In this document: in pieces, positions 1-64,000 of the stretch | Position numbering within the stretch: the stretch's first letter is position 1 | Layout: each line of letters begins with the position of its first letter | Origin: Bradyrhizobium sp. CIAT3101 | GTDB taxonomy: Bacteria > Pseudomonadota > Alphaproteobacteria > Rhizobiales > Xanthobacteraceae | NCBI RefSeq assembly: GCF_029714945.1 | Contig: NZ_CP121634.1 | Location: 3,121,001 to 3,185,000, forward strand | Length of the DNA: 64,000 nucleotides | Reading direction: 5' to 3' | Position numbers and translations under genes: made by a program | The notes under the pieces: generated by a model | The model's database searches: none | Told to the model about the DNA's origin: nothing | What the model saw: only the letters and a program-made list of their open reading frames with translations

Positions 1-1474
1 CTGACCCGAGGCTCGACGGTGCCGCGAGGCCTGGCGCGCCCTCGATGTCGCGACTGCCGCCGGTGCTTGCAACCTGTTGCGCCATCGGATTGTTGCGGCA
101 GGCATCGAAGATCAGGATGTTGGTGCGGACCTGGTCATCGAGGCCGGCCATGATGGTGTCCATGTCGATCATCGCTTCGGTCATGCTCGCGCCGGGTTTG
201 AGCTCGACGTCGATGGGAATGAGATAGTTGCGGCCGTCGACCTGCACGCCGTGACCGGCATAGTAGACGAGTGCGACCTGCGCCCGCGCCGCATCACGCA
301 AGAACGCGCGCGTCATCTTCTGCATCGCGGCGCGGTCGAGATCGACGCCCTCCGATACGATGAAGCCGATCTCACGCAGGCTCTTTGCGACGGCGCGCGC
401 GTCGTTGGGCGGGTTGGGCAGTGCCTTCACATGGGCGTAGGCGCCGTTGCCGATCACGAGCGCCATGCGCCTGCCGGGTGTCGCGGGGGCAGGCGAGGGC
501 GCAGGCGCGGCGTTAGCCTGCTGCTGCGTGGGCGTGGCCTGCTGTTGTCCCGACGAGGCGGGCGCATCGCGCGGGATCGGCGCGGTCGCGTCCGTCACCA
601 GCGACAGCCGCACTTTCGCGGTGGCCTGATTGGCCTTGCTGCCGGCGTCCGAGGCCACGATCGCGAGCGTGGCGTTGTAGTCGTCCTTCGCGCGCGCATA
701 GTCGCCCTTGGCCTCATAGGCCAGCGCGCGATGGGTGTAGGCGGAGATCAGCACGCTGTTCGGCGGCGTCATGATGTTGACCGGCGGCTTCTCCTTGGCG
801 AGCCGGATCGCCTCGCTGCCGTCGGCGATGGCGCGATCGAGATCGTTCTTCGCGCGCCAGATCGCGGTGCGGTTGATCAGCGGCTGCGGCAGCGTCGGAT
901 CGAGCCGGATCGCCTGGTTGATGTCGGCGAGCGCGCCGTCGAGATCGCCGAGCGCTCCCTTCGCGATGCCGCGGTTCTGGAACGAGAACGCTGATCTCGG
1001 ATCGGCCTTGATCGACATGTCGTAATCGGCGATCGCCTTGGCGTAGTCGCCCTTGCCGCGCCAGGCATTGCCGCGATTGTGGAAGATGATGCCGCTCGGC
1101 GGCCCGAGCTTCAGCGCGTCGTCGAAATCCGCGATCGCGATGTCGTAGTCGCCCTTGTCGTAATAGGCCGAGCCCCGCATGTTGTAGACCGCCTGGCTCG
1201 GCTGCAGCCGGATCGCCTCGGTGGTGTCGGCAATGACCCGGGCGTAGTCGCCCTTCTTGTTCCAGCCCACCGCGCGCCAGAAATAGACGGTCGCGAGCTG
1301 CTCGCCCTTGAAAACCTTCAGCGCGATGATCTTGCTGCAGGCCCCGACCATCTGATCCGCCGGGGTGGTCTCGGTGGTGCAGAGGGGCCCGAGCTGGCTG
1401 CGCGACTGGGCGGAGCAGGGCGCCGACCACAACGCGGCGGTGAGCAGGCCGAATGCCAAAAGCAGGCGGCGCAT
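1..1474 (-). CDS. TPR-repeat caspase-family (C14) protein, 3' end outside window
   Basis: The frame is open to the left window edge, so about 491 residues are visible and the C-terminus is missing. A signal peptide (residues 1-23, ending Cys-Ser-Ala) is followed by several TPR units (about 60-275, with repeated GDY-x-x-A-I-A-D motifs), a Pro/Gln/Ala-rich linker (about 300-333) and a caspase fold starting at MALVIGN. The catalytic His408 lies in YYAGHGVQ and Cys459 in DACRNN, the two residues that define family C14. Function is inferred: a periplasmic or exported cysteine peptidase with a protein-binding TPR arm. The gene lies 99 bases downstream of another TPR-protease on the same strand, so the two may be co-transcribed. 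The ATG at 1474 starts a good signal peptide. Confidence 0.88.
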   Translation of the reverse strand, partial: MRRLLLAFGLLTAALWSAPCSAQSRSQLGPLCTTETTPADQMVGACSKIIALKVFKGEQLATVYFWRAVGWNKKGDYARVIADTTEAIRLQPSQAVYNMRGSAYYDKGDYDIAIADFDDALKLGPPSGIIFHNRGNAWRGKGDYAKAIADYDMSIKADPRSAFSFQNRGIAKGALGDLDGALADINQAIRLDPTLPQPLINRTAIWRAKNDLDRAIADGSEAIRLAKEKPPVNIMTPPNSVLISAYTHRALAYEAKGDYARAKDDYNATLAIVASDAGSKANQATAKVRLSLVTDATAPIPRDAPASSGQQQATPTQQQANAAPAPSPAPATPGRRMALVIGNGAYAHVKALPNPPNDARAVAKSLREIGFIVSEGVDLDRAAMQKMTRAFLRDAARAQVALVYYAGHGVQVDGRNYLIPIDVELKPGASMTEAMIDMDTIMAGLDDQVRTNILIFDACRNNPMAQQVASTGGSRDIEGAPGLAAPSSLGS

Positions 1475-1573
1475 GGGGCTTCGGATGCGGGCGATACGAC
1501 GGAAGGGGGACATGCCCCTTTTGTCGCCCCTGAGGGATCGCCGGTTCAGATCCCGTGGGTTGCGAGGGCAGGC

Positions 1574-2662
1574 CTACTTCTTCGGTTGGCGGGTGCGGAC
1601 CTCGATGAAGCCGCCGGCCATTTGCACTTCGAATCGCGACAGGAAGCTCATGCCGAGCAGGCCATCCACTCCGGCGCCGAAGCTCTTGTCATCCGTCGTC
1701 TGAACCGCCACGGGCACGTTGGTTGCTTCCAGCTTGCCGAGCGCAACCTTGTCGGCCCTGGATAGCTTCGCCTTGATCTGGCCGTTGGCCGTTATGAGCG
1801 TGATCTCACTGGCGCCTGCGTCGGAGATCTTGGCGCGGTCGGCAAACGCGGCCTTCACGGACACGTAGCTCGCGCCGGTATCGAGGATGAACAGTCCGGA
1901 GACGCCGTTGATCGCAGCCTTCACTGTGACGACGTCCCTTCCCCCGCGCAGAGGGAAGCTTTCCTTGCGGGATTCGGTTGAGGCGACGCAGTTGCCCTGG
2001 CTCTCGTAGTCCGCGATGATTTTCCGCGTCTGGCTGGTATCGCGGGCGGCCGGATCGAGCGCGACCCATAGACTGATTGGCGCTGTTGCCTCGCAGAACT
2101 GTTTGAGAGCGGCATAAGCGCCTGCCATACGCAGGAAGACACGGCTCGAGATCGATTTCTTGTCCGTGCCATAGAGCTCGATGGCATCGGAATAATCGGC
2201 CAGCGCGCGGCGGTAGTCTTGCACGCCGTCAAGCGCGACGCCCCGCAAGTAATGCGCGTCGTGATTGGTCGGTGCGCGCCGGATGAACTCGTCGGCGACC
2301 TCGACCGCTCGGGGATAATCCGTGAGCTTGAGATAGATGTTGATCGAGCGATGCAGTGCCGTGATCGGCGCGCCGCAATTCATGACGAACTTGTAGAGCC
2401 CATCAGCGGCCTGCCGACGGTAGCCGAGCTTGTCCAGCGTCAGCGCGAGATCGCCGATGCTCTTCTGGTCGCACGGCTCGCGCTTCAGCTCTTCCAGGCG
2501 CAGCCAGATGAATGGGTCGCGCGCGGCCGCAACGGGCAGGACGCCGATCCTTTCATAGACGGATGCGAACACTTCGTCGGGATTGTCGTCCAGATAACCT
2601 GCGCGTGCGCCGCCCGATACTGCCGCCAGAACACAAGCGGCGAGCCACAATGACCTCAACAT
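1574..2662 (-). CDS. TPR-containing retropepsin-like aspartyl protease
   Basis: 362 residues. The frame extends upstream to 2998, but the ATG at 2662 begins a clear signal peptide (MLRSLWLAACVLAAVSGGARA) and is preferred. A helical TPR-like half (about 30-225) is followed by a single retropepsin-like domain: FILDTGAS with the catalytic Asp261, a flap-like ITANG segment, and the closing VDGLLGMSFLSRF. This is the arrangement of the clan AA aspartic protease family found in many proteobacteria, which acts as a homodimer. The protein is expected in the periplasm. It is followed by the TPR-caspase gene, so two proteases with TPR arms lie in tandem. The substrate is unknown. Confidence 0.87.
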   Translation of the reverse strand: MLRSLWLAACVLAAVSGGARAGYLDDNPDEVFASVYERIGVLPVAAARDPFIWLRLEELKREPCDQKSIGDLALTLDKLGYRRQAADGLYKFVMNCGAPITALHRSINIYLKLTDYPRAVEVADEFIRRAPTNHDAHYLRGVALDGVQDYRRALADYSDAIELYGTDKKSISSRVFLRMAGAYAALKQFCEATAPISLWVALDPAARDTSQTRKIIADYESQGNCVASTESRKESFPLRGGRDVVTVKAAINGVSGLFILDTGASYVSVKAAFADRAKISDAGASEITLITANGQIKAKLSRADKVALGKLEATNVPVAVQTTDDKSFGAGVDGLLGMSFLSRFEVQMAGGFIEVRTRQPKK

Positions 2663-2855
2663 ATCCTGCCCCGAACATCCCCGTTCGCTACGTATACCGG
2701 GAAGTGTGGGGGCGGCCAAACGCACGATGGGGGTGTCCCGGAGCGTGGTACGGCCGATCGATCGGCTGTTGAGCAATTCCAGGGGGTATTCCCTCAATGG
2801 GCAGAATTTGCTAGGAGGGCCGTGCCCAACATTCCTGCCCACCGCCGTCCCACTC

Positions 2856-4211
2856 ATGAAAAACGACGAAATCCTGAGCCAAATCACCGAGTTCTGCCGC
2901 AAGGCGGACATGGCGGAATCGACGTTTGGCCGGCGTGCGGTGAATGATGGGAAGCTCGTGCACCGGCTGCGCGAGGGCAAGCGCATCACCATCGACACGC
3001 TGGAGCGGATCCAGGCCTATATCGCCGCGTCCACGACGGGCGGCCTGCCGCCGCCGCGGGGTCTTCAGGTGCCGCCGGAAAAGCGCGATCCGCGCGGCAA
3101 TTTCCGCTTCTTCGAGAACCGGCAGAAATATCTGCTGTTTGTCCACACCTGCAGCGAGAAGCGGGTGGTTGCGGAGCGCGTTGCGCTGGAACTCGCCAGC
3201 ATCCATCCGCGGCCCCCGGCGTTGCGCATTTTCGATGCCGGTGTCGGCGACGGCACGGTGCTGGCGCGGGTGCTGCGCGCCACGCACCAGCGCTACCCGC
3301 ACATGCCGTTCTACGTGGCCGGCAAGGAGCTCAGTCTCGAGGATCTGCGCCTGACGCTGGAGAAGGTGCCGGACCGCATTTTCGAGCATCCGGCGTCGGT
3401 TTTCGTCTTCACCAACATGTTCTATTCGGAGGCGCCTTGGCTGACGCCCGCGTCGCCTGCGGCCGCCGCTGCCACCGTCTGGCACGAGGTCCCGCTGCGG
3501 GGGGGCTCATCGGGCGAATTCGAGCAGCAGATCGCCGAGCTGCGACCGTTCCTGGAGCAGAACTGGCGTGCCGCGATCAGCCCGCGCACCGCCATGCCGC
3601 TGTATGAGCGGCCGGTGGTGCTGGTGCTCTATCGCGAGGACCACCGATTCCTGCTGGATTCGACCATTCCGCGGCCGGGCCAGACCGAGGCCAATTTCGA
3701 CCTCGTCATTGCATCCCAGCCATACCGGGCGCTGTCCTCGGTCAATTTCCGGGCCAAACGGATCATTGCACCGCTGGCGCGGGCGTTGCGGCCGGGCGGC
3801 CGCCTGATCGGTATTCACTCCCATGGTCACGATCCCGGCATGGAAATGATCCAGGCGATCTGGCCCGGAGAAAATCCTTTCTCGGTGAGCCGCCATGAGC
3901 TATTGCGCGCCGTGAAGTATGAGCTTGGGTCGTTGGGCCGCGACTTAAATTTTAATGCTTACGCGGATAACCGTTCGATCTTCAGGTATGATATGGAAGC
4001 GCTGCCCAACGAGGTGACGGGTACCATCGGAACCTCGACAGCCTTTGCAGCGTGGAATGCGGCGGTGTATGTCGCTCAGATTGAGGACGACCGGTTGACA
4101 GATATGACTCAAAACGGCCGCACTCTGGATGCCGCCAGGGATGTGCTGCGAAAGTACAACGGGCTCTGGTTTCTCGACGAATCCTACGTCATCTCGCGCC
4201 GGCGTGATTGA
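2856..4211 (+). CDS. SAM-dependent methyltransferase with N-terminal HTH-like segment
   Basis: 451 residues from the ATG at 2856; the same frame is open further upstream without a better start. Residues about 15-57 (ADMAESTFGRRAVNDGKLV, then a TLERI helix) look like a lambda-repressor-type helix-turn-helix. From about residue 120 a class I methyltransferase fold begins with motif I FDAGVGDGT (127-133), and a later ARALRPGGRLIGIHSHG segment matches the post-motif region. The substrate cannot be read from sequence. The stop lies 59 bases before metK on the same strand, so SAM supply follows immediately. An AGGAGG at 2813-2818 is too far from the chosen ATG to be its ribosome site, so the start is not fully settled. 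Confidence 0.75.
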   Translation: MKNDEILSQITEFCRKADMAESTFGRRAVNDGKLVHRLREGKRITIDTLERIQAYIAASTTGGLPPPRGLQVPPEKRDPRGNFRFFENRQKYLLFVHTCSEKRVVAERVALELASIHPRPPALRIFDAGVGDGTVLARVLRATHQRYPHMPFYVAGKELSLEDLRLTLEKVPDRIFEHPASVFVFTNMFYSEAPWLTPASPAAAAATVWHEVPLRGGSSGEFEQQIAELRPFLEQNWRAAISPRTAMPLYERPVVLVLYREDHRFLLDSTIPRPGQTEANFDLVIASQPYRALSSVNFRAKRIIAPLARALRPGGRLIGIHSHGHDPGMEMIQAIWPGENPFSVSRHELLRAVKYELGSLGRDLNFNAYADNRSIFRYDMEALPNEVTGTIGTSTAFAAWNAAVYVAQIEDDRLTDMTQNGRTLDAARDVLRKYNGLWFLDESYVISRRRD

Positions 4212-4238
4212 CATAATCCAAGGGTAAACATCGCAAAC

Positions 4239-4256
4239 TCCGCCTGAAGCGGCGGA
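4239..4256 (+). promoter_or_regulatory. Small hairpin in the metK leader
   Basis: TCCGCC and GGCGGA form a perfect 6-bp stem with a 6-base loop, ending three bases before the AGGGG ribosome site (4260-4264) of metK. The position could let the structure influence translation. It does not match a SAM or SAH riboswitch consensus I can state with confidence, so no riboswitch class is assigned. Confidence 0.3.
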
Positions 4257-4270
4257 ACAAGGGGTTACTG

Positions 4271-5467
<1,197 letters not shown>

Positions 5468-5479
5468 TTTTTGTACGTC

Positions 5480-5505
5480 ATTCCGGGTTCGCGCGAATCC
5501 GGAAT
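5480..5505. repeat. Palindrome of the CATTCCGGG type, first copy
   Basis: ATTCCGG...CCGGAAT arms enclose TTCGC/GCGAA, giving a nearly perfect 26-base palindrome with one G-T pair just after the metK stop. Extragenic palindromes starting CATTCCGGG are, to my knowledge, dispersed in Bradyrhizobium genomes. It may act as a weak terminator or mRNA stabiliser. Confidence 0.6.
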
Positions 5506-5524
5506 CCTTAATCCTCACGTCGCG

Positions 5525-5557
5525 ATTCCGGGGCTCCTCTTGGAGGCGTCCCGGAAT
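5525..5557. repeat. Palindrome of the CATTCCGGG type, second copy, in the ahcY leader
   Basis: ATTCCGGG (5525-5532) pairs with CCCGGAAT (5550-5557) around an inner CTCC-TCTT-GGAG hairpin. It ends 26 bases before the ahcY ATG. The shared arm sequence with the copy at 5480-5505 suggests the same repeat family. A regulatory role in ahcY expression is possible but not shown. Confidence 0.55.
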
Positions 5558-5583
5558 GCCCGTTCAACAACAGGACACTCGCA

Positions 5584-7005
5584 ATGAACGCGAAGCCCGG
5601 CTTCACCGATTACATCGTCAAGGACATCTCGCTCGCCGATTTCGGCCGCAAGGAACTCTCGCTCGCCGAGACCGAGATGCCCGGCCTGATGGCCACCCGC
5701 GAAGAGTACGGCCCGAAGCAGCCGCTGAAGGGCGCGCGTATCGCCGGCTCCCTGCACATGACCATCCAGACCGGCGTGCTGATCGAGACGCTGGCAGCGC
5801 TCGGCGCCGACATTCGCTGGGTCTCCTGCAACATCTATTCGACGCAGGATCACGCTGCGGCGGCGATCGCGGCCGCCGGCATTCCGGTGTTCGCGGTCAA
5901 GGGCGAGACGCTGAAGGATTACTGGGATTACACCGCAAAGCTGTTCGACTGGCACGGCGGCGGTCACCCGAACATGATCCTCGATGACGGCGGCGACGCC
6001 ACCATGTACGTCCATCTCGGCCTGCGCGCCGAGAAGGGCGACACCGCCTTCCTCGACAAGCCCGGTTCGGAAGAAGAGGAAGTCTTCTTCGCGCTTCTGA
6101 AGAAGCAGCTCAAGGAAAAACCGAAGGGCTACTTCGCCGCGATCGCCGAGAGCATCAAGGGCGTTTCGGAAGAGACAACCACGGGCGTGCATCGTCTCTA
6201 CGACATGCAGAAGGCGGGCACGCTGCTGTGGCCGGCCATCAACGTCAACGACAGCGTCACCAAGTCGAAGTTCGACAACCTTTATGGCTGCCGTGAATCG
6301 CTGGTCGACGGCATCCGCCGCGGCACCGACGTCATGATGTCGGGCAAGGTCGCGATGGTCGCGGGCTTCGGCGACGTCGGCAAGGGTTCGGCCGCCTCGC
6401 TGCGCCAGGCCGGCTGCCGCGTGATGGTGTCCGAAGTCGATCCGATCTGCGCGCTGCAGGCGGCGATGGAAGGCTATGAGGTCGTGACCATGGAAGACGC
6501 CGCGCCCCGTGCCGACATCTTCGTCACCGCGACCGGCAACAAGGATATCATCACCATCGAGCACATGCGTGCGATGAAGGATCGCGCCATCGTCTGCAAC
6601 ATCGGCCACTTCGACAACGAGATCCAGATTGCGGGTCTGCGTAACCTGAAGTGGACCAACATCAAGCCACAGGTCGACGAGATCGAATTCCCCGACAAGC
6701 ACCGCATCATCATGCTGTCGGAGGGCCGCCTCGTGAACCTCGGCAACGCAATGGGCCACCCGTCCTTCGTGATGTCGGCGTCCTTCACCAACCAGACGCT
6801 GGCGCAGATCGAGCTGTACGCCAACAACAAGGATGGCAAGTACAAGAAGGAAGTCTACGTGCTGCCGAAGTCGCTCGACGAGAAGGTCGCGCGCCTCCAC
6901 CTCGCCAAGATCGGCGTCAAGCTCACCGAGCTCCGCAAGGACCAGGCCGACTATATCGGCGTGAAGCAGGAAGGCCCGTACAAGAGCGACCACTACCGCT
7001 ACTGA
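5584..7005 (+). CDS. ahcY: S-adenosylhomocysteine hydrolase
   Basis: 473 residues, the normal bacterial length. It hydrolyses S-adenosylhomocysteine to adenosine and homocysteine with tightly bound NAD, relieving product inhibition of methyltransferases. Visible marks are the substrate-domain [16 protein letters not shown], the NAD-binding [27 protein letters not shown], and the family C-terminus ending DHYRY. An AGGA ribosome site lies eight bases before the ATG. A strong terminator follows at 7033-7065. It belongs with metK just upstream. Confidence 0.98.
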
Positions 7006-7032
7006 GCCGCTGATCGCAGAGATCAACGACGC

Positions 7033-7065
7033 AAAGCCCCGGAGCGATCCGGGGCTTTGTTGTTT
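7033..7065 (+). terminator. Rho-independent terminator after ahcY
   Basis: AAAGCCCCGGA and TCCGGGGCTTT form a perfect 11-bp stem with a GCGA loop, followed by GTTGTTT. It closes the metK-ahcY transcription unit. Confidence 0.88.
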
Positions 7066-7165
7066 CGGCGCATGGAATTCGACTCGCTTTCCAGTTGCTG
7101 GGCGGCCAATTGCCGATTGACGGGCCGCTGCGACGGGCGGACTATCCCCGCCGGCGGAGGAAACC

Positions 7166-8626
<1,461 letters not shown>

Positions 8627-8640
8627 TTACGCCGCCGCTT

Positions 8641-9870
8641 TTATGCCTTGCGCGTGGTGAGCGCGAGGCCAAGGTCGATCGCGAGCGCCAGCACCGCGGC
8701 ACCGCCGCCGAGCGCGAACAGAACCAGATAGTCGCCGCCGGTGTTCGCATAGATCCAGGAGAAGCCGTAAGCCGCGGCAGCCTGGAATAGCGCAAAGCTG
8801 GTGGTGGCGTGGCTCCATGTCGCGCGCTGCTGCTCGCTCGAGTGCGGGACAAGCTCGTGGATGCGTCCGAGCACCAGTGGCACGATGCCCGGCGTGAACC
8901 CGCCGACCACGATGCTCGACACGATCAGTGACGCCGGCGCGGTGCTGACGGTGGGGAGCAGCACGGCGGCCGCCTCGATCAAAAAGGCCGCGCGCAGCGC
9001 CGGGCCGAAGCCGGATCGATCACCGAGATGACCGGTGACGAGCGGACCGACGATGGCGCCGAGGCCGTAGAGCACCCAATAGCGCGATCCGGCCGCAATG
9101 CCCTGGCCGAGACCGCGCGCCACGAAATCCACGATGAAAACCATGTGCGGCACCAGCGCCACCGCGTTGAGCCCATACTGGATCAGCAGCGCACGGGCCG
9201 CAGTCGGCGTGCGATGGTGCTTTGCTTGATGCGCGGGCGAAGCGCCAGTCGTAGTGTCCGCAGGCCAATTCCACCAGCTCGCGAGCGTCAGCACGGCCGA
9301 GAGGACGCCAAGGCCAACCCAGCTCTGCTGCAGGCCCTGTTGCAGCAGCAGGGGCACCAGCGTGCCCGATGCCGCGACACCGAGACCGACGCCCGCAAAG
9401 ATCACGCCACCGACGATGCCGCGCCGGGCGGGCGAGGTGTGCGGCAGAATGACGGACGCCGCCAGCACCATGATGATTCCGCCGGTGAGCCCGGAGAGGA
9501 ATCGCCAGGCGAAGAACCAGGTGAAGGACACAGGCGCTGAGCTGGCAAAGAACGAGAGCGTCGCCAGCACCATCATCGCCCGCAGCGCGAGAACTGCGCC
9601 AACGCGCGCCGCGACAGCCCGTGCGGCGAGCGCGCCCGCGAGATAGCCGGCGAGGTTCGCGGCGCCGAGATAGACGACGTCGGACGCGCTGAACCACTTC
9701 GCGGCAATCAGCGCCGGGATCAGCGGCGTGTAGGAGAAGCGGGCGAGGCCAAGCCCGACCAGCGATGCAGAGAGGCCTGCTACCGCATAGCGCCAGGTTC
9801 GTTGTGATTCTGATCCCGGCTGCGGGTGCAGCCGGGTCTCGATGTGTTGCTTCGTGTTTGCGTTGGTCAT
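8641..9870 (-). CDS. MFS transporter, YbfB/YjiJ-like
   Basis: 409 residues with about twelve hydrophobic segments. The N-terminal GLGLARFSYTPLIPAL and the paired six-helix layout match the YbfB/YjiJ branch of the major facilitator superfamily. Its cargo is not known. It is the last gene of a three-gene minus-strand unit (SDR, tautomerase, MFS) with gaps of 15 and 30 bases. The unit is transcribed away from a LysR regulator that probably controls it, so export of the compound handled by the two enzymes is a reasonable guess. Confidence 0.85.
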   Translation of the reverse strand: MTNANTKQHIETRLHPQPGSESQRTWRYAVAGLSASLVGLGLARFSYTPLIPALIAAKWFSASDVVYLGAANLAGYLAGALAARAVAARVGAVLALRAMMVLATLSFFASSAPVSFTWFFAWRFLSGLTGGIIMVLAASVILPHTSPARRGIVGGVIFAGVGLGVAASGTLVPLLLQQGLQQSWVGLGVLSAVLTLASWWNWPADTTTGASPAHQAKHHRTPTAARALLIQYGLNAVALVPHMVFIVDFVARGLGQGIAAGSRYWVLYGLGAIVGPLVTGHLGDRSGFGPALRAAFLIEAAAVLLPTVSTAPASLIVSSIVVGGFTPGIVPLVLGRIHELVPHSSEQQRATWSHATTSFALFQAAAAYGFSWIYANTGGDYLVLFALGGGAAVLALAIDLGLALTTRKA

Positions 9871-9900
9871 GGCATCCTCCTGCGCACGATGGCGCGCGGA

Positions 9901-10137
9901 TCATCCTGTCTGGCTCGCGCGGCGCCGTCGGAATTCCGGCACGGGCAGGCCGCCCCAGCCCCAATTGTCGGTGTCGACTTCCTCGATCACGACGAAGGTG
10001 GAATCGAGCGGCTTGCCGAGAACGTCGCGCAACAGCTCGCTCGAGCCCTTGATCAGCGCGGCTTTCTCCTCCGCCGTGAGCGACGCCGTTCCCGGCGTCG
10101 TCCCTTCTCGGGTCACTTGAATGGTGACGATGGGCAT
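9901..10137 (-). CDS. 4-oxalocrotonate tautomerase-family protein
   Basis: 78 residues. After removal of the initiator Met the protein starts with Pro (MPIVTIQVTREG), the catalytic base of the tautomerase superfamily. The LTAEEKAALIKGSSELL helix and VVIEEVDTDNWGWGG also fit. Tautomerases of this kind interconvert keto and enol forms, often in aromatic compound breakdown. It sits between an SDR and an MFS gene in one operon. The C-terminus (EFRRRRASQTG) is somewhat longer than the classic 62-residue enzyme. Confidence 0.88.
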   Translation of the reverse strand: MPIVTIQVTREGTTPGTASLTAEEKAALIKGSSELLRDVLGKPLDSTFVVIEEVDTDNWGWGGLPVPEFRRRRASQTG

Positions 10138-10152
10138 GGTGCTGCTCCGCGG

Positions 10153-10863
10153 TCAGTGGCCGGCGCTCTGGCCGCCGTCGACATGCAGGATCTCGCCGGT
10201 CACGAAGCTCGCCTGCTCCAGGTAGAGCACGGCATCGACGATGTCGGACATCTCGCCCATGTGACCGACCGGGTGCATCGCGCCGAGCTGGGCATGCGTC
10301 GCGACCGGGTGCATCGGCGACTTGATGATGCCGGGCGCAACCGCGTTCACGCGAATGCCGCGCTTGGCGTATTCGATCGCAAGCGATTTAGTCGCGGCGT
10401 TCAGTCCGCCCTTGCTCAGCGAGGCCAGCACCGAGGGCACGTTCGAGTTGGCCTGATCGGCCAGGGTGGTCGTGATCTGGACGACATGGCCAGAACCCTG
10501 CTTCTCCATCTCGGCGATGGCGAGCTGCGTGATGTTGAAGAAGCCGGCGACGTTGGTGCCCATCACCGCCGCATAGTCCTCGGCCGTGTACTGCGTGAAC
10601 GGCTTTGCGACGAAGATGCCGGCATTGTTGACCAGCGTGTCGACGCGGCCGAAGCGGGCGACGGCCTGCGCAACCACGCGTTCCGCAGTCTTCCGGTCGG
10701 CGATGTCGCCGGGAATGGCAAGGACATCGTCATCGCCGGACGGCTTGACGGAGCGCGCCGTCGCAACGACGCGATAATTGCGATCGCGAAAACCCTGGAC
10801 GAGGGCAGCGCCGATGCCCTGCGATGCACCGGTAATGATGGCGACCTTTTGCTCGATACCCAT
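10153..10863 (-). CDS. SDR-family protein lacking the catalytic tyrosine
   Basis: 236 residues from the ATG at 10863, which has an AGGAG ribosome site; the frame opens further upstream. The cofactor site TGASQGIG (11-18), the NNAG motif (79-82) and the late VNAVAPG segment place it in the short-chain dehydrogenase/reductase superfamily. The usual Tyr-x3-Lys is altered: the stretch reads SVLASLSKGG, so Lys151 is present but position 147 is Ala. The Ser region reads ITTT. The protein may be a divergent reductase or may not catalyse the standard reaction. It is the first gene of the unit with the tautomerase and MFS genes. Confidence 0.88.
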   Translation of the reverse strand: MGIEQKVAIITGASQGIGAALVQGFRDRNYRVVATARSVKPSGDDDVLAIPGDIADRKTAERVVAQAVARFGRVDTLVNNAGIFVAKPFTQYTAEDYAAVMGTNVAGFFNITQLAIAEMEKQGSGHVVQITTTLADQANSNVPSVLASLSKGGLNAATKSLAIEYAKRGIRVNAVAPGIIKSPMHPVATHAQLGAMHPVGHMGEMSDIVDAVLYLEQASFVTGEILHVDGGQSAGH

Positions 10864-10982
10864 GACGGGCTCCTGTTGTTGATCCGCGCCAGCACCGGCT
10901 GGCTTGGGCATTGAGGTACGCCGCGGAGGCCTGCTCGCGAATACACGCTGCCCGGCAGACACTCTTTCGCGGCGCGTATGAA

Positions 10983-11002
10983 TGCCGGACCGGCGTCCGG
11001 CA
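10983..11002. promoter_or_regulatory. Perfect inverted repeat in the SDR/lysR intergenic region
   Basis: TGCCGGAC, a CGGC spacer and GTCCGGCA form a perfect 8-4-8 inverted repeat between the divergent SDR and LysR genes. Its location makes it a candidate operator for the LysR regulator, though it is not a plain T-N11-A box. A GC-rich hairpin of no regulatory role is also possible. Confidence 0.35.
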
Positions 11003-11067
11003 GCAGTTGTCGCGATTGGGGCAAGGGCTTAATTTGTCATTGGAATTTCACGGGGCAGCGGGAAGGC

Positions 11068-11991
11068 ATGGATCGTCTGGATGCGATGAAGGTGTTCGTC
11101 CTTGCGGTGGACGAGGGCAGCCTGGCCGCCGCAGGCCGCAAGCTCGGTCGCTCGCCGGCCGCGGTGAGCCGCGCCATCGCCTTCCTGGAGGGGCAGGTCG
11201 GCGCCGAGCTGCTGCACCGGACCACGCGGTCGATCAAGCTGAGCGAGGAGGGCGAGCGCTATGCCGCTATCTGCCGGCGCGTGCTGACCGAACTCGAAGA
11301 GGCCGACGCCATTGCGGCCGGCCCGCGCGCGGCGCCACGGGGTCTGCTGACGATCACGGCGCCAGTGGTGTCAGGCGAGATGGTGTTGCGCCCGATCCTG
11401 GATGCGTTTCTGGACGCTTATCCGACCGTTTCGGCAAAGCTGCTGCTGTTCGATCGTGCGGTCAACCTGATCGAGGAGGGGGTCGATATCGCGCTTCGCA
11501 TCGGTCCGCTTGCGGATTCAGCGATGGTGGCGTTGCCTCTCGGTGAGGTCCGGCGGGTCGTGGTGGCCGCGCCGCGCTATCTGAAGCAGCATCCGCGCAT
11601 CGCGGAGCCAGGCGACCTCGCCAAACACCAGATCGTGGCGATGGCGCATCTGCCGAATTCATGGACCTTCGCGCCGTCGAGGAATTCAACGGTGCCGCGG
11701 ACGGTTCAGTTCACGCCGCGCCTGATGGTCAACAGCACCTATGCGGCGGTCGCCTCCGCGGTGGCCGGGCGCGGCATCGCGCGGATGTATTCCTATCAAG
11801 TTGCCGAGCAGGTCGCGCGCGGCGAACTCGAGGTCCTGCTTGCGAGCGACGAGGATCCGGAGATGCCGGCGAACCTGATCTCGCCGCAGGGCCGGCTCTC
11901 GGTGCCGAAGGTGCGTGCCTTCGCCGATTTTGCCGTGCCCCGTCTGAAGAAGCACTTTGCACAGTTCAGGAAGAGCATTGGCGCTCGCTGA
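11068..11991 (+). CDS. LysR-family transcriptional regulator
   Basis: 307 residues from the ATG at 11068, preceded by GGGAAGG; an earlier in-frame ATG would add 30 residues that do not belong to the family. The N-terminal winged helix-turn-helix reads LAAAGRKLGRSPAAVSRAI followed by LLHRTTRSIKLSEEG. The remainder is a periplasmic-binding-like effector domain of the CrgA/DmlR type. LysR proteins usually control the divergently transcribed neighbour, here the SDR/tautomerase/MFS operon. The effector is unknown. Confidence 0.93.
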   Translation: MDRLDAMKVFVLAVDEGSLAAAGRKLGRSPAAVSRAIAFLEGQVGAELLHRTTRSIKLSEEGERYAAICRRVLTELEEADAIAAGPRAAPRGLLTITAPVVSGEMVLRPILDAFLDAYPTVSAKLLLFDRAVNLIEEGVDIALRIGPLADSAMVALPLGEVRRVVVAAPRYLKQHPRIAEPGDLAKHQIVAMAHLPNSWTFAPSRNSTVPRTVQFTPRLMVNSTYAAVASAVAGRGIARMYSYQVAEQVARGELEVLLASDEDPEMPANLISPQGRLSVPKVRAFADFAVPRLKKHFAQFRKSIGAR

Positions 11992-12138
11992 GGTGTCGCG
12001 CCGCTTCTGCCAATGCGTTGTTTTGCGTATACGGCCGCCGGGCTGAATCGGCGATGGTTCCGAACGGTTAACGCCGGATTAACGGATGAGTCCTAGCCTG
12101 TCTCGGCCGGGGTTACTCGCAAGGCCGAGGTGAGCCCA

Positions 12139-12294
12139 ATGGAAGCCCAGAAGATCGCGGTCGACGCCGTCGTCGCGCTGACCGATTGCGACCGCGACGC
12201 CGTCATCGCGTTTATCCGCCGGCTCTATCTCGCCGGCGTCACCGACCCCAAGCGCCTGACCTTCAAGGGCCTCCAGGCGCTGTCCCGGGCGTGA
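12139..12294 (+). CDS. Small conserved-looking protein, 51 aa
   Basis: An ATG at 12139 opens a 51-codon frame ending TGA at 12292-12294, starting MEAQKIAVDAVVALTDCDRD. Third codon positions are strongly G/C, as in neighbouring genes, and GAGGTGAGCCCA precedes the ATG as a ribosome site. The composition suggests two short helices. I recognise no domain. It could be a small soluble protein of unknown function. Confidence 0.6.
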   Translation: MEAQKIAVDAVVALTDCDRDAVIAFIRRLYLAGVTDPKRLTFKGLQALSRA

Positions 12295-12438
12295 TTCGGC
12301 CGATTTCGGTTCATTTTAGCCCGGGTTCCGTCCCCGAGCTCTCCCCAGCGTGACCGCAACCCCCCGGTGAATATCTTGCCGGTGGGGGCCGGCCGCGGTA
12401 GATCACGTCCCCGGCTGGGTTACTCGGGATTTGGGGAA

Positions 12439-13368
12439 ATGCTGAAACAGCTTTTTGCGCCGCAGCTTGTCATTTTGTATGTGCTGGCGGCATCGACGAT
12501 TTACGTTCACTTTCGGGGCAAGCAGCGGTTGCGCTTCGCGCGCCAGCTCGGCGATCACTCGACCTATCTCGCACCTTATAACGTGCTGATGTATGCGGGC
12601 TCGGCCGTGCCGAACAAGCCTGTCATCTCGGTCGAGCAGTTTCCCGAGTTGAAGCCGCTCAGCGAGAACTGGGAGACCATCCGCGACGAGGCCGTCCGCC
12701 TGTTCGACGAAGGCTTTATCCGCGCGGCAGCGAAGAACAACGACTGGGGTTTCTACTCATTCTTCAAGAGCGGCTGGAAACGCTTTTACCTGAAATGGTA
12801 CGACGACTTCCTGCCCTCGGCGAACACGCTGTGCCCGAAGACGGTGGAGCTGCTCAAGTCGATCCCGAGCGTGCACGGCGCCATGTTCGCGATGCTGCCT
12901 CCGGGCGGCAAGCTCGGCGCTCATCGCGATCCCTTTGCCGGATCGCTGCGCTATCACCTCGGCCTCGTCACGCCGAACTCGAACAAGTGCCGCATCCTCG
13001 TTGACGGCGTCGAATGCGTCTGGCGCGACGGCGAGGCCTTCATGTTCGACGAGACCTTCATCCACAGCGCCGAGAACCAGACTGACGTCAATCGCATCAT
13101 CCTGTTCTGCGATGTCGAGCGTCCGATGAAGTTCGGCTTCATGACCGCGATCAACCGCTGGGTCAGCCATCACATCGTCAAGGCGTCGGCGACCCAGAAC
13201 GTCGAAGGCGAGAGCGTCGGCGTGCTCAACAAGGTGTTCGGCAAGCTCTACGAGATCCATCTCGGCAGCCGCAAGGTCAAGGAGTGGAACCGCAACGTCT
13301 ACTACACGCTGAAGTACTCGGTGACGGCTCTGATCCTCGGCCTGATCGTGTATTCGGCGCTGACGTAG
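12439..13368 (+). CDS. lpxO: Aspartyl/asparaginyl beta-hydroxylase family, LpxO-like
   Basis: 309 residues from the ATG at 12439; an upstream GTG adds only a non-conserved leader. The N-terminus (QLVILYVLAASTIYVHF) and C-terminus (ALILGLIVYSAL) each form a membrane helix. The central Fe(II)/2-oxoglutarate dioxygenase domain keeps His162 and Asp164 (GAHRDPFAG), a distal His209 (FIHSAEN) and Arg219 for 2-oxoglutarate. LpxO proteins hydroxylate the secondary acyl chain of lipid A at the inner membrane. This fits the LPS genes elsewhere in the window, but the substrate is inferred. A terminator follows at 13483-13517. Confidence 0.85.
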   Translation: MLKQLFAPQLVILYVLAASTIYVHFRGKQRLRFARQLGDHSTYLAPYNVLMYAGSAVPNKPVISVEQFPELKPLSENWETIRDEAVRLFDEGFIRAAAKNNDWGFYSFFKSGWKRFYLKWYDDFLPSANTLCPKTVELLKSIPSVHGAMFAMLPPGGKLGAHRDPFAGSLRYHLGLVTPNSNKCRILVDGVECVWRDGEAFMFDETFIHSAENQTDVNRIILFCDVERPMKFGFMTAINRWVSHHIVKASATQNVEGESVGVLNKVFGKLYEIHLGSRKVKEWNRNVYYTLKYSVTALILGLIVYSALT

Positions 13369-13373
13369 GTGCG

Positions 13374-13478
13374 TAGGGCGGATTAGCGAAGCGCAATCCG
13401 CCACTCGGCCGCATCGGCAATTGGCATGGGTGATGCGGCGCGATGCGTTGGCGGATTACGCTTCGCTAATCCGCCCTA
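13374..13478. repeat. Pair of 30-base inverted repeats
   Basis: The arm at 13374-13403 (begins TAGGGCGGATTAGCGAAGCG) is matched by the reverse complement of 13449-13478 with a single mismatch (29 of 30). A 45-base spacer separates them. The motif belongs to the GGCGGATTA-type intergenic repeats seen in many proteobacteria. It could form a long cruciform or mRNA hairpin just after the lpxO-like stop and before the terminator. Confidence 0.85.
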
Positions 13479-13482
13479 CAAG

Positions 13483-13517
13483 AAAGCCCCGGAGCATCCT
13501 CCGGGGCTTTGTTGTTT
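13483..13517. terminator. Bidirectional rho-independent terminator
   Basis: AAAGCCCCGGAG and CTCCGGGGCTTT make a perfect 12-bp stem with a CATC loop, followed by GTTGTTT on the plus strand. It lies between the convergent lpxO-like gene and mosA and can serve both. It is nearly the same sequence as the terminator after ahcY. Confidence 0.85.
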
Positions 13518-13535
13518 GTGAGCGTTGCCACATCG

Positions 13536-14363
13536 CTACGCCGGCTTGGCACCCGTCTGAATGATTGTCCCCACATGCTGTCCGCGCAGGGCCGCGCCGA
13601 TCCGGCCCGGCACGAGGCCGTTCACCACCTGCACGCGCGCGATGTGGCGTGCATTCGCCATCACCTCGAGCAGCGCGGGATCGAACGGCAGCGTGCCCTT
13701 GAGCTTCGCAAGTTCGGCGAAGCTCGTTTCTTTCAAGAGCTCGGCCTTCTTGCCGTCTGCGCCATTGGGATCGGTGGTGTAGACGCCATCGACATCCTCG
13801 ACGATCGTCAAACCCGCGGCACCAAGCGCGTCGGCGAGCAGGAAGGCGCCGGTATCAGCGCGATGCAGCGGGATGCGCGCGGTCGGGAACTCGTGATGGT
13901 GGTAGGGCGGGAACGCGCTGCCGACGACCGCGCGCGCCGCTTGAAGATGAATCGCGAGCTGGCTCGCGATGGTGCCGTGCTCGACATAGGAGACGCCCTC
14001 GGGCGCGAGCAGGCTCGCCAGGATGTGGCCGTTCTGACCCGCCTCGCTGGCGGCGAGCGGCGCGAGCGAGCCGGCCGGCAGGCCGAGGTCGAGACCGACG
14101 CTGTAGAGATGGCGGGCACGGATGCCGGCGCCGGTCAGGATCAGCAGGCGATGCTCGGGCAGCAGCGCGCGCAGTTCGTCGACGAGCGGCAGGATGGCCT
14201 CAGCGCCACGATCCATGATGCGGCCGCCGATCTTGATGACCTGCAGCCAGGGCAGCAGCTTGATCGGGCGATTGCCGGCGACGGGGCGGGTGAGATCGCT
14301 GTCCAGAAGGGTCTGGCGCGCGAGCGGCGAGGCGACGTGCTTGATCTGGTTGGTGTCAGCCAT
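13536..14363 (-). CDS. mosA: Molybdenum storage protein, alpha subunit
   Basis: 275 residues from the ATG at 14363. The sequence belongs to the amino acid kinase fold and resembles the Azotobacter vinelandii MosA subunit along its length: [13 protein letters not shown] at the start, [14 protein letters not shown], the [19 protein letters not shown] nucleotide region, and PPYHHHEFP with His155-157, the region of the cluster-binding histidine in the known structure. MosA and MosB form a hexamer that stores molybdate or tungstate as polyoxometalate clusters using ATP. It lies 13 bases after mosB in the same unit. Confidence 0.92.
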
Positions 14364-14376
14364 GACGGTGCTCTCT

Positions 14377-15189
14377 TCAGCTCGCGGTGATGATGGTGCC
14401 GACATGCTCGCCCGCGAGCGCGCGGGTGAGATTGCCGGGAACGAGGCCGTTCACGACCTGCACCTGGCGGACGTGGCGCGCTGCGGTGAGGAGATCGAGC
14501 ACCGGGAATTCCAGGATGGAATCCTGTAGACCCTTGGCCTTCATTTCGGCCACCGAGATTTTTGGAATGAAGGTCGCTTTCTCTGACGTTTTCGGGTTCG
14601 CGGTGTAGAGACCGTTCTCGTCCTTCACATAGATCATCGCCTTGCAGCCGAATTGCTCGGCGACGAGGAAGCATCCGGCATCGGTGCGGTAGGGCGGGAT
14701 CACGCCTTCCGCCGCGGGCCGCATCCAGAGGCTATAGGGCGGCATGCCTGCGAAGATGACGGCGTTCACCTCGGCGAGAAACAGCGGCACGGACGAGAGT
14801 CCTGCGCTGCTGACCGCGGAGATGCCGTGCTTGGCCAAGAGCTGTCCGAGCATCGCGGCGTTCTGGTCGGCTACCGAGGCGCCGAGCTGCGACAGCACGC
14901 CGGCGGGCAGGCGAAGCCCGGCGGCGATCGAATAGAGATGCCGCGCGCGGGTGCCGGCGCCGGTGCCGATCAGGAGCTTGTGGGCTTTACGGGCCGCAAC
15001 GATCTCCTCGACGATCGGATAGACCGCGGCGCGACCGCGATCGATCATGCTCTGCCCGCCGATCTTGATGACCGTTGCATCCGGCAGGATGCGGAAGTCC
15101 GAAGCTTTCTCCGCCGCGGCGACAAGCTGTGGGTCGGTGAGCGGGCGCTGCATCAGCAGCCCCTCGAGCTCCGTGATCGTGTTCGACAT
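14377..15189 (-). CDS. mosB: Molybdenum storage protein, beta subunit
   Basis: 270 residues, the same length as I recall for A. vinelandii MosB. Diagnostic stretches are [58 protein letters not shown] and the C-terminal [19 protein letters not shown]. The ATG at 15189 has GAGAGG seven bases upstream; an ATG at 15198 is too close to that site. This is the first gene of the mosB-mosA unit. No nitrogenase, mod transport or other molybdenum-uptake gene is next to it in the window, although an orphan molybdenum hydroxylase lies at 40286. Confidence 0.92.
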
Positions 15190-15323
15190 CCGAGACATCC
15201 TCTCGTTTTCTGATGCGGTCTCTGCGGTGGGACCCTCCGGTCCCGACACGCGAATCTTGCTGCACTGGCCGGTCCATGGCAACAAGGTTCGTCGCGATTT
15301 ACCGGCCAAACATGGAGCAGGCA

Positions 15324-15782
15324 ATGGCCCAATTGCCACTTGCGAACACCGAGACCGTGCAATTCTTCCGCGCGTGGCTGGAGACCTTCTCAGGGTTTGT
15401 CCGCGAGGTCGACTATGCCTCGGCGCGACCGCTGTTCCATCCGGACGTACTCGCGTTCGGGACGCATAACGACGTCATCCCCGGCCTCGACCAGTGGGTC
15501 ACGACGCAATGGAATAATGTCTGGCCGAAGACGACCGACTTCCGCTTCGTGCTCGAGCAGACCCAGGTTCTGGCATCACCAGATGGCATGACGACGACCG
15601 TGATCGCACCGTGGACGAGCACGGGCTATCATCCCGACGGCAGCGCGTTTCCGCGCCCCGGCCGGGCGACCATGATCTTTTCGAGAGATGGCGATCGCTG
15701 GCTGTGCGTGCATTCGCACATGTCGCTCAATCGCGGCGTGCCGCAGACGAGCCACGCGAATCGGCCAGTGAAGGCCTGGTAG
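15324..15782 (+). CDS. NTF2-like / SnoaL-fold protein
   Basis: 152 residues from the ATG at 15324, chosen for its GGAG site six bases upstream; ATGs at 15276 and 15312 are in frame. The pattern FFRAWLETFSGF, LFHPDVLAFGTHNDVIPGLD, and FSRDGDRWLCVHSHMSL fits the small alpha+beta barrel of the SnoaL/DUF4440 group. Members are small enzymes or ligand-binding proteins, and the ligand cannot be read here. It is divergent from mosB with a short shared promoter region, and a terminator follows at 15809-15844. Confidence 0.78.
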   Translation: MAQLPLANTETVQFFRAWLETFSGFVREVDYASARPLFHPDVLAFGTHNDVIPGLDQWVTTQWNNVWPKTTDFRFVLEQTQVLASPDGMTTTVIAPWTSTGYHPDGSAFPRPGRATMIFSRDGDRWLCVHSHMSLNRGVPQTSHANRPVKAW

Positions 15783-15808
15783 ATCGCGATCACACGTTCG
15801 ACATGCAA

Positions 15809-15844
15809 AAGGCCCCGGACAGGTCCGGGGCCTTTCGATTTCCA
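15809..15844. terminator. Bidirectional rho-independent terminator
   Basis: AAAGGCCCCGGA and TCCGGGGCCTTT make a perfect 12-bp stem with a CAGG loop, between the convergent NTF2-like and FAH-family genes. Confidence 0.85.
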
Positions 15845-15857
15845 GATGTCGTGCAGC

Positions 15858-16559
15858 TTATTCCGGCTGGCCGATGCTGACCTTCAGCGTGCCGACGCCG
15901 TCGACGCCGCATTCGAGCTTGTCGCCCGGCTGGAGCTGCGACACGCCGGCCGGCGTGCCCGTCATGATGATGTCGCCGGCAGCGAGCTTCACCTGCTGGG
16001 ACAGCTGCCAGATCGTCTCGGGCACGTTCCAGATCATCTGCTCGAGGTCGCCCGTCTGGGCTTCCTTGCCGTTGACCGTGAGCCAGATCTTGCCCTTGGT
16101 GGGATGCCCGATCTTCGAGGCCGGCTGGATGGCGGAGGCGGGCGCCGAGCCGTCGAACGACTTGCCGATCTCCCACGGACGCTCCTTCTTGCGCGAGGCG
16201 ATCTGGAGGTCGCGGCGGGTGAGGTCGATGCCGACGGCATAGCCGTAGACATGATCGAGCGCCTTCTCGGCGGGGATGTTGAGGCCGCCGCTCTTGAGCG
16301 CGACGATCAGCTCGACCTCGTGATGCAGGTCCTTGGTCAGCGGCGGATAGGGGATGGTGGCGCCATCGGGCACGAGCATGTCGGCGTGCTTGGCGAAGAA
16401 GAACGGCGGCGCGCGCTCGTCATTGCCCATCTCGCGGATGTGCTCGAGATAATTGCGGCCGACGCACCAGATGCGGCGAACCGGATAACGGCCGGCCTCA
16501 CCGACGACGGGGAGCGAAGCCTGGGGCGGAAGCGGGATGACATAGGAGGCGGCGTTCAT
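15858..16559 (-). CDS. Fumarylacetoacetate hydrolase-family enzyme
   Basis: 233 residues, the length of single-domain FAH enzymes. The metal site is visible in LHHEVEL (Glu81, Glu83) and VGIDLTRRD (Asp112); CVGRNYLEH and GTPAGVSQLQPGD are also family marks. The sequence is close to the fumarylpyruvate hydrolase type of the gentisate/salicylate pathway, which cleaves a C-C bond in a diketo acid. No gentisate dioxygenase or maleylpyruvate isomerase is in the window, so the exact substrate is uncertain. Confidence 0.88.
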   Translation of the reverse strand: MNAASYVIPLPPQASLPVVGEAGRYPVRRIWCVGRNYLEHIREMGNDERAPPFFFAKHADMLVPDGATIPYPPLTKDLHHEVELIVALKSGGLNIPAEKALDHVYGYAVGIDLTRRDLQIASRKKERPWEIGKSFDGSAPASAIQPASKIGHPTKGKIWLTVNGKEAQTGDLEQMIWNVPETIWQLSQQVKLAAGDIIMTGTPAGVSQLQPGDKLECGVDGVGTLKVSIGQPE

Positions 16560-16595
16560 GAAGCGGTCTCGCTGCTCTTGGGTTGATAGGGAACT

Positions 16596-18398
16596 CTATG
16601 CGGTTGCGCTGATCGGCGCCAGCGCGCCGGTGTCGTAGTGCTGCAGGCGGAAGAACGAGGCGTAGCGGCCGCCACGGCGCAGCAACTCTTCATGCCGGCC
16701 CTGCTCGACGATCTCGCCACCCTCGACCACCAGGATCGCGTCGGCGTGCATGATGGTGTGCAGACGATGCGCGATCACGATGGTGGTGCGGTTCTGGCAG
16801 AGATGCTCGATCGCCTCCTGAACCTGCCGTTCGGACTCGGAATCGAGCGCGGCGGTGGCTTCGTCCAGCAGGATGATCGGCGCGTTCTTGATCAGCGCGC
16901 GGGCAACCGCGATGCGCTGGCGCTGCCCGCCGGACAGCTGCGTGCCGTGCTCGCCGACCGGCGTGTCGTAGCCGAGCGGGAAACCCATGATGAAATCGTG
17001 CGCGCAGGCCGCCTTCGCCGCCTCGATGATCTCGTTCTCGCTCGCGCCCGGCTTGCCGAAGGCGATGTTGTTGCGGATGGTGTCGCGGAACAGATAGACG
17101 TCCTGACCGACATAGGCGGTCTGTGCCCGCAGCGATTTGCGCGACACCGCGCCGATCGACTGGCCGTCGATCACGATGTCGCCTTGCGTCACCTCGTAGA
17201 AGCGGAGCAGCAGCGCCAGCACGGTCGATTTGCCGCCACCGGAGGGGCCGACCAGCGCGGTGACCTTGCCGGGTTCGGCGATGAAGCTCATGCGGTTGAG
17301 CACGGTCTCGTTGGCGCGGTAGCAGAAGCTGACGTCGCGCATCTCGATCTTTGCTTCGGAGAGCTTCAGCGCCGGCTTGTCGTCGTCGGAATGCTCGCTG
17401 GCCGGGCTGTCGACGACTTCGAGCAGCATGCGCGCGCCGACGAGCTGGCTGTTGAGGTCGATGTTGAGCCGCGCCAGCCGCTTGGCGGGCTCGGTCGCCA
17501 TCAGGAAGGCGGTCATGAACGAGAAGAACGCGCCGGGCGTGGCGTTGAGCGCGACCACGCTGTAGCCGCCATAGAGCAGGCAGCCGGCGACCGCGAAGCC
17601 GCCGAGCATTTCCATCAGCGGGTTGGAGCGGTTGGCGACGCGGGCCATCTTGTTGGCGTTGCGCTCGACGATCGCGATGTTCTCGTCGATGCGGCTCTGC
17701 ATGGTGTCTTCGAGTGTGAACGCCTTCACCGTGCGGATGCCCTGCAGCGATTCCTGCATCGTCTCCAGGATGTCGGCGGTGCCGGTGAACTGGTTGTAGG
17801 CGAGGCCCTTGATGCGCTTGACCAGCTTGCGCAGCACCAGCATCGCCGGCGGCACCGCGACGAGGCCGATCAGCGACATCAGCGGATCCTGCCACACCAT
17901 CACACCGATCATGGCGAGCAGCATCAGCAGGTCGCGCCCGATGGCGTTGACCAGCATGTTGAGCACGTCGGTGATCGATTTGGCGCCGGCCGTCAGCCGC
18001 GCCAGAAATTCGGATGAATGCCGCTCCGAGAAGAAGCCGACGCTCTCGCGCATCAGCTTGGCGAACAGCTGGCGCTGGTTGGTGGCGAGGATGGCGTTGC
18101 TGATCTTGGTCAGGATCACCATGTGGCCGTAGGTCGCCACGCCCTTGATGAACAGCAGGATCACCGTGATGCCCGAGAACATCGCGATGCCCGGGATGTT
18201 CTTGTCGACATAGGCCTGGTTGATGACCTGGCCGAGCACGTAGGTCGCGCCTGCGGTCGAGCCGGCGGCCGCCGCCATCAGCGCAAAGGCAACGAGGTAG
18301 CGCCGCCAGTAGATGATCCCCTGTTCCGCCACGAGGCGGCGAATGAGGACCATTGCCTCATAGGGATCGTCGGTGATTTTCTTTGGAAACTGGGCCAT
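16596..18398 (-). CDS. ABC exporter, fused membrane and ATPase domains (MsbA-like)
   Basis: 600 residues from the ATG at 18398; an in-frame TTG at 18419 is less likely. About six membrane helices in the first 330 residues are followed by an ATPase domain with Walker A GPSGGGKST, signature LSGGQRQR, Walker B IILLDEATAALDSE and the switch His in VIAHRLHT. Half-transporters of this build work as dimers and flip lipids or export glycans. Its place beside galE and glycosyltransferases suggests LPS or polysaccharide lipid export. The galE gene ends 119 bases upstream on the same strand. Confidence 0.9.
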   Translation of the reverse strand: MAQFPKKITDDPYEAMVLIRRLVAEQGIIYWRRYLVAFALMAAAAGSTAGATYVLGQVINQAYVDKNIPGIAMFSGITVILLFIKGVATYGHMVILTKISNAILATNQRQLFAKLMRESVGFFSERHSSEFLARLTAGAKSITDVLNMLVNAIGRDLLMLLAMIGVMVWQDPLMSLIGLVAVPPAMLVLRKLVKRIKGLAYNQFTGTADILETMQESLQGIRTVKAFTLEDTMQSRIDENIAIVERNANKMARVANRSNPLMEMLGGFAVAGCLLYGGYSVVALNATPGAFFSFMTAFLMATEPAKRLARLNIDLNSQLVGARMLLEVVDSPASEHSDDDKPALKLSEAKIEMRDVSFCYRANETVLNRMSFIAEPGKVTALVGPSGGGKSTVLALLLRFYEVTQGDIVIDGQSIGAVSRKSLRAQTAYVGQDVYLFRDTIRNNIAFGKPGASENEIIEAAKAACAHDFIMGFPLGYDTPVGEHGTQLSGGQRQRIAVARALIKNAPIILLDEATAALDSESERQVQEAIEHLCQNRTTIVIAHRLHTIMHADAILVVEGGEIVEQGRHEELLRRGGRYASFFRLQHYDTGALAPISATA

Positions 18399-18517
18399 CC
18401 GTAGTCCATTGACGGCCAAGGCGAAAAGCCTGCCCGCGCGTCAGGGATCGAATGGCCTCTGTGCCCGCTAAAGCTACGGTTTTCAAGCCCAATTAAGGGC
18501 TTGCGTCCGGATGGATT

Positions 18518-19531
18518 CTAGGCCGAGACGGCGTGGCGGAGCTCGCCATGGCGCTCGCGGAACAGCTTGTCCTCCCAGGCCAGCGCGTGCGCCGCGATGG
18601 TCTCGAGGTCCTCGTATTGCGGCTTCCAGTCGAGCAGGCCGCGGATGCGGCTGGTGTCGGCGACCATGGTCATGATGTCGCCGGGCCGGCGCGGGGCGTA
18701 TTGCACGGCGAAGCTGCGGCCCGACACCCGCCGCACGGCGTCGATGGTTTCGAGCACCGAATAGCCGCGGCCATAGCCGCAGTTCAGCGTCGTCGAGGCG
18801 CCGCCATTGCGCAGATAGGCGAGCGCGGAGCGATGCGCCTGCGACAGATCCGTCACGTGGATGAAGTCGCGGATGCAGCTGCCGTCCTGGGTCGGGTAGT
18901 CGGTGCCGAACACGTCGATCTTGGCGCGCTGGCCGGTCGCGGCTTCCACCGCGATCTTGAGCAGATGCGTGGCACCGACGGTGGCAAGCCCGATGCGGGC
19001 CTGCGGATCGGCACCCGCGACGTTGAAATAGCGCAGCGTCACGTACTGCATGCCGTAGGCGGCGGCGACGTCGTGCAGCATGATCTCGGTCATCAGCTTG
19101 GACGAGCCGTAAGGAGACAGCGGCCGCGTCGGCGCGTGTTCGGGCACCGGCACCTGGTCCGGATTGCCGTAGACGGCGGCGGTCGAGGAGAAGATGAAGC
19201 GGCTGATGCCGCGCTTCACCGCGACGTTGAGCAGATTGCGCGCGGTCATGAAATTGTTGCGGTAGTAGCCGAGCGGATCGCGCATCGAATCCGGCACGAC
19301 CACGGAGCCCGCGAAATGGATGATGCTCTCGATGTTGTGCTGGGCGATCACGCCCTCGAGCAGGTTCTCGTCGCCGGCATCGCCGATGAACAGCGGAACG
19401 CCCTCGGGCAGATAAGCGGAGAAACCGGTGGAGAGATCGTCGATCACGACGACGTCCTCGCCGGCTTCCGCCAGCGCCAGGACCGTGTGACTTCCGATAT
19501 AGCCGGCGCCGCCGGTGACTAGCACAGTCAT
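18518..19531 (-). CDS. galE: UDP-glucose 4-epimerase
   Basis: 337 residues, the standard GalE length. The NAD site VTGGAGYIGSHT, the SSTAAVYGNP serine region, the active-site Tyr-x3-Lys in PYGSSKLMTE and the late NCGYGRGYSVLE are all typical. It interconverts UDP-glucose and UDP-galactose (sometimes the N-acetyl forms) in the cytoplasm, supplying sugars for LPS and exopolysaccharide. It is divergent from the GT4 gene at 19657 and upstream of the ABC exporter. Confidence 0.95.
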   Translation of the reverse strand: MTVLVTGGAGYIGSHTVLALAEAGEDVVVIDDLSTGFSAYLPEGVPLFIGDAGDENLLEGVIAQHNIESIIHFAGSVVVPDSMRDPLGYYRNNFMTARNLLNVAVKRGISRFIFSSTAAVYGNPDQVPVPEHAPTRPLSPYGSSKLMTEIMLHDVAAAYGMQYVTLRYFNVAGADPQARIGLATVGATHLLKIAVEAATGQRAKIDVFGTDYPTQDGSCIRDFIHVTDLSQAHRSALAYLRNGGASTTLNCGYGRGYSVLETIDAVRRVSGRSFAVQYAPRRPGDIMTMVADTSRIRGLLDWKPQYEDLETIAAHALAWEDKLFRERHGELRHAVSA

Positions 19532-19656
19532 GATCTCACCCGTCTTCGATCAACGCACCAAGTTAACGTTTGCGCGGTGAAGAGGGGGTTTCGGGCCGGC
19601 TGAACTGGTCACTATGCTTAATGTTGCGTATAGGACTTTGCGAAACGGAGCACGAC

Positions 19657-20694
19657 GTGGCGAATTTCCCGGGCGATCTGCAAGTGATCGTGCCAAATCT
19701 GCACAGGCGCTATTCCGGGGTCACCGCGACCAACCGGATGGTGGCGCCGCGGCTGGCAAAACTCTATCGCGCCGCGTGGTTCGGATCGGACGCGCCGGAG
19801 GGGATTGCGCGGCTGGGCGTCGCCGATGTCCTGAAACTATGGCGCCGCAAGTCGCCCCTGATCTGGCATGCGCGCCGCAACAACGAGATGATCGCGGGCG
19901 TCGCGTTGCGCGCGCTCGGCTGGCCGCTCAAGCTGGTGTTCACCTCGGCGGCGCAGCGGCATCACAGCTGGATCACGCGCTGGCTGATCCGGCAGATGGA
20001 CGCGATCATCGCGACATCGGACATCTCGGCCTCGTTCCTCAAAGTCAAAGCGACGGTGATCCCGCACGGCGTCGATACCGACGTCTATGCGCCGCCGGTC
20101 GATCGCGCCGCGGCGTTCGCGGAAGCCGCGCTGCCCGGTCGTTACGCCGTCGGCTGCTTCGGCCGCGTGCGTGCGCAGAAGGGCACCGATGTGTTCGTCG
20201 ATGCGATGTGCCGATTGCTGCCGCGCTATCCGGATTTCACGGCCGTGATCGTCGGACAAGTCACGGCCGAGCAGACGCCCTTCGCCAACGATCTGAAGAA
20301 GCGCATCGAGGCAGCCGGCTTGCAATCGCGCATCGTCATCACCGGCGAGCTGCCGATCGAAGACGTGCAGCGCTGGTATCAGCGGTTGACGATCTACGCC
20401 TTCACCTCGCGCAACGAAGGCTTTGGCCTGACGCTGATCGAGGCAATGGCAGCCGGCAGCGCGCTGGTCGCCACCCGCGCTGGAGCTGCCGAGCTCGTGG
20501 TCGAGGACGGCGTGAGCGGCGTGCTGATACCGACCGGTGATGCGGAGGCGCTGGCTGTAGCGCTCGAGCCGCTGATGCGCGACGTGGCTCTGGCGACCAC
20601 GATGGGCGAGCAGGGGCGGGCGCGGGTGCTCGCCAAGTTCAGCCTTAATGCCGAGGCGGCGCGGATCGGCGAGGTCTATCGTCCGTTGCTCTGA
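19657..20694 (+). CDS. Glycosyltransferase family 4
   Basis: 345 residues from a GTG at 19657 that has GGAG six bases upstream; the frame runs back to 19570 but the extra residues are not family-like. The C-terminal half has the GT4 donor-binding pattern: VGCFGRVRAQKGTDVFVDA, then FTSRNEGFGLTLIEAMAAG with the conserved Glu residues. The N-terminal YSGVTATNR segment suggests a core LPS transferase. GT4 enzymes are GT-B fold and retaining. Donor and acceptor sugars are not known. Confidence 0.88.
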   Translation: MANFPGDLQVIVPNLHRRYSGVTATNRMVAPRLAKLYRAAWFGSDAPEGIARLGVADVLKLWRRKSPLIWHARRNNEMIAGVALRALGWPLKLVFTSAAQRHHSWITRWLIRQMDAIIATSDISASFLKVKATVIPHGVDTDVYAPPVDRAAAFAEAALPGRYAVGCFGRVRAQKGTDVFVDAMCRLLPRYPDFTAVIVGQVTAEQTPFANDLKKRIEAAGLQSRIVITGELPIEDVQRWYQRLTIYAFTSRNEGFGLTLIEAMAAGSALVATRAGAAELVVEDGVSGVLIPTGDAEALAVALEPLMRDVALATTMGEQGRARVLAKFSLNAEAARIGEVYRPLL

Positions 20695-20901
20695 TTGAGC
20701 GCGGACAAAAACGTGAAAACAACCCCATGCACAGTAGCGCGTGCCGGCGGCATCAATAGCTCGTCAGTGCTGGGGTAATACGATTGCGGATTTTACGAAA
20801 TTTATTTGACTCGTCGGGCAAAACACCTTTAGACAGTCATGATCGCAAAAGTTGTGTGCCGTCGGGCACCTCTCGCGCTCATGTTGCGCGCAGAGACTTT
20901 G

Positions 20902-20940
20902 TTCCCGTCTTGGGAATTTGAATTGATCCCATTTTGGGAA
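20902..20940. promoter_or_regulatory. Two inverted-repeat operators upstream of higB
   Basis: TTCCC-gtctt-GGGAA (20902-20916) and a near copy ATCCC-atttt-GGGAA (20926-20940) have centres 24 bases apart. The second ends six bases before the higB ATG. Paired palindromes in this place are typical autoregulatory sites for a HigA-type antitoxin repressor. The TCCC/GGGA arms are shared and the spacers are the same length. Binding has not been shown. Confidence 0.6.
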
Positions 20941-20946
20941 CGTGCT

Positions 20947-21249
20947 ATGGCAATGAACGTAATTGCTAGAAGGGCACTCAAGGCCTTCTGGGAGCGATAC
21001 CCCCAAGCGGAGACGCCGCTGGGTACTTGGTACGAAATCGTTTCCAAGGGGGACTGGAAGAGCCCGGCAGACCTCAAACAGGCATTTGGAAACAACGTGG
21101 ACTTTGTTGGAGACAACAGAGCTATCTTCGACATCGGCGGCAACAAGTATCGCCTAGTGGTTCATTTCTCCTACAAGTTCAAAAAGGCCCTCATCAAGTT
21201 TGTCGGCACGCACGAAGAGTACGATGGAATAGACGCGGAGACGGTGTGA
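20947..21249 (+). CDS. higB: HigB-family type II toxin
   Basis: 100 residues from the ATG at 20947 (GGGAA six bases upstream); a second ATG is at 20953. The pattern MNVIARRALKAFWERYP, GDWKSPADLKQAFG, VDFVGDNRAIFDIGGNKYRLVV and KFVGTHEEYDGID is that of the HigB/RelE-like mRNA interferase group, which cuts translated mRNA at the ribosome. The stop overlaps the higA start by one base. The DNA is visibly more A+T rich than the flanking LPS genes, a sign of acquisition. Confidence 0.9.
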   Translation: MAMNVIARRALKAFWERYPQAETPLGTWYEIVSKGDWKSPADLKQAFGNNVDFVGDNRAIFDIGGNKYRLVVHFSYKFKKALIKFVGTHEEYDGIDAETV

Positions 21250-21632
21250 TGATGGACGTAAGGCCCCTTCACAATGAACACGACTATGACTGGGCGATCC
21301 GCGAAGTATCTCGTTATTTCGAGGTCGAGCCAACGCCCGGCACGCCCGACGGTGATCGATTCGAAGTTTTGTCGTCGCTCATCAAGGAGTACGAAGACAA
21401 TCACTTCGCAACCACTCACGGCGATCCAGTCGACGTTCTCCATTTCGCAATCGAGTCCATGGGACGATCGCAAGCAGAATTGGCGGCTCTGATTGGACGC
21501 AATCGGGCATCCGAAATCTTGAATCGCGTCCGTCCACTGACATTGGAAATGATCCGCACCATTGCCAAGGAATGGAGCATTCCAATTGGTGCTCTGACGG
21601 CTCAATATGAGCTTGGGCGCGCATATGGTTAG
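21249..21632 (+). CDS. higA: HigA-family antitoxin
   Basis: 127 residues. ATG codons at 21249 and 21252 both work, and the first shares its A with the toxin stop, showing translational coupling. The C-terminal half has a Xre-type helix-turn-helix (SQAELAALIGRNRASEILNRVR followed by LTLEMIRTIA), and the N-terminal half holds the acidic DYDWAIREVSRYFE segment expected for toxin neutralisation. HigA should bind HigB and repress the operon through the palindromes at 20902-20940. Its stop overlaps the convergent gmhB stop. Confidence 0.9.
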   Translation: MMDVRPLHNEHDYDWAIREVSRYFEVEPTPGTPDGDRFEVLSSLIKEYEDNHFATTHGDPVDVLHFAIESMGRSQAELAALIGRNRASEILNRVRPLTLEMIRTIAKEWSIPIGALTAQYELGRAYG

Positions 21633-22174
21633 TCGGGTGCGCTGACTGGGCCACTCAAGCTACTGATCACCTCAGCCACGAACGCATCGAGGTCGCCGCC
21701 TTCGAAGAGAAAGCCCGGCAGTCCAAGCGCCTTGCCGGCTTCGAGATCCCTCGGCTGATCTCCGATGACGAAACTGCCGTCGAGCTGCACGGGCCAGTGC
21801 TGGATGAGATCGCGCAACATGCCGGGCGCCGGCTTGCGCCAGTCGTGCTCCCTGCTGTAGGCGGCGACCGTTCCCTGCGGATGATACGGACAGAAGCGGA
21901 TGTCATCGATCCCGGCGCCGTCGCGGGCGAGCTCGTCGCGCATCCAGCCGTGCAATGCGTTCACATCGGCTTCGCTGTAGAGGCCGCGCGCGACGCCGGA
22001 CTGGTTGGTGAAGACGAACACCCAATAGCCGGCTTCGTTGAGGCGGCGAATGGCCCTGGCGACGTTTTCCGTCCAACGGATGCGATCTCGCGTGCCGATA
22101 TAGCCATCGTCGAGGTTGATGACGCCGTCGCGATCGAGGAATGCGGCGGGCTTCGCCGCGCGGCCGTCAGACAT
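21629..22174 (-). CDS. gmhB: D,D-heptose 1,7-bisphosphate phosphatase-like HAD protein
   Basis: 181 residues from the ATG at 22174 with AAGGA seven bases upstream. HAD motifs are FLDRDGVIN (nucleophile Asp14, acid Asp16), VFTNQSGVARG, and KPAPGM. The enzyme removes the C7 phosphate from heptose bisphosphate on the way to ADP-heptose for LPS core. In E. coli GmhB a zinc loop uses Cys92, His94, Cys107 and Cys109; here the loop reads CPYHP...SREHDWRKP, so three of the four ligands are replaced. The start overlaps the waaF stop by eight bases. Confidence 0.88.
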   Translation of the reverse strand: MSDGRAAKPAAFLDRDGVINLDDGYIGTRDRIRWTENVARAIRRLNEAGYWVFVFTNQSGVARGLYSEADVNALHGWMRDELARDGAGIDDIRFCPYHPQGTVAAYSREHDWRKPAPGMLRDLIQHWPVQLDGSFVIGDQPRDLEAGKALGLPGFLFEGGDLDAFVAEVISSLSGPVSAPD

Positions 22175-23237
22175 TTGCACGTCCTTGCGTCCTTGCCAGC
22201 ACGTCTCTTGCGATCTCGACGACCTCCGACGCCGCGATATCCCGCATGCAGCGGTGGTCGTTCATTTTGCAGATCGTGCTCTGGCAGGGCTGGCAGGCGA
22301 GCACGCTCTTGGTCTGGACCACGGTCGCGGCGAGGCCGTTGAGCGGGGCCCAGAGATAGGGGCTGGTCGGGCCGAAGATGCCCATGGTGGGCGTGTCGAG
22401 CGCGGCCGCGATATGCATCAGGCCCGAATCGTTCGAGATCGCGACACCGGCCGCGGCCATGGCGAGAACGCCGTTGCGCAGATCATTGCCGGTGAGATCG
22501 CGGACGCGCGGGCCACCGGCCGCGACGATCTCCTGGGCGAGGCCCTTTTCCGCGGGACCGCCGACCACCCAGACCTCCAGCCCGCGCTCAACCAGCAGGC
22601 GGGCGGCCTCCGGATAATAGGTCCAGCGTTTCGACACCCCGACCGAGCCTGGCGCGAGCGCCACGGCGGCTCCGGCGCTGAGGCCGTTGGCCTGGCGCCA
22701 GCGGGCGATCTCGTCAGCAGGGACCCGCAATTGCGGAACCGGCCATTCCGGCGGCAGGGGCGCGCCGTCGGGCTGGGCCAGCGCGGCGTTCTTGTCGATG
22801 AAGCGGGGCAGCTTCTTCTCGCCCCAGCGCCAGCGGTTGAGCAGGCCGAACCGGAACTCGCCGACGAAGCCGACCCGTTCCGGGATGCCGGCCAGCGCCG
22901 GCGCAATGGCAGCCTTCCAGGTCCGGGGCAGCACCAGGGCGGTGCCGTAGTTCCGCTCACGCAGGAGCCGGGCGAGGCCAAGCTGGCGCCCGACGGCAAG
23001 GCGGCTGCGGGGCAGGTCCCAGACGAGCCCAGCGCGCACGCCGGGCATGTAGTCGACCAGGGGCGCGCACAGCGACGTGGTCAGGAGATCGACCGGCCGA
23101 TTCGGCCATCGCTCCTTCAGCACACGCACGACGGTGTGATTCCGGACGAAATCGCCGATCCACATATAAGGGACGATCAGGATCGGGCTCGTGTCGCTCC
23201 GATCCTCATTTCCGCCAAATTGCGAATCGCTGTTCAT
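22167..23237 (-). CDS. waaF: ADP-heptose:LPS heptosyltransferase (GT9)
   Basis: 356 residues. ILIVPYMWIGDFV matches the N-terminal GT9 motif, VALAPGSVGVSKRW the phosphate-binding region, and AAAGVAISNDSGLMHIAAALDTPTMGIFGPTSP the ADP-heptose site, all typical of heptosyltransferase II. A Cys-rich stretch (CQPCQSTICKMNDHRC) near the C-terminus also fits WaaF. It adds an L-glycero-D-manno-heptose to the inner core at the cytoplasmic face. It overlaps gmhB downstream and is divergent from hldD. Confidence 0.92.
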   Translation of the reverse strand: MNSDSQFGGNEDRSDTSPILIVPYMWIGDFVRNHTVVRVLKERWPNRPVDLLTTSLCAPLVDYMPGVRAGLVWDLPRSRLAVGRQLGLARLLRERNYGTALVLPRTWKAAIAPALAGIPERVGFVGEFRFGLLNRWRWGEKKLPRFIDKNAALAQPDGAPLPPEWPVPQLRVPADEIARWRQANGLSAGAAVALAPGSVGVSKRWTYYPEAARLLVERGLEVWVVGGPAEKGLAQEIVAAGGPRVRDLTGNDLRNGVLAMAAAGVAISNDSGLMHIAAALDTPTMGIFGPTSPYLWAPLNGLAATVVQTKSVLACQPCQSTICKMNDHRCMRDIAASEVVEIARDVLARTQGRANV

Positions 23238-23410
23238 TCGTTAATTGTGCCGCGGGCGCCCTGATGTGGCGGTTCGGTTAGCCGCTCCGGGCCGGCAGGT
23301 AAAGCGGGCAGAAGCGCGAGCCGCGAGCGTCAGGCCCAAAATGCTTACACTTTGGTAGATGATGCGCTAGGGCAGGTATCGGGCAGCGAAGATCGGGCAG
23401 GGTGGTTGGA

Positions 23411-24391
23411 ATGTTGCTGGTGACCGGCGGAGCCGGTTTTATCGGATCGAATGTCGTGGCCGCGCTCAACGACGCGGGCCGCAGCGACGTCGTGATCTGC
23501 GATCTCCTGGGCAGCGACGGCAAATGGCGCAATCTCGCCAAGCGGCAGCTTGTGGATATCGTTCCGCCGGCCGAGCTTGCCGACTGGCTGAAGGGGCGCA
23601 AGCTCGACGCCGTGATCCATCTCGGAGCGATTTCCGAGACCACCGCGACCGACGGCGATCTGGTGATCGAGACCAATTTCCGCCTCTCGATGCGCCTGCT
23701 CGACTGGTGCACGGCCAACGCCGTGCCGTTGATCTACGCCTCGTCGGCCGCGACCTATGGCGACGGTACGGAAGGTTTCGACGACGACGCCTCGCTGCCG
23801 GCACTGAAGAAGCTGCGGCCGATGAATCTCTACGGCTGGAGCAAGCAGCTGTTCGATCTCGCGGTCGCCGGGCGCGTCGCGAACGGCGATTCCCTGCCGC
23901 CGCAATGGGCGGGCCTGAAGTTCTTCAACGTGTTCGGCCCGAACGAATACCACAAGGGCATGATGATGAGCGTGCTGGCGCGTCGCTTCGACGACGTCAA
24001 GGCGGGCCGCGTCGTGCAGCTGTTCAAGTCGCATCGCGACGGCATCGCCGACGGCGACCAGCGTCGCGATTTCATCTATGTCGACGACGTCGTGCGCGTG
24101 ATCCTGTGGCTGCTGGCGACGCCTGCGGTGTCGGGGCTGTTCAATGTCGGCACCGGCAAGGCGCGGAGCTTCAAGGATCTGATGCTCGCGACCTATGCTG
24201 CGCTCGGTACGAAGGCCAACATCGAATACATTGACATGCCCGAGCAGATCCGCGGCAGCTATCAATATTTCACCGAGAGCAAGGTCGATCGTCTCCACCG
24301 CGCCGGCTATAACGGCGGCTTCACGACGCTCGAGGACGCAGTGAAGGCCTATGTCGGGGACTATCTCGACCGGCCCGACCGTTTCCGATAA
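23411..24391 (+). CDS. hldD: ADP-L-glycero-D-manno-heptose 6-epimerase
   Basis: 326 residues from the ATG at 23411; a GTG at 23402 is also in frame. The site VTGGAGFIGSNVVAAL binds NADP, HLGAISETTATDGDLV is the HldD-specific segment, and the catalytic Tyr-x3-Lys lies in NLYGWSKQLFD. FFNVFGPNEYHKGMMMSV is a strong family mark. The enzyme converts ADP-D,D-heptose to ADP-L,D-heptose, the last step before WaaF. It is 22 bases upstream of hldE. Confidence 0.95.
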   Translation: MLLVTGGAGFIGSNVVAALNDAGRSDVVICDLLGSDGKWRNLAKRQLVDIVPPAELADWLKGRKLDAVIHLGAISETTATDGDLVIETNFRLSMRLLDWCTANAVPLIYASSAATYGDGTEGFDDDASLPALKKLRPMNLYGWSKQLFDLAVAGRVANGDSLPPQWAGLKFFNVFGPNEYHKGMMMSVLARRFDDVKAGRVVQLFKSHRDGIADGDQRRDFIYVDDVVRVILWLLATPAVSGLFNVGTGKARSFKDLMLATYAALGTKANIEYIDMPEQIRGSYQYFTESKVDRLHRAGYNGGFTTLEDAVKAYVGDYLDRPDRFR

Positions 24392-24413
24392 GGCCCCAAG
24401 GATCTGAGGCCCA

Positions 24414-25904
24414 ATGACCATGCCGACGCCCATTCTCGATTTCGATGCCCTCGCGCAAGCCATCTCCGGCCGCACGGTGCTTTGCATCGGCGACATCATG
24501 CTGGACGAGTTCGTCTACGGCGAGGTGTCGCGGATTTCGCCGGAAGCGCCGACGCCGGTCATCGCGGCCCAGCGCAGCGAGATCCATATCGGCGGTGCCG
24601 GCAACGTCGCGCGCAATATCGCTTCGCTCGGTGCGCGCTGTATCTTCGTCGGCCTCGTCGGCGAGGACGATGCGGGCGCGCGACTCAAGGCCGCGCTGGC
24701 GGACCATGCCGGCATCGACAGCGCGCTGGTGTGCGATCCGTCGCGGCCGACCACGCGAAAGGTGCGCTTCGTCTCCGAGCATTTCTCCACACACATGCTG
24801 CGCGCGGATTGGGAGCAGGCGGTAGCGGCCTCCGACGAGATCGAGACGAAGCTGATCGAGGCGATCGTGCCGCAGATCGCGCGCGCCGATATCGTGCTGC
24901 TGTCCGACTACGCCAAGGGCGTGCTGACCGCGCGCGTGATCCGCCATACCATCGACGCCGCGCGAAAGCTCGGCAAGCCCGTGATCGTCGATCCCAAGAG
25001 CCTGAACTGGGCGATCTATCGCGGCGCCACGCTGCTCACGCCCAACCGCAAGGAATTCTCGGAAGCCACCCGCAGCCGTGCCGACACGCCGCAGAGCATC
25101 GTCGATGCCAGCGAGGACGTGATGCGGCTCGCCGATTGCGAGGCGATCCTGGTCACGCAGGGCGAGCACGGCATGACGCTGGTGCCGCGCAAGGGCGAGG
25201 CCGTCCATGTTCCGGCTTTCCCGGTGAAGGTGCGCGACGTCTCCGGCGCCGGCGACACCGTCGCCGCCGCGCTCGCGGTCTCGCGCGCGGCGGGGGCGGA
25301 TTGGGATACGGCGCTGCGCATGGCGAGTGCGGCGGCCGCGGTCGCGGTCGGCAAGCAGGGCACTGCGAGCGTGAGCGCCGACGAGCTGCGGCGAAAGATC
25401 CTGCCGCATGCCTATCTCGCCGCCGAGGAGAAGGTCGTGAGCGCGCCCGGCGCGCTCGAGGCCCAACTCGCCGAATGGAAGGGCGAGGGGCTGCGCGTCG
25501 GCTTCACCAATGGCTGCTTCGACATCCTGCATCCCGGCCACGTCAAGGTTCTGACCGCGGCGCGCGCCGCCTGCGACCGGCTGATCGTCGGTCTCAACAG
25601 CGACGCCTCGGTGCAGCGGCTGAAGGGCGCGGATCGTCCGGTCCAGGACGAGCGCGCGCGTGCCGAAGTGCTCGCCGCACTCGAAGCCGTCGATCTCGTC
25701 GTGATCTTCGAGCAGGACACGCCGATCGACCTGATCACGCGCATCACGCCGAGCGTTCTGGTGAAGGGCGGCGACTACACCCGCGAGCAGGTGGTCGGCC
25801 ACGAGGTCGTCGAAGCCGCCGGCGGGGTGGTCGTGCTGGTCGACATCCTGAAGGGTTTCAGCACGACCGCGTTGGTTCATCGCGCGCGCGGAGAGACGAA
25901 GTGA
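24414..25904 (+). CDS. hldE: Bifunctional heptose 7-phosphate kinase / heptose 1-phosphate adenylyltransferase
   Basis: 496 residues, slightly longer than the E. coli enzyme. The first 320 residues form a ribokinase-type kinase ([50 protein letters not shown]). The last 150 form a nucleotidyltransferase with [15 protein letters not shown] containing the H-x-G-H motif and an ISSTT-like end. It carries out steps before and after GmhB in ADP-heptose synthesis. GAGG lies upstream of the ATG. The stop overlaps the next gene by GTGA. Confidence 0.96.
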
Positions 25905-27187
25905 CGGCGCTCGCGCGGGAGACGACCCTCCAGATGCTGGGGCGGCGCGTTCGAAGCCCGGCGGCCTGGGGCGAGACGGTCGACCTGTTCGCGATCCTGA
26001 CCGTGGCCTCGCTGCCCTGGTCGACCTCGCTCGTGGCGATCTTCAACGCCGCGTTCCTGGTCTGTATGGTGCCGTTTCTCGATGTCCACGCATTCCTGCA
26101 ATCGCTGAAGCGTCCGATCTCTGCGGCGCCGATCGCGCTGTTCCTGCTGGCGCTGGTGGGAACGCTGTGGTCGGACGCGGCCTGGGGCGCGCGCCTCTAT
26201 GCCGTGGGGCCGACCGTCAAGCTGCTCGTGCTTCCCGTCCTGCTCTATCATTTCGAGCGCTCGCCGCGCGGCAACTGGATGCTCATCGCCTTCCTGGCGT
26301 CCTGCGCGTTGCTGTCGGTGATGTCGTGGCTGGTCGCCTTCTATCCGGGTCTGTCGCTGAAGCCCTACGACCCGTCGGAGCGCGGTATCTTCGTCAAGAA
26401 TTATATCGATCAGAGCCAGGAATTCACGCTGTGCGCGGTCGCGCTCGCCTATCCCGTGATGATGCTGTTGCGCGAGAAGCGCTACCCGCTCGCCGGGCTG
26501 CTGATGGCACTCGCGCTGAGCTTTCTGGTCAACATGGTCTTCGTCGTGGTGTCGCGCACCGCGCTCGTGACCGTGCCGATCATGCTCGCCGTGTTCGCGC
26601 TGCTTCATTTGAGATGGCGCAGCATCGCGATCATCTCTGCCGCCCTGATCGCCGGCGCGGCGGTCGCCTGGCAGGCCTCGCCGCAATTGCGCAAGACCGC
26701 GGACACCTTTGTCAGCGACTACCAACTCTACACCCAGCGCAATATTCCAACGTCAATGGGCGAGCGTCTTGAATTTTGGCGGCATGCCGCTCGGTTTTTC
26801 GTGCAGGCTCCGCTTGTGGGGCATGGTACCGGTTCTACGCAGGGATTGTTCGAGAGAGCCGCGAAAGAACCCTCATGGGTTCCAGGCGTCAGGGTCTTTC
26901 CGAATCCGCATAACCAGACGCTGCATGTCGCCGTGCAATGGGGCCTCGTCGGCATCGCCGTTCTCTACGCGATCTGGATTTCCCATTTCCTGCTGTTTCG
27001 CGGCGACGGGTTCGCCAGATGGATCGGCTTGCTGGTGGTGGTCCAGAACGTCTTCACCTCGCTGTTCAACTCGCATCTGTTCGATTTCCACGAGGGCTGG
27101 ATGTACGTCATCGGCGTGGGCGTTGCCGGCGGCATGGTGATCCGGGCGCAACGGCAAGCGGCGAAGGTGGGGGAAGCCAGTTCCTGA
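25901..27187 (+). CDS. O-antigen ligase-like membrane protein
   Basis: 428 residues from a GTG at 25901 that overlaps the hldE stop by four bases (GTGA), with GGAGAG upstream. The same frame is open far upstream inside hldE, but that part is only a shadow. About ten to twelve hydrophobic segments are visible. [14 protein letters not shown] and a periplasmic loop with [18 protein letters not shown] match the O-antigen ligase/polymerase (WaaL/Wzy, PF04932) family. It would join O-chain to lipid A-core or polymerise repeats at the outer face of the inner membrane. Coupling to hldE favours a ligase role. Confidence 0.82.
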
Positions 27188-27271
27188 GCGATCGCGCGGC
27201 TGGCAACCGCGGCCGAGATGGGCTATCAGCGCGATCAGGTTGCATCTAACGGGATATTCATCGGTCGGCAG

Positions 27272-29194
27272 ATGACGCGTCTTTCGCATCTCACTTTGCG
27301 TAACTTCCTGATCGCGCTTCACGACCTGGTGGCGACGGCCGCGGCCCTGTTCGCTGCGTTCTATCTGCGCTTCGAGGGCGGCGCGGGCTTCACGGCCCGC
27401 TTGCCGCTGCTGCTGCAGATCCTGCCCTATTTCCTCGCCTTCAGCGTCGTCGTGTTCTACGTCTTCAACCTGACGACCACGAAGTGGCGCTTCATCTCGC
27501 TGCCCGATGCGCTGAACATCATCCGCGTCGCCACGGTGCTCACCGTCGCCCTTCTGGTGCTCGACTACATCTTCGTCGCGCCGAACGTGCACGGCGCCTT
27601 CTTTCTCGGCAAGATCACCATCGTCCTCTACTGGTTCCTGGAGATCTCCGCGCTGAGCGCATTGCGGCTGGCCTATCGCTATTTCCGCTACACCCGCGTG
27701 ATGCATCACGTCAGGACCGAAAATGCCGCGCCGACGCTCCTGATCGGGCGCACCGCCGATGCCGAGGTCGTGCTCCGCGGTATCGAGAGCGGCGCCATCA
27801 AGCATCTGCGGCCGGTCGGGGTGCTGTCGCCGTCCCGGGCCGACCTCGGCCAGCTCATCCGCAACGTGCCGGTCGTCGGCGCGATCGACGACATAGAGGA
27901 TGTCATCGCGAGCTTTGCCAAGCGCGACAAATCGATCGCCCGGGTGGTGATGACGCCGTCCGCCTTCGAGCCGGATTCGCATCCCGAATCCGTGCTGATG
28001 CGGTCGCGCCGGCTTGGCCTGATCGTCAGCCGGCTGCCGTCGCTCGAGCAGGGGGATGTGCCGCGGCTCACCTCGGTTGCGGTCGAGGACCTGCTGCTGC
28101 GGCCGAGCGAGACGATCGACTATGGGCGTCTCGAAGCCCTGATCAACGGCAAGAGCGTCATCGTTACCGGCGGCGGCGGCTCGATTGGCTCGGAGATCTG
28201 CGAGCGCGTGGTTGCGTTCGGCGCGGCGCGCCTGCTGATCGTCGAGAATTCGGAGCCGGCCCTTTATGCGGTCACCGAGACGCTCGCCGCGCGCGGTTCC
28301 GGCGCCGAGATCGAAGGCCGGATCGCCGACATCCGCGACCGCGAGCGCATCACGCGTCTGATGGCGGAGTTCAAGCCGGACATCGTGTTCCACGCCGCCG
28401 CGCTCAAGCACGTTCCGATCCTGGAGCGCGACTGGAGCGAGGGCGTCAAGACCAACATCTTCGGTTCGATCAACGTGGCCGATGCCGCGCTCGCCGCAGG
28501 CGCCGAGGCCATGGTGATGATCTCGACCGACAAGGCGATCGAGCCGGTCTCGATGCTCGGTCTGACCAAGCGTTTCGCCGAGATGTATTGCCAGGCGCTC
28601 GACCACGACCTCGTGGCGCAGGCCGGCGGCGGCAAGCCGGCGATGCGCTTCATCTCGGTCCGGTTCGGCAACGTGCTGGCCTCGAACGGATCGGTCGTGC
28701 CGAAGTTCAAGGCGCAGATCGAGGCCGGCGGTCCCGTCACCGTGACGCATCCCGACATGGTCCGCTATTTCATGACCATCCGCGAAGCCTGCGATCTCGT
28801 CATCACGGCGGCCACCCATGCGCTCGGCGCCAGGCGTTTCGACGTTTCGGTCTACGTGCTGAACATGGGCCAGCCGGTGAAGATCGTCGATCTGGCGGAA
28901 CGGATGATCCGGCTCTCGGGCCTGCAGCCCGGAATCGACATCGAGATCGTGTTCAGCGGCATGAGGCCGGGCGAGCGATTGAACGAAATCCTGTTCGCCT
29001 CCGAGGAGCCGACCGTCGATATCGGGGTCGCGGGCGTCATGGCGGCGAAGCCGAACGAGCCGCCGATGCAAACGCTGCGCAAATGGATGTCCGCGCTCGA
29101 AATCGCCATCACGCATGACGATCGCGCCACCATCAGGACCATCCTGAAGGATGCCGTTCCGGAGTTCGGCGTCAACGCGAGCGCTGCATCCTGA
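27272..29194 (+). CDS. Membrane-bound nucleotide-sugar 4,6-dehydratase/epimerase (CapD/WbpM-like)
   Basis: 640 residues from the ATG at 27272. Four N-terminal membrane helices (about 10-120) precede a CoA-binding-like domain and then an extended SDR domain with VTGGGGSIGSEICERV, the HAAALKHVPILE segment, STDKAIEPVSMLGLTKRFAEMY and RFGNVLASNGSVVPKF. This is the WbpM/CapD/PglF family, which usually makes UDP-4-keto-6-deoxy sugars from UDP-GlcNAc for O-antigen or capsule. Its 3' end overlaps the convergent GT2 gene by 23 bases. Confidence 0.92.
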   Translation: MTRLSHLTLRNFLIALHDLVATAAALFAAFYLRFEGGAGFTARLPLLLQILPYFLAFSVVVFYVFNLTTTKWRFISLPDALNIIRVATVLTVALLVLDYIFVAPNVHGAFFLGKITIVLYWFLEISALSALRLAYRYFRYTRVMHHVRTENAAPTLLIGRTADAEVVLRGIESGAIKHLRPVGVLSPSRADLGQLIRNVPVVGAIDDIEDVIASFAKRDKSIARVVMTPSAFEPDSHPESVLMRSRRLGLIVSRLPSLEQGDVPRLTSVAVEDLLLRPSETIDYGRLEALINGKSVIVTGGGGSIGSEICERVVAFGAARLLIVENSEPALYAVTETLAARGSGAEIEGRIADIRDRERITRLMAEFKPDIVFHAAALKHVPILERDWSEGVKTNIFGSINVADAALAAGAEAMVMISTDKAIEPVSMLGLTKRFAEMYCQALDHDLVAQAGGGKPAMRFISVRFGNVLASNGSVVPKFKAQIEAGGPVTVTHPDMVRYFMTIREACDLVITAATHALGARRFDVSVYVLNMGQPVKIVDLAERMIRLSGLQPGIDIEIVFSGMRPGERLNEILFASEEPTVDIGVAGVMAAKPNEPPMQTLRKWMSALEIAITHDDRATIRTILKDAVPEFGVNASAAS

Positions 29195-29945
29195 GGGACG
29201 ACGGCGAGCGGAGCTGAAAGATCCGCCGGGCAAAGCGCAGGAAGAACGCTGCGTCGATGACGGGCGCGTTCAGATGCTGCCGGCGCGACCGCAGGCAGTC
29301 CAGATTGGCGCGCAAGGTCACGCGCCAGCCGCTGGTGCTGATGCCGCCCATCTGGAAATCGGCGATGATGCGGGAAAGATAGGTGACCCTGTAGTCGTTC
29401 AGCGCCAGCGCACGCAGCATGTAATCGTAATCGGCGGTCGTGACGTAGCTCAGATCGTAGTCGCCGACCGTCTCGGCGACCTGGCGTCGCATGTAGAACG
29501 TCGGATGCGGCGGGACCCAGCCGAGCTGAAACGAGTAGCGACCGTACTGACCGCCGCGCCAGGCCCGCACGAGGGTCTTGGATTGGTGATCGGTGACCAT
29601 GTCGAGGTCGCCATAGACGACATCGGCCTGTTCCAGCGCCGCCGCGATCGCCGCCAGCGCGCTGTCGTCGTGGAACGTGTCGTCCGAATTGAGGAATCCG
29701 ATCGCGTCGCCCTTGAACAGATGCAGCCCCTTGTTCATGGCGTCGTAGACACCCTTGTCGGGCTCGGAGATCACGCGGATGTCGCTGGAGCCGAACGACT
29801 CCACGATCTTCAGCGTTGCATCCTTTGAGGCGCCGTCGACGACCAGCATCTCCTTGTCGGGATGCGTCTGGGCGAGGAAGGATTCGATGGTGGCGCCGAT
29901 CGTCGCCTGGGAGTTGTAGCTGGCCGTGATGACGCTGATCTTCAT
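29172..29945 (-). CDS. Glycosyltransferase family 2
   Basis: 257 residues. The GT-A start MKISVITASYNSQATIGATIESFLAQTH, the VVDGASKDAT segment, and the metal-binding region GFLNSDDTF are clear, followed by GWVPPHPTFYMRRQV, which is common in colanic-acid and O-antigen transferases (WcaE-type). It would be cytoplasmic or membrane-attached and inverting. It follows the LPG-synthase-type membrane protein by 102 bases on the same strand, so they may be co-transcribed. Confidence 0.9.
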   Translation of the reverse strand: MKISVITASYNSQATIGATIESFLAQTHPDKEMLVVDGASKDATLKIVESFGSSDIRVISEPDKGVYDAMNKGLHLFKGDAIGFLNSDDTFHDDSALAAIAAALEQADVVYGDLDMVTDHQSKTLVRAWRGGQYGRYSFQLGWVPPHPTFYMRRQVAETVGDYDLSYVTTADYDYMLRALALNDYRVTYLSRIIADFQMGGISTSGWRVTLRANLDCLRSRRQHLNAPVIDAAFFLRFARRIFQLRSPSSLRMQRSR

Positions 29946-30047
29946 TCCGGATCCGTGATGTACGCGCCGGAGATTATAGGAAACAACCCTGAAGGTTGAT
30001 AGGTAATCGCTGCGGTCGCGGTGCGTCCGTGCCGGCCCTGTGAACCC

Positions 30048-31007
30048 TTATTCACGCGCCGCGATCGGCGCCGCGCTGTGCGCGGCTTTCTCCCCGCTGA
30101 GGATCCAGACCAGGCCGCCGAATGCGCCGACGATGAAGGAGACCGCGCCGAACAGCAACGAGATGTTGACGCCTTCGTTGGCCGCCAGCCCGGCGAAGCC
30201 GAAGGCGAGCCCCATGCTCGCCTCGCGCACGCCCCAGCCGGCGATCGAGATCGGCATCAGCGTGATCAGCATCACCGGCGGCACCAGCAGGAAGACCTGC
30301 GCGAAGCTGACCGGTGCTGCGATCGACTGCACCACGCACCAGGCGATGACGACGGCAAGGACGTGAACCAAAATCGACAGGATCGCGATCGTCGGGCCGC
30401 TCTTGCGGTTGAAGATCACGCGGTTGGCGATCACGGCGCAGGCGTGGATGTGGTGGGTGGCCCACCAGGTCTTCAGCCACGGCCAAGTCAGCGCGCCGAA
30501 GATCAGGAAGCCGATGCCGCCGGCAAGCGCGGCGAAGTCGACGAGCAGCAGCGCCGAGCGGCCGTGCGGATCGGTGATCAGCGTGTAGCTCCAGGGCAGG
30601 CTGGCGACGATGAGGACCGCCAGCGCCACGAGGCCGATCGCGCGATCGACGAAGATCGAATAGGTCGCTGCGCGCCATCCGGCGCCGGTGCGCGCCACCA
30701 TCCAAAGCCGGACCGCATCGCCGCCGATCGCGGACGGCAAGGTCTGGTTGAAAAAGGAGCCGATCACGTTGTAGCGCATCGCGCGGCCGAGCTCGAGCGG
30801 CGCACCGCATGCGGCGCTGACCTCGCGCCAGCGCAGCACGCCGACGAAGATCTGCAGGAACGTCACCGCGATCGCCATGCCGATCCAGAACAGGCTGGTC
30901 GCGGTGAAGCGCGAGAACAGCTCGGTCAGATCGACCTTGCGTAGCGCCAGATAGAGCAGCGCCGCGGAGATCAGGATTTTGGCCGTCGACAACAGGATTC
31001 GGCGCAT
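30048..31007 (-). CDS. Lysylphosphatidylglycerol synthase-type membrane protein (UPF0104)
   Basis: 319 residues from the ATG at 31007; an upstream start at 31037 is possible. About seven to eight membrane helices are spread over the length, with FFNQTLPSAIGGDAVRLWMVAR and the later MPISIAGWGVREASMGLAF, both marks of the LPG_synthase_TM family (PF03706). Members include the flippase part of MprF and proteins in glycan gene clusters. The soluble synthase domain is absent, so a lipid-flipping or scaffold role is more likely than lysine transfer. It is divergent from the epimerase at 31198. Confidence 0.87.
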   Translation of the reverse strand: MRRILLSTAKILISAALLYLALRKVDLTELFSRFTATSLFWIGMAIAVTFLQIFVGVLRWREVSAACGAPLELGRAMRYNVIGSFFNQTLPSAIGGDAVRLWMVARTGAGWRAATYSIFVDRAIGLVALAVLIVASLPWSYTLITDPHGRSALLLVDFAALAGGIGFLIFGALTWPWLKTWWATHHIHACAVIANRVIFNRKSGPTIAILSILVHVLAVVIAWCVVQSIAAPVSFAQVFLLVPPVMLITLMPISIAGWGVREASMGLAFGFAGLAANEGVNISLLFGAVSFIVGAFGGLVWILSGEKAAHSAAPIAARE

Positions 31008-31197
31008 CTCGCCCGCTTGGACAGGGTTTCGGGGCAACCCGACGCGAGGCGCCGAATTCGGCCGCTTTGGTATGGTTTTGGCGCCGATCTTGCAATAGCT
31101 ATCACGAAGGGCGGCGGTCTATTGCGCCCCCTTGATACCGGCCGGAGAAACTTTATGGGCTGGCTTCGGGGATTGCTCGGGATCGCTTGGGAACAGG

Positions 31198-32187
31198 ATG
31201 ACGGATCAGGCGATTTTGGTGACGGGTGCCGCCGGTTTCATCGGCTTTCACGTCGCCCGGCAGCTCCTGGCCGAAGGGCGGCCCGTGGTCGGGCTCGACA
31301 ATCTCAACAGTTATTACGATCCAGCGTTGAAACAGGCGCGCCTTTCGCTGCTCGGCAACGAATCCCGTTTCTCTTTTGTCCAGGCTGATCTCGCCGATCG
31401 CGAGACGATGGCGGCGCTGTTTGCGCGGCATCGCTTTCCGGAGGTCGTGCATCTCGCCGCCCAGGCCGGCGTGCGCCACTCGATCGAGCATCCGCAGAGC
31501 TACGCCGATTCCAATCTGCAGGGTTTTCTCAATCTGCTCGAGGGCTGCCGGACGTGCGGCTGTCGCCATCTCGTCTACGCCTCGTCATCGTCCGTTTATG
31601 GCGCCAACACTAAACTGCCGTTTTCCGTGCAGGACCGGACCGATCATCCCGTGAGCTTCTACGCCGCGACCAAGAAGGCCAACGAGGTGATGGCGCAGTC
31701 CTATAGTCATCTCTACCGGCTGCCGGTCACGGGCTTGCGCTTTTTCACGATCTATGGCCCGTGGGGACGGCCTGATATGGCCATGTTTCTGTTTGTAAAC
31801 GCCATCATGGCGGGCCAGCCGATCCGGCTCTTTAACCATGGCAAGATGCGCCGCGACTTCACCTATATTGACGACGTGACCCGTGTAGTGTCCAAGCTGG
31901 TCGATCTTGTGCCTGCGGACAATCCGGCTGCCGCAAATGCGCCGTCTCGGGTCTACAATGTCGGAAATCACCGCCCCGAAGAGCTGATGCATGTCGTCGG
32001 ACTTCTGGAGCGGGAGCTGGGTCGGACGGCGGTCAAAGAATTGCTGCCGATGCAGCCGGGAGATGTGGTGGAAACGTTCGCGGATGTCGAGGATTTGATG
32101 CGCGACACCGGCTTTGCACCGTCAACGCCGATCGAGCACGGGGTCCACAATTTTGTCACCTGGTATCGCGACCACTACAAGGTTTGA
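31198..32187 (+). CDS. UDP-glucuronate 4-epimerase-like NAD-dependent epimerase
   Basis: 329 residues from the ATG at 31198. The NAD site VTGAAGFIGFHVAR, the LDNLNSYYDPALKQARL segment (diagnostic for the CapI/LpsL UDP-glucuronate 4-epimerase group), ASSSSVYG, the Tyr-x3-Lys in FYAATKKANE, and RFFTIYGPWGRPDMA are present. It would make UDP-galacturonate, a sugar found in rhizobial LPS core. The stop is one base before the start region of manC, so the two are clearly in one operon. Confidence 0.9.
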   Translation: MTDQAILVTGAAGFIGFHVARQLLAEGRPVVGLDNLNSYYDPALKQARLSLLGNESRFSFVQADLADRETMAALFARHRFPEVVHLAAQAGVRHSIEHPQSYADSNLQGFLNLLEGCRTCGCRHLVYASSSSVYGANTKLPFSVQDRTDHPVSFYAATKKANEVMAQSYSHLYRLPVTGLRFFTIYGPWGRPDMAMFLFVNAIMAGQPIRLFNHGKMRRDFTYIDDVTRVVSKLVDLVPADNPAAANAPSRVYNVGNHRPEELMHVVGLLERELGRTAVKELLPMQPGDVVETFADVEDLMRDTGFAPSTPIEHGVHNFVTWYRDHYKV

Positions 32188-32188
32188 A

Positions 32189-33607
32189 ATGACGATGGAC
32201 AAACGCATTATTCCCCTGATCATGTGCGGCGGCGCCGGCACGCGGCTGTGGCCGGCTTCGCGCGAGGTGCGCCCAAAACAGTTCCTGCCGCTGTTCGGCG
32301 CGCGCTCGACCTTCCAGGACACGCTGCTGCGCGTCTCGGAGGCTTCGCTGTTCGATCGCCCCATCGTCATCACCAATGCGTCCTATCGCTTCATGGTGCT
32401 GGAGCAGCTGGTCGAGATCGGCATCGAGGCCGATGTGATCCTCGAGCCGATGCGGCGCGACTCCGGTCCCGCGATCGCCGCGGGCGCGGCGTTCGCGCAG
32501 AACCGCACCGGCGAAGCGATCGTGCTCGCGCTCGCCGCCGACCATGTGGTGCAGGACAATGCCGCCTTCGTCGCGGCGTGCCGCGAGGGCCTCATGGCCG
32601 CGAGCACCGGGCGCATCGTCACCTTCGGCGTCAAGCCGGAGCGGCCGGCAACCGAATACGGCTATATCAGCCCGGGCGAGGTGATCTCCGGCGAAGTCCA
32701 CGCGGTCGCGCGCTTCGTCGAGAAGCCGGATGCCGTGAAGGCCGCCGACTACGTCAATTCGGGCTATCTCTGGAACAGCGGCAACTTCATGTTCCCCGCC
32801 TCCCTGCTGCTCGACGAATATCGCAAGGTCGATGCGGCGAGCGTCGAGGCGGTGTCCAATGCGGTCGCCAATGCCGGCCGCGATCTCGGCTTCGTGACGC
32901 TGGAGCCGCAGGCCTTCGGCGCGGCGAAGGCGATCTCGATCGACTATGCGGTGATGGAGAAGACCTCGCGCGCAGCCGTTGTGCCGGTGTCCTGCGGCTG
33001 GTCCGACGTCGGCTCCTGGCGCGCGGTGTGGGAACTGTCCGACAAGGATAGCCAAGGCAATGCGGCGCACGGCACCGCGGTGTTCGAGGATTCGCGCAAC
33101 TGCAACGTCACCACCGATCACGCACTCGTCGCGCTCGAAGGCGTCGACGATCTCGTCGTCGTGGCAACGGCGGATGCGGTTCTCGTCTCGCGCCAGAAGG
33201 ACGCCAACGGCCTCAAGCGTCTCGTGACCAAGCTCAAGGCGGTCGCGCCGAAGGTCACCGAGGAGCATCTCAAGGTGCATCGCCCCTGGGGCAGCTACCA
33301 GTCGGTCGACAATGGCGAGCGCCATCAGGTCAAGCGCATCGTGGTCAAGCCGGGCGGGCGGCTGTCGCTGCAGAAGCATCATCATCGCGCCGAGCACTGG
33401 ATCGTGGTCCGTGGTGCGGCCCGCGTCACCGTGAACGAGACCGTGAAGACGGTGCACGAGAACGAGTCGATCTACATCCCGATGGGCGCCGTCCACCGGA
33501 TGGAGAATCCCGGCAAGATCATGCTGGAACTGATCGAGGTCCAGACCGGCTCCTATCTCGGGGAGGACGACATCATCCGGATTGAAGACGACTATCAAAG
33601 GTCGTAA
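32189..33607 (+). CDS. manC: Mannose-1-phosphate guanylyltransferase / mannose-6-phosphate isomerase
   Basis: 472 residues from the ATG at 32189; ATG 32195 is also possible. The N-terminal nucleotidyltransferase has MCGGAGTRLWPASRE and the FVEKPDAVKAADY lysine region, and the C-terminal cupin (HRPWGSYQSVDNG, LQKHHHRAEHWIVVRG, ENESIYIPMGAVHRMENPG) is the type II isomerase part. The enzyme makes GDP-mannose for polysaccharide. It begins one base after the stop of the upstream epimerase. A long hairpin lies at 33632-33671, downstream of the stop. Confidence 0.95.
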   Translation: MTMDKRIIPLIMCGGAGTRLWPASREVRPKQFLPLFGARSTFQDTLLRVSEASLFDRPIVITNASYRFMVLEQLVEIGIEADVILEPMRRDSGPAIAAGAAFAQNRTGEAIVLALAADHVVQDNAAFVAACREGLMAASTGRIVTFGVKPERPATEYGYISPGEVISGEVHAVARFVEKPDAVKAADYVNSGYLWNSGNFMFPASLLLDEYRKVDAASVEAVSNAVANAGRDLGFVTLEPQAFGAAKAISIDYAVMEKTSRAAVVPVSCGWSDVGSWRAVWELSDKDSQGNAAHGTAVFEDSRNCNVTTDHALVALEGVDDLVVVATADAVLVSRQKDANGLKRLVTKLKAVAPKVTEEHLKVHRPWGSYQSVDNGERHQVKRIVVKPGGRLSLQKHHHRAEHWIVVRGAARVTVNETVKTVHENESIYIPMGAVHRMENPGKIMLELIEVQTGSYLGEDDIIRIEDDYQRS

Positions 33608-33631
33608 CCAGCCAACTCCGAATCACGGAAT

Positions 33632-33671
33632 CCGGGCCTGAAAAGCCCGCTTTGTGCGGCTTAAGGCCCGG
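33632..33671 (+). terminator. Long stem-loop after manC
   Basis: CCGGGCCT and AGGCCCGG form the outer arms, with AAGCC/GGCTT-type pairing inside around a TTTGT loop, spanning 40 bases. There is no immediate T-run, only CTTTTTG further on, so it may be a weak terminator or an mRNA-processing hairpin. Confidence 0.5.
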
Positions 33672-33789
33672 AGAACGTGTAACTTTTTGAATCAAATCGT
33701 GTCCGGGCAGTTTGGCCGGCATTCGCCACAAATGTGGCACCCGTGCTAGAAGCGGCCCGGGGATTTGCGTTGAATCGGGGTTCGATCAG

Positions 33790-34794
33790 ATGAGTTCCAA
33801 AGGGTCACAACCGGCAAAGGCCGGTTTGCGCGTCGGCGTCATTGGCGCGGGCGTGATGGGCAGCAACCATGCGCGCGTGCTGAGCGGTCTGCCCGGCGTC
33901 AGCCTGGTCGGCGTGGTCGATCCTTCGCCGGCGCATCGGACGCGCGCGACCGAACTCGCCAATTGCGCGAGCTTCGAGACGCTGGACCAGCTCCTGGCCG
34001 AAGGCGTCGATGCCGTCACCATCGCGGCGCCGACCCATCTGCATCACGAGGTCGCGCTCGCCTGCATCGCCAAGAACATCCACGTGCTGGTCGAGAAGCC
34101 GATCGCGTCCACGGTCGCCGAGGGCCGCGAGATCGTCGCCGCCGCGCAAAAGGCCGGCGTCACGCTGATGGTCGGCCATGTCGAGCGCTTCAATCCGGCG
34201 GTCGCCGCCGTCAAGCAGGCGATCGCGGGCGAGGACATCCTCTCGATCGCGATCACGCGCGTCGGTCCGTTCCCGCCGCGCATGTCCAATGTCGGCGTGG
34301 TCATCGATCTGGCCGTGCACGACATCGATCTGATCCGCTGGTTCACCGAATCCGACATCGTCGAGGTGCAGCCGCAGCTGTCGAGCGCGGTCGCCGAGCG
34401 CGAGGACATCGCGCTCTTGCAGTTCCGCACCGCCAACGGCGTGCTCGCGCACATCAACACCAACTGGCTGACGCCGTTCAAGGCGCGCAGCGTCACGGTC
34501 GCGACCCGCGACAAATACGTGATGGGCGATCTCCTGACGCGCCAGGTCACCGAATGCTTCGGCTTCAAGCCGGACGGCAGCTACTCGATGCGGCACCTGC
34601 CGGTCGGTCACGACGAGCCGCTCCGCGCCGAGCTGATCGCCTTCCTCAAGGCGGTGCGCAACGGCGAGACGCCGGCGGTCACCGGTGACGAGGGCGTCGC
34701 CAGCCTCGAGATCGCGACGCAGTGCCTCGAGACGCCGTCGCGGCCCGCAGCCTCGTCGCCCGCCCGCAAGGGTCCGCGCCGCATCGCCGGCTAA
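33790..34794 (+). CDS. Gfo/Idh/MocA-family nucleotide-sugar dehydrogenase (WlbA-like)
   Basis: 334 residues from the ATG at 33790. VGVIGAGVMGSNHARVL binds NAD, and HVLVEKPIAS carries the catalytic Lys of the family. The sequence order and the next gene, a DegT-type aminotransferase, match the WlbA/WbpB plus WlbC/WbpE pair that oxidises UDP-GlcNAc(A) at C3 and then aminates it. A small palindrome GCCACA-aa-TGTGGC (33725-33738) sits in the upstream region. The C-terminus (RPAASSPARKGPRR) is low-complexity. Confidence 0.88.
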   Translation: MSSKGSQPAKAGLRVGVIGAGVMGSNHARVLSGLPGVSLVGVVDPSPAHRTRATELANCASFETLDQLLAEGVDAVTIAAPTHLHHEVALACIAKNIHVLVEKPIASTVAEGREIVAAAQKAGVTLMVGHVERFNPAVAAVKQAIAGEDILSIAITRVGPFPPRMSNVGVVIDLAVHDIDLIRWFTESDIVEVQPQLSSAVAEREDIALLQFRTANGVLAHINTNWLTPFKARSVTVATRDKYVMGDLLTRQVTECFGFKPDGSYSMRHLPVGHDEPLRAELIAFLKAVRNGETPAVTGDEGVASLEIATQCLETPSRPAASSPARKGPRRIAG

Positions 34795-34804
34795 AACCCT
34801 TTCC

Positions 34805-36010
34805 ATGTCGACCGCTCAAAACCCGCAAGGCGCCAAGAACCAGGCGAAGAACCAGGCCATGAACCAGCATCTGCGTCCCGAACCCATTCCCTTCATCGAC
34901 GTTGCCTCGCAGCGCGCCCGGCTCGGTGCCTCGCTCGATGCCGCCGTGAAGCGCGTGATGGACCATTGCCAGTTCGTCAATGGACCCGAGGTCTTCGAAC
35001 TCGAGAAGCAGCTCGCCGCCTATTGCGGCGCCAAGCACGTGGTGTCCTGTTCGAACGGCACCGATGCGCTTCTGATGGTGCTGATGGCGAAGAATGTCGG
35101 GCCCGGCGATGCGGTGCTGTGTCCTTCCTTCACCTTCATTGCGACCGCGTCGCCGGCGGCACGGACCGGGGCCACGCCGGTCTATGTCGATGTCGACGAG
35201 ACGACCTTCAACATGAGCCCGGAGTCGCTCAAGCGCGGCATTGCGGCCGCGCGCAAGGCTGGCCTGAAGCCTGTCGCGGTGATCCCGGTCGATCTGTTCG
35301 GCCAGCCTGCCGACCACGATGCCATCGCCGAGATCGCACAGGCCGAAGGGCTGTTCGTGATCGATGACGCCGCGCAAGGTTTTGGCGCGAGCTACAAGGG
35401 CCGCAAGCTCGGCACCTTCGGGCTCGCCACCACGACCAGCTTCTTCCCGGCCAAGCCGCTCGGCTGCTTCGGCGACGGCGGCGCTATTCTCACCGATGAC
35501 GACGAGCTGGCGGCGACGCTACGCAGCATCCGCGTGCACGGGCAGGGCGTCGACAAATACGACAACGTCCGCCTCGGCCTGACCGGCCGACTCGACACCA
35601 TGCAGGCCGCGATCCTGATCGAGAAGCTGAAGATTTTCGACGACGAGATCGCCGCCCGCAACAAGGTCGCCGAGCGCTATGCGCGGGGCCTGTCCAACGT
35701 CGTGACCGTGCCGCGTCTGGCGCCGGGCAATACCTCGGTCTGGGCACAGTACACGATCCGTCTCCCCGAGGGGACCGACCGCGATGGCTTCGCCGCCGCG
35801 CTGAAGGCCCAGGGCGTGCCGACCGCGATCTATTACGGCAAGTCGATGCACCAGCAGACCGCCTACAAGCAGTATCCGGTCGCCGACGGTGGGCTGCCTG
35901 CCTGCGAGAGCCTGTCGCAGGACGTCATCAGCCTGCCGATGCACGCCTATCTGACCGAAGCCGACCAGGAGCGGGTAATCACGGCCGTGCGCGGCGCGCT
36001 GGCAAGCTGA
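34805..36010 (+). CDS. DegT/DnrJ/EryC1/StrS aminotransferase (WbpE-like)
   Basis: 401 residues from the ATG at 34805; the ATG at 34859, just before EPIPFIDVASQRARL, may be the real start because the extra residues are a KNQAKNQAMNQ repeat and neither site has a strong ribosome signal. PLP enzyme features are GTDALLMVLMA, FIDDAAQGFGASYKG and the Schiff-base Lys in SFFPAKPLGCFGDGG. It should aminate a 3-keto nucleotide sugar made by the dehydrogenase 10 bases upstream, giving a 2,3-diamino sugar for LPS. No matching N-acetyltransferase is obvious nearby. Confidence 0.9.
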   Translation: MSTAQNPQGAKNQAKNQAMNQHLRPEPIPFIDVASQRARLGASLDAAVKRVMDHCQFVNGPEVFELEKQLAAYCGAKHVVSCSNGTDALLMVLMAKNVGPGDAVLCPSFTFIATASPAARTGATPVYVDVDETTFNMSPESLKRGIAAARKAGLKPVAVIPVDLFGQPADHDAIAEIAQAEGLFVIDDAAQGFGASYKGRKLGTFGLATTTSFFPAKPLGCFGDGGAILTDDDELAATLRSIRVHGQGVDKYDNVRLGLTGRLDTMQAAILIEKLKIFDDEIAARNKVAERYARGLSNVVTVPRLAPGNTSVWAQYTIRLPEGTDRDGFAAALKAQGVPTAIYYGKSMHQQTAYKQYPVADGGLPACESLSQDVISLPMHAYLTEADQERVITAVRGALAS

Positions 36011-36057
36011 TTCGCCCTGATTTTGCAGCGAGCCGTCTCTTCCTCTAGAAGGGACGC

Positions 36058-37584
36058 ATGCTCGGACGCATCTTCACGGTCGGTGGTTACACGCTGCTCT
36101 CGCGGCTGACGGGATTTGCCCGCGACATCATGCTCGCGGCGATCCTCGGCGCCGGCCCCGTGGCCGACGCCTTTTTCGTGGCGCTGCGGCTGCCCAACCA
36201 TTTCCGCGCGATCTTCGCCGAAGGCGCCTTCAACGCCGCCTGGGTGCCGGCCTATGCCCATGTCCATGGCGAGCGCGGGGAGGGGGCGGCGCGGCTGTTC
36301 GCCGACCGCATCTTCACGCTGCTGCTGGCCTCGCAGGTGGTGCTCTTGGTCGTCGCCTGGCTGTTCATGCCGCAGGCCATGAGCATCCTGGCGCCTGGCT
36401 TTTCCGAGGATGCCGAGCAGCGCAAGCTCGCGATCGAGCTGACCCGGATCACCTTTCCCTATCTGCTGCTGATCACGCTGGTGACGCTCTATGGCGGCAT
36501 GCTCAACGTGATGCAGCGCTTTGCCAGTGCGGCTGCCGCGTCGATCTTCCTCAACGTCGCGATGATGATGACGCTGGCGCTCGCCGCCTGGTTTCCCACT
36601 GCGGGGCACGCAGCCGCCTGGGGCGTGCTAATTTCGGGCTTCCTGCAATATTTCCTGCTCGCCGGCGATCTCGCCCGCCATGGCGGACTGCCGCGCTTTG
36701 CGCCGCTCAAGCTTGATGAAGACGTCCGCGGCTTCTTCAGGGCACTGGGACCCGCGACGCTGGGCTCGATGGGCACGCAGGTCGCGCTGTTCGCCGACAC
36801 CATCATCGCGACCTTCCTGCCCGCGGGCGCGCTGTCGGCGCTGTACTACGCCGACCGCCTCAATCAATTGCCGATCGGCGTGATCGGTATTGCGATCGGC
36901 ACGGTGCTGCTGCCGGAGATGTCGCGGCGGATCACGGCCAACGATCATGACGGCGCGATGAAGGCGCAGCGCCGCGCCTTCGACTTCACGCTGCTGTTCT
37001 CGGTGCCGTTCGTCGCCGCCTTCCTCACCGTGCCCGACGAGATCATGCGTGCGCTGTTCGCCCGCGGTGCGTTCTCCAAGGCCGATGCGGTCGCCGCAGG
37101 CAGCACGCTCGCGGCCTATGCCATCGGCCTGATCCCCTTCGTGCTGATCCGCAGCGCGGTCGCGACCTTCTATGCGCGCAAGGATACCGCGACGCCGGTT
37201 CGTGCCTCGCTGTCGGGCATCGCGGTCAACGTCGCGCTGAAACTCGCTTTGATGGGATCGTTCGCCCAGATCGGCCTGGCGCTGGCGACCGCCGTCGGCG
37301 TCTGGACCAATCTGCTGCTGGTGCTGTTCTTCGCCGTGCGGCGCGGTTTTCTCGTGCTGGATCGCGCCTGGCTCAAGTCGCTCGGCAAATTCCTGCTGAC
37401 CGGATTGATCCTCGCCGGCGCCTTCTGGCTGATCGCGCGCTTTGGCGGTTCTGCGCTGGGCGCGATGCGCTTCCATGACGAAGTGACGTTGGTCCTGCTG
37501 GCCCTCGGCGGCACGATCGTCTACGCGCTCGCGATCCTCGCATTGTTCGGCCGCAGCTGGCTGGTCTCGCTGGTGCGTGGTTAG
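36058..37584 (+). CDS. murJ: Lipid II flippase MurJ
   Basis: 508 residues with about fourteen membrane helices, the MurJ length. The start GRIFTVGGYTLLSRLTGFARDIMLAAILGAG is highly typical, as is FRAIFAEGAFNAAWVPAYA and PIGVIGIAIGTVLLPEMSR. MurJ moves lipid II across the inner membrane for peptidoglycan synthesis. It lies 47 bases after the aminotransferase on the same strand. It is essential in most bacteria. Confidence 0.96.
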   Translation: MLGRIFTVGGYTLLSRLTGFARDIMLAAILGAGPVADAFFVALRLPNHFRAIFAEGAFNAAWVPAYAHVHGERGEGAARLFADRIFTLLLASQVVLLVVAWLFMPQAMSILAPGFSEDAEQRKLAIELTRITFPYLLLITLVTLYGGMLNVMQRFASAAAASIFLNVAMMMTLALAAWFPTAGHAAAWGVLISGFLQYFLLAGDLARHGGLPRFAPLKLDEDVRGFFRALGPATLGSMGTQVALFADTIIATFLPAGALSALYYADRLNQLPIGVIGIAIGTVLLPEMSRRITANDHDGAMKAQRRAFDFTLLFSVPFVAAFLTVPDEIMRALFARGAFSKADAVAAGSTLAAYAIGLIPFVLIRSAVATFYARKDTATPVRASLSGIAVNVALKLALMGSFAQIGLALATAVGVWTNLLLVLFFAVRRGFLVLDRAWLKSLGKFLLTGLILAGAFWLIARFGGSALGAMRFHDEVTLVLLALGGTIVYALAILALFGRSWLVSLVRG

Positions 37585-37593
37585 AGCGAATAA

Positions 37594-38697
37594 TCAGCCG
37601 GCGCCGTGGACAGCTGCCCGGCTTCGCCACATCTCCGCCAGGAGACGTGCCGCGAACGCACCTGCCCGAATCGAAGGGGCTTCGATGAAGCGATACGCCA
37701 GCCCCGCGATGGCGATCGCCGCGACGAGCGACGTCACCATGACGAACAAATTGCCCCAGACCTGCGTCGGCGCGATCGAGCCAAGATCGACCGCGACGAG
37801 GGCGCAGAGATAAAAGATCGGCCAGTGCACGAGGTAGAGGCTGAACGAGATTCGGCCAAGAAACCGCAGCGGCGCGGTCGTCGCCCATTGCAGCATGTCG
37901 CGTGACGACACCACGGCACCCATCATCAGCGCGGCTGCAGTGGCCGAAACCAGCGCAATGCCCGCCGTATAGAACTCATCGTAGGAGCCGGCTATCTCCA
38001 GTCCGACCAGGCCCGCGATGAACGCAACCGTGGCAAGCTGCCTGCGACCTGCGAGCAGTGCGGCAAACTCCTTGACGAGAAAACAGCCGAAATAGAACCA
38101 CAGCAGCGTTCGGTAAGGGCCGCTCGCGAGCAGGACCGTGACCGCGGCGAACAGTGCCCAGCGCCATCGTGGTTCAATCCTGCCGTGCGCAGCGACCGCG
38201 AACGGCAGCATCATGGATCCCAACAATTCGGGAAAGAGCGTCCAGGTCGGACCGTTCACCCGATTGGAGCCGAGCAGCAGATTGTCCCACAGATCGTTCC
38301 AGGTCGGTTGCGGCCAGAACAGGTGCTCGAAGCCGGGTGTGAGCCCGGCCGGGGCCGGATCAAGACGCCAAAGGCGCTCGCAGGCGAAAGCGAACAGGAC
38401 CGCTGCCGCGAACGGTGGAATCAGCCGGAACAGCCGCCGCGCCATGTAAGGCGCAATTGCACGGTCGCGCTCCAGCGAGGCCCCGAGCACATAGCCGCTC
38501 AGCACGAAGAAGAACATCACGGCCGCGGCCGGATTGGCGGCCAGCAGCAGCGTGTCAAAGAAAACCGATTGCGGATTGTTCGTGAAGACGTGCGTCGCAT
38601 GGAATACGCATACCGTCAGGCAGGCGAGGCCACGCAGGGATTCCAGCCGAGGGTCAAATGGCGAGGCGTTCACCCTTGTGAGCGGCGGCATAATCAT
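37594..38697 (-). CDS. Acyltransferase family 3 membrane protein
   Basis: 367 residues with about ten membrane helices. The N-terminal LESLRGLACLTVCVFHATHVF carries the conserved Arg and His of PF01757, followed by FFVLSGYVLGASLERD and the FSLYLVHWPIFYLCA segment near the end. Such enzymes O-acetylate or O-succinylate extracellular glycans. The ATG at 38697 is used; the ATG at 38691 is equally possible. It converges with murJ nine bases beyond its stop and ends the polysaccharide region. Confidence 0.88.
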   Translation of the reverse strand: MIMPPLTRVNASPFDPRLESLRGLACLTVCVFHATHVFTNNPQSVFFDTLLLAANPAAAVMFFFVLSGYVLGASLERDRAIAPYMARRLFRLIPPFAAAVLFAFACERLWRLDPAPAGLTPGFEHLFWPQPTWNDLWDNLLLGSNRVNGPTWTLFPELLGSMMLPFAVAAHGRIEPRWRWALFAAVTVLLASGPYRTLLWFYFGCFLVKEFAALLAGRRQLATVAFIAGLVGLEIAGSYDEFYTAGIALVSATAAALMMGAVVSSRDMLQWATTAPLRFLGRISFSLYLVHWPIFYLCALVAVDLGSIAPTQVWGNLFVMVTSLVAAIAIAGLAYRFIEAPSIRAGAFAARLLAEMWRSRAAVHGAG

Positions 38698-39361
38698 CGG
38701 CCAGGCGCTGCCCCGGACGCATGCGCCGGCGATTCACGATCTGTGTCAGCGATATGATGCTCTCGCGGGTTCCGTTCCGTGACCTCCAGTCGCTGGAGAC
38801 GGCTGGCGCCCGGCGCTGCGGCCGCAGCGTCAAAAACATCCCTCAGCATGCTAGTTCCCCCATTCCCAACGGGGATATCACTAAACCAGAGGGTGTATCG
38901 CGCGAGTTAAATTAAAGATACAACTTGAGCGAATCTTCCGCCACCGCCCGCCCATGCGCCCGCACATTTCGGAGCGGGCTACGTCAGCTGAGACGGCCTC
39001 GACCACGACGCGAACGCGCGATCCGATCGCCTGGGAAAGGCTCGTCGAGCGACTTGGTTCAGTTATGGCGTTGCTGTCCGATGTGTCGCAGCGTCGTCGC
39101 GCCGGAGTGAGGCTCGCCTGCAGGGTGTGGCCAAACTCCGCACATCTCTTGATTTTGCGCGATCGCCGTGCTATCGGCGTGCCCATGATTAAATGGTCGC
39201 GCAACGTTAACTTCTCGCACATGACCCGCTTCGGCTGGGCCGTGGAAGGAGTCGCGCGCTAGGAATTCGTCGACGACATCTTTTCCACCAGGCCCCGCCG
39301 GCATCGGACGGGGCCTTTTGTTTGGCCACGCTCCCTGCCGGCACAACAGCAGGAGCATGCG
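38698..39361. other. Long intergenic region with an orphan terminator
   Basis: About 660 bases between the acyltransferase and the DUF1127 gene. One plus-strand frame (38954-39262, 102 codons) has no recognisable domain and ordinary codon use; it could be a gene, a decayed gene or chance. A rho-independent terminator at 39291-39322 points to a plus-strand transcript ending here, either from that frame or from a small RNA. I see no tRNA or known riboswitch. Confidence 0.5.
39291..39322 (+). terminator. Rho-independent terminator without an assigned gene
   Basis: GGCCCCG pairs with CGGGGCC around an 11-base loop and is followed directly by TTTTGTTT. It lies 28 bases after the unassigned 38954-39262 frame and 40 bases before the DUF1127 gene. 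Confidence 0.7.
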
Positions 39362-39760
39362 ATGCCACCACAACTAACGGACGTTTCTCCCGGGATAGAG
39401 GGCGACGCCGCAAGGCGCGGCCTCAGGCTCACGATCGTGTCGGCGAAGAGCGCGGTCGACCAGGCTTTGGCCGCACGCCTCAAGGCGTCGGCTGCGGCGC
39501 TGGACAGCGCCTTGCCGGACAAGGACGCTGCCGGCACCGCGGCGGCCTCCACGCGGAGTATCCTCGGCCTGATCAGGCAATATTGGCTTGCGTATCAGCA
39601 GCGGCGCCAGAGCCCACGGCTGTCGTTGCAGGACCTGAGTGACAGGGAGCTGATGGATATCGGCCTGACGCGCGGCGAGATCGACCACCTCACGCCTCAG
39701 CGATCGATCGATGCGCTGAGAGACAGCACGCGGTATCTGTTGAGCCGTGGCGGGATGTAA
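39362..39760 (+). CDS. DUF1127 domain protein with long N-terminal extension
   Basis: 132 residues; AGGAG lies four bases before the ATG. The C-terminal half has the DUF1127 (YjiS-like) core: LIRQYWLAYQQRRQSPRLSLQDLSDRELMDIGLTRGEI. Most members are only about 45-75 residues, so the Ala-rich N-terminal 60 residues are an addition. Small DUF1127 proteins in alphaproteobacteria have been linked to RNA turnover and phosphate or stress responses; that role is inferred here only from the family. Confidence 0.82.
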   Translation: MPPQLTDVSPGIEGDAARRGLRLTIVSAKSAVDQALAARLKASAAALDSALPDKDAAGTAAASTRSILGLIRQYWLAYQQRRQSPRLSLQDLSDRELMDIGLTRGEIDHLTPQRSIDALRDSTRYLLSRGGM

Positions 39761-39852
39761 ATGGTCAACTGCGAGATGTGGACGTGCGCTCTGAGAGCAA
39801 GCGGCAGCGAGCGCGGCTGCTTGTTCTCAGGCGTGTCTTTCGGCCATGTCCG

Positions 39853-40020
39853 TTACTCCAGAAACGTCTCGGACTTCTCGTCGGGATTGTTCGTGGTGCC
39901 GTCGCTCAATTCGCGTTCGGCTTCGTGCCAGAATTCGTCCTCGCGCCCCTCGGGCCGTCCGGCGAGGTCCCACAATTGATGTGCGCGGAGTCGAATCTGT
40001 TCTTCGGTCGGGTTGGGCAT
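39853..40020 (-). CDS. DUF2934 small protein
   Basis: A 55-codon minus-strand frame from the ATG at 40018-40020 to the TAA at 39853. It starts MPNPTEEQIRLRAHQLWDLAGRP and continues EFWHEAEREL, the Arg-Ala-x2-Leu-Trp...Gly-Arg-Pro...Trp-x2-Ala-Glu pattern of DUF2934, common in rhizobia. The function is unknown. It lies inside a much longer minus-strand frame that is only a shadow of the plus-strand hydroxylase gene. Confidence 0.8.
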   Translation of the reverse strand: MPNPTEEQIRLRAHQLWDLAGRPEGREDEFWHEAERELSDGTTNNPDEKSETFLE

Positions 40021-40285
40021 GGGTCCACTCGTTCATCGAGGACGTCAACGCGGCCGCACGGGCGTTGCGCCGTATGGTCGCGCCGGCGACTGTCCCGCTG
40101 TGGATGCCGTGTTCACAAATACAAGCTTTTCCAGCGAGGAATTGTTCCTGCCTCACCAGCCGCGGCCGTTCGGCCGAAGTCGCCATGCCCGGGATTGAGG
40201 ACCGGGCCCGCCTAAAGCCGTTTGCCTTGCCACTTTTTCCACGGCAATATGCCGGCAAAACAACCATAGGACGGGACAAGAAAAA

Positions 40286-42595
40286 ATGGCGGCTCCCATC
40301 AAGTTCGGCGTTGGCCAAAGCGTGCTGCGCAAGGAGGATGACGCGCTCATCCGCGGCAAGGGCCGCTATACCGACGATTACGCGCCGCAGGCTGCGCTTC
40401 GCTGCCTGATGCTGCGCTCGCCGCATGCGCATGCCAAATTCACCATCGACGCCAGCCGCGCCCGCACCCTTCCCGGTGTGGCGCTGATCCTGACCGCCGC
40501 CGAAGTCGGCGATCTCGGCAATCTGCCCTGCCTGTTCAATTTCGAGACCGATCCCTTCACCGGCCCGCCTTACCCGATCCTTGCCAAGGACGAGGTGCGC
40601 CACGTCGGTGATTCCGTCGCCTTCGTCGTCGCCGAGACCATCGACCAGGCCCGCGACGCGATCGAAGCCATCGACGTCAAATGGTCGCCGCTGCCGTCGG
40701 TGACCGGCCTCGTCAACGCCGTCAAGAAGGACGCGCCGCAGGTCTGGCCGGACAAGCCCGGCAATGTGCTGTTCGATGTGTCGATCGGCGACAAGGCCGC
40801 GACCGAAGCCGCGTTTGCCAAGGCGCATACGGTCGCCGAGATCTCCATCGTCAATCCGCGCGTGGTCGCGAGCTTCATGGAGACGCGCGCGGCGGTTTGC
40901 GAATACGACGCCAAGAACGATCATCTCACGCTGACAATCGGCAGCCAGGGCAGCCATCGCCTCCGCGACATCCTCTGCCAGAACGTGCTGAATATCCCGA
41001 CCGAGAAGATGCGCGTGATCTGCCCCGATGTCGGCGGCGGCTTCGGCACGAAGCTGTTTCCCTATCGTGAATACGCCCTGGTGGCGGTCGCGGCGCGAAA
41101 GCTGAAGAAGGCGGTGAAATGGGCGGCCGATCGCTCCGAGCACTTCATGGGCGACGCGCAGGGCCGCGACAACGTCACCACCGCGAAGATGGCGATGGCC
41201 GAGGATGGCAAATTCCTCGCGATGGATTGCGACCTGATGGGCGACATGGGTGCCTATCTCTCGACCTTCGGGCCCTACATTCCGCATGGCGGCGCCGGCA
41301 TGCTGCCGGGCCTTTACGACATCCAGGCCTTCCACTGCCGGGTGCGCACCGTCTTCACCAACAGCGTGCCGGTCGATGCCTATCGCGGTGCGGGCCGGCC
41401 CGAGGCGGCCTATGTCATCGAGCGCCTGGTCGATGCCTGCGCGCGAAAACTGGACATGACGCCGGATGCGATCCGCCGCAAGAATTTCATCCAGCCCAAG
41501 GCGCTGCCGTACAAGACCGCGACCGGCAAGGTCTACGATTCCGGCGACTTCGCCGCGCATCTGAAGCGTGCGATGGAGATCGGTGACTGGAAGGAGTTTG
41601 GAAAGCGCGCCAAGGCGGCCAAGAAGAACGGCCTGATCCGCGGTATCGGGCTTGCGAGCTATGTCGAGGTCTGCGGCACCATGGGCGAGGAGACCGCCAA
41701 TGTGCGGATGGACCCCAATGGTGACATCACCGTGCTGATCGGCACGCAGTCGAGCGGGCAGGGCCACCAGACCGCCTATGCGCAGATCGTCGCCGAACAG
41801 TTCGGCGTCGCGCCGGAGCGGGTGCACGTCCATCAGGGCGACACCGCGATGATCGCCACGGGCCTCGGCACCGGCGGCTCGGCCTCGATCCCCTCGGGCG
41901 GCGTCAGCGTCGAGCGCGCAACACGCGAGCTCGGGCAGAAGCTGAAAGAGATCGCGGCGCAGGCGCTGGAAGCGAGCGCCGGCGACCTCGAGATTACCGA
42001 CGGCATCGTCCGTATCGCCGGCACCGACCGTTCGATCTCGTTCGCCGATCTCGCCAAGCGGCCGGGCGCCGATCCGTCGAAGCTGAACGCCAGCGCGTCG
42101 TTTGCCAGCGCCGACGGCACCTATCCCAACGGCACGCATGTCGCGGAAGTCGAGATCGATCCGGCGACCGGCATCATCAAAATCGTCAACTATGTGATCG
42201 TCGACGATTTCGGCAAGACGCTCAATCCACTGCTGCTGGCGGGCCAGGTGCATGGCGGCGCCATGCAGGGCATCGGCCAGGCGCTGATGGAGCAGGTGGT
42301 CTACGGCGCGGGCGACGGCCAGCTCATCACCGCGACCTTCATGGACTACGCGCTGCCGCGCGCAGCCGACGGCCCGTCCTTCGTGTTCGAGACCAACAAC
42401 ATTCCCTGCACGACCAATCCGATGGGAGTGAAGGGCGCGGGCGAAGCCGGCGCGATCGGCTCCTGTCCGGCCGTCGTCAACGCCATCGTCGACGGGCTCT
42501 GGCGCGAATACAAGATCGACCACATTGACATGCCGGCGACACCAGAACGTGTTTGGATCGCGATCAACGAGCATCACCGCCGCCACAGCCTGTAA
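40286..42595 (+). CDS. Molybdenum hydroxylase large subunit, xanthine dehydrogenase / CoxL family
   Basis: 769 residues, the usual length for a molybdopterin-cytosine-dinucleotide-binding subunit. The order is GVGQSVLRKEDDALIRGKGRYTDD, FMETRAAVCEYD, CPDVGGGFGTK, AYRGAGRPEAAYVIERL and near the end GVKGAGEAGAIG with the catalytic Glu. The AYRGAGR loop marks the form II or general aldehyde/hydroxylase type rather than true CO dehydrogenase, which has AYRCSFR. The FAD (CoxM) and iron-sulfur (CoxS) partners are not in the window. The next gene is a cytochrome c, a possible electron acceptor. The substrate is unknown. Confidence 0.92.
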   Translation: MAAPIKFGVGQSVLRKEDDALIRGKGRYTDDYAPQAALRCLMLRSPHAHAKFTIDASRARTLPGVALILTAAEVGDLGNLPCLFNFETDPFTGPPYPILAKDEVRHVGDSVAFVVAETIDQARDAIEAIDVKWSPLPSVTGLVNAVKKDAPQVWPDKPGNVLFDVSIGDKAATEAAFAKAHTVAEISIVNPRVVASFMETRAAVCEYDAKNDHLTLTIGSQGSHRLRDILCQNVLNIPTEKMRVICPDVGGGFGTKLFPYREYALVAVAARKLKKAVKWAADRSEHFMGDAQGRDNVTTAKMAMAEDGKFLAMDCDLMGDMGAYLSTFGPYIPHGGAGMLPGLYDIQAFHCRVRTVFTNSVPVDAYRGAGRPEAAYVIERLVDACARKLDMTPDAIRRKNFIQPKALPYKTATGKVYDSGDFAAHLKRAMEIGDWKEFGKRAKAAKKNGLIRGIGLASYVEVCGTMGEETANVRMDPNGDITVLIGTQSSGQGHQTAYAQIVAEQFGVAPERVHVHQGDTAMIATGLGTGGSASIPSGGVSVERATRELGQKLKEIAAQALEASAGDLEITDGIVRIAGTDRSISFADLAKRPGADPSKLNASASFASADGTYPNGTHVAEVEIDPATGIIKIVNYVIVDDFGKTLNPLLLAGQVHGGAMQGIGQALMEQVVYGAGDGQLITATFMDYALPRAADGPSFVFETNNIPCTTNPMGVKGAGEAGAIGSCPAVVNAIVDGLWREYKIDHIDMPATPERVWIAINEHHRRHSL

Positions 42596-42691
42596 GGCGT
42601 GGCGCCGGCGGCGGGAATAATCGCCCGTCGCCGGGTTCTAACCATGAATGATCCTCCCCCAAACCGACTTGCGAGCCGGAGAAACACGCCG

Positions 42692-43141
42692 ATGAAACGA
42701 ATTTTGATTGTCGCCGGCACCCTTGTTCTGGGTGCGAGCGCCGTGATGGCGCAGCAGGAGGTTGCCGTCCAGCAGGACAATCTGATGCGCTCGCAGGCCA
42801 AGAGCATGTACGGCGTGATCCTCAAGATGACGAAGGGCGAAATCCCCTACAATCAGAAGGCCGTTGACGAGGCGATCGCCAGTCTCGAGGCCGACGTCGC
42901 CAAGATCGCAAAGACCTTCGAGGTCAATCCCAAGCAGGACGTTGTGAACGCGACTTATGGTTCCTCGCCAAAGGTCTGGCAGAACAAGGCCGATTTCGAC
43001 TCCAAGATTCCGCCGGTGCAGAAGGCGATCGCAGAGGTCAAGGGCAAGGTCACCGATCTGGCGAGCCTGAAGGCCGCCTACACTGCGATGAACGACCGCT
43101 GCACGGACTGCCACGAGACGTATCGGGTGAAGCTGAAGTAG
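42692..43141 (+). CDS. Cytochrome c556 (class II)
   Basis: 149 residues from the ATG at 42692. A signal peptide (MKRILIVAGTLVLGASAVMA) is followed by a four-helix bundle type sequence, and the single heme site CTDCH is close to the C-terminus (137-141), as in class II c-type cytochromes. Met33 in DNLMRSQAK may be the distal ligand, which fits c556 rather than c-prime. It is periplasmic. It lies 96 bases after the molybdenum hydroxylase gene on the same strand and may accept its electrons. Confidence 0.92.
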   Translation: MKRILIVAGTLVLGASAVMAQQEVAVQQDNLMRSQAKSMYGVILKMTKGEIPYNQKAVDEAIASLEADVAKIAKTFEVNPKQDVVNATYGSSPKVWQNKADFDSKIPPVQKAIAEVKGKVTDLASLKAAYTAMNDRCTDCHETYRVKLK

Positions 43142-43198
43142 CCGTTGCGGTACGTAGCCGGATGGCGCTGTACTCCATCTGGGCTACGAGCGTGCCAG

Positions 43199-43486
43199 CT
43201 ATCTTGGCGCGGCGAGCGCCGGATCGAGAACGCAGGTGACGCGGTGGATCTTGATGCCACTGTCGATGCCGGCGCGTTTCACATATTCGGCGATGACGTC
43301 CTCGTTCTCAACGACAACGAGGCCGAACAACTTGCGGTCATCCGTCGCGTAAGTGCAGAGCCAGTGCATTTTTCCGGCGGTCGCAGTGACCGCGTCGAGC
43401 GCAATGCGCGCATGACGGCTCGCTTGTGCCGCGTCGCTGGGGTCGAAGTTTTGCGGCATATCCCGTTCCATCAGGACCTTGATCAT
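43199..43486 (-). CDS. DUF4242-like small protein
   Basis: 95 residues from the ATG at 43486, with GGAG six bases upstream; the frame opens further to 43687. The sequence MIKVLMERDMPQ, MHWLCTYATDDRKLFGLVVVENEDVIAEYVKRAG resembles the ferredoxin-like DUF4242 family, in which some members bind nickel. No metal ligands stand out. It is divergent from the DoxX gene at 43804 across 317 bases. Confidence 0.65.
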   Translation of the reverse strand: MIKVLMERDMPQNFDPSDAAQASRHARIALDAVTATAGKMHWLCTYATDDRKLFGLVVVENEDVIAEYVKRAGIDSGIKIHRVTCVLDPALAAPR

Positions 43487-43803
43487 CGACCGCTCCGGGC
43501 TCGGGCGCGACAAGCGAGCGCGCGTCAGGTCGCAGTCTAGCTTTGAATCTGGACGGGGCGAAGCGCGCCAGCACAATTGGGCGCGGACTCTTGGGGCGCA
43601 AACCCTGTTCGGCTGAAGGGTCAAAATTGGAAACGGTGATTTTCCATCATTTCTATTTTTAATCCAATGATCCCGGGCCATTGTCAAGACGCAACGAAGC
43701 AGTTCGTCGCCCGCTGATCCCCCGCAAAACGAAATTGCAGCGGCGGCGAACGATGAGTCCCCATCACACCCGTCACGCCTGACAAAGCACAGGAGTAATG
43801 ATC
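43487..43803. other. Divergent intergenic region
   Basis: 317 bases between the DUF4242-like gene and the DoxX gene. An A+T-rich part lies at about 43640-43665, and TTGGAAA / TTTTCCA (about 43627-43645) make a short inverted repeat near it. This is the likely promoter area for both genes. I see no gene, terminator or RNA in it. Confidence 0.45.
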
Positions 43804-44229
43804 ATGGATACCACGCGTTACGCTTCTCTCCTCGGCCGCCTGCTGATCGGTCTGCCGTTCGTCTTCACCGGCGTTGGCAAGCTTGCGTCCTATGGCGCCA
43901 CGACCGCCTACATCGCCTCAGCCGGACTTCCGGTGCCGCCGGCCGCTTATGCGATCGCAGTTCTGGTCGAGCTCGGCGGCGGTCTGCTGCTGATCGCTGG
44001 CTACCAGGCACGCTCGGTCGCGCTCGCGCTCGCCGTGTTCTCGCTCGCAACGGCCGCCGTCTTCCACGGCAACTTCGCCGACCAGAACCAGATGATTCAT
44101 TTCCTCAAGAACGTGATGATGGCAGGCGGCCTGCTTCAGATCGTCGCGTTTGGCGCCGGTGCCCTCAGCCTCGATGCGCGCTTGTCGCGCGACGGGGACG
44201 TCCTGCCGGGAGCAGTGCCAGCGCGCTGA
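43804..44229 (+). CDS. DoxX-family membrane protein
   Basis: 141 residues from the ATG at 43804, eight bases after AGGAG; the ATG at 43798 is too close. Four membrane helices with LGRLLIGLPFVFTGVGKLASYGATTAYIASAGLP match the DoxX family. Members are integral membrane proteins of unclear function, some tied to thiosulfate or redox stress. A terminator follows at 44245. Confidence 0.88.
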   Translation: MDTTRYASLLGRLLIGLPFVFTGVGKLASYGATTAYIASAGLPVPPAAYAIAVLVELGGGLLLIAGYQARSVALALAVFSLATAAVFHGNFADQNQMIHFLKNVMMAGGLLQIVAFGAGALSLDARLSRDGDVLPGAVPAR

Positions 44230-44244
44230 ACAAGCGAGAACTCT

Positions 44245-44272
44245 GAAAAACCCGCCGGTGACGGCGGGTTTT
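44245..44272 (+). terminator. Rho-independent terminator after doxX
   Basis: AAAACCCGCC and GGCGGGTTTT form a 10-bp stem with a GGTGAC loop and run into more T residues. Confidence 0.9.
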
Positions 44273-44394
44273 TTGTGCGCGTTGCGGCGAGTCCAGCCGC
44301 AAATTTGATCTGAGCGTCACTGTCAGCGGGCCCTACATCAGCTATCCTTGAGCACAAGCGGGGCGGATGTGAATCAGGAACAGCGAGACAGGCC

Positions 44395-45678
44395 ATGGCA
44401 AAACCGTTTCCGTCGAAAACCCATATCGGCAACCATATGCTGCATCCGGAAACGCTGATGCTGACTTATGGCTATGATCCGCAGCTCTCGGAAGGCGCCA
44501 TCAAGCCGCCGGTGTTCTTGACCTCGACCTTCGTTTTCAAGACGGCCGAGGACGGGCAGGACTTCTTCGATTTCGTGGCCGGCCGCCGCGAGCCGCCGGA
44601 AGGCATGGGCGCCGGGCTCGTCTATTCGCGCTTCAACCATCCCAACAGCGAGATCGTCGAGGACAGGCTCGCCATCTACGAGCGCACCGAGAGCTGTGCG
44701 CTGTTCTCGTCCGGCATGGCGGCGATCTCGACGACGATTTTGGCGTTCGTCCGGCCGGGCGACGTCATTCTGCATTCGCAGCCGCTCTATGGCGGCACGG
44801 AAACGCTGCTGACCAACACGCTGTCGCGTTTCTCGATCGGCGCGGTCGGCTTTGCCGACGGCATCGATGAGGCGGCGGTCAATCAGGCCGCCGAGGAGGC
44901 GATGCGCAAGGGCCGGGTTTCCATGATCCTGATCGAGACCCCGGCCAACCCGACCAACGGCCTCGTTGATGTCGCGCTGATGCGCCGCGTCGCCGACACC
45001 ATCGGCAAGGCCCAGGGCCACACGCCGATCATCGCCTGCGACAACACGCTGCTCGGGCCGGTGTTTCAGCGGCCGATCGAGCATGGCGCTGATATCTCGC
45101 TGTACTCGCTGACCAAATATGTGGGCGGTCATTCCGACCTGATCGCAGGCGCCGCGCTCGGCACCAAGGCGATGATGAAAAGCGTCAAGGCGCTGCGCGG
45201 CGCCATCGGCACCCAGCTCGATCCGCATTCCTGCTGGATGATCAACCGCTCGCTCGAGACCCTGAGCCTGCGCATGGAGAAGGCCGACAGCAACGCGCGC
45301 CTCGTGGCCGACTATCTGCGCGACCACGCCAAGGTGGCCAAGGTCCACTATCTCGGTCATCACGAGGAGACCTCGCCGGCGGGGCGCGTGTTCGCGCGGC
45401 AATGTCTCGGCGCGGGGTCGACGTTCTCGTTCGACATCGTCGGCGGCCAGGCGGCGGCGGAGAAATTCCTCAACTCCCTGCAGATCTTCAAGCTCGCAGT
45501 CAGCCTCGGCGGAACGGAATCGCTGGCGAGCCTGCCGGCGACGATGACCCATTCCGGCGTGCCCGCCGACATCCGCCGCAAGATCGGCGTGCTCGATTGC
45601 ACCATCCGCCTGTCGATCGGCATCGAAAATCCGTCGGACCTGATCGCGGATCTCGAGCATGCGCTGAGCGCGGCCTAA
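44395..45678 (+). CDS. Cys/Met metabolism PLP enzyme (cystathionine gamma-synthase family)
   Basis: 427 residues. [20 protein letters not shown], the [19 protein letters not shown] region, [30 protein letters not shown] and the Schiff-base Lys in [11 protein letters not shown] are typical of the cystathionine gamma-synthase / methionine gamma-lyase group. It acts on sulfur amino acids in the cytoplasm. Whether it is a synthase, a gamma-lyase or a sulfhydrylase cannot be read from the motifs. It would link to the metK/ahcY cycle earlier in the window. Confidence 0.9.
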
Positions 45679-45685
45679 GCGCTCC

Positions 45686-46075
45686 TCAGAGCGGATTGGA
45701 CGCGCGGCATGCCGACATGATGGCCGCGGCGGCCTCGTTGCTCTGCGCGCCCGAGAGCTGCCGCACGAGGCAGATGTAATAGCCCTTGCTGGACGCATTC
45801 AGCAGCGAGTCGCCATTGACCACGAGCCAGTTGCAGGCCGAACGGATGGTCTGGACGGCAAGCGGCGATCTCGTGTCGCGGATCGCCGACAGTTCGCATT
45901 GAGCCTGCCTTTCCAGGTCGTTTTGCGCGACGACCGGTCCGGAGAAGCCAGCGATTGCCGCGGCAACGACAAGGCCCGCCAGATGATGCAATGGTGTGGG
46001 GGCAGGCTTCCCGCAGGACCTTGGCTGCGATAGTTTGTCAGAGAAGGCGGGATGGTTCGCGTTGGGAGTGGTCAT
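45686..46075 (-). CDS. Small exported protein with conserved cysteines, unknown function
   Basis: 129 residues from the ATG at 46075, with AAGGTG six bases upstream; the frame opens to 46759 but that part is a shadow of the methyltransferase. A hydrophobic helix (HHLAGLVVAAAIAGFSGPVVAQ) is a signal peptide or anchor with a long N-region. The mature part has four Cys residues (QCELSAI, RSACNWLV, YYICLVR, MSACRAS), probably two disulfides. I do not recognise a named domain. It converges with the PLP enzyme and ends seven bases after its stop. Confidence 0.65.
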   Translation of the reverse strand: MTTPNANHPAFSDKLSQPRSCGKPAPTPLHHLAGLVVAAAIAGFSGPVVAQNDLERQAQCELSAIRDTRSPLAVQTIRSACNWLVVNGDSLLNASSKGYYICLVRQLSGAQSNEAAAAIMSACRASNPL

Positions 46076-46165
46076 GTTGCGCACCTTTGCTCTGGGAGCG
46101 ATCATAAAGCGCCAGATCGGTGACACAATGGTCGGTGTCGTCGCGCAGTCAGATTCCGGGCTCTC

Positions 46166-46789
46166 GTGAGCGATCCCTCCGCCCGACAGGCGCAGCTTCG
46201 CGCGCGGGTTATCGCGCTGGCGCGGGCCCAGGACCCCTACGCGTACGTCTTTGCGGGCAAGGAATTTCGGCGCGATTACGTCGCCGCGCGGACGGTTGCC
46301 TGGAGCGCGCTGTTCGGCGACATACGCGAGACGACCGCAAGCGTGCTCGAGATCGGCTCCAAGGAGGGGCGGTCTGCGCTGTTCTGGCTCGAATTCTTCG
46401 CGCGAGCGCAGCTCACCTGCGTGGATCTCTTCGATGGCGAAGATGCCGCTCGTTTCGACCGCAACCTCGCCGCCTATGGTCCGCGGCTGCGCAAGATCGT
46501 GGGCACCTCGATCAAGGCGCTCGGCACGTTGCGCGAAGAGAACGCGATGTTCGATTTCATCTATGTCGACGGCAGCCATCAGCGCGACGACGTCATGATC
46601 GATTGCCTCGGCGCCTGGCGCCTGCTGCGCGAGGGCGGCGTGATGCTGATGGACGATTACACCTGGAAGCCGGACAATCCCGACTGGATGCGTGTCGCGC
46701 CCGCCGTGGACACATTCCTCGCCTGGCACGACGATGCCGAGGTGATCCTCAGGAGCCACCAGGTCGCCGTGCGCAAGCGCCCGGCCTGA
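46166..46789 (+). CDS. Class I SAM-dependent methyltransferase
   Basis: 207 residues from a GTG at 46166. VLEIGSKEGRSALFWLEFF is motif I, LTCVDLFDGED motif II and FDFIYVDGSHQRDDVMIDC the post-motif region, followed by LLREGGVMLMDDYTWK. The latter pattern is that of the Methyltransf_24 group found beside glycan and antibiotic genes. The substrate is not known. It is divergent from the four-cysteine protein. Confidence 0.85.
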   Translation: MSDPSARQAQLRARVIALARAQDPYAYVFAGKEFRRDYVAARTVAWSALFGDIRETTASVLEIGSKEGRSALFWLEFFARAQLTCVDLFDGEDAARFDRNLAAYGPRLRKIVGTSIKALGTLREENAMFDFIYVDGSHQRDDVMIDCLGAWRLLREGGVMLMDDYTWKPDNPDWMRVAPAVDTFLAWHDDAEVILRSHQVAVRKRPA

Positions 46790-46809
46790 CGCGCTCCGCC
46801 GGAATCGAA

Positions 46810-46840
46810 AAGGCCGGACGCGCTCCTCGCGTCCAGCCTT
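46810..46840. terminator. Stem-loop between convergent genes
   Basis: Thirteen-base arms (AAGGCCGGACGCG and CGCGTCCAGCCTT) pair at 12 positions around a CTCCT loop. There is no T-run, so termination is uncertain. It lies between the methyltransferase and the CHRD gene. Confidence 0.45.
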
Positions 46841-46863
46841 CGTCGATGACGTCTTTATGAAAT

Positions 46864-47283
46864 CTACTTGGTCACCTGGCCGCGGATTTCGCCGCCCGGG
46901 TTGGCCGCGGTGTGAATGTTGACGTAAAGCTTGCCAGCCTGCAGATCGGAGGCCTGCGCGTCGGTCAGCGTCGCCGAGCCTTCGGCAGGGCTCGTTGCAA
47001 TGCCGGGGATCGGCACCATGACGCCGGCGTTCTTGCCGGCTTCGGCGGGGCCGTGGAAATGCGCGGCGGTGGCGGGGCCGGAGAGCCCGGAGTAGGTCAC
47101 CTTCCAGGAGAGCTTCTTGGTGGCGGCGTCATAGTCGATATCGGCTGTGCCCGTGCCGGCGCTGGCATTGGCGGGGACTTCGGACTTGCCGTCCAGCGTC
47201 GCCTTCAGTTTCTCCGCGCTGGCCGGGCCGGCGAATGCGACGGCGGCTCCGAGCGCCAGCGTGGCAAAAAGCGCTTTGTTCAT
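46864..47283 (-). CDS. CHRD-domain secreted protein
   Basis: 139 residues. A signal peptide (MNKALFATLALGAAVAFAGPASA) precedes a CHRD domain: ATLDGKSEVPANASAGTGTADIDYD, the AAHFHGPAEAGKNAGVMVP His-x-His-Gly-Pro segment, and LYVNIHTAANPGGEIRGQV. CHRD was first described in chordin; bacterial forms are short extracellular or periplasmic proteins of unknown role. It is divergent from the diheme cytochrome gene at 47437. Confidence 0.92.
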   Translation of the reverse strand: MNKALFATLALGAAVAFAGPASAEKLKATLDGKSEVPANASAGTGTADIDYDAATKKLSWKVTYSGLSGPATAAHFHGPAEAGKNAGVMVPIPGIATSPAEGSATLTDAQASDLQAGKLYVNIHTAANPGGEIRGQVTK

Positions 47284-47436
47284 GGGTCTCTCCCTGTTGA
47301 CGCCTGATTGCTGTCAACTTGCAAACAGTGCGGTTCCGACTTTATTCCCGGATTCCGCTCAAACCATCTAAATTATTCGTGGCTGGAGCGGCTGCGGGAT
47401 GATCCGTAAATTCGCCAGAGCCTGTTGGGATCCCTC

Positions 47437-48363
47437 ATGTTGCGACGAACAATTTCTGTCATCCTGATCGCCGCCGTCGCAGCCCTTGCCGTCTATTGGT
47501 GGCTGACCGCGCCGACCGCCTTGGCGTTGCCGGCGCCGACGCGCGGGCCTGATCTCGCCAATGGGCAGGAGCTGTTCAATGCCGGCGGCTGCTCGTCCTG
47601 CCACGCCGTACCCAATCAGCCCGATCGCCTGCGGCTCGGTGGCGGCCTGGCGCTCGGCTCGCCGTTCGGCACGTTCTATGTGCCGAACATTTCGCCCGAC
47701 CCGACCGACGGCATCGGGCGCTGGAGCGAGGCCGATTTCGTCAACGCGGTGATGCGCGGCATCTCGCCTGAGGGCACGCACTATTTTCCGGCGTTTCCCT
47801 ACACGTCGTATCACATTGCGAAAGTCGACGACGTCCGCGATCTCTTCGCGTATCTGAAGACGCTGCCGCCGGTCGCGGGCCGGGTGCGCGACCACGATCT
47901 GCCGTTTCCCTTCAACATCCGCCGCAACGTCGGCATCTGGAAATTGCTGTTCATGGATGTCGGGCCGTTCAAGCCGGATGCCGCGCGGTCCGCACAATGG
48001 AATCGCGGGGCTTATCTCGTAAACGGTTTTGGTCATTGCGCCGAATGCCACAGTCCGCGCAACGCCCTCGGCGGGATCAACCGGGGCGAGCGGTTCGCCG
48101 GCGGTCCCAATCCCGAAGGCGAGGGCTGGGTGCCGAACATCACGCAGAAGGGGATCGGCGGCTGGAGCGAGAAGGACATCGCCGACTTTCTCGAGACCGG
48201 CGACATGCCCGAGGGCGACACCGCATCGGGCGCGATGCGGCCGGTGATCAAGAACCTCGCGCAGTCGACGCCGGAGGATCGCGCCGCGATGGCCGCCTAT
48301 CTGAAGTCGCTGCCGCCGGTCGATGGACCGACGCCGCCCAAACGCAAGGAGGGTGGCGGCTGA
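47437..48363 (+). CDS. Diheme cytochrome c
   Basis: 308 residues from the ATG at 47437 with GGGA upstream. One N-terminal membrane anchor (VILIAAVAALAVYWWLTAP) leads into two class I cytochrome c domains with heme sites CSSCH (52-56) and CAECH (201-205). The second domain has SPRNALGG, common in the electron-transfer subunit of alcohol or aldehyde dehydrogenases. It would carry electrons in the periplasm. No dehydrogenase partner is adjacent. Confidence 0.92.
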   Translation: MLRRTISVILIAAVAALAVYWWLTAPTALALPAPTRGPDLANGQELFNAGGCSSCHAVPNQPDRLRLGGGLALGSPFGTFYVPNISPDPTDGIGRWSEADFVNAVMRGISPEGTHYFPAFPYTSYHIAKVDDVRDLFAYLKTLPPVAGRVRDHDLPFPFNIRRNVGIWKLLFMDVGPFKPDAARSAQWNRGAYLVNGFGHCAECHSPRNALGGINRGERFAGGPNPEGEGWVPNITQKGIGGWSEKDIADFLETGDMPEGDTASGAMRPVIKNLAQSTPEDRAAMAAYLKSLPPVDGPTPPKRKEGGG

Positions 48364-48543
48364 AGCAGGCCCTTTCCAATTGACACGCCGTGATTGCGCC
48401 CCCATCGTCGGTCGCGGGTTGAGAATTGGAATTGCGTCACATGGGGCGTGAGTTTTTCGTGCAGCTCTGGCTGATCGTTTCGGCGTGTGATTTGACCGTG
48501 TCGCACGAAACACGCCCCGCGGCTCAACCGTTCGGTTGAGATC

Positions 48544-50133
48544 GTGCCAAAACTTCCGGCCGCGCTGGGCCCGCGTCATCTCACGCTGTTTCGCGCCGCG
48601 CTCGGACAGGGCCGGACCGCAATCGACGCCTATCAGGCCTGGCGCGCCGCGGAGCCGCTCGATGCGGCCGACGAGGTCGTCTACCGCACCATGCCGCTGC
48701 TTGTGGCAACCGCCGACATGGCCGGGATCGTCGATGCCGACACCAGGAAAATGCGCGGCGTCGTCAAGCATGTCTGGCTGTCGAATGCGACGCGGGTGCG
48801 CGATGTGGTCGCGGCGTCCGCAGCGCTCAAGGCCGCCGGCATCGCCGCGCTGCTGATCAAGGGCGGCGCGCTGTTCGCGCGCGACGAGAGCTACATGGCG
48901 AAGCGCATGACGGGGGATTACGATCTCCTGGTCCGCCGTGCGGATGCGTCGCGCGCGATCAAGGTGCTGCGGCAGGCCGATTTCCGCAGCCACGGCATGC
49001 GGGTCGAGCTGTTCCAGGAATCCGATTTCGATCGCGACATCCATGCGGTGGCGATGTCGCGGGCCGGCTTTGCCCGCGCCATCGATCTGCACTGGCGCGC
49101 ACTGTTCTGGCTCGACGACGAAGGCTTTACCGAGGCGCTGTTCGCGACCGCCGAGACCGGGACGCTGCTGACCCATGAGGTGCTGATCCCCGGTGTTGCC
49201 GAGCATCTGGCGATCGCGGCGATGCGGCCGGAGCCAGCCGATCAGAACGAGATGGTGTCCCGCGCGCTCGAGATCGTCCATGTGCTCGAGAGCAAGGCCG
49301 GCGCCAGGGTCGATTGGGACCGCTTCCGCGCGATCGTGACGCGCTACAATGGCAGCCTGTTTGCCGCGCAATTGCTCGACGTCGTCGCGCGCGAGATGCC
49401 GGCCCTCGTGCCGCACGGACTCATCTGGCAGTTATGGGACTACGGACCGCCGGGAAAGTCGATCGAGATGTCGATCCGCGCCGTGCCGCGCGCGCGGCGC
49501 ACGCAGTGGCAGCACTTTGGCGCTGCCTTCTTCTCGGCGCTTCGCGCGCGTTTCAAGGCGCCGTTCCGGGGCTGGGACTGGCTGCGGCTACCCGGCGCGG
49601 CGATCGCGGCATTCGATGCGGGCATCGTGCAGTTTCCCTTGTTTCGGGATGCGATCCTGAAGCGGATCTGGCAGCAGATCGCGCGCGCGGCGTATCCGTC
49701 GCGCGGGAGCGGCATCTGGTTCGGGCAGGGCTTTTCCATTCCGGAGGATGAGGGGCGGTGGACCGACCGTCCATTCGCCGTCCTCGAAATGCCCGTCGAC
49801 GACAGGACCCGCGATCCCGTCGCCGTGGAGCTCGTGGTCGTGCCGTTCCTGCCGCCGGGCACGGACAATTTCCGCTTCGTCGCTTACGCCGGCATTGGAT
49901 CGGTGCAGCAGATGGCGGCAGGGCGCACCGATCCGATGCCGTTCAGAATCGCGCTGCAGGCGAGAGTCATTGGTGCACGCCAACGCAAGATCGTCGTCGC
50001 GCTGCGGATGCTCGATTGCCAGCGCCCGACCGACATCGGCCATTCGATCGATCCGCGTCTGCTCGGGCTGTTCGTGAAATCCGTGTCGGTGAACGGCGCG
50101 ACGGTGTTCACTCCGGCGGGCGCCGGGCCTTGA
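48544..50133 (+). CDS. NTP_transf_5-type nucleotidyltransferase with C-terminal beta-rich domain
   Basis: 529 residues from a GTG at 48544. Residues about 80-270 match the uncharacterised nucleotidyltransferase family PF14907: LLIKGGALFARD (Lys106-Gly-Gly) and MTGDYDLLVRR with Asp125 and Asp127. The final 130 residues (GFSIPEDEGRWTDRPFAVLEM..., then TDIGHSIDPRLLGLFVKSVSVNG) look like a beta-sandwich often fused to glycan enzymes. In pseudomycoidin-type lasso-peptide clusters a protein of this family adds sugar to a phosphate placed by an HprK-like kinase; such a kinase lies at 50801. The 3' end overlaps the convergent GT2 gene by 26 bases. Confidence 0.8.
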   Translation: MPKLPAALGPRHLTLFRAALGQGRTAIDAYQAWRAAEPLDAADEVVYRTMPLLVATADMAGIVDADTRKMRGVVKHVWLSNATRVRDVVAASAALKAAGIAALLIKGGALFARDESYMAKRMTGDYDLLVRRADASRAIKVLRQADFRSHGMRVELFQESDFDRDIHAVAMSRAGFARAIDLHWRALFWLDDEGFTEALFATAETGTLLTHEVLIPGVAEHLAIAAMRPEPADQNEMVSRALEIVHVLESKAGARVDWDRFRAIVTRYNGSLFAAQLLDVVAREMPALVPHGLIWQLWDYGPPGKSIEMSIRAVPRARRTQWQHFGAAFFSALRARFKAPFRGWDWLRLPGAAIAAFDAGIVQFPLFRDAILKRIWQQIARAAYPSRGSGIWFGQGFSIPEDEGRWTDRPFAVLEMPVDDRTRDPVAVELVVVPFLPPGTDNFRFVAYAGIGSVQQMAAGRTDPMPFRIALQARVIGARQRKIVVALRMLDCQRPTDIGHSIDPRLLGLFVKSVSVNGATVFTPAGAGP

Positions 50134-50788
50134 TGGCCTGGCGCAGCGCCAGGAGCGTCTCGCGGTTCTGGGCGTCCGTGTTGATGCGTCCGCCATTGCC
50201 GAGATGCAGCCGGCGGCGCACCACGATGTCGTCGACGTGCGCGCTCCTCAACCCGTTCTGCTTGGCGCGGCCGAGCCAGGCGATGAAGAAGGTCGCGGGC
50301 AGGCTCTCGTCGAACGGCCCGGCCCGGTCGAGCGCGGCGCGCCGGATCAGCATGCACTGCTTCAATTCGCCCGGCATGATCGCGACCGCGGGCTTGAGGC
50401 GCTCGCGTTGCGCGTCCGGCACGTCGGGACTGACGAATTGCTCGACCTTGCCGAACACGGCGTCGACGCGGCCCTGATGCTCCAGCAGTGCCAGCTGCAA
50501 TTCGAGCTTGCGCGGCGTCCAGAGGTCGTCGGCGTCGCAGAAGCCGATCAGCTCGCCCTGCGCGGTCGCGAGCGCCTTGTTGACGGCGACGGCCTGGCCG
50601 TTGTTGCTCTGGGCAAGCACGGTGATGCGGTCGTCGAATTCGCCGAGCACATTGCGCGTGTCGTCGGTCGAGCCGTCGTCGATGACGATCACCTCATCGG
50701 GCGGCACGGTCTGGCCGAGCACGCTCTCGACCGCCTCGGCGATGTAGGTCTCGGCATTGTAGGCGGCGATGATGACGGAGACACGCAT
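50108..50788 (-). CDS. Glycosyltransferase family 2
   Basis: 226 residues, short for a GT2. The start MRVSVIIAAYNAETYIAEAVESVLGQ, VIDDGSTDDTRNVL, and the metal site GFCDADDLWTPRKLE are clear; the C-terminal part has FFIAWLGRAKQNGLRSAHVDDIVVRRRLHLGN. It is the last of three minus-strand genes (PqqD-like, HprK-like kinase, GT2), 12 bases after the kinase. The acceptor may be the product of the same module, but this is inference. Confidence 0.88.
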   Translation of the reverse strand: MRVSVIIAAYNAETYIAEAVESVLGQTVPPDEVIVIDDGSTDDTRNVLGEFDDRITVLAQSNNGQAVAVNKALATAQGELIGFCDADDLWTPRKLELQLALLEHQGRVDAVFGKVEQFVSPDVPDAQRERLKPAVAIMPGELKQCMLIRRAALDRAGPFDESLPATFFIAWLGRAKQNGLRSAHVDDIVVRRRLHLGNGGRINTDAQNRETLLALRQAIKARRPPE

Positions 50789-50800
50789 GTCGGTGCGGCC

Positions 50801-51793
50801 TCAAAGTCTTTGCAATTGATCGGCGAACGCGGCGGGAATCTCGGCAGGCCTGGTGCCGGTATCGGCAAAGAACACCGGCGCGAGACCTGCGATCCGCGCC
50901 ACCTTCTCCGCGATCTGGTTCGGCCAGCCCGGCAGCTCGTAGGCCGTGGTCGGCAGCAGCGCGCGAAACGCATCCGATGGCTTCGCAGGCGTGAATTCGG
51001 GTGAGGCCGCGCCGCGCCGGCGCGGAATGAAAAGCGCACGCAGCTTGCCGCCACCGAGGCGCTCGCCGAGACCGGCCAGGCTGAGCTCGTGGCGCAGCTC
51101 GCCGTTGAAATCCGACACCGGCGTGGTGCCGCCGATCAGGTCGCCAAACGCGTCGACAAGGGCAGGGCGCAGCCGCGCGGAGCAGAACAGCGGCTCGATC
51201 GCGCCGGTGACGCTGTTGACCGCGACAAAGTCGTCGCCCGCGTAGCGCCAGCCGGCCTTGACGCAGGCGAGCGCCGCGGTGGTCTTGCCGCTGTGACCCT
51301 CGCCCGCGAGCAGCGTGAAGCCGGTCGTGCTCCCCACAGCCGCCGCATGGACGGCGCACCAGGGCGTCTCCTGCATCAGGGCGTGGATGAGGGAGATCGC
51401 GGGCCGGCTGCGGATCCAGGGCGGTGCCTCGCCCTTAGGCAACCACGCGATGCCGCGCCGCGCCACCAGGTCGATCGCGTACAGCACGGGAATGACGGCC
51501 GGCTGCCAGACCGAATAGATGCCGTCCTCGATCAGCAGCCGCGGTTTTTCGGAAGCTTCCGGCACCAGCGCCGAGAGATCATGGTCGGTTGCTGTGACGA
51601 AGCGAAGCTCGAGATCGACGCCATCGGCCGCGCGCTGGACATAGGCCGGCAGGAACATGCGGGCCAAATCCTGCGAGGCAAAGCCGAGATGCAAGCCGAA
51701 CGGTCCGCAGCGCGCATGCGCCTCGATCGGCTCCGACGTTGTCCTGGCGAAGACCCCCGCGATCTCCCGCCGGATGAGGTCGCTCGCTTTCAT
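50801..51793 (-). CDS. HprK-like P-loop kinase
   Basis: 330 residues. The P-loop GEGHSGKTT (164-172), AGDDFVAVN (185-193, with the two acidic residues of HPr kinase), and the PHARTPR-like later basic stretch resemble the C-terminal half of HPr kinase/phosphorylase, but the overall protein is the divergent HprK-related type found in peptide-modification clusters. PTS components are not near. It starts at the base next to the stop of the PqqD-like gene (TAG then ATG), so the two are translated together. A role in phosphorylating a peptide or small molecule is inferred. Confidence 0.82.
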   Translation of the reverse strand: MKASDLIRREIAGVFARTTSEPIEAHARCGPFGLHLGFASQDLARMFLPAYVQRAADGVDLELRFVTATDHDLSALVPEASEKPRLLIEDGIYSVWQPAVIPVLYAIDLVARRGIAWLPKGEAPPWIRSRPAISLIHALMQETPWCAVHAAAVGSTTGFTLLAGEGHSGKTTAALACVKAGWRYAGDDFVAVNSVTGAIEPLFCSARLRPALVDAFGDLIGGTTPVSDFNGELRHELSLAGLGERLGGGKLRALFIPRRRGAASPEFTPAKPSDAFRALLPTTAYELPGWPNQIAEKVARIAGLAPVFFADTGTRPAEIPAAFADQLQRL

Positions 51794-52240
51794 CTAGTTC
51801 TCTTGGTTCTCGCGCAGCGGCCAGCCTTCCTCGCCGGCATCGTGCACGGGATCCATCAGCAGCAGCTCCCGCAGATTGTCGAAGCGCTGGAATTCCGGGG
51901 CGACGAATGCGCCCGACAGCATCGGTGTCCAAGGGCTGATGGACGTCTCAACGGAGGTCTCACTGCGCGCATCGGCGGCACCGTTCGCGATGAGGCCTTC
52001 CGCCAGCATGCTGTCGACGAAGGCTTGCACCTGTTGCGTGATTGACGTCACATCTCCATCAGTCGCAGCAGCCAGCGCGCGTCCGATCTCCTCAACCGTT
52101 CGGTTGACCTTGAGGCCGAGCCAGATCTGCGCAGCGCTGCCGTCGAGGTTGTAGTAGACGCCATTCTGATAGTTGGCCAACACGACTTCACTATCGAATT
52201 GCTGGCTGATCAGCAGCGGCACCGTCGTGGTGAGGGCCAT
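51794..52240 (-). CDS. PqqD-like (RiPP recognition element) protein with C-terminal tail
   Basis: 148 residues. The first 88 follow the PqqD/RRE pattern: VVLANYQNGVYYNLDGSAAQIWLGLKVNRTVEEIGRAL, then a helix ending DSMLAEGLIA. RRE domains bind the leader of ribosomally made peptides and pass it to modifying enzymes. The rest (about 89-148) is an acidic tail containing APEFQRFDNLRELLLMDP and EEGWP, a motif that recurs, to my memory, in proteins of this type. Lasso cyclase and B2 peptidase are absent. The gene heads the PqqD-kinase-GT2 unit. Confidence 0.78.
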   Translation of the reverse strand: MALTTTVPLLISQQFDSEVVLANYQNGVYYNLDGSAAQIWLGLKVNRTVEEIGRALAAATDGDVTSITQQVQAFVDSMLAEGLIANGAADARSETSVETSISPWTPMLSGAFVAPEFQRFDNLRELLLMDPVHDAGEEGWPLRENQEN

Positions 52241-52329
52241 AGCTTGCAGTACTCACTTCAATTCCAAGGCCCGGACGCTAGCACAGGCGAGCGGCTGCGC
52301 AACATCGCCGCTTGCGCCAACTGCGTCGT

Positions 52330-52575
52330 CTAGCTGGCGCCGAACGCCTTGAAGGTGATGATGGTGAGCGTGTCCTGGATGCCGGGCAGCACCTGCACCT
52401 TCTCGTTGATGAAGTGGCCGATGTCGGTGTCGTTGTCGACATAGAACTTCACCAGCAAATCGTAATGGCCGGCCGTGGAGTAGATCTCGGAGGCGATCTC
52501 GGCTTCGGCAAGCGCATTGGCGACCGTATAGGACTGGCCAAGCTTACATTTGATCTGGACGAAAAAGGGAACCAT
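52330..52575 (-). CDS. Stand-alone Lrp/AsnC ligand-binding (RAM) domain protein
   Basis: 81 residues from the ATG at 52575, with GGAG eight bases upstream. The sequence MVPFFVQIKCKLGQSYTVANALAE, AGHYDLLVKFYVDNDTDIGHFINEKV, and GIQDTLTIITFKAF is the alpha-beta sandwich of the AsnC C-terminal domain, with no DNA-binding part. Such SARD/RAM proteins bind amino acids and form rings; they may modulate full-length Lrp proteins. Confidence 0.9.
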   Translation of the reverse strand: MVPFFVQIKCKLGQSYTVANALAEAEIASEIYSTAGHYDLLVKFYVDNDTDIGHFINEKVQVLPGIQDTLTIITFKAFGAS

Positions 52576-52671
52576 TGCAGTCACTCCGAAGGCATATCTT
52601 GCCGGCTAATAGGCCAAAATCAGCCCGATTTAGCAAGCGGACTTCCAGGCGTCAGATGACGATCCGATGCC

Positions 52672-54651
52672 CTACGAAGCCGCCGTCGCTGCGGCGAAGG
52701 CGTCCCTGAGCCGCTGGGCGAGCTCGGTCTTGCGATAGGGTTTGGTCAGGACCACGGCCTCCGCCTGCGCGCGGCCCTGCTCGACCAGGGTCTCCAGCGC
52801 ATAGCCGGAAGTGAACAGCACCGGCAGGCCCGGCCGAATCCGGCGGGCCTGATCGGCGAGCTCCCAGCCGCTCATCCCGCCGGGCATGACGATATCGGTG
52901 AACAGCATGTCGATGCCGGGATCGGCGCGCAGCCGCTGCAGGGCCTCCTGGCCATTGACGGCGGCGACGACGCGATAGCCGAGCGCCTCCACCCGGAGGA
53001 TCACCGAGGAGCGCACAAACGGATCGTCCTCGGCAATCAGGATGGTCTCGTGCCCGCGCGGCGCGGCGTCCTCGCCGTCCAGCACGTCGGTCGGCGATTG
53101 TCCGCCGCCGGTGCGCGGCAGGTAGATCCGGACCGTCGTCCCCAGGCCCTGTTCGCTATAGATCGAGACATGGCCGTCGGATTGCTTTGCGAAGCCGTAG
53201 ACCATGCTCAGTCCAAGCCCTGAACCCTTGCCGACCTCCTTGGTGGTGAAGAAAGGCTCGAAGGCGTGCTCGATCACTTCGGGCGTCATGCCTTCGCCGT
53301 CGTCGGTGACGGAAATCAGCGCGTAGGCGCCGGATGTCACTTCTGGGTGCAGGGCGCGGTAGTCCTCGTCGATTGCGGCGAGCTCGGTGCTCAGCGTCAG
53401 GTGTCCGCCGGAGGGCATCGCGTCCTGTGCGTTGAGCGCAAGGTTCAACACGGCGGATTCGAGCTGGGCACGGTCCGCAAAGGCCTGGATGGTGCCAGGG
53501 CCGAACGCCGTCTTGATCTCGATGTTTTCGCGCAAGGTGCGCTTGAGCAGCTTGAGCATGGATTGCAGCAGTTCGCGGCAATCGATCGTCTTTGGCTGCA
53601 GCAATTGGCGGCGGCTGAATGCCAGCAGTCGCTGCGTCAGCTCCGCGCCGCGTTCGCCGGACTCGCAGATATCGTCGGCAAATTGCCGCAGATCGGGCCG
53701 CGCCTTCAGCTGCTCGCTGAGATGCTCGGCGTTGCCGATGATCACGGTCAGGAGATTGTTGAAGTCATGCGCGATGCCGCCGGAGAGCTGGCCGACCGTC
53801 TCCATCTTTTGCGCCTGCTGGAGCTGCTGCTCGGTCAGCTTACGCGCGGTCAGATCGTGGATGATGCCAACATAGATCAGCTCGCCGTCCTGCCACGCCT
53901 GGCCAACCGACAGATTCATCGGAAAGCTCGATCCGTCCTTGCACAGGCCGATGGCTTCTCCGGTTGCGAAACGCCGCGCATGACCGGTGGTTGGGCGCCT
54001 CTCGTCGTTCGACATCAGCATGCCGATGTCGAGATTCATCACTTCCTGGGCGCGATAGCCGAACAGCCGTTCGCACGCGGGATTGAAAAGGAGAATGCGG
54101 GCCTGCGCGTCGAACAGGATGACGCCGTCGACCGCGGTCTCGACGATGGCGGTGAGACGCGTCACGCTTTCGCGCATCGCGCGCTGGGCGTCTCCGACCT
54201 GTCTGAGCAACAATGTCGCGTCCCGGCTCTTGATCTCCTCCTCCTGGAGCGCGGCCTGGACCTTCTGCAGCTCGAACGGGGAGGGGATTGCCAGGATCTT
54301 TGGCAGGAGCGGCCAGAGCGCGGCCGCGGTGAAGATCGATGCGATGGCGGTCATCGCCTTGACCAGGCCCTCGATACCATAGATCGGCACCCACAGCGTG
54401 TAGATCGACAGCACATGGGTCAGGCCGCAGGCCATGATGAAGGCTGCGAACGCCCAAAAGACCCAGCCGAATTGGAGGTCACGCCGTTTGGTGACGAGGA
54501 TCGCGAGCGCGAACGGGATCGAGAAATAGGCCGCCGCGATGCAGGCGTCAGAGACGACATGGAGCCAGATCAGCTCGGGCTCCCACAGCAGGCAGATGCC
54601 GTGCGGTGAAAACATCGAGGAGTCGAGGATACGTTCGAAATAGGCCCACAT
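52672..54651 (-). CDS. Hybrid histidine kinase with ETR1-like ethylene/copper-binding membrane domain
   Basis: 659 residues from the ATG at 54651 (GGGAAG five bases upstream); a GTG at 54717 is possible. Three membrane helices in the first 120 residues carry VVSDACIAAAYFSIP and FIMACGLTHVLSIYT. Asp35, Tyr42, Pro46, Cys75 and His79 correspond, with the same spacing, to Asp25, Tyr32, Pro36, Cys65 and His69 of plant ETR1, where Cys65 and His69 hold the copper that binds ethylene. Next are a PAS domain (about 170-270), a histidine kinase (His295 in GIAHDFNN, later TDDGEGM and KGSGLGLSMVYG) and a receiver (Asp586 in FTDIVMPGG). The output partner is unknown. Confidence 0.9.
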   Translation of the reverse strand: MWAYFERILDSSMFSPHGICLLWEPELIWLHVVSDACIAAAYFSIPFALAILVTKRRDLQFGWVFWAFAAFIMACGLTHVLSIYTLWVPIYGIEGLVKAMTAIASIFTAAALWPLLPKILAIPSPFELQKVQAALQEEEIKSRDATLLLRQVGDAQRAMRESVTRLTAIVETAVDGVILFDAQARILLFNPACERLFGYRAQEVMNLDIGMLMSNDERRPTTGHARRFATGEAIGLCKDGSSFPMNLSVGQAWQDGELIYVGIIHDLTARKLTEQQLQQAQKMETVGQLSGGIAHDFNNLLTVIIGNAEHLSEQLKARPDLRQFADDICESGERGAELTQRLLAFSRRQLLQPKTIDCRELLQSMLKLLKRTLRENIEIKTAFGPGTIQAFADRAQLESAVLNLALNAQDAMPSGGHLTLSTELAAIDEDYRALHPEVTSGAYALISVTDDGEGMTPEVIEHAFEPFFTTKEVGKGSGLGLSMVYGFAKQSDGHVSIYSEQGLGTTVRIYLPRTGGGQSPTDVLDGEDAAPRGHETILIAEDDPFVRSSVILRVEALGYRVVAAVNGQEALQRLRADPGIDMLFTDIVMPGGMSGWELADQARRIRPGLPVLFTSGYALETLVEQGRAQAEAVVLTKPYRKTELAQRLRDAFAAATAAS

Positions 54652-54912
54652 GATTTCTTCCCGAAAGGATTGCGGGCCGAGGCCGGCCCGCAACAAGGCG
54701 TCGCTGGACGAATCCACCTGCTAACGTGTCATTCGCGGGGATGGGCGCCAAGGCCGGACGATGCCCTGGTCTTATTTTCTCAGGTTATGCCCGCTTCCGG
54801 GGCGACAATGCCGCGCAGCACCGGCTGTGCCTGATTCGCCGGCTTGCTGGGGCTGCAGGGGCGCGCTAGGACTGGCTATGGCCGAGTTTTCCTCAAGCAA
54901 GCGTATCCTGCG

Positions 54913-55713
54913 ATGACCACGCCCGTGGCGCTCACCATCGCCGGTTCGGATTCGAGCGGCGGCGCCGGCATTCAGGCCGACCTGAAGACCTTTGCCGCGC
55001 TCGGCGTCTATGGCGCGTCCGCGATCACGGCGCTGACCGCGCAGAACACCAAAGGCGTCACCGGCATTCATGCGGTGCCCGCCGCGTTCGTCACGGCGCA
55101 GATCGATGCGGTGTTCTCCGATCTCGATGTCGGCGCGGTGAAGATCGGCATGGTGGCGCAGGCCGAGAGCATCGACGCGATCGCCTCTGCGCTGGTGCAC
55201 TGGAAGCCTCGCCATATCGTGCTCGATCCCGTGATGGTCGCGACCTCCGGCGATCGCCTGCTGGCGGCGGAGGCCGTCGAGGCGTTGCGCACGAAGCTGA
55301 TGCGGCTGGCATCGGTGATCACACCCAATCTGCCGGAGGCGGCCGCGCTGCTGGACGAGCCGATCGCACGAAGCGAGATCGAGATCGAAAGCCAGGGGCG
55401 CCGCCTTCTCGAACTCGGCTGCCGCGCGGTCCTGATCAAGGGCGGACACGGTGAGGGCCGCGAGAGCATCGACTATCTCGTCGGCGCCGACAAGACGATC
55501 GCGCTTGCCGCGTCGCGCGTCGCCACGCGCAACACCCATGGCACAGGCTGCTCGCTGTCCTCGGCGGTTGCAGCAGGCCTCGCCAGGGGCGAGGATCTCG
55601 AGATGGCCGTGCGCAACGCCAAGGCCTGGATCAGCGCGGCGATCGAAGCTGCCGACCGCTTCAGCGTCGGTCACGGCCACGGGCCGGTCCATCATTTCCA
55701 CAAATTCTACTGA
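54913..55713 (+). CDS. thiD: Hydroxymethylpyrimidine / phosphomethylpyrimidine kinase
   Basis: 266 residues from the ATG at 54913; the longer frame upstream lacks family sequence. ALTIAGSDSSGGAGIQADLKTF, ITALTAQNTKGV, DPVMVATSGDRLL and NTHGTGCSLSSAVAAGLA are the ribokinase-type ThiD motifs. The enzyme phosphorylates HMP to HMP-PP for thiamine synthesis. I see no TPP riboswitch in the preceding 190 bases, so regulation may be constitutive or by another means. Confidence 0.95.
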   Translation: MTTPVALTIAGSDSSGGAGIQADLKTFAALGVYGASAITALTAQNTKGVTGIHAVPAAFVTAQIDAVFSDLDVGAVKIGMVAQAESIDAIASALVHWKPRHIVLDPVMVATSGDRLLAAEAVEALRTKLMRLASVITPNLPEAAALLDEPIARSEIEIESQGRRLLELGCRAVLIKGGHGEGRESIDYLVGADKTIALAASRVATRNTHGTGCSLSSAVAAGLARGEDLEMAVRNAKAWISAAIEAADRFSVGHGHGPVHHFHKFY

Positions 55714-55749
55714 CGCCGGCTGCGGCTAGCCGGTCGGCAATTTCGGCCC

Positions 55750-56070
55750 TCAAGACAACGTTCCTGCGAGAGCCATCAAGGTGGCAAACACACCGAGCGG
55801 TACAAGGTGCGAAAATTCGCGGTGGCGCACCACGGTAAGAACAGCGGCCAAAATGATTGCTGCGCCCAGCACCAGGCCAACAACGCGACTTGCGGGGAGC
55901 GCAATCAGAACGGCGCTCACGATCTCCAATCCGCCGGTCAGGCGGCCCCACCAGCGCGGGTAACCCCATCGAACGAAGCTGCTTTGCGTCGCGGAACCGG
56001 CGATCGCGTTATGGAGGCCTGCGCCAAAGAGCCCGGCAACGAGCAGACAAACCGAAACAATATGGGTCAT
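55750..56070 (-). CDS. DoxX-like small membrane protein
   Basis: 106 residues from the ATG at 56070. Four hydrophobic helices with ARTIAGSATQSSFVRWGYPRWW-like spacing (GSATQSSFVRWGYPRWWGRL) fit the DoxX-like family. The gene begins one base after the stop of the DUF4267 gene, so the two are one operon under the TetR-type operators at 56480-56517. Confidence 0.82.
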   Translation of the reverse strand: MTHIVSVCLLVAGLFGAGLHNAIAGSATQSSFVRWGYPRWWGRLTGGLEIVSAVLIALPASRVVGLVLGAAIILAAVLTVVRHREFSHLVPLGVFATLMALAGTLS

Positions 56071-56071
56071 C

Positions 56072-56461
56072 TCAGGGCACATCCATCATCATGGGGATGG
56101 CTGCCAGAATCATGATCGCCGCCGTGAGGCCGTGAATGCCGAACGCGCGTCTTGCAGAGCCTCGGCCGCCGAGCACGACCAGCATGTCGCCGAAGGGGAT
56201 GATGGCTTCGACAAACAGGATGATGCCGACCCCGCGGGGGACACCCCACGCCATGAATGCCAGCACGGTCAATCCCGACGCGATGTCGCGAACGCCCTTG
56301 AGGCGAAGCCACCAGTCGGTGTTGGCACCGTCTTCAGGGAGTGGCAGGCCGAAACTGCGTGTCGCCGTCCGCGGACTGACGACATATTGGATGCCGATCG
56401 CGATAATCCCGAGAGCCACGAGCAGCGCGGTTCCAAGCGGAAGCCTGTGCATGAGATTCAT
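56072..56461 (-). CDS. DUF4267 membrane protein
   Basis: 129 residues; ATGs at 56461 and 56452 are both possible. Four hydrophobic helices and SPRTATRSFGLPLP, LKGVRDIASGLTVLAFMAWG match DUF4267. The function is unknown. It is divergent from the TetR regulator, and two identical-arm palindromes lie in between. TATAAT overlaps the first ATG (about 56459-56464), so if that is the -10 box the message may start at or near the second ATG. Confidence 0.85.
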   Translation of the reverse strand: MNLMHRLPLGTALLVALGIIAIGIQYVVSPRTATRSFGLPLPEDGANTDWWLRLKGVRDIASGLTVLAFMAWGVPRGVGIILFVEAIIPFGDMLVVLGGRGSARRAFGIHGLTAAIMILAAIPMMMDVP

Positions 56462-56479
56462 TATATCGATCCAAGATAA

Positions 56480-56517
56480 TCTAGCATTGCTAGACTACAT
56501 ATTCTAGCGTTGCTAGA
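56480..56517. promoter_or_regulatory. Two TetR-type operators between divergent genes
   Basis: TCTAGCATTGCTAGA (56480-56494) and TCTAGCGTTGCTAGA (56503-56517) share the arms TCTAGC/GCTAGA around three-base centres, 23 bases apart. They lie between the DUF4267-DoxX operon and the tetR gene. Such a pair is a strong candidate for binding by the neighbouring TetR protein, controlling both directions. Confidence 0.78.
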
Positions 56518-56569
56518 TCGTCAAGCATCGATAATAAGTGTCGACCATCTTGGCCTGGGAGATCGAAGG

Positions 56570-57142
56570 TTGGGGATCGCCGAGCGGAAAGACAGGCAAC
56601 GCGCTGAACGCGAACGCCGCATCGTCGCGGCAGCGCGCGTGATCGCAGAGCGCGAGGGATGGAACGCCGTGACGATCCGTCGGCTTGCCGATGAGATCGA
56701 ACACAGTCAGCCGGTCCTCTATTCACATTTCGAAAACAGGGATGCGATCGTTACCGCAGTAGCCCTCGAGGGTTTCCGCGACATCGCCGTGGCTCTTCGG
56801 GAGGCGGCAGGTGGGTCGACCGGGCGAAACGCCATCAAGAATGTCGCGACGGCCTACCTCGCCTTTGCCCACCGAAATCCCGCGCTCTATGAGGCCATGT
56901 TCACTCTTCCGACGGACCTGCGCTTCGCCGAAGCCGGGACCAGACCGGAACTACGGGCCGGGTTCGAGGCCCTCGCGGCCGTGGTAACGCCGTTCTGCGT
57001 CGATGTGGATGTCGCGACCGAGACGTTTTGGGCGGCCCTGCACGGGCTCGTTGAGCTCGAGCGCTCGGGCCGAATTAGGCTCGGCGCGCGTAGTGAACGA
57101 ATCGCACTCCTTGTTCGGGCGATGGTCGTTTCCGGAAAATAG
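56570..57142 (+). CDS. TetR-family regulator
   Basis: 190 residues from a TTG at 56570 that has GGGAG eight bases upstream; a TTG at 56510 would place the start inside an operator. The N-terminal helix-turn-helix reads RRIVAAARVIAEREGWNAVTIRRLADEIEHSQPVLYSHFENRDAIV. The rest is a TetR_C-like ligand domain (TetR_C_13-type pattern AYLAFAHRNPALYEAMF). It most likely represses the divergent membrane-protein pair and itself. Confidence 0.88.
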   Translation: MGIAERKDRQRAERERRIVAAARVIAEREGWNAVTIRRLADEIEHSQPVLYSHFENRDAIVTAVALEGFRDIAVALREAAGGSTGRNAIKNVATAYLAFAHRNPALYEAMFTLPTDLRFAEAGTRPELRAGFEALAAVVTPFCVDVDVATETFWAALHGLVELERSGRIRLGARSERIALLVRAMVVSGK

Positions 57143-57353
57143 CGCGCCCGCCCGTGGCTCGCGTCGTCTCTGGCGTGTGCCGCGCTTCCGGTCCGGGCTT
57201 TTGCGGGTAACCAATGCCGCCCCATGTCGCCTGATTGTCGCATGCGACTGATATTCGCGGGGAGGGCGAGGCGAGGTTTGATTCGTATCTGAGGGTGCCT
57301 CAAAGGTTCAATTGGTCATCCCCCTGTCACGGGACATTGTTACAGGCTGTCGC

Positions 57354-58166
57354 ATGGGAAGTTACGATGTGAGTGACGAGAGCCCTGAAAGGCGCTTTCG
57401 CACCTTGTTCATCTCCGACGTTCATCTCGGAGCCCGCGGCTCGCAAGCCGACCTTTTGCTGGACTTCCTGCGCTACCACGATGCCGACACCATCTATCTC
57501 GTCGGGGACATCGTCGACGGCTGGGCGCTGAAATCGAGCTGGCACTGGCCGCAATCGCATAACGATCTGGTGCAGAAGCTGCTGCGCAAGGCGCGCAAGG
57601 GCGCCAAGATCATCTACGTGCCCGGCAATCACGACGAGTTCCTGCGCAACTATTACGGTACGCATTTCGGCGGCATCGACGTCGTCGAGAACACCGTCCA
57701 CACCGGGGCTGACGGCAAGCGCTATCTCGTCATCCACGGCGACATCTTCGATCTCGTGGTGCAGAACGCGCGCTGGCTCGCCCATCTCGGCGACAAGGCC
57801 TACGACTTCGCGATCCAGATGAATCGCTTCGTCAACTTCTTCCGGCGCATGTTCAAGGTGCCGTATTGGTCGCTGTCGCAATGGGCCAAGCAGAAGGTCA
57901 AGAACGCGGTCAACTATATCGGCGCGTTCGAGCAGGCGCTATCTGCCGAAGCGCGGCGTCATGACGCCGACGGCGTGATCTGCGGCCACATCCACTACGC
58001 CGTGATCCGCGACGAGAACGGCATCCGCTACATGAATTGCGGCGACTGGGTCGAGAGCTGCACGGCGCTGGTCGAGCACGACGACGGCCGTTTCGAGATC
58101 ATCACCTGGGCGGATCACGCGCAGAAGCCTGCCGCCGTACCGCAGGTGGCAGCAAGGGCCGCTTGA
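57354..58166 (+). CDS. Metallophosphoesterase, UDP-2,3-diacylglucosamine diphosphatase-like
   Basis: 270 residues from the ATG at 57354. The dinuclear metal site is complete: FISDVHLGARG, GDIVDGW, VPGNHDEF, VIHGDIFD and CGHIHYAV. The overall sequence resembles the LpxH-like calcineurin enzymes of alphaproteobacteria. True LpxH makes lipid X in lipid A synthesis, but many alphaproteobacteria use LpxI for that step, so this protein may act on another lipid or phosphodiester. The stop overlaps the next gene start (TGATG). Confidence 0.85.
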   Translation: MGSYDVSDESPERRFRTLFISDVHLGARGSQADLLLDFLRYHDADTIYLVGDIVDGWALKSSWHWPQSHNDLVQKLLRKARKGAKIIYVPGNHDEFLRNYYGTHFGGIDVVENTVHTGADGKRYLVIHGDIFDLVVQNARWLAHLGDKAYDFAIQMNRFVNFFRRMFKVPYWSLSQWAKQKVKNAVNYIGAFEQALSAEARRHDADGVICGHIHYAVIRDENGIRYMNCGDWVESCTALVEHDDGRFEIITWADHAQKPAAVPQVAARAA

Positions 58167-59209
58167 TGCGCATCCTGGTCGCGACCGACGCCTGGCACCC
58201 GCAAGTCAACGGTGTGGTTCGGACGCTGACCAAGCTCGCTGACGCCGCGAAGACGCTCGGTGTCGAGTTCACGTTTCTGACGCCGCAATCGTTCCGCACC
58301 TTTGCGATGCCGAGCTATCGCGACGTGCGGCTCGCGATGCCGCGCCCGGCGCGCATCGCAAAACTGATCGAGGAAGCGCGGCCCGACAGTATCCATATCG
58401 CGACGGAAGGGCCGATCGGCCTGATGGTCCGCCGCTATTGCCGGCAGCGCAAGTTGCCGTTCACGACCAGCTTCCACACCCGCTTTCCCGAATATGTCCG
58501 TGCCCGGATGCCGGTTCCGGAATCCCTGATCTGGCGGGCGCTGCGCCGATTCCACGGCCCGAGCCGGGCCGTGATGGCGGCAACGCCGGCGCTGGCCCGG
58601 GAGCTCGGCGAGCGCGGTTTCGACAATGTCGTGCTGTGGCCGCGCGGCGTCGACACCCATTTGTTCCATCCCCGCGCCGTCGACCTCTGCCTGCCGGCTC
58701 CGGTGTTTCTGTCGGTCGGCCGCGTTGCGGTGGAGAAGAATCTCGAGGCGTTCCTTGACCTCGATCTGCCCGGCACCAAGGTGATCGTCGGCGACGGCCC
58801 GGCGCGCAACGCGCTGGAAGAAGCCTATCCCGATGCGATCTTTTTAGGCGAGAAGCACGGCGAGGAACTGGCCGACATCTATGCGGCGGCCGATGTCTTC
58901 GTGTTTCCGAGCAAGACCGACACGTTCGGCCTGGTCCTGCTCGAGGCGCTGGCGAGCGGCCTGCCGGTCGCGGCCTTCCCCGTGAAGGGGCCGCGCGACG
59001 TCATCGGCGATGCGCCGGTCGGGGCGCTCGATCATGATCTGCGTAACGCCTGCTTCGCCGCGCTCGATGTTTCCAGGCAGGCCTGCGTCGAATTCGCCGC
59101 CAACTACACCTGGGAAGCCTCGGCGCGGGCTTTTGTGGACAGCATCCGGGCGGTCGGTGCGGTGCTGCCCGGCCGGGCGGGCGCGGAACAGCCGCGCTTC
59201 GTCGCTTAA
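58166..59209 (+). CDS. Glycosyltransferase family 4
   Basis: 347 residues; the ATG at 58166 overlaps the upstream stop by one base. TDAWHPQVNGVVRTL is the GT4 N-terminal motif for the MgtA/PimB-like mannosyl or glucosyl transferases, FHTRFPEYVRARM the acceptor region, and VFVFPSKTDTFGLVLLEALASGLPVAAFPVKGP the donor site. With the metallophosphoesterase it forms a two-gene operon, which is widely seen in rhizobia and points to glycolipid synthesis. Confidence 0.9.
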   Translation: MRILVATDAWHPQVNGVVRTLTKLADAAKTLGVEFTFLTPQSFRTFAMPSYRDVRLAMPRPARIAKLIEEARPDSIHIATEGPIGLMVRRYCRQRKLPFTTSFHTRFPEYVRARMPVPESLIWRALRRFHGPSRAVMAATPALARELGERGFDNVVLWPRGVDTHLFHPRAVDLCLPAPVFLSVGRVAVEKNLEAFLDLDLPGTKVIVGDGPARNALEEAYPDAIFLGEKHGEELADIYAAADVFVFPSKTDTFGLVLLEALASGLPVAAFPVKGPRDVIGDAPVGALDHDLRNACFAALDVSRQACVEFAANYTWEASARAFVDSIRAVGAVLPGRAGAEQPRFVA

Positions 59210-59272
59210 AGGGTAAAATCCTCGCGCGGAGGTGTCTTGCCCGCGCCGCGTCCGCCGCGATAACATCGCCGC

Positions 59273-60256
59273 ATGTCCGAACAGCCCCTTCCGATCGGCC
59301 CCGCCGATATCGACGCCGCAGCGCGCGTACTCGCGCCCTTCGCCGTCCGCACCCCGCTGTTGTCGTTTCCCGTGCTCAACGAGCGCGTCGGCGCAAAGGT
59401 GTTCCTGAAGCCGGAGATGCTCCAGCGCACCGGCTCCTTCAAGTTCCGGGGCGCCTTCAACAAGGTGTTCTCGATCCCGCAGGACAAGCGCGCCGGCGGC
59501 GTCGTCGCGTTCTCCTCCGGGAACCACGCCCAGGGCGTCGCGGCGGCGGCAAAAATCCTCGACATGCAGGCGACCATCGTGATGCCGGCGGATGCGCCGC
59601 TGTCGAAGCGCGAGCGCACCAAATCCTACGGCGCCGAGGTCGTGCTGTACGATCGCTACAACGACGACCGCGAGGCAATCTCGCGCGGCATTGCCGAGAA
59701 GCGCGGCGCGACGCTGGTCAGGCCCTATGACGATCCCTTCGTGATCGCGGGGCAGGGCACCGCCGGTCGCGAGATCGCGGAGGACATGGCAACGCTCGGC
59801 CTGTCGCCCGACATCGTGGTGGCGCCGGCCTCCGGCGGCGGCCTGATCGCAGGCGTCGCCACAGCCGTGAAGGCGCGCTATCCGCAAGCCCAGATCGTGG
59901 TGGCCGAGCCCGAGGCGTTCGACGATCACGGCCTGTCGCTGACCGCAGGCCATCGCGAGCCGCATCCGCCGGCGGGCCGCACCATCTGCGATGCGCTGAT
60001 GGCGCTGATCCCCGGCGAGATGACCTTTGCGATCAACAGCAAGCTTCTGGCACGCGGTGTGACCGCGTCGGACAAGGAAGTCGGCGCGGCCGTCGCCTTT
60101 GCCTATCGCGAGCTGAAGCTTGTGGTCGAGCCCGGCGGCGCGGTGGGCCTTGCGGCGTTGCTCGCGGGCCGTCTCGACGCCGCCGGCAAGAACGTGGTGA
60201 TCGTGCTCTCCGGCGGCAATGTCGATGCGGATCTGTTTGCCGAACTGGTCGCCTGA
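59273..60256 (+). CDS. Threonine/serine dehydratase (PLP)
   Basis: 327 residues, the short catabolic type without a regulatory ACT domain. The PLP Lys is in GSFKFRGAFN, SSGNHAQGVA and PASGGGLIAGVA are the cofactor loops, and SGGNVD closes the site. It deaminates threonine (and probably serine) to 2-oxobutyrate or pyruvate. A strong terminator follows at 60271-60304. It could instead be a racemase-type enzyme of fold II, which looks similar. Confidence 0.88.
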   Translation: MSEQPLPIGPADIDAAARVLAPFAVRTPLLSFPVLNERVGAKVFLKPEMLQRTGSFKFRGAFNKVFSIPQDKRAGGVVAFSSGNHAQGVAAAAKILDMQATIVMPADAPLSKRERTKSYGAEVVLYDRYNDDREAISRGIAEKRGATLVRPYDDPFVIAGQGTAGREIAEDMATLGLSPDIVVAPASGGGLIAGVATAVKARYPQAQIVVAEPEAFDDHGLSLTAGHREPHPPAGRTICDALMALIPGEMTFAINSKLLARGVTASDKEVGAAVAFAYRELKLVVEPGGAVGLAALLAGRLDAAGKNVVIVLSGGNVDADLFAELVA

Positions 60257-60270
60257 GTTTTTGACATGAC

Positions 60271-60304
60271 GAAAGGGGCAGAGCGTTGCCGCTCTGCCCC
60301 TTTC
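60271..60304. terminator. Bidirectional rho-independent terminator
   Basis: AAAGGGGCAGAGCG and CGCTCTGCCCCTTT form a perfect 14-bp stem with a TTGC loop, between the convergent threonine dehydratase and caspase-family genes. Confidence 0.9.
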
Positions 60305-60323
60305 TCGTGTGCGGCTGCCGCAA

Positions 60324-62132
60324 TCAGTGCATGAAGCTGCGGTGGTTGTTGCCGCCGTTTGACTGGTTCATCGACTGACGGACATTGTTGTCGCCGCCAT
60401 TCCCCATCGCATTGAACTGCGGCCGGTTGTTCTGGTGGTTGTTCTGGACTTGCACCTTGTTCACCGGGTTGTTGTTGAGCTTCACGCCGTTGTTGATGCG
60501 GATCGGGTTGTTCTGCGTCTGAACATTCGTCGTCTTCACGTCCGTGGTCTTCACATCGACGGTCGAGCCGCCCTTGCCGATCGTCACCGGCATGCTCACG
60601 ACCTTGCCGGGGTTGCCATTAGCCGTGCCGGCATTGTTGTTGCCGGTGTTCTGATTGGTGGTGGTCACCGGCAGTGTCGTGATCTTGCCGATGCCGTTGT
60701 TGTTCGTCGTCGTGTTGGTCGGCGCGGGCAGGGTGACGATCTTGCCCGGGGTCTGCGACGGCGCGCCGTTCTGCGAATTGCCGGCCGGCAGGTTGACGAT
60801 CTGGCCGCCATTGCCGAGCTTGCCGATGACGTTGCTGTCGACCGGCTTCTGCACGACCGGAAGGTTGGCGTTGATCTGCGAGCCGCCGTTGCCCTGCTGG
60901 ATCAGCGGCATGTATTTGGGCTGGCCGAGATTGCCGATCTTGAGCGTCGGGGCAATGTTCTGCGGAGCCAGAAACTTCGTTGCCTGCATCAGCGGGATCA
61001 GCTTCGGCTGTATCTCGAGCTTGTGCGCCATCTGCGCATAGGGGCTGTTGCCGTAGTTGTTGTAGAAGGCCTGGTAGCCGATCGGCGAGTTCGCCAGCAC
61101 CGCCTGGTGCCAGGCCTGCGAGAGCAGCAGGTTCGACAGCAGCCAGCGGATGTGATCGCACAGCGGGTCGTGCGGGTACATCTGGATGAACTCCTGATAG
61201 TACTCCGGCCGTCCTTCGGACACGACGTAGTCATAGGCCTGGCGGGTCGAACGACTCGGCAGGTTCGAGGCCATCTGCACCACCGGTGCATTCATCGGCG
61301 CGCGGTTGGCGGCAACGGCGGTATCGCCAAAGAAGGTGAAGTCGGAGGTGAGCGAGGAGCTCTCCCACGGAATCTGCGCGCCGCTGGTGGTCTGGTTCAC
61401 CTGGAGACGCACGCGCTTGAACAGCTGCTCGATCGGCACGTTGGGCTCGCGCGCGACGTTCAGGAAGGCCTGCGTGTAGGGGCTGTGGCCGTTGTTACCG
61501 TCGAGCGCCTCGGCGCCGGGTGCAGTCGAATAGCCGACGATGGAGCCGTTCGGCGCATCGACGATGGCAAGGCCCCGGCCGGCGTCGCTGACGTTGGGGA
61601 ACGGGTTGTTGCGGCAGGCGTCGAGGATGACGATGCGCATCCGGCTCGGGATCGTTTCCAGCGTCGACATCACGTCGACCAGGCGGACCGAGTCGTTGAC
61701 GAGCTCGGTCGGGTTCGACACCTTCGCGTCGACAGGGACGAGATAGTTCTCGCCGGCGAGCTGCACGCCGTGACCGGCGTAATAGACCATCGCCACCGTG
61801 TTCGGGCCGCGCGCGGACACTTTTGCGGAGAAATCCTGCACCACGCGCAGCATGTCGTTCTGGCCGAGGTCGGTCGCCGAGATCACCTCGAAGCCGGCGG
61901 AGTTGAGGAACTGCGCCATCGACTGCGCGTCATTGTCGGGATTGGCGAGCTGCGGCGCGTTCCGGTAGTTCGAATTGCCGATCACCAGCGCCACCCGCTG
62001 CTCCGGGCCTTGCAGGGCGGCAGGCGCGGCCGGCTCGACAGGGGCGACTTGCGCGGCAACAGGGCCGCAGGCGAAGCCAAACAGGCTCCCCAGCAGGCCG
62101 GCGGTCATCAGGGCGGATTTCAGGCGGAACAT
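60324..62132 (-). CDS. Caspase-family (C14) protein with Asn-rich repeat tail
   Basis: 602 residues. A signal peptide (to about residue 28) leads to a caspase fold starting RVALVIGNSNY, with His121 in YYAGHGVQ and Cys173 in DACRNN. A middle helical region (about 290-390) follows. The last 200 residues are low-complexity: degenerate units such as GKIVTLPA, GKITTLPV and GKVVSMPV between Asn/Gln-rich linkers, ending NNHRSFMH. It should be exported. It is not beside the TPR-caspase at the other window end, and the two domains share only the core motifs and layout. Confidence 0.9.
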   Translation of the reverse strand: MFRLKSALMTAGLLGSLFGFACGPVAAQVAPVEPAAPAALQGPEQRVALVIGNSNYRNAPQLANPDNDAQSMAQFLNSAGFEVISATDLGQNDMLRVVQDFSAKVSARGPNTVAMVYYAGHGVQLAGENYLVPVDAKVSNPTELVNDSVRLVDVMSTLETIPSRMRIVILDACRNNPFPNVSDAGRGLAIVDAPNGSIVGYSTAPGAEALDGNNGHSPYTQAFLNVAREPNVPIEQLFKRVRLQVNQTTSGAQIPWESSSLTSDFTFFGDTAVAANRAPMNAPVVQMASNLPSRSTRQAYDYVVSEGRPEYYQEFIQMYPHDPLCDHIRWLLSNLLLSQAWHQAVLANSPIGYQAFYNNYGNSPYAQMAHKLEIQPKLIPLMQATKFLAPQNIAPTLKIGNLGQPKYMPLIQQGNGGSQINANLPVVQKPVDSNVIGKLGNGGQIVNLPAGNSQNGAPSQTPGKIVTLPAPTNTTTNNNGIGKITTLPVTTTNQNTGNNNAGTANGNPGKVVSMPVTIGKGGSTVDVKTTDVKTTNVQTQNNPIRINNGVKLNNNPVNKVQVQNNHQNNRPQFNAMGNGGDNNVRQSMNQSNGGNNHRSFMH

Positions 62133-62356
62133 GGCGTGCTCCCTCGGGGCTCATCTCGATGCGAGATTGGTTGCGAGGAAGCTAGGACACGTTCGAACCC
62201 GCGGTCCGTGATCGCGATCACCCGTTGTCCCGTGCGTGATGTAGATCACGCCGGAACCTATGGTGCGTTCCGATCCCCAAGGGTGTTGCACATCCGAAAT
62301 CGGGTGGATCGAACTGTGCCGGTTCCTATCGTGCGACAAACATGAAGGATCCTGAC

Positions 62357-62551
62357 ATGCACAAGCTTCATGCCATCGCCGCGCTTCGCGGCGACGGCCT
62401 CAGGCCGGAATTGCAAGCCCTGTTCGAGCGGCTTGCCATCGATCCTCACGCAGATCTGCGCGTTCGCGGTGACGGCATGATCCAGTCGGGCCCGGACCCG
62501 GCTTCGGAGGCAGCCGGCGTGGTCATCGCAGAGACGAAGCGTGTGGCGTGA
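62357..62551 (+). CDS. Small hypothetical protein, 64 aa
   Basis: From the ATG at 62357 (AAGGA seven bases upstream) a 64-codon frame starts MHKLHAIAALRGDGLRPELQ. The G/C-rich third positions agree with coding, and the region is otherwise the divergent promoter of the caspase gene. No domain is recognised. Confidence 0.45.
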   Translation: MHKLHAIAALRGDGLRPELQALFERLAIDPHADLRVRGDGMIQSGPDPASEAAGVVIAETKRVA

Positions 62552-62695
62552 CGCCTTGCGCTGGCCCCGGGCCCCCTAGTGACCTCGCAGGATTGACTTA
62601 ACCAGGGTGGGAGGTGGTATTCAGGCTGCTACGGGCGCTCTAATTGCGGCACGGCAAGAACCGTGCCGCCAAGAAGCAGAGATCGAGTGGATAGC

Positions 62696-63976
62696 ATGCA
62701 CGGCAAACAGGGGGATGGCCGCCATTCGCAAGGTGGTGCGAGCCATCGGATCCTGCCGGAAATCGAGGTGTTGCGCGCGATTGCGATCCTATTCGTCCTG
62801 ATTGCTCACCATCGTACGGCGATGTGGTGGCTCCCGCCGACGTTGGAGAGTTACCTGAACTTTGCATTCGGCGTCGACCTGTTCTTCTGCGTCTCCGGAT
62901 TCGTGATAACGCGCGCATTCTATCGGGATTTCGTCCTGGCTGCCGGCAAGGGGGCGCCCGCCTATTGGCGCGTCGTAACCGATTTCTGGATCCGCCGCGC
63001 CTTTCGCATCATGCCTTTGGCATGGTTGTGGCTGCTCATTCCGATCGTGATGTCGCTCGTCTACAATCGATCCGGGGCTTACTTTTCCTTCTTCGGCAAT
63101 GTCGGCGATTTTCTTGCCGCGGCCCTCAACGTCTATAATTTTCACTACGCGTACTGTACCGCCTCGCCGAACCTCTGGTGCGGGTCCTCCGGCGTCTACT
63201 GGTCCCTCAGTCTGGAAGAGCAATTTTATCTGGCCTTTCCGCTGCTCGTTCTGCTTCCGCGCCGCGCCATGGCGGTGGTGCTGGCCGGGATTGTCGCCTG
63301 GATGGCGATGCGAGAGCGGACATCCCTGACCTGGATGACCCGCTTTGATGCGATCTCGCTCGGCGTGCTGATCGCGCTGTTCAAGCAGAGCGCCGCCGAC
63401 GTGGCCTTCACGCCGTACTTCCTGCAAAACCGTTTTGTGCGATGGCCGCTTCTTGTCATCCTGCTGTTTGCGCTCGCGGCGGTGGGCGGCGGCCCCGGCC
63501 TGGTCACGTTCTTCCCGGTGATCGTGACGCTGATCTGCGGCGCCCTGGTCTATATCGCGTCCTTCAACGGTGGATACCTGCTTGCACCAGGATTGCTCAG
63601 ATCAATCCTGGTCTGGATCGGGGCGAGGTCGTTCGGGCTCTACCTCATGCACAACCCTGTGATTGCCTTCGTGCGCGAGACCTGGGAACGCGCCCATCCC
63701 GGACAGTTGCCGGATGCCACGATGAAGGCCGTGATCGTCCTTGCCATCGTCGGGCTGCTCGCACTGCTCAGCGATCTGTCGTTCCGATATTTTGAGACGC
63801 CGCTGCGAAGATATGGCAAGCAACTCGTCGATAGGCGGAACGCCGCACCTGCTTCGACGGCCGACGATTTGGTCGATCCCGACAGCGGCGCCATTGATGC
63901 CGCGTCGACCAATCTGGCTGCCGGAATCCATTCCCCGCTTCGCCGCGAAGAAGCATTGGGCAAACAAGGGTATTGA
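62696..63976 (+). CDS. Acyltransferase family 3 membrane protein
   Basis: 426 residues from the ATG at 62696; a GTG at 62663 is also in frame. About ten membrane helices. LPEIEVLRAIAILFVLIAHHR carries the conserved Arg and His of PF01757, followed by GVDLFFCVSGFVIT, YWSLSLEEQFYLAFPLLVLLPRRA and FGLYLMHNPVIAF, all typical of O-acyltransferases such as OafA. The hydrophilic C-terminus (about 390-426) is probably cytoplasmic. It is a second acyltransferase of the same family as the one at 37594. Confidence 0.9.
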   Translation: MHGKQGDGRHSQGGASHRILPEIEVLRAIAILFVLIAHHRTAMWWLPPTLESYLNFAFGVDLFFCVSGFVITRAFYRDFVLAAGKGAPAYWRVVTDFWIRRAFRIMPLAWLWLLIPIVMSLVYNRSGAYFSFFGNVGDFLAAALNVYNFHYAYCTASPNLWCGSSGVYWSLSLEEQFYLAFPLLVLLPRRAMAVVLAGIVAWMAMRERTSLTWMTRFDAISLGVLIALFKQSAADVAFTPYFLQNRFVRWPLLVILLFALAAVGGGPGLVTFFPVIVTLICGALVYIASFNGGYLLAPGLLRSILVWIGARSFGLYLMHNPVIAFVRETWERAHPGQLPDATMKAVIVLAIVGLLALLSDLSFRYFETPLRRYGKQLVDRRNAAPASTADDLVDPDSGAIDAASTNLAAGIHSPLRREEALGKQGY

Positions 63977-64000
63977 TCAGCTCTCTTCTGACCTGATGGG

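Follow-up and report, generated by a model that had tools for sequence, protein, structure and literature searches.

Many proteobacteria are described as encoding predicted ethylene receptors (PMC11819568, PMC7700396), and plant-associated species are named among the carriers (PMC11819568). The first 130 aa of one such protein, AzoEtr1 of A. brasilense, give saturable 14C-ethylene binding (PLoS Genet 2025, PMC11819568), and in this bacterium ethylene, or disruption of the receptor, is reported to reduce biofilm formation and root colonisation (PMC11819568). SynEtr1 of Synechocystis, likened here by its description, is like the protein reported below a bacterial histidine kinase with an ethylene-binding domain. 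It signals by phosphotransfer to a regulator, as that protein probably does, and is in addition light-sensing (PMC11819568, PMC10452086). Inhibition of the kinase by ethylene is predicted for AzoEtr1 and has indirect evidence in the case of SynEtr1 (PMC11819568).

In plants, ethylene binding by ETR1 is reported to need seven residues (PMC11819568, PMC6586836), with I35, P36, I62, C65 and H69 named among them (PMC6586836), and an Asp-Lys salt bridge is described without residue numbers (PMC13012798). Further sources treat plant receptors (PMC7912845, PMC12586083) or fungal, plant, algal and cyanobacterial ones (PMC5285503). In the open-licence literature no paper on a Bradyrhizobium ethylene receptor was found, nor any result on ligand binding or phenotype for a protein of this genus. 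An earlier note on this DNA had said that the rhizobial receptor appears little studied, a description that agrees with the literature searched, but receptors of proteobacteria as such have already been described (PMC11819568, PMC7700396). The probable receptor reported here is thus a new but expected member of an already described bacterial family.

Gene and domain organization

The gene lies on the minus strand of the window (the whole stretch of 64,000 nucleotides analysed, from Bradyrhizobium sp. CIAT3101) exactly where the earlier note had placed its open reading frame, and the PAS, histidine kinase and receiver domains that it saw joined to the membrane domain were all recovered in the Pfam scan. 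The features of the locus are the following:

52672..54651, minus strand: hybrid histidine kinase with an ethylene-binding domain, 659 aa from an ATG start (open reading frame, Pfam domains, start kept in relatives)
54286..54576, minus strand: ethylene-binding domain ETR1_N, residues 26-122 (Pfam E=3.6e-38, profile positions 1-97 of 97; AlphaFold)
54514..54549, minus strand: pocket part of helix 1, Asp35 to Pro46, including Tyr42 and Ile45 (aligned to ETR1 D25, Y32, I35, P36)
54415..54429, minus strand: Cys75-Gly-Leu-Thr-His79 in helix 2, putative Cu(I) ligands (aligned to ETR1 C65 and H69)
53821..54174, minus strand: PAS domain, residues 160-277 (TIGR00229 sensory_box 160-277; Pfam PAS about 165-269)
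53605..53793, minus strand: HisKA, residues 287-349, phospho-acceptor His295 in GGIAHDFNN (Pfam; motif at residue 291)
53110..53475, minus strand: HATPase_c, residues 393-514 (Pfam; GKGSGLGLS at 474)
52708..53043, minus strand: C-terminal receiver (Response_reg), residues 537-648, Asp586 in LFTDIVMPG (Pfam; motif at 583)
54844..55713, plus strand: thiD, divergently transcribed neighbour, given for context only (Pfam and NCBIfam)

The frame stays open upstream to a GTG at 54717, which would yield 681 aa (22 aa extra). The ATG at 54651 (659 aa) appears the likelier start, because 45/48 relatives at the same chromosomal place begin from it with MWAYF or MWAFF, the length from the aligned ATG is 657-660 aa in all 48 of them, and the open frame of locus L055 starts just one codon before the aligned ATG.

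The ETR1_N match covers the full length of the profile with 130 bits, against a Pfam cut-off of 27, and is the sole one in the 9.37-Mb single-contig host genome at E up to 0.001. The phospho-acceptor His, the ATPase motifs and the receiver Asp were all found by the motif scan, as in a hybrid histidine kinase. In its kinase and receiver part the protein resembles the HDFNN hybrid kinases PRK13557 and CckA, its best NCBIfam matches for that part (413 and 333 bits, respectively). Membership of either family is ruled out, since both scores fall below the curated cut-offs of 631 and 1000.

Conservation of the ethylene-binding pocket

The window domain was aligned with residues 1-128 of Arabidopsis ETR1, the nine residues of interest standing at their published numbers. 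In this alignment D25, Y32, I35, P36, I62, C65, H69, K91 and S98 of ETR1 correspond to D35, Y42, I45, P46, I72, C75, H79, K98 and S105 of the window protein. All seven ethylene-binding residues of ETR1 are matched (D25 and Y32 presumably being the two that complete the set), as are K91 and S98; the Asp-Lys salt bridge we take to be D25-K91. The earlier note had reported Asp35-Tyr42-Pro46-Cys75-His79 as matching, and the alignment agrees and extends the match by four positions (I45, I72, K98, S105). Both proteins share the nine positions, a C-terminal receiver and, as far as can be predicted, a three-helix Cu/ethylene domain, although only 41/118 aligned positions (35%) are identical. ETR1 differs in carrying a GAF domain (PMC6586836), and plant receptors are described as signalling mainly without His phosphorylation (PMC11819568).

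The nine pocket positions are invariant in 80/80 related loci (L031-L110). The records of 75 of these are titled Bradyrhizobium, which bears out the genus guessed in the earlier note, and the other five Bradyrhizobiaceae, Tardiphaga, Hyphomicrobiales, 'bacterium' and Frankia; the nearest relative, Bradyrhizobium sp. CCGUVB4N, is 100% identical over 130 aa. The record titled Frankia sp. RB7 (L038) has a domain 95% identical to that of the window and the same gene order on the thiD side, and is probably mislabelled or contaminated. Among the 120 protein matches listed of 2049, Cys65 and His69 occur in all 120, and Asp25 and Pro36 in 119 each. More widely, an order-wide draw gave 22 loci that were read, and the full set of seven binding residues is present in 16 of them and not in the other 6. 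As judged from these comparisons, a chance origin of the likeness to ETR1 is excluded, because the full profile is matched with an E value of 3.6e-38, none of the 14 control genomes in each genome draw carries ETR1_N (0/14), and 9/9 positions are invariant throughout the 80 loci.

The domain of AzoEtr1 from A. brasilense Sp7 (L177) is 51% identical to that of the window over 132 positions and has the same nine residues. Its gene, located on plasmid ABSP7_p1, encodes 525 aa from an ATG, and the first residues agree with the cloning primer given in PMC11819568. The stop of this gene is overlapped by another that encodes a 135-aa receiver. Both proteins combine an alphaproteobacterial ethylene-binding domain with PAS and histidine kinase domains in a plant-associated host. 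Unlike the plasmid-borne AzoEtr1, with its receiver encoded as a separate overlapping gene, the window protein is encoded on the 9.37-Mb contig, has an HDFNN-type kinase and bears its receiver in cis. In a Rhizobium isolated from a Vicia nodule, a plasmid carries a further such gene, with a domain 39% identical and all nine residues in place.

Conservation of Cys75 and His79 (80/80), together with the binding of Cu(I) by the ETR1 domain (apparent Kd about 1e-15 M; PMC6586836), would also fit a Cu(I) sensor that reads copper through its Cys-His site, ethylene playing no part in this bacterium. However, Tyr42, Ile45, Pro46 and Ile72 are equally invariant (80/80), and their ETR1 counterparts matter for ethylene and are not proposed copper ligands. 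Nor does any copper-handling family occur among the nine window neighbours scanned. Copper sensing is hence regarded as quite improbable.

Predicted structure and selection

An AlphaFold model built with 41 sequences places helices at residues 25-55, 62-85 and 91-120 (mean pLDDT 83.7; pTM 0.67), with pLDDT values of 94 over residues 31-50 and 93 over 71-80. These predicted helices 1-3 hold the pocket residues. On an ideal helix wheel D35, Y42, I45 and P46 fall within 100 degrees, I72, C75 and H79 within 60, and K98 and S105 within 20. The earlier note would have given up its reading had Cys75 and His79 been found not to face each other in the membrane; as far as the sequence tells, the two are separated by roughly one turn of a single helix and point to the same side of it. 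Searches of the PDB by sequence gave no match, whether with a single query (E up to 1) or with a profile (E up to 10). Those by fold gave 127 matches at E up to 10, the best of them with an E value of 1.1 and thus none within 0.001. The copper site is therefore left without a template, as no related solved structure was found by either route.

Ratios of dN/dS were estimated from 150 pairs drawn at random from the 1128 formed by the 48 loci at the thiD place. Values were 0.098 for the ethylene-binding domain, 0.067 for HisKA, 0.108 for HATPase and 0.179 for the receiver; the segment preceding the receiver, for which 143 pairs were usable, stood at 0.357. The PAS domain, at 0.267, had the highest value among the folded domains compared, 2.7 times that of the ethylene-binding domain. 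According to these estimates, the ethylene-binding domain is under purifying selection.

Chromosomal place and kinase types

The receptor is divergent from thiD in 48/80 related loci, and a phosphoesterase gene is found on the thiD side in 48/48 of these, matching LpxH-type models below their cut-offs. Two loci (L077, L079) bear the long type of receptor elsewhere than at the thiD place. The other 30/80 loci encode short-type proteins of 525-555 aa, which keep all nine residues and have no evident PAS domain (Pfam run on one of them, L088). Their ethylene-binding domains are 74-84% identical to that of the window (best segment), whereas their kinases are about 44-53% identical (matched part), and long branches separate the long and short types in a kinase tree of 58 chosen rows. 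Given this mismatch between domain and kinase identities, the ethylene-binding domain has probably moved between kinases within the related group. Across the order the kinases are more diverse, with the AHDFNN box absent from 20/22 proteins.

Attachment of a similar membrane domain to other kinases in these 30 loci, and the PAS domain present in the window protein, are points in favour of a membrane domain that acts as a mere anchor or dimeriser, the PAS domain being the real input. The same 30 proteins nevertheless keep the nine pocket residues while looking PAS-less, and in the long type it is the PAS domain that has the higher dN/dS. We give such a role very little credence.

No response regulator, HPt or other two-component regulator occurs among the nine window neighbours scanned, and a scan of four neighbours at further loci of the PAS type (L056, L064, L077) showed no response regulator or HPt either. 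A further kind of receptor with ethylene-binding, PAS and kinase domains is encoded at 1954-4853 of L129, and L130 has it likewise, as judged by its ethylene-binding domain. In L129 a lone receiver gene overlaps the kinase gene and is followed by a LuxR-type regulator, a candidate output.

Genes with matches to PqqD, to HprK-related kinase A (a weak match), to glycosyltransferase 2 and to NTP_transf_5 lie beside the receptor at 48544-52240 of the window. This set was found in 11/48 thiD-type loci over the stretch examined, and looks like a variable cassette. Split or truncated receptor copies in two genomes (L125, L126) suggest strain-level loss or assembly error.

Occurrence in the genus and relation to nodulation

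ETR1_N occurs in 101/146 genomes of the genus, incomplete ones included, in 42/297 genomes of the order (37 over the cut-off) and in 29/398 of the phylum (28 over the cut-off), the order and phylum draws both including genomes of the genus. A canonical receptor, defined by a score above 100 bits and thus lumping several kinds, not all of them read, was assigned to 82/146. Full-length NodA scores were found in 85/146, after nine genomes with weak matches had been dropped from 94.

Carriage of the canonical receptor and of nodA are unassociated in the 146 genomes (47 with both, 35 with the receptor only, 38 with nodA only, 26 with neither; Fisher p=0.87, uncorrected for kinship). The same is true of the long type, taken as an open frame of 660 aa or more and present in 51 genomes (30 both, 21 long type only, 55 nodA only, 40 neither; p=1.0 in the 146 genomes, uncorrected for kinship). 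ACC deaminase is over its cut-off in 127/146, and receptor carriage is unassociated with it as well (p=0.81, 146 genomes, again uncorrected for kinship).

An ethylene-binding receptor might still have a job tied to nodulation, through which the symbiont reads the ethylene brake of its host. The host genome has nodA and a gene for ACC deaminase that scores above its curated cut-off, and the domain is more frequent in the genus than in the phylum draw, which includes some of that genus; both points would fit such a role. Against it stand the absence of any association with nodA and the conserved place of the gene beside thiD in 48/80 related loci. For these reasons a special link to nodulation, on which the earlier note had laid its emphasis, is not supported, and a job tied to nodulation is considered unlikely.

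A remodelled sister subfamily

In 26/146 genomes of the genus a copy of about 60-91 bits is found, and ten of the 26 also have a canonical copy (both assigned by score). Partial, broken or differently built copies in G131, G033, G094 and G070 were set aside, and 15 remodelled loci from 12 genomes were read (L111, L112, L114-L124, L127, L128). The position of His69 is occupied by Arg in 14/15 of these and by Cys in one (L123); L121, L122 and L123 are also without Asp25 and Cys65 (3/15). Of the 342 matches to a protein search with one of these copies, 120 were listed (P0121-P0240). Among them Arg occupies position 69 in 118 (the other two having Ser and His), Phe position 32 in 118, Thr position 35 in 119 and Ala position 36 in 117; Cys65 is kept in 109 and replaced by Ser in 11, whereas Asp25 is kept in 120 and Lys91 in 116. 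A 32-row alignment shows no variation in the Arg, the Asp or the kinase His. The subfamily keeps both kinase and receiver, and its kinases fall into a single clade (27 rows, support 98/98), the Ser and His exceptions included. No shared neighbour family was found in more than 2/15 of its loci.

In the remodelled subfamily (10/15 loci) dN/dS is 0.29 for the ethylene-binding domain and 0.144 for the kinase stretch, the corresponding values of the canonical long type being 0.098 and 0.067-0.108. From the former difference, the remodelled domain appears less constrained than the canonical one, which could also mean decay and not a new function. Copper or ethylene binding by this subfamily seems improbable from its residues. 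Two proteins from another family of the order (L154, L155) have Glu25, Cys32, Ala36, Cys65, Arg69 and Glu91, possibly an independent, convergent remodelling.

Bradyrhizobium may have two kinds of receptor-like kinase, namely a canonical Cu/ethylene receptor used outside nodulation and a conserved subfamily with a rebuilt pocket, probably turned from copper and ethylene to another signal or to a constitutive state. In the latter, the Arg would perhaps stand in for the charge of Cu(I) beside the Asp-Lys pair. This two-kinase arrangement is put forward tentatively, with slightly less than an even chance of being right.

Proposed signalling and significance

That the window protein is an ethylene receptor, as the earlier note had proposed, is well supported by sequence comparison because of the full ETR1_N domain, the nine pocket positions, the 51% identity to the proven binder AzoEtr1 and the purifying selection on the domain. 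We consider it quite probable that the gene encodes a membrane Cu(I)/ethylene receptor with output into a His-Asp phosphorelay, and that it serves root association or metabolism in general and not nodulation alone.

In such a receptor two protomers would dimerise, and each three-helix domain would hold Cu(I) via Cys75 and His79. Ethylene would bind to the copper, aided by Asp35, Tyr42, Ile45, Pro46 and Ile72, and a salt bridge between Asp35 and Lys98 probably links this binding to a shift of the helices. As long as no ethylene is bound, the kinase would autophosphorylate His295 and pass the phosphate to Asp586 of its own receiver and from there to an unlinked partner. Ethylene would lower the kinase output and so act as an inverse agonist, a mode that has been proposed for both AzoEtr1 and SynEtr1; this inhibitory polarity is inferred from other species with different kinase modules. 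The receptor would then report ethylene from roots, soil or microbes.

Progress on what the copper site does in signalling has been slowed because the domain has no solved structure, as far as searches by sequence and fold could tell. The His-to-Arg subfamily, as a set of natural pocket variants, could help to show this role. If ethylene is bound by the canonical receptor, this widespread genus, which comprises soil bacteria and symbionts of legumes, would be able to read a plant hormone by which nodulation is limited, in strains with nodulation genes and in strains without them.
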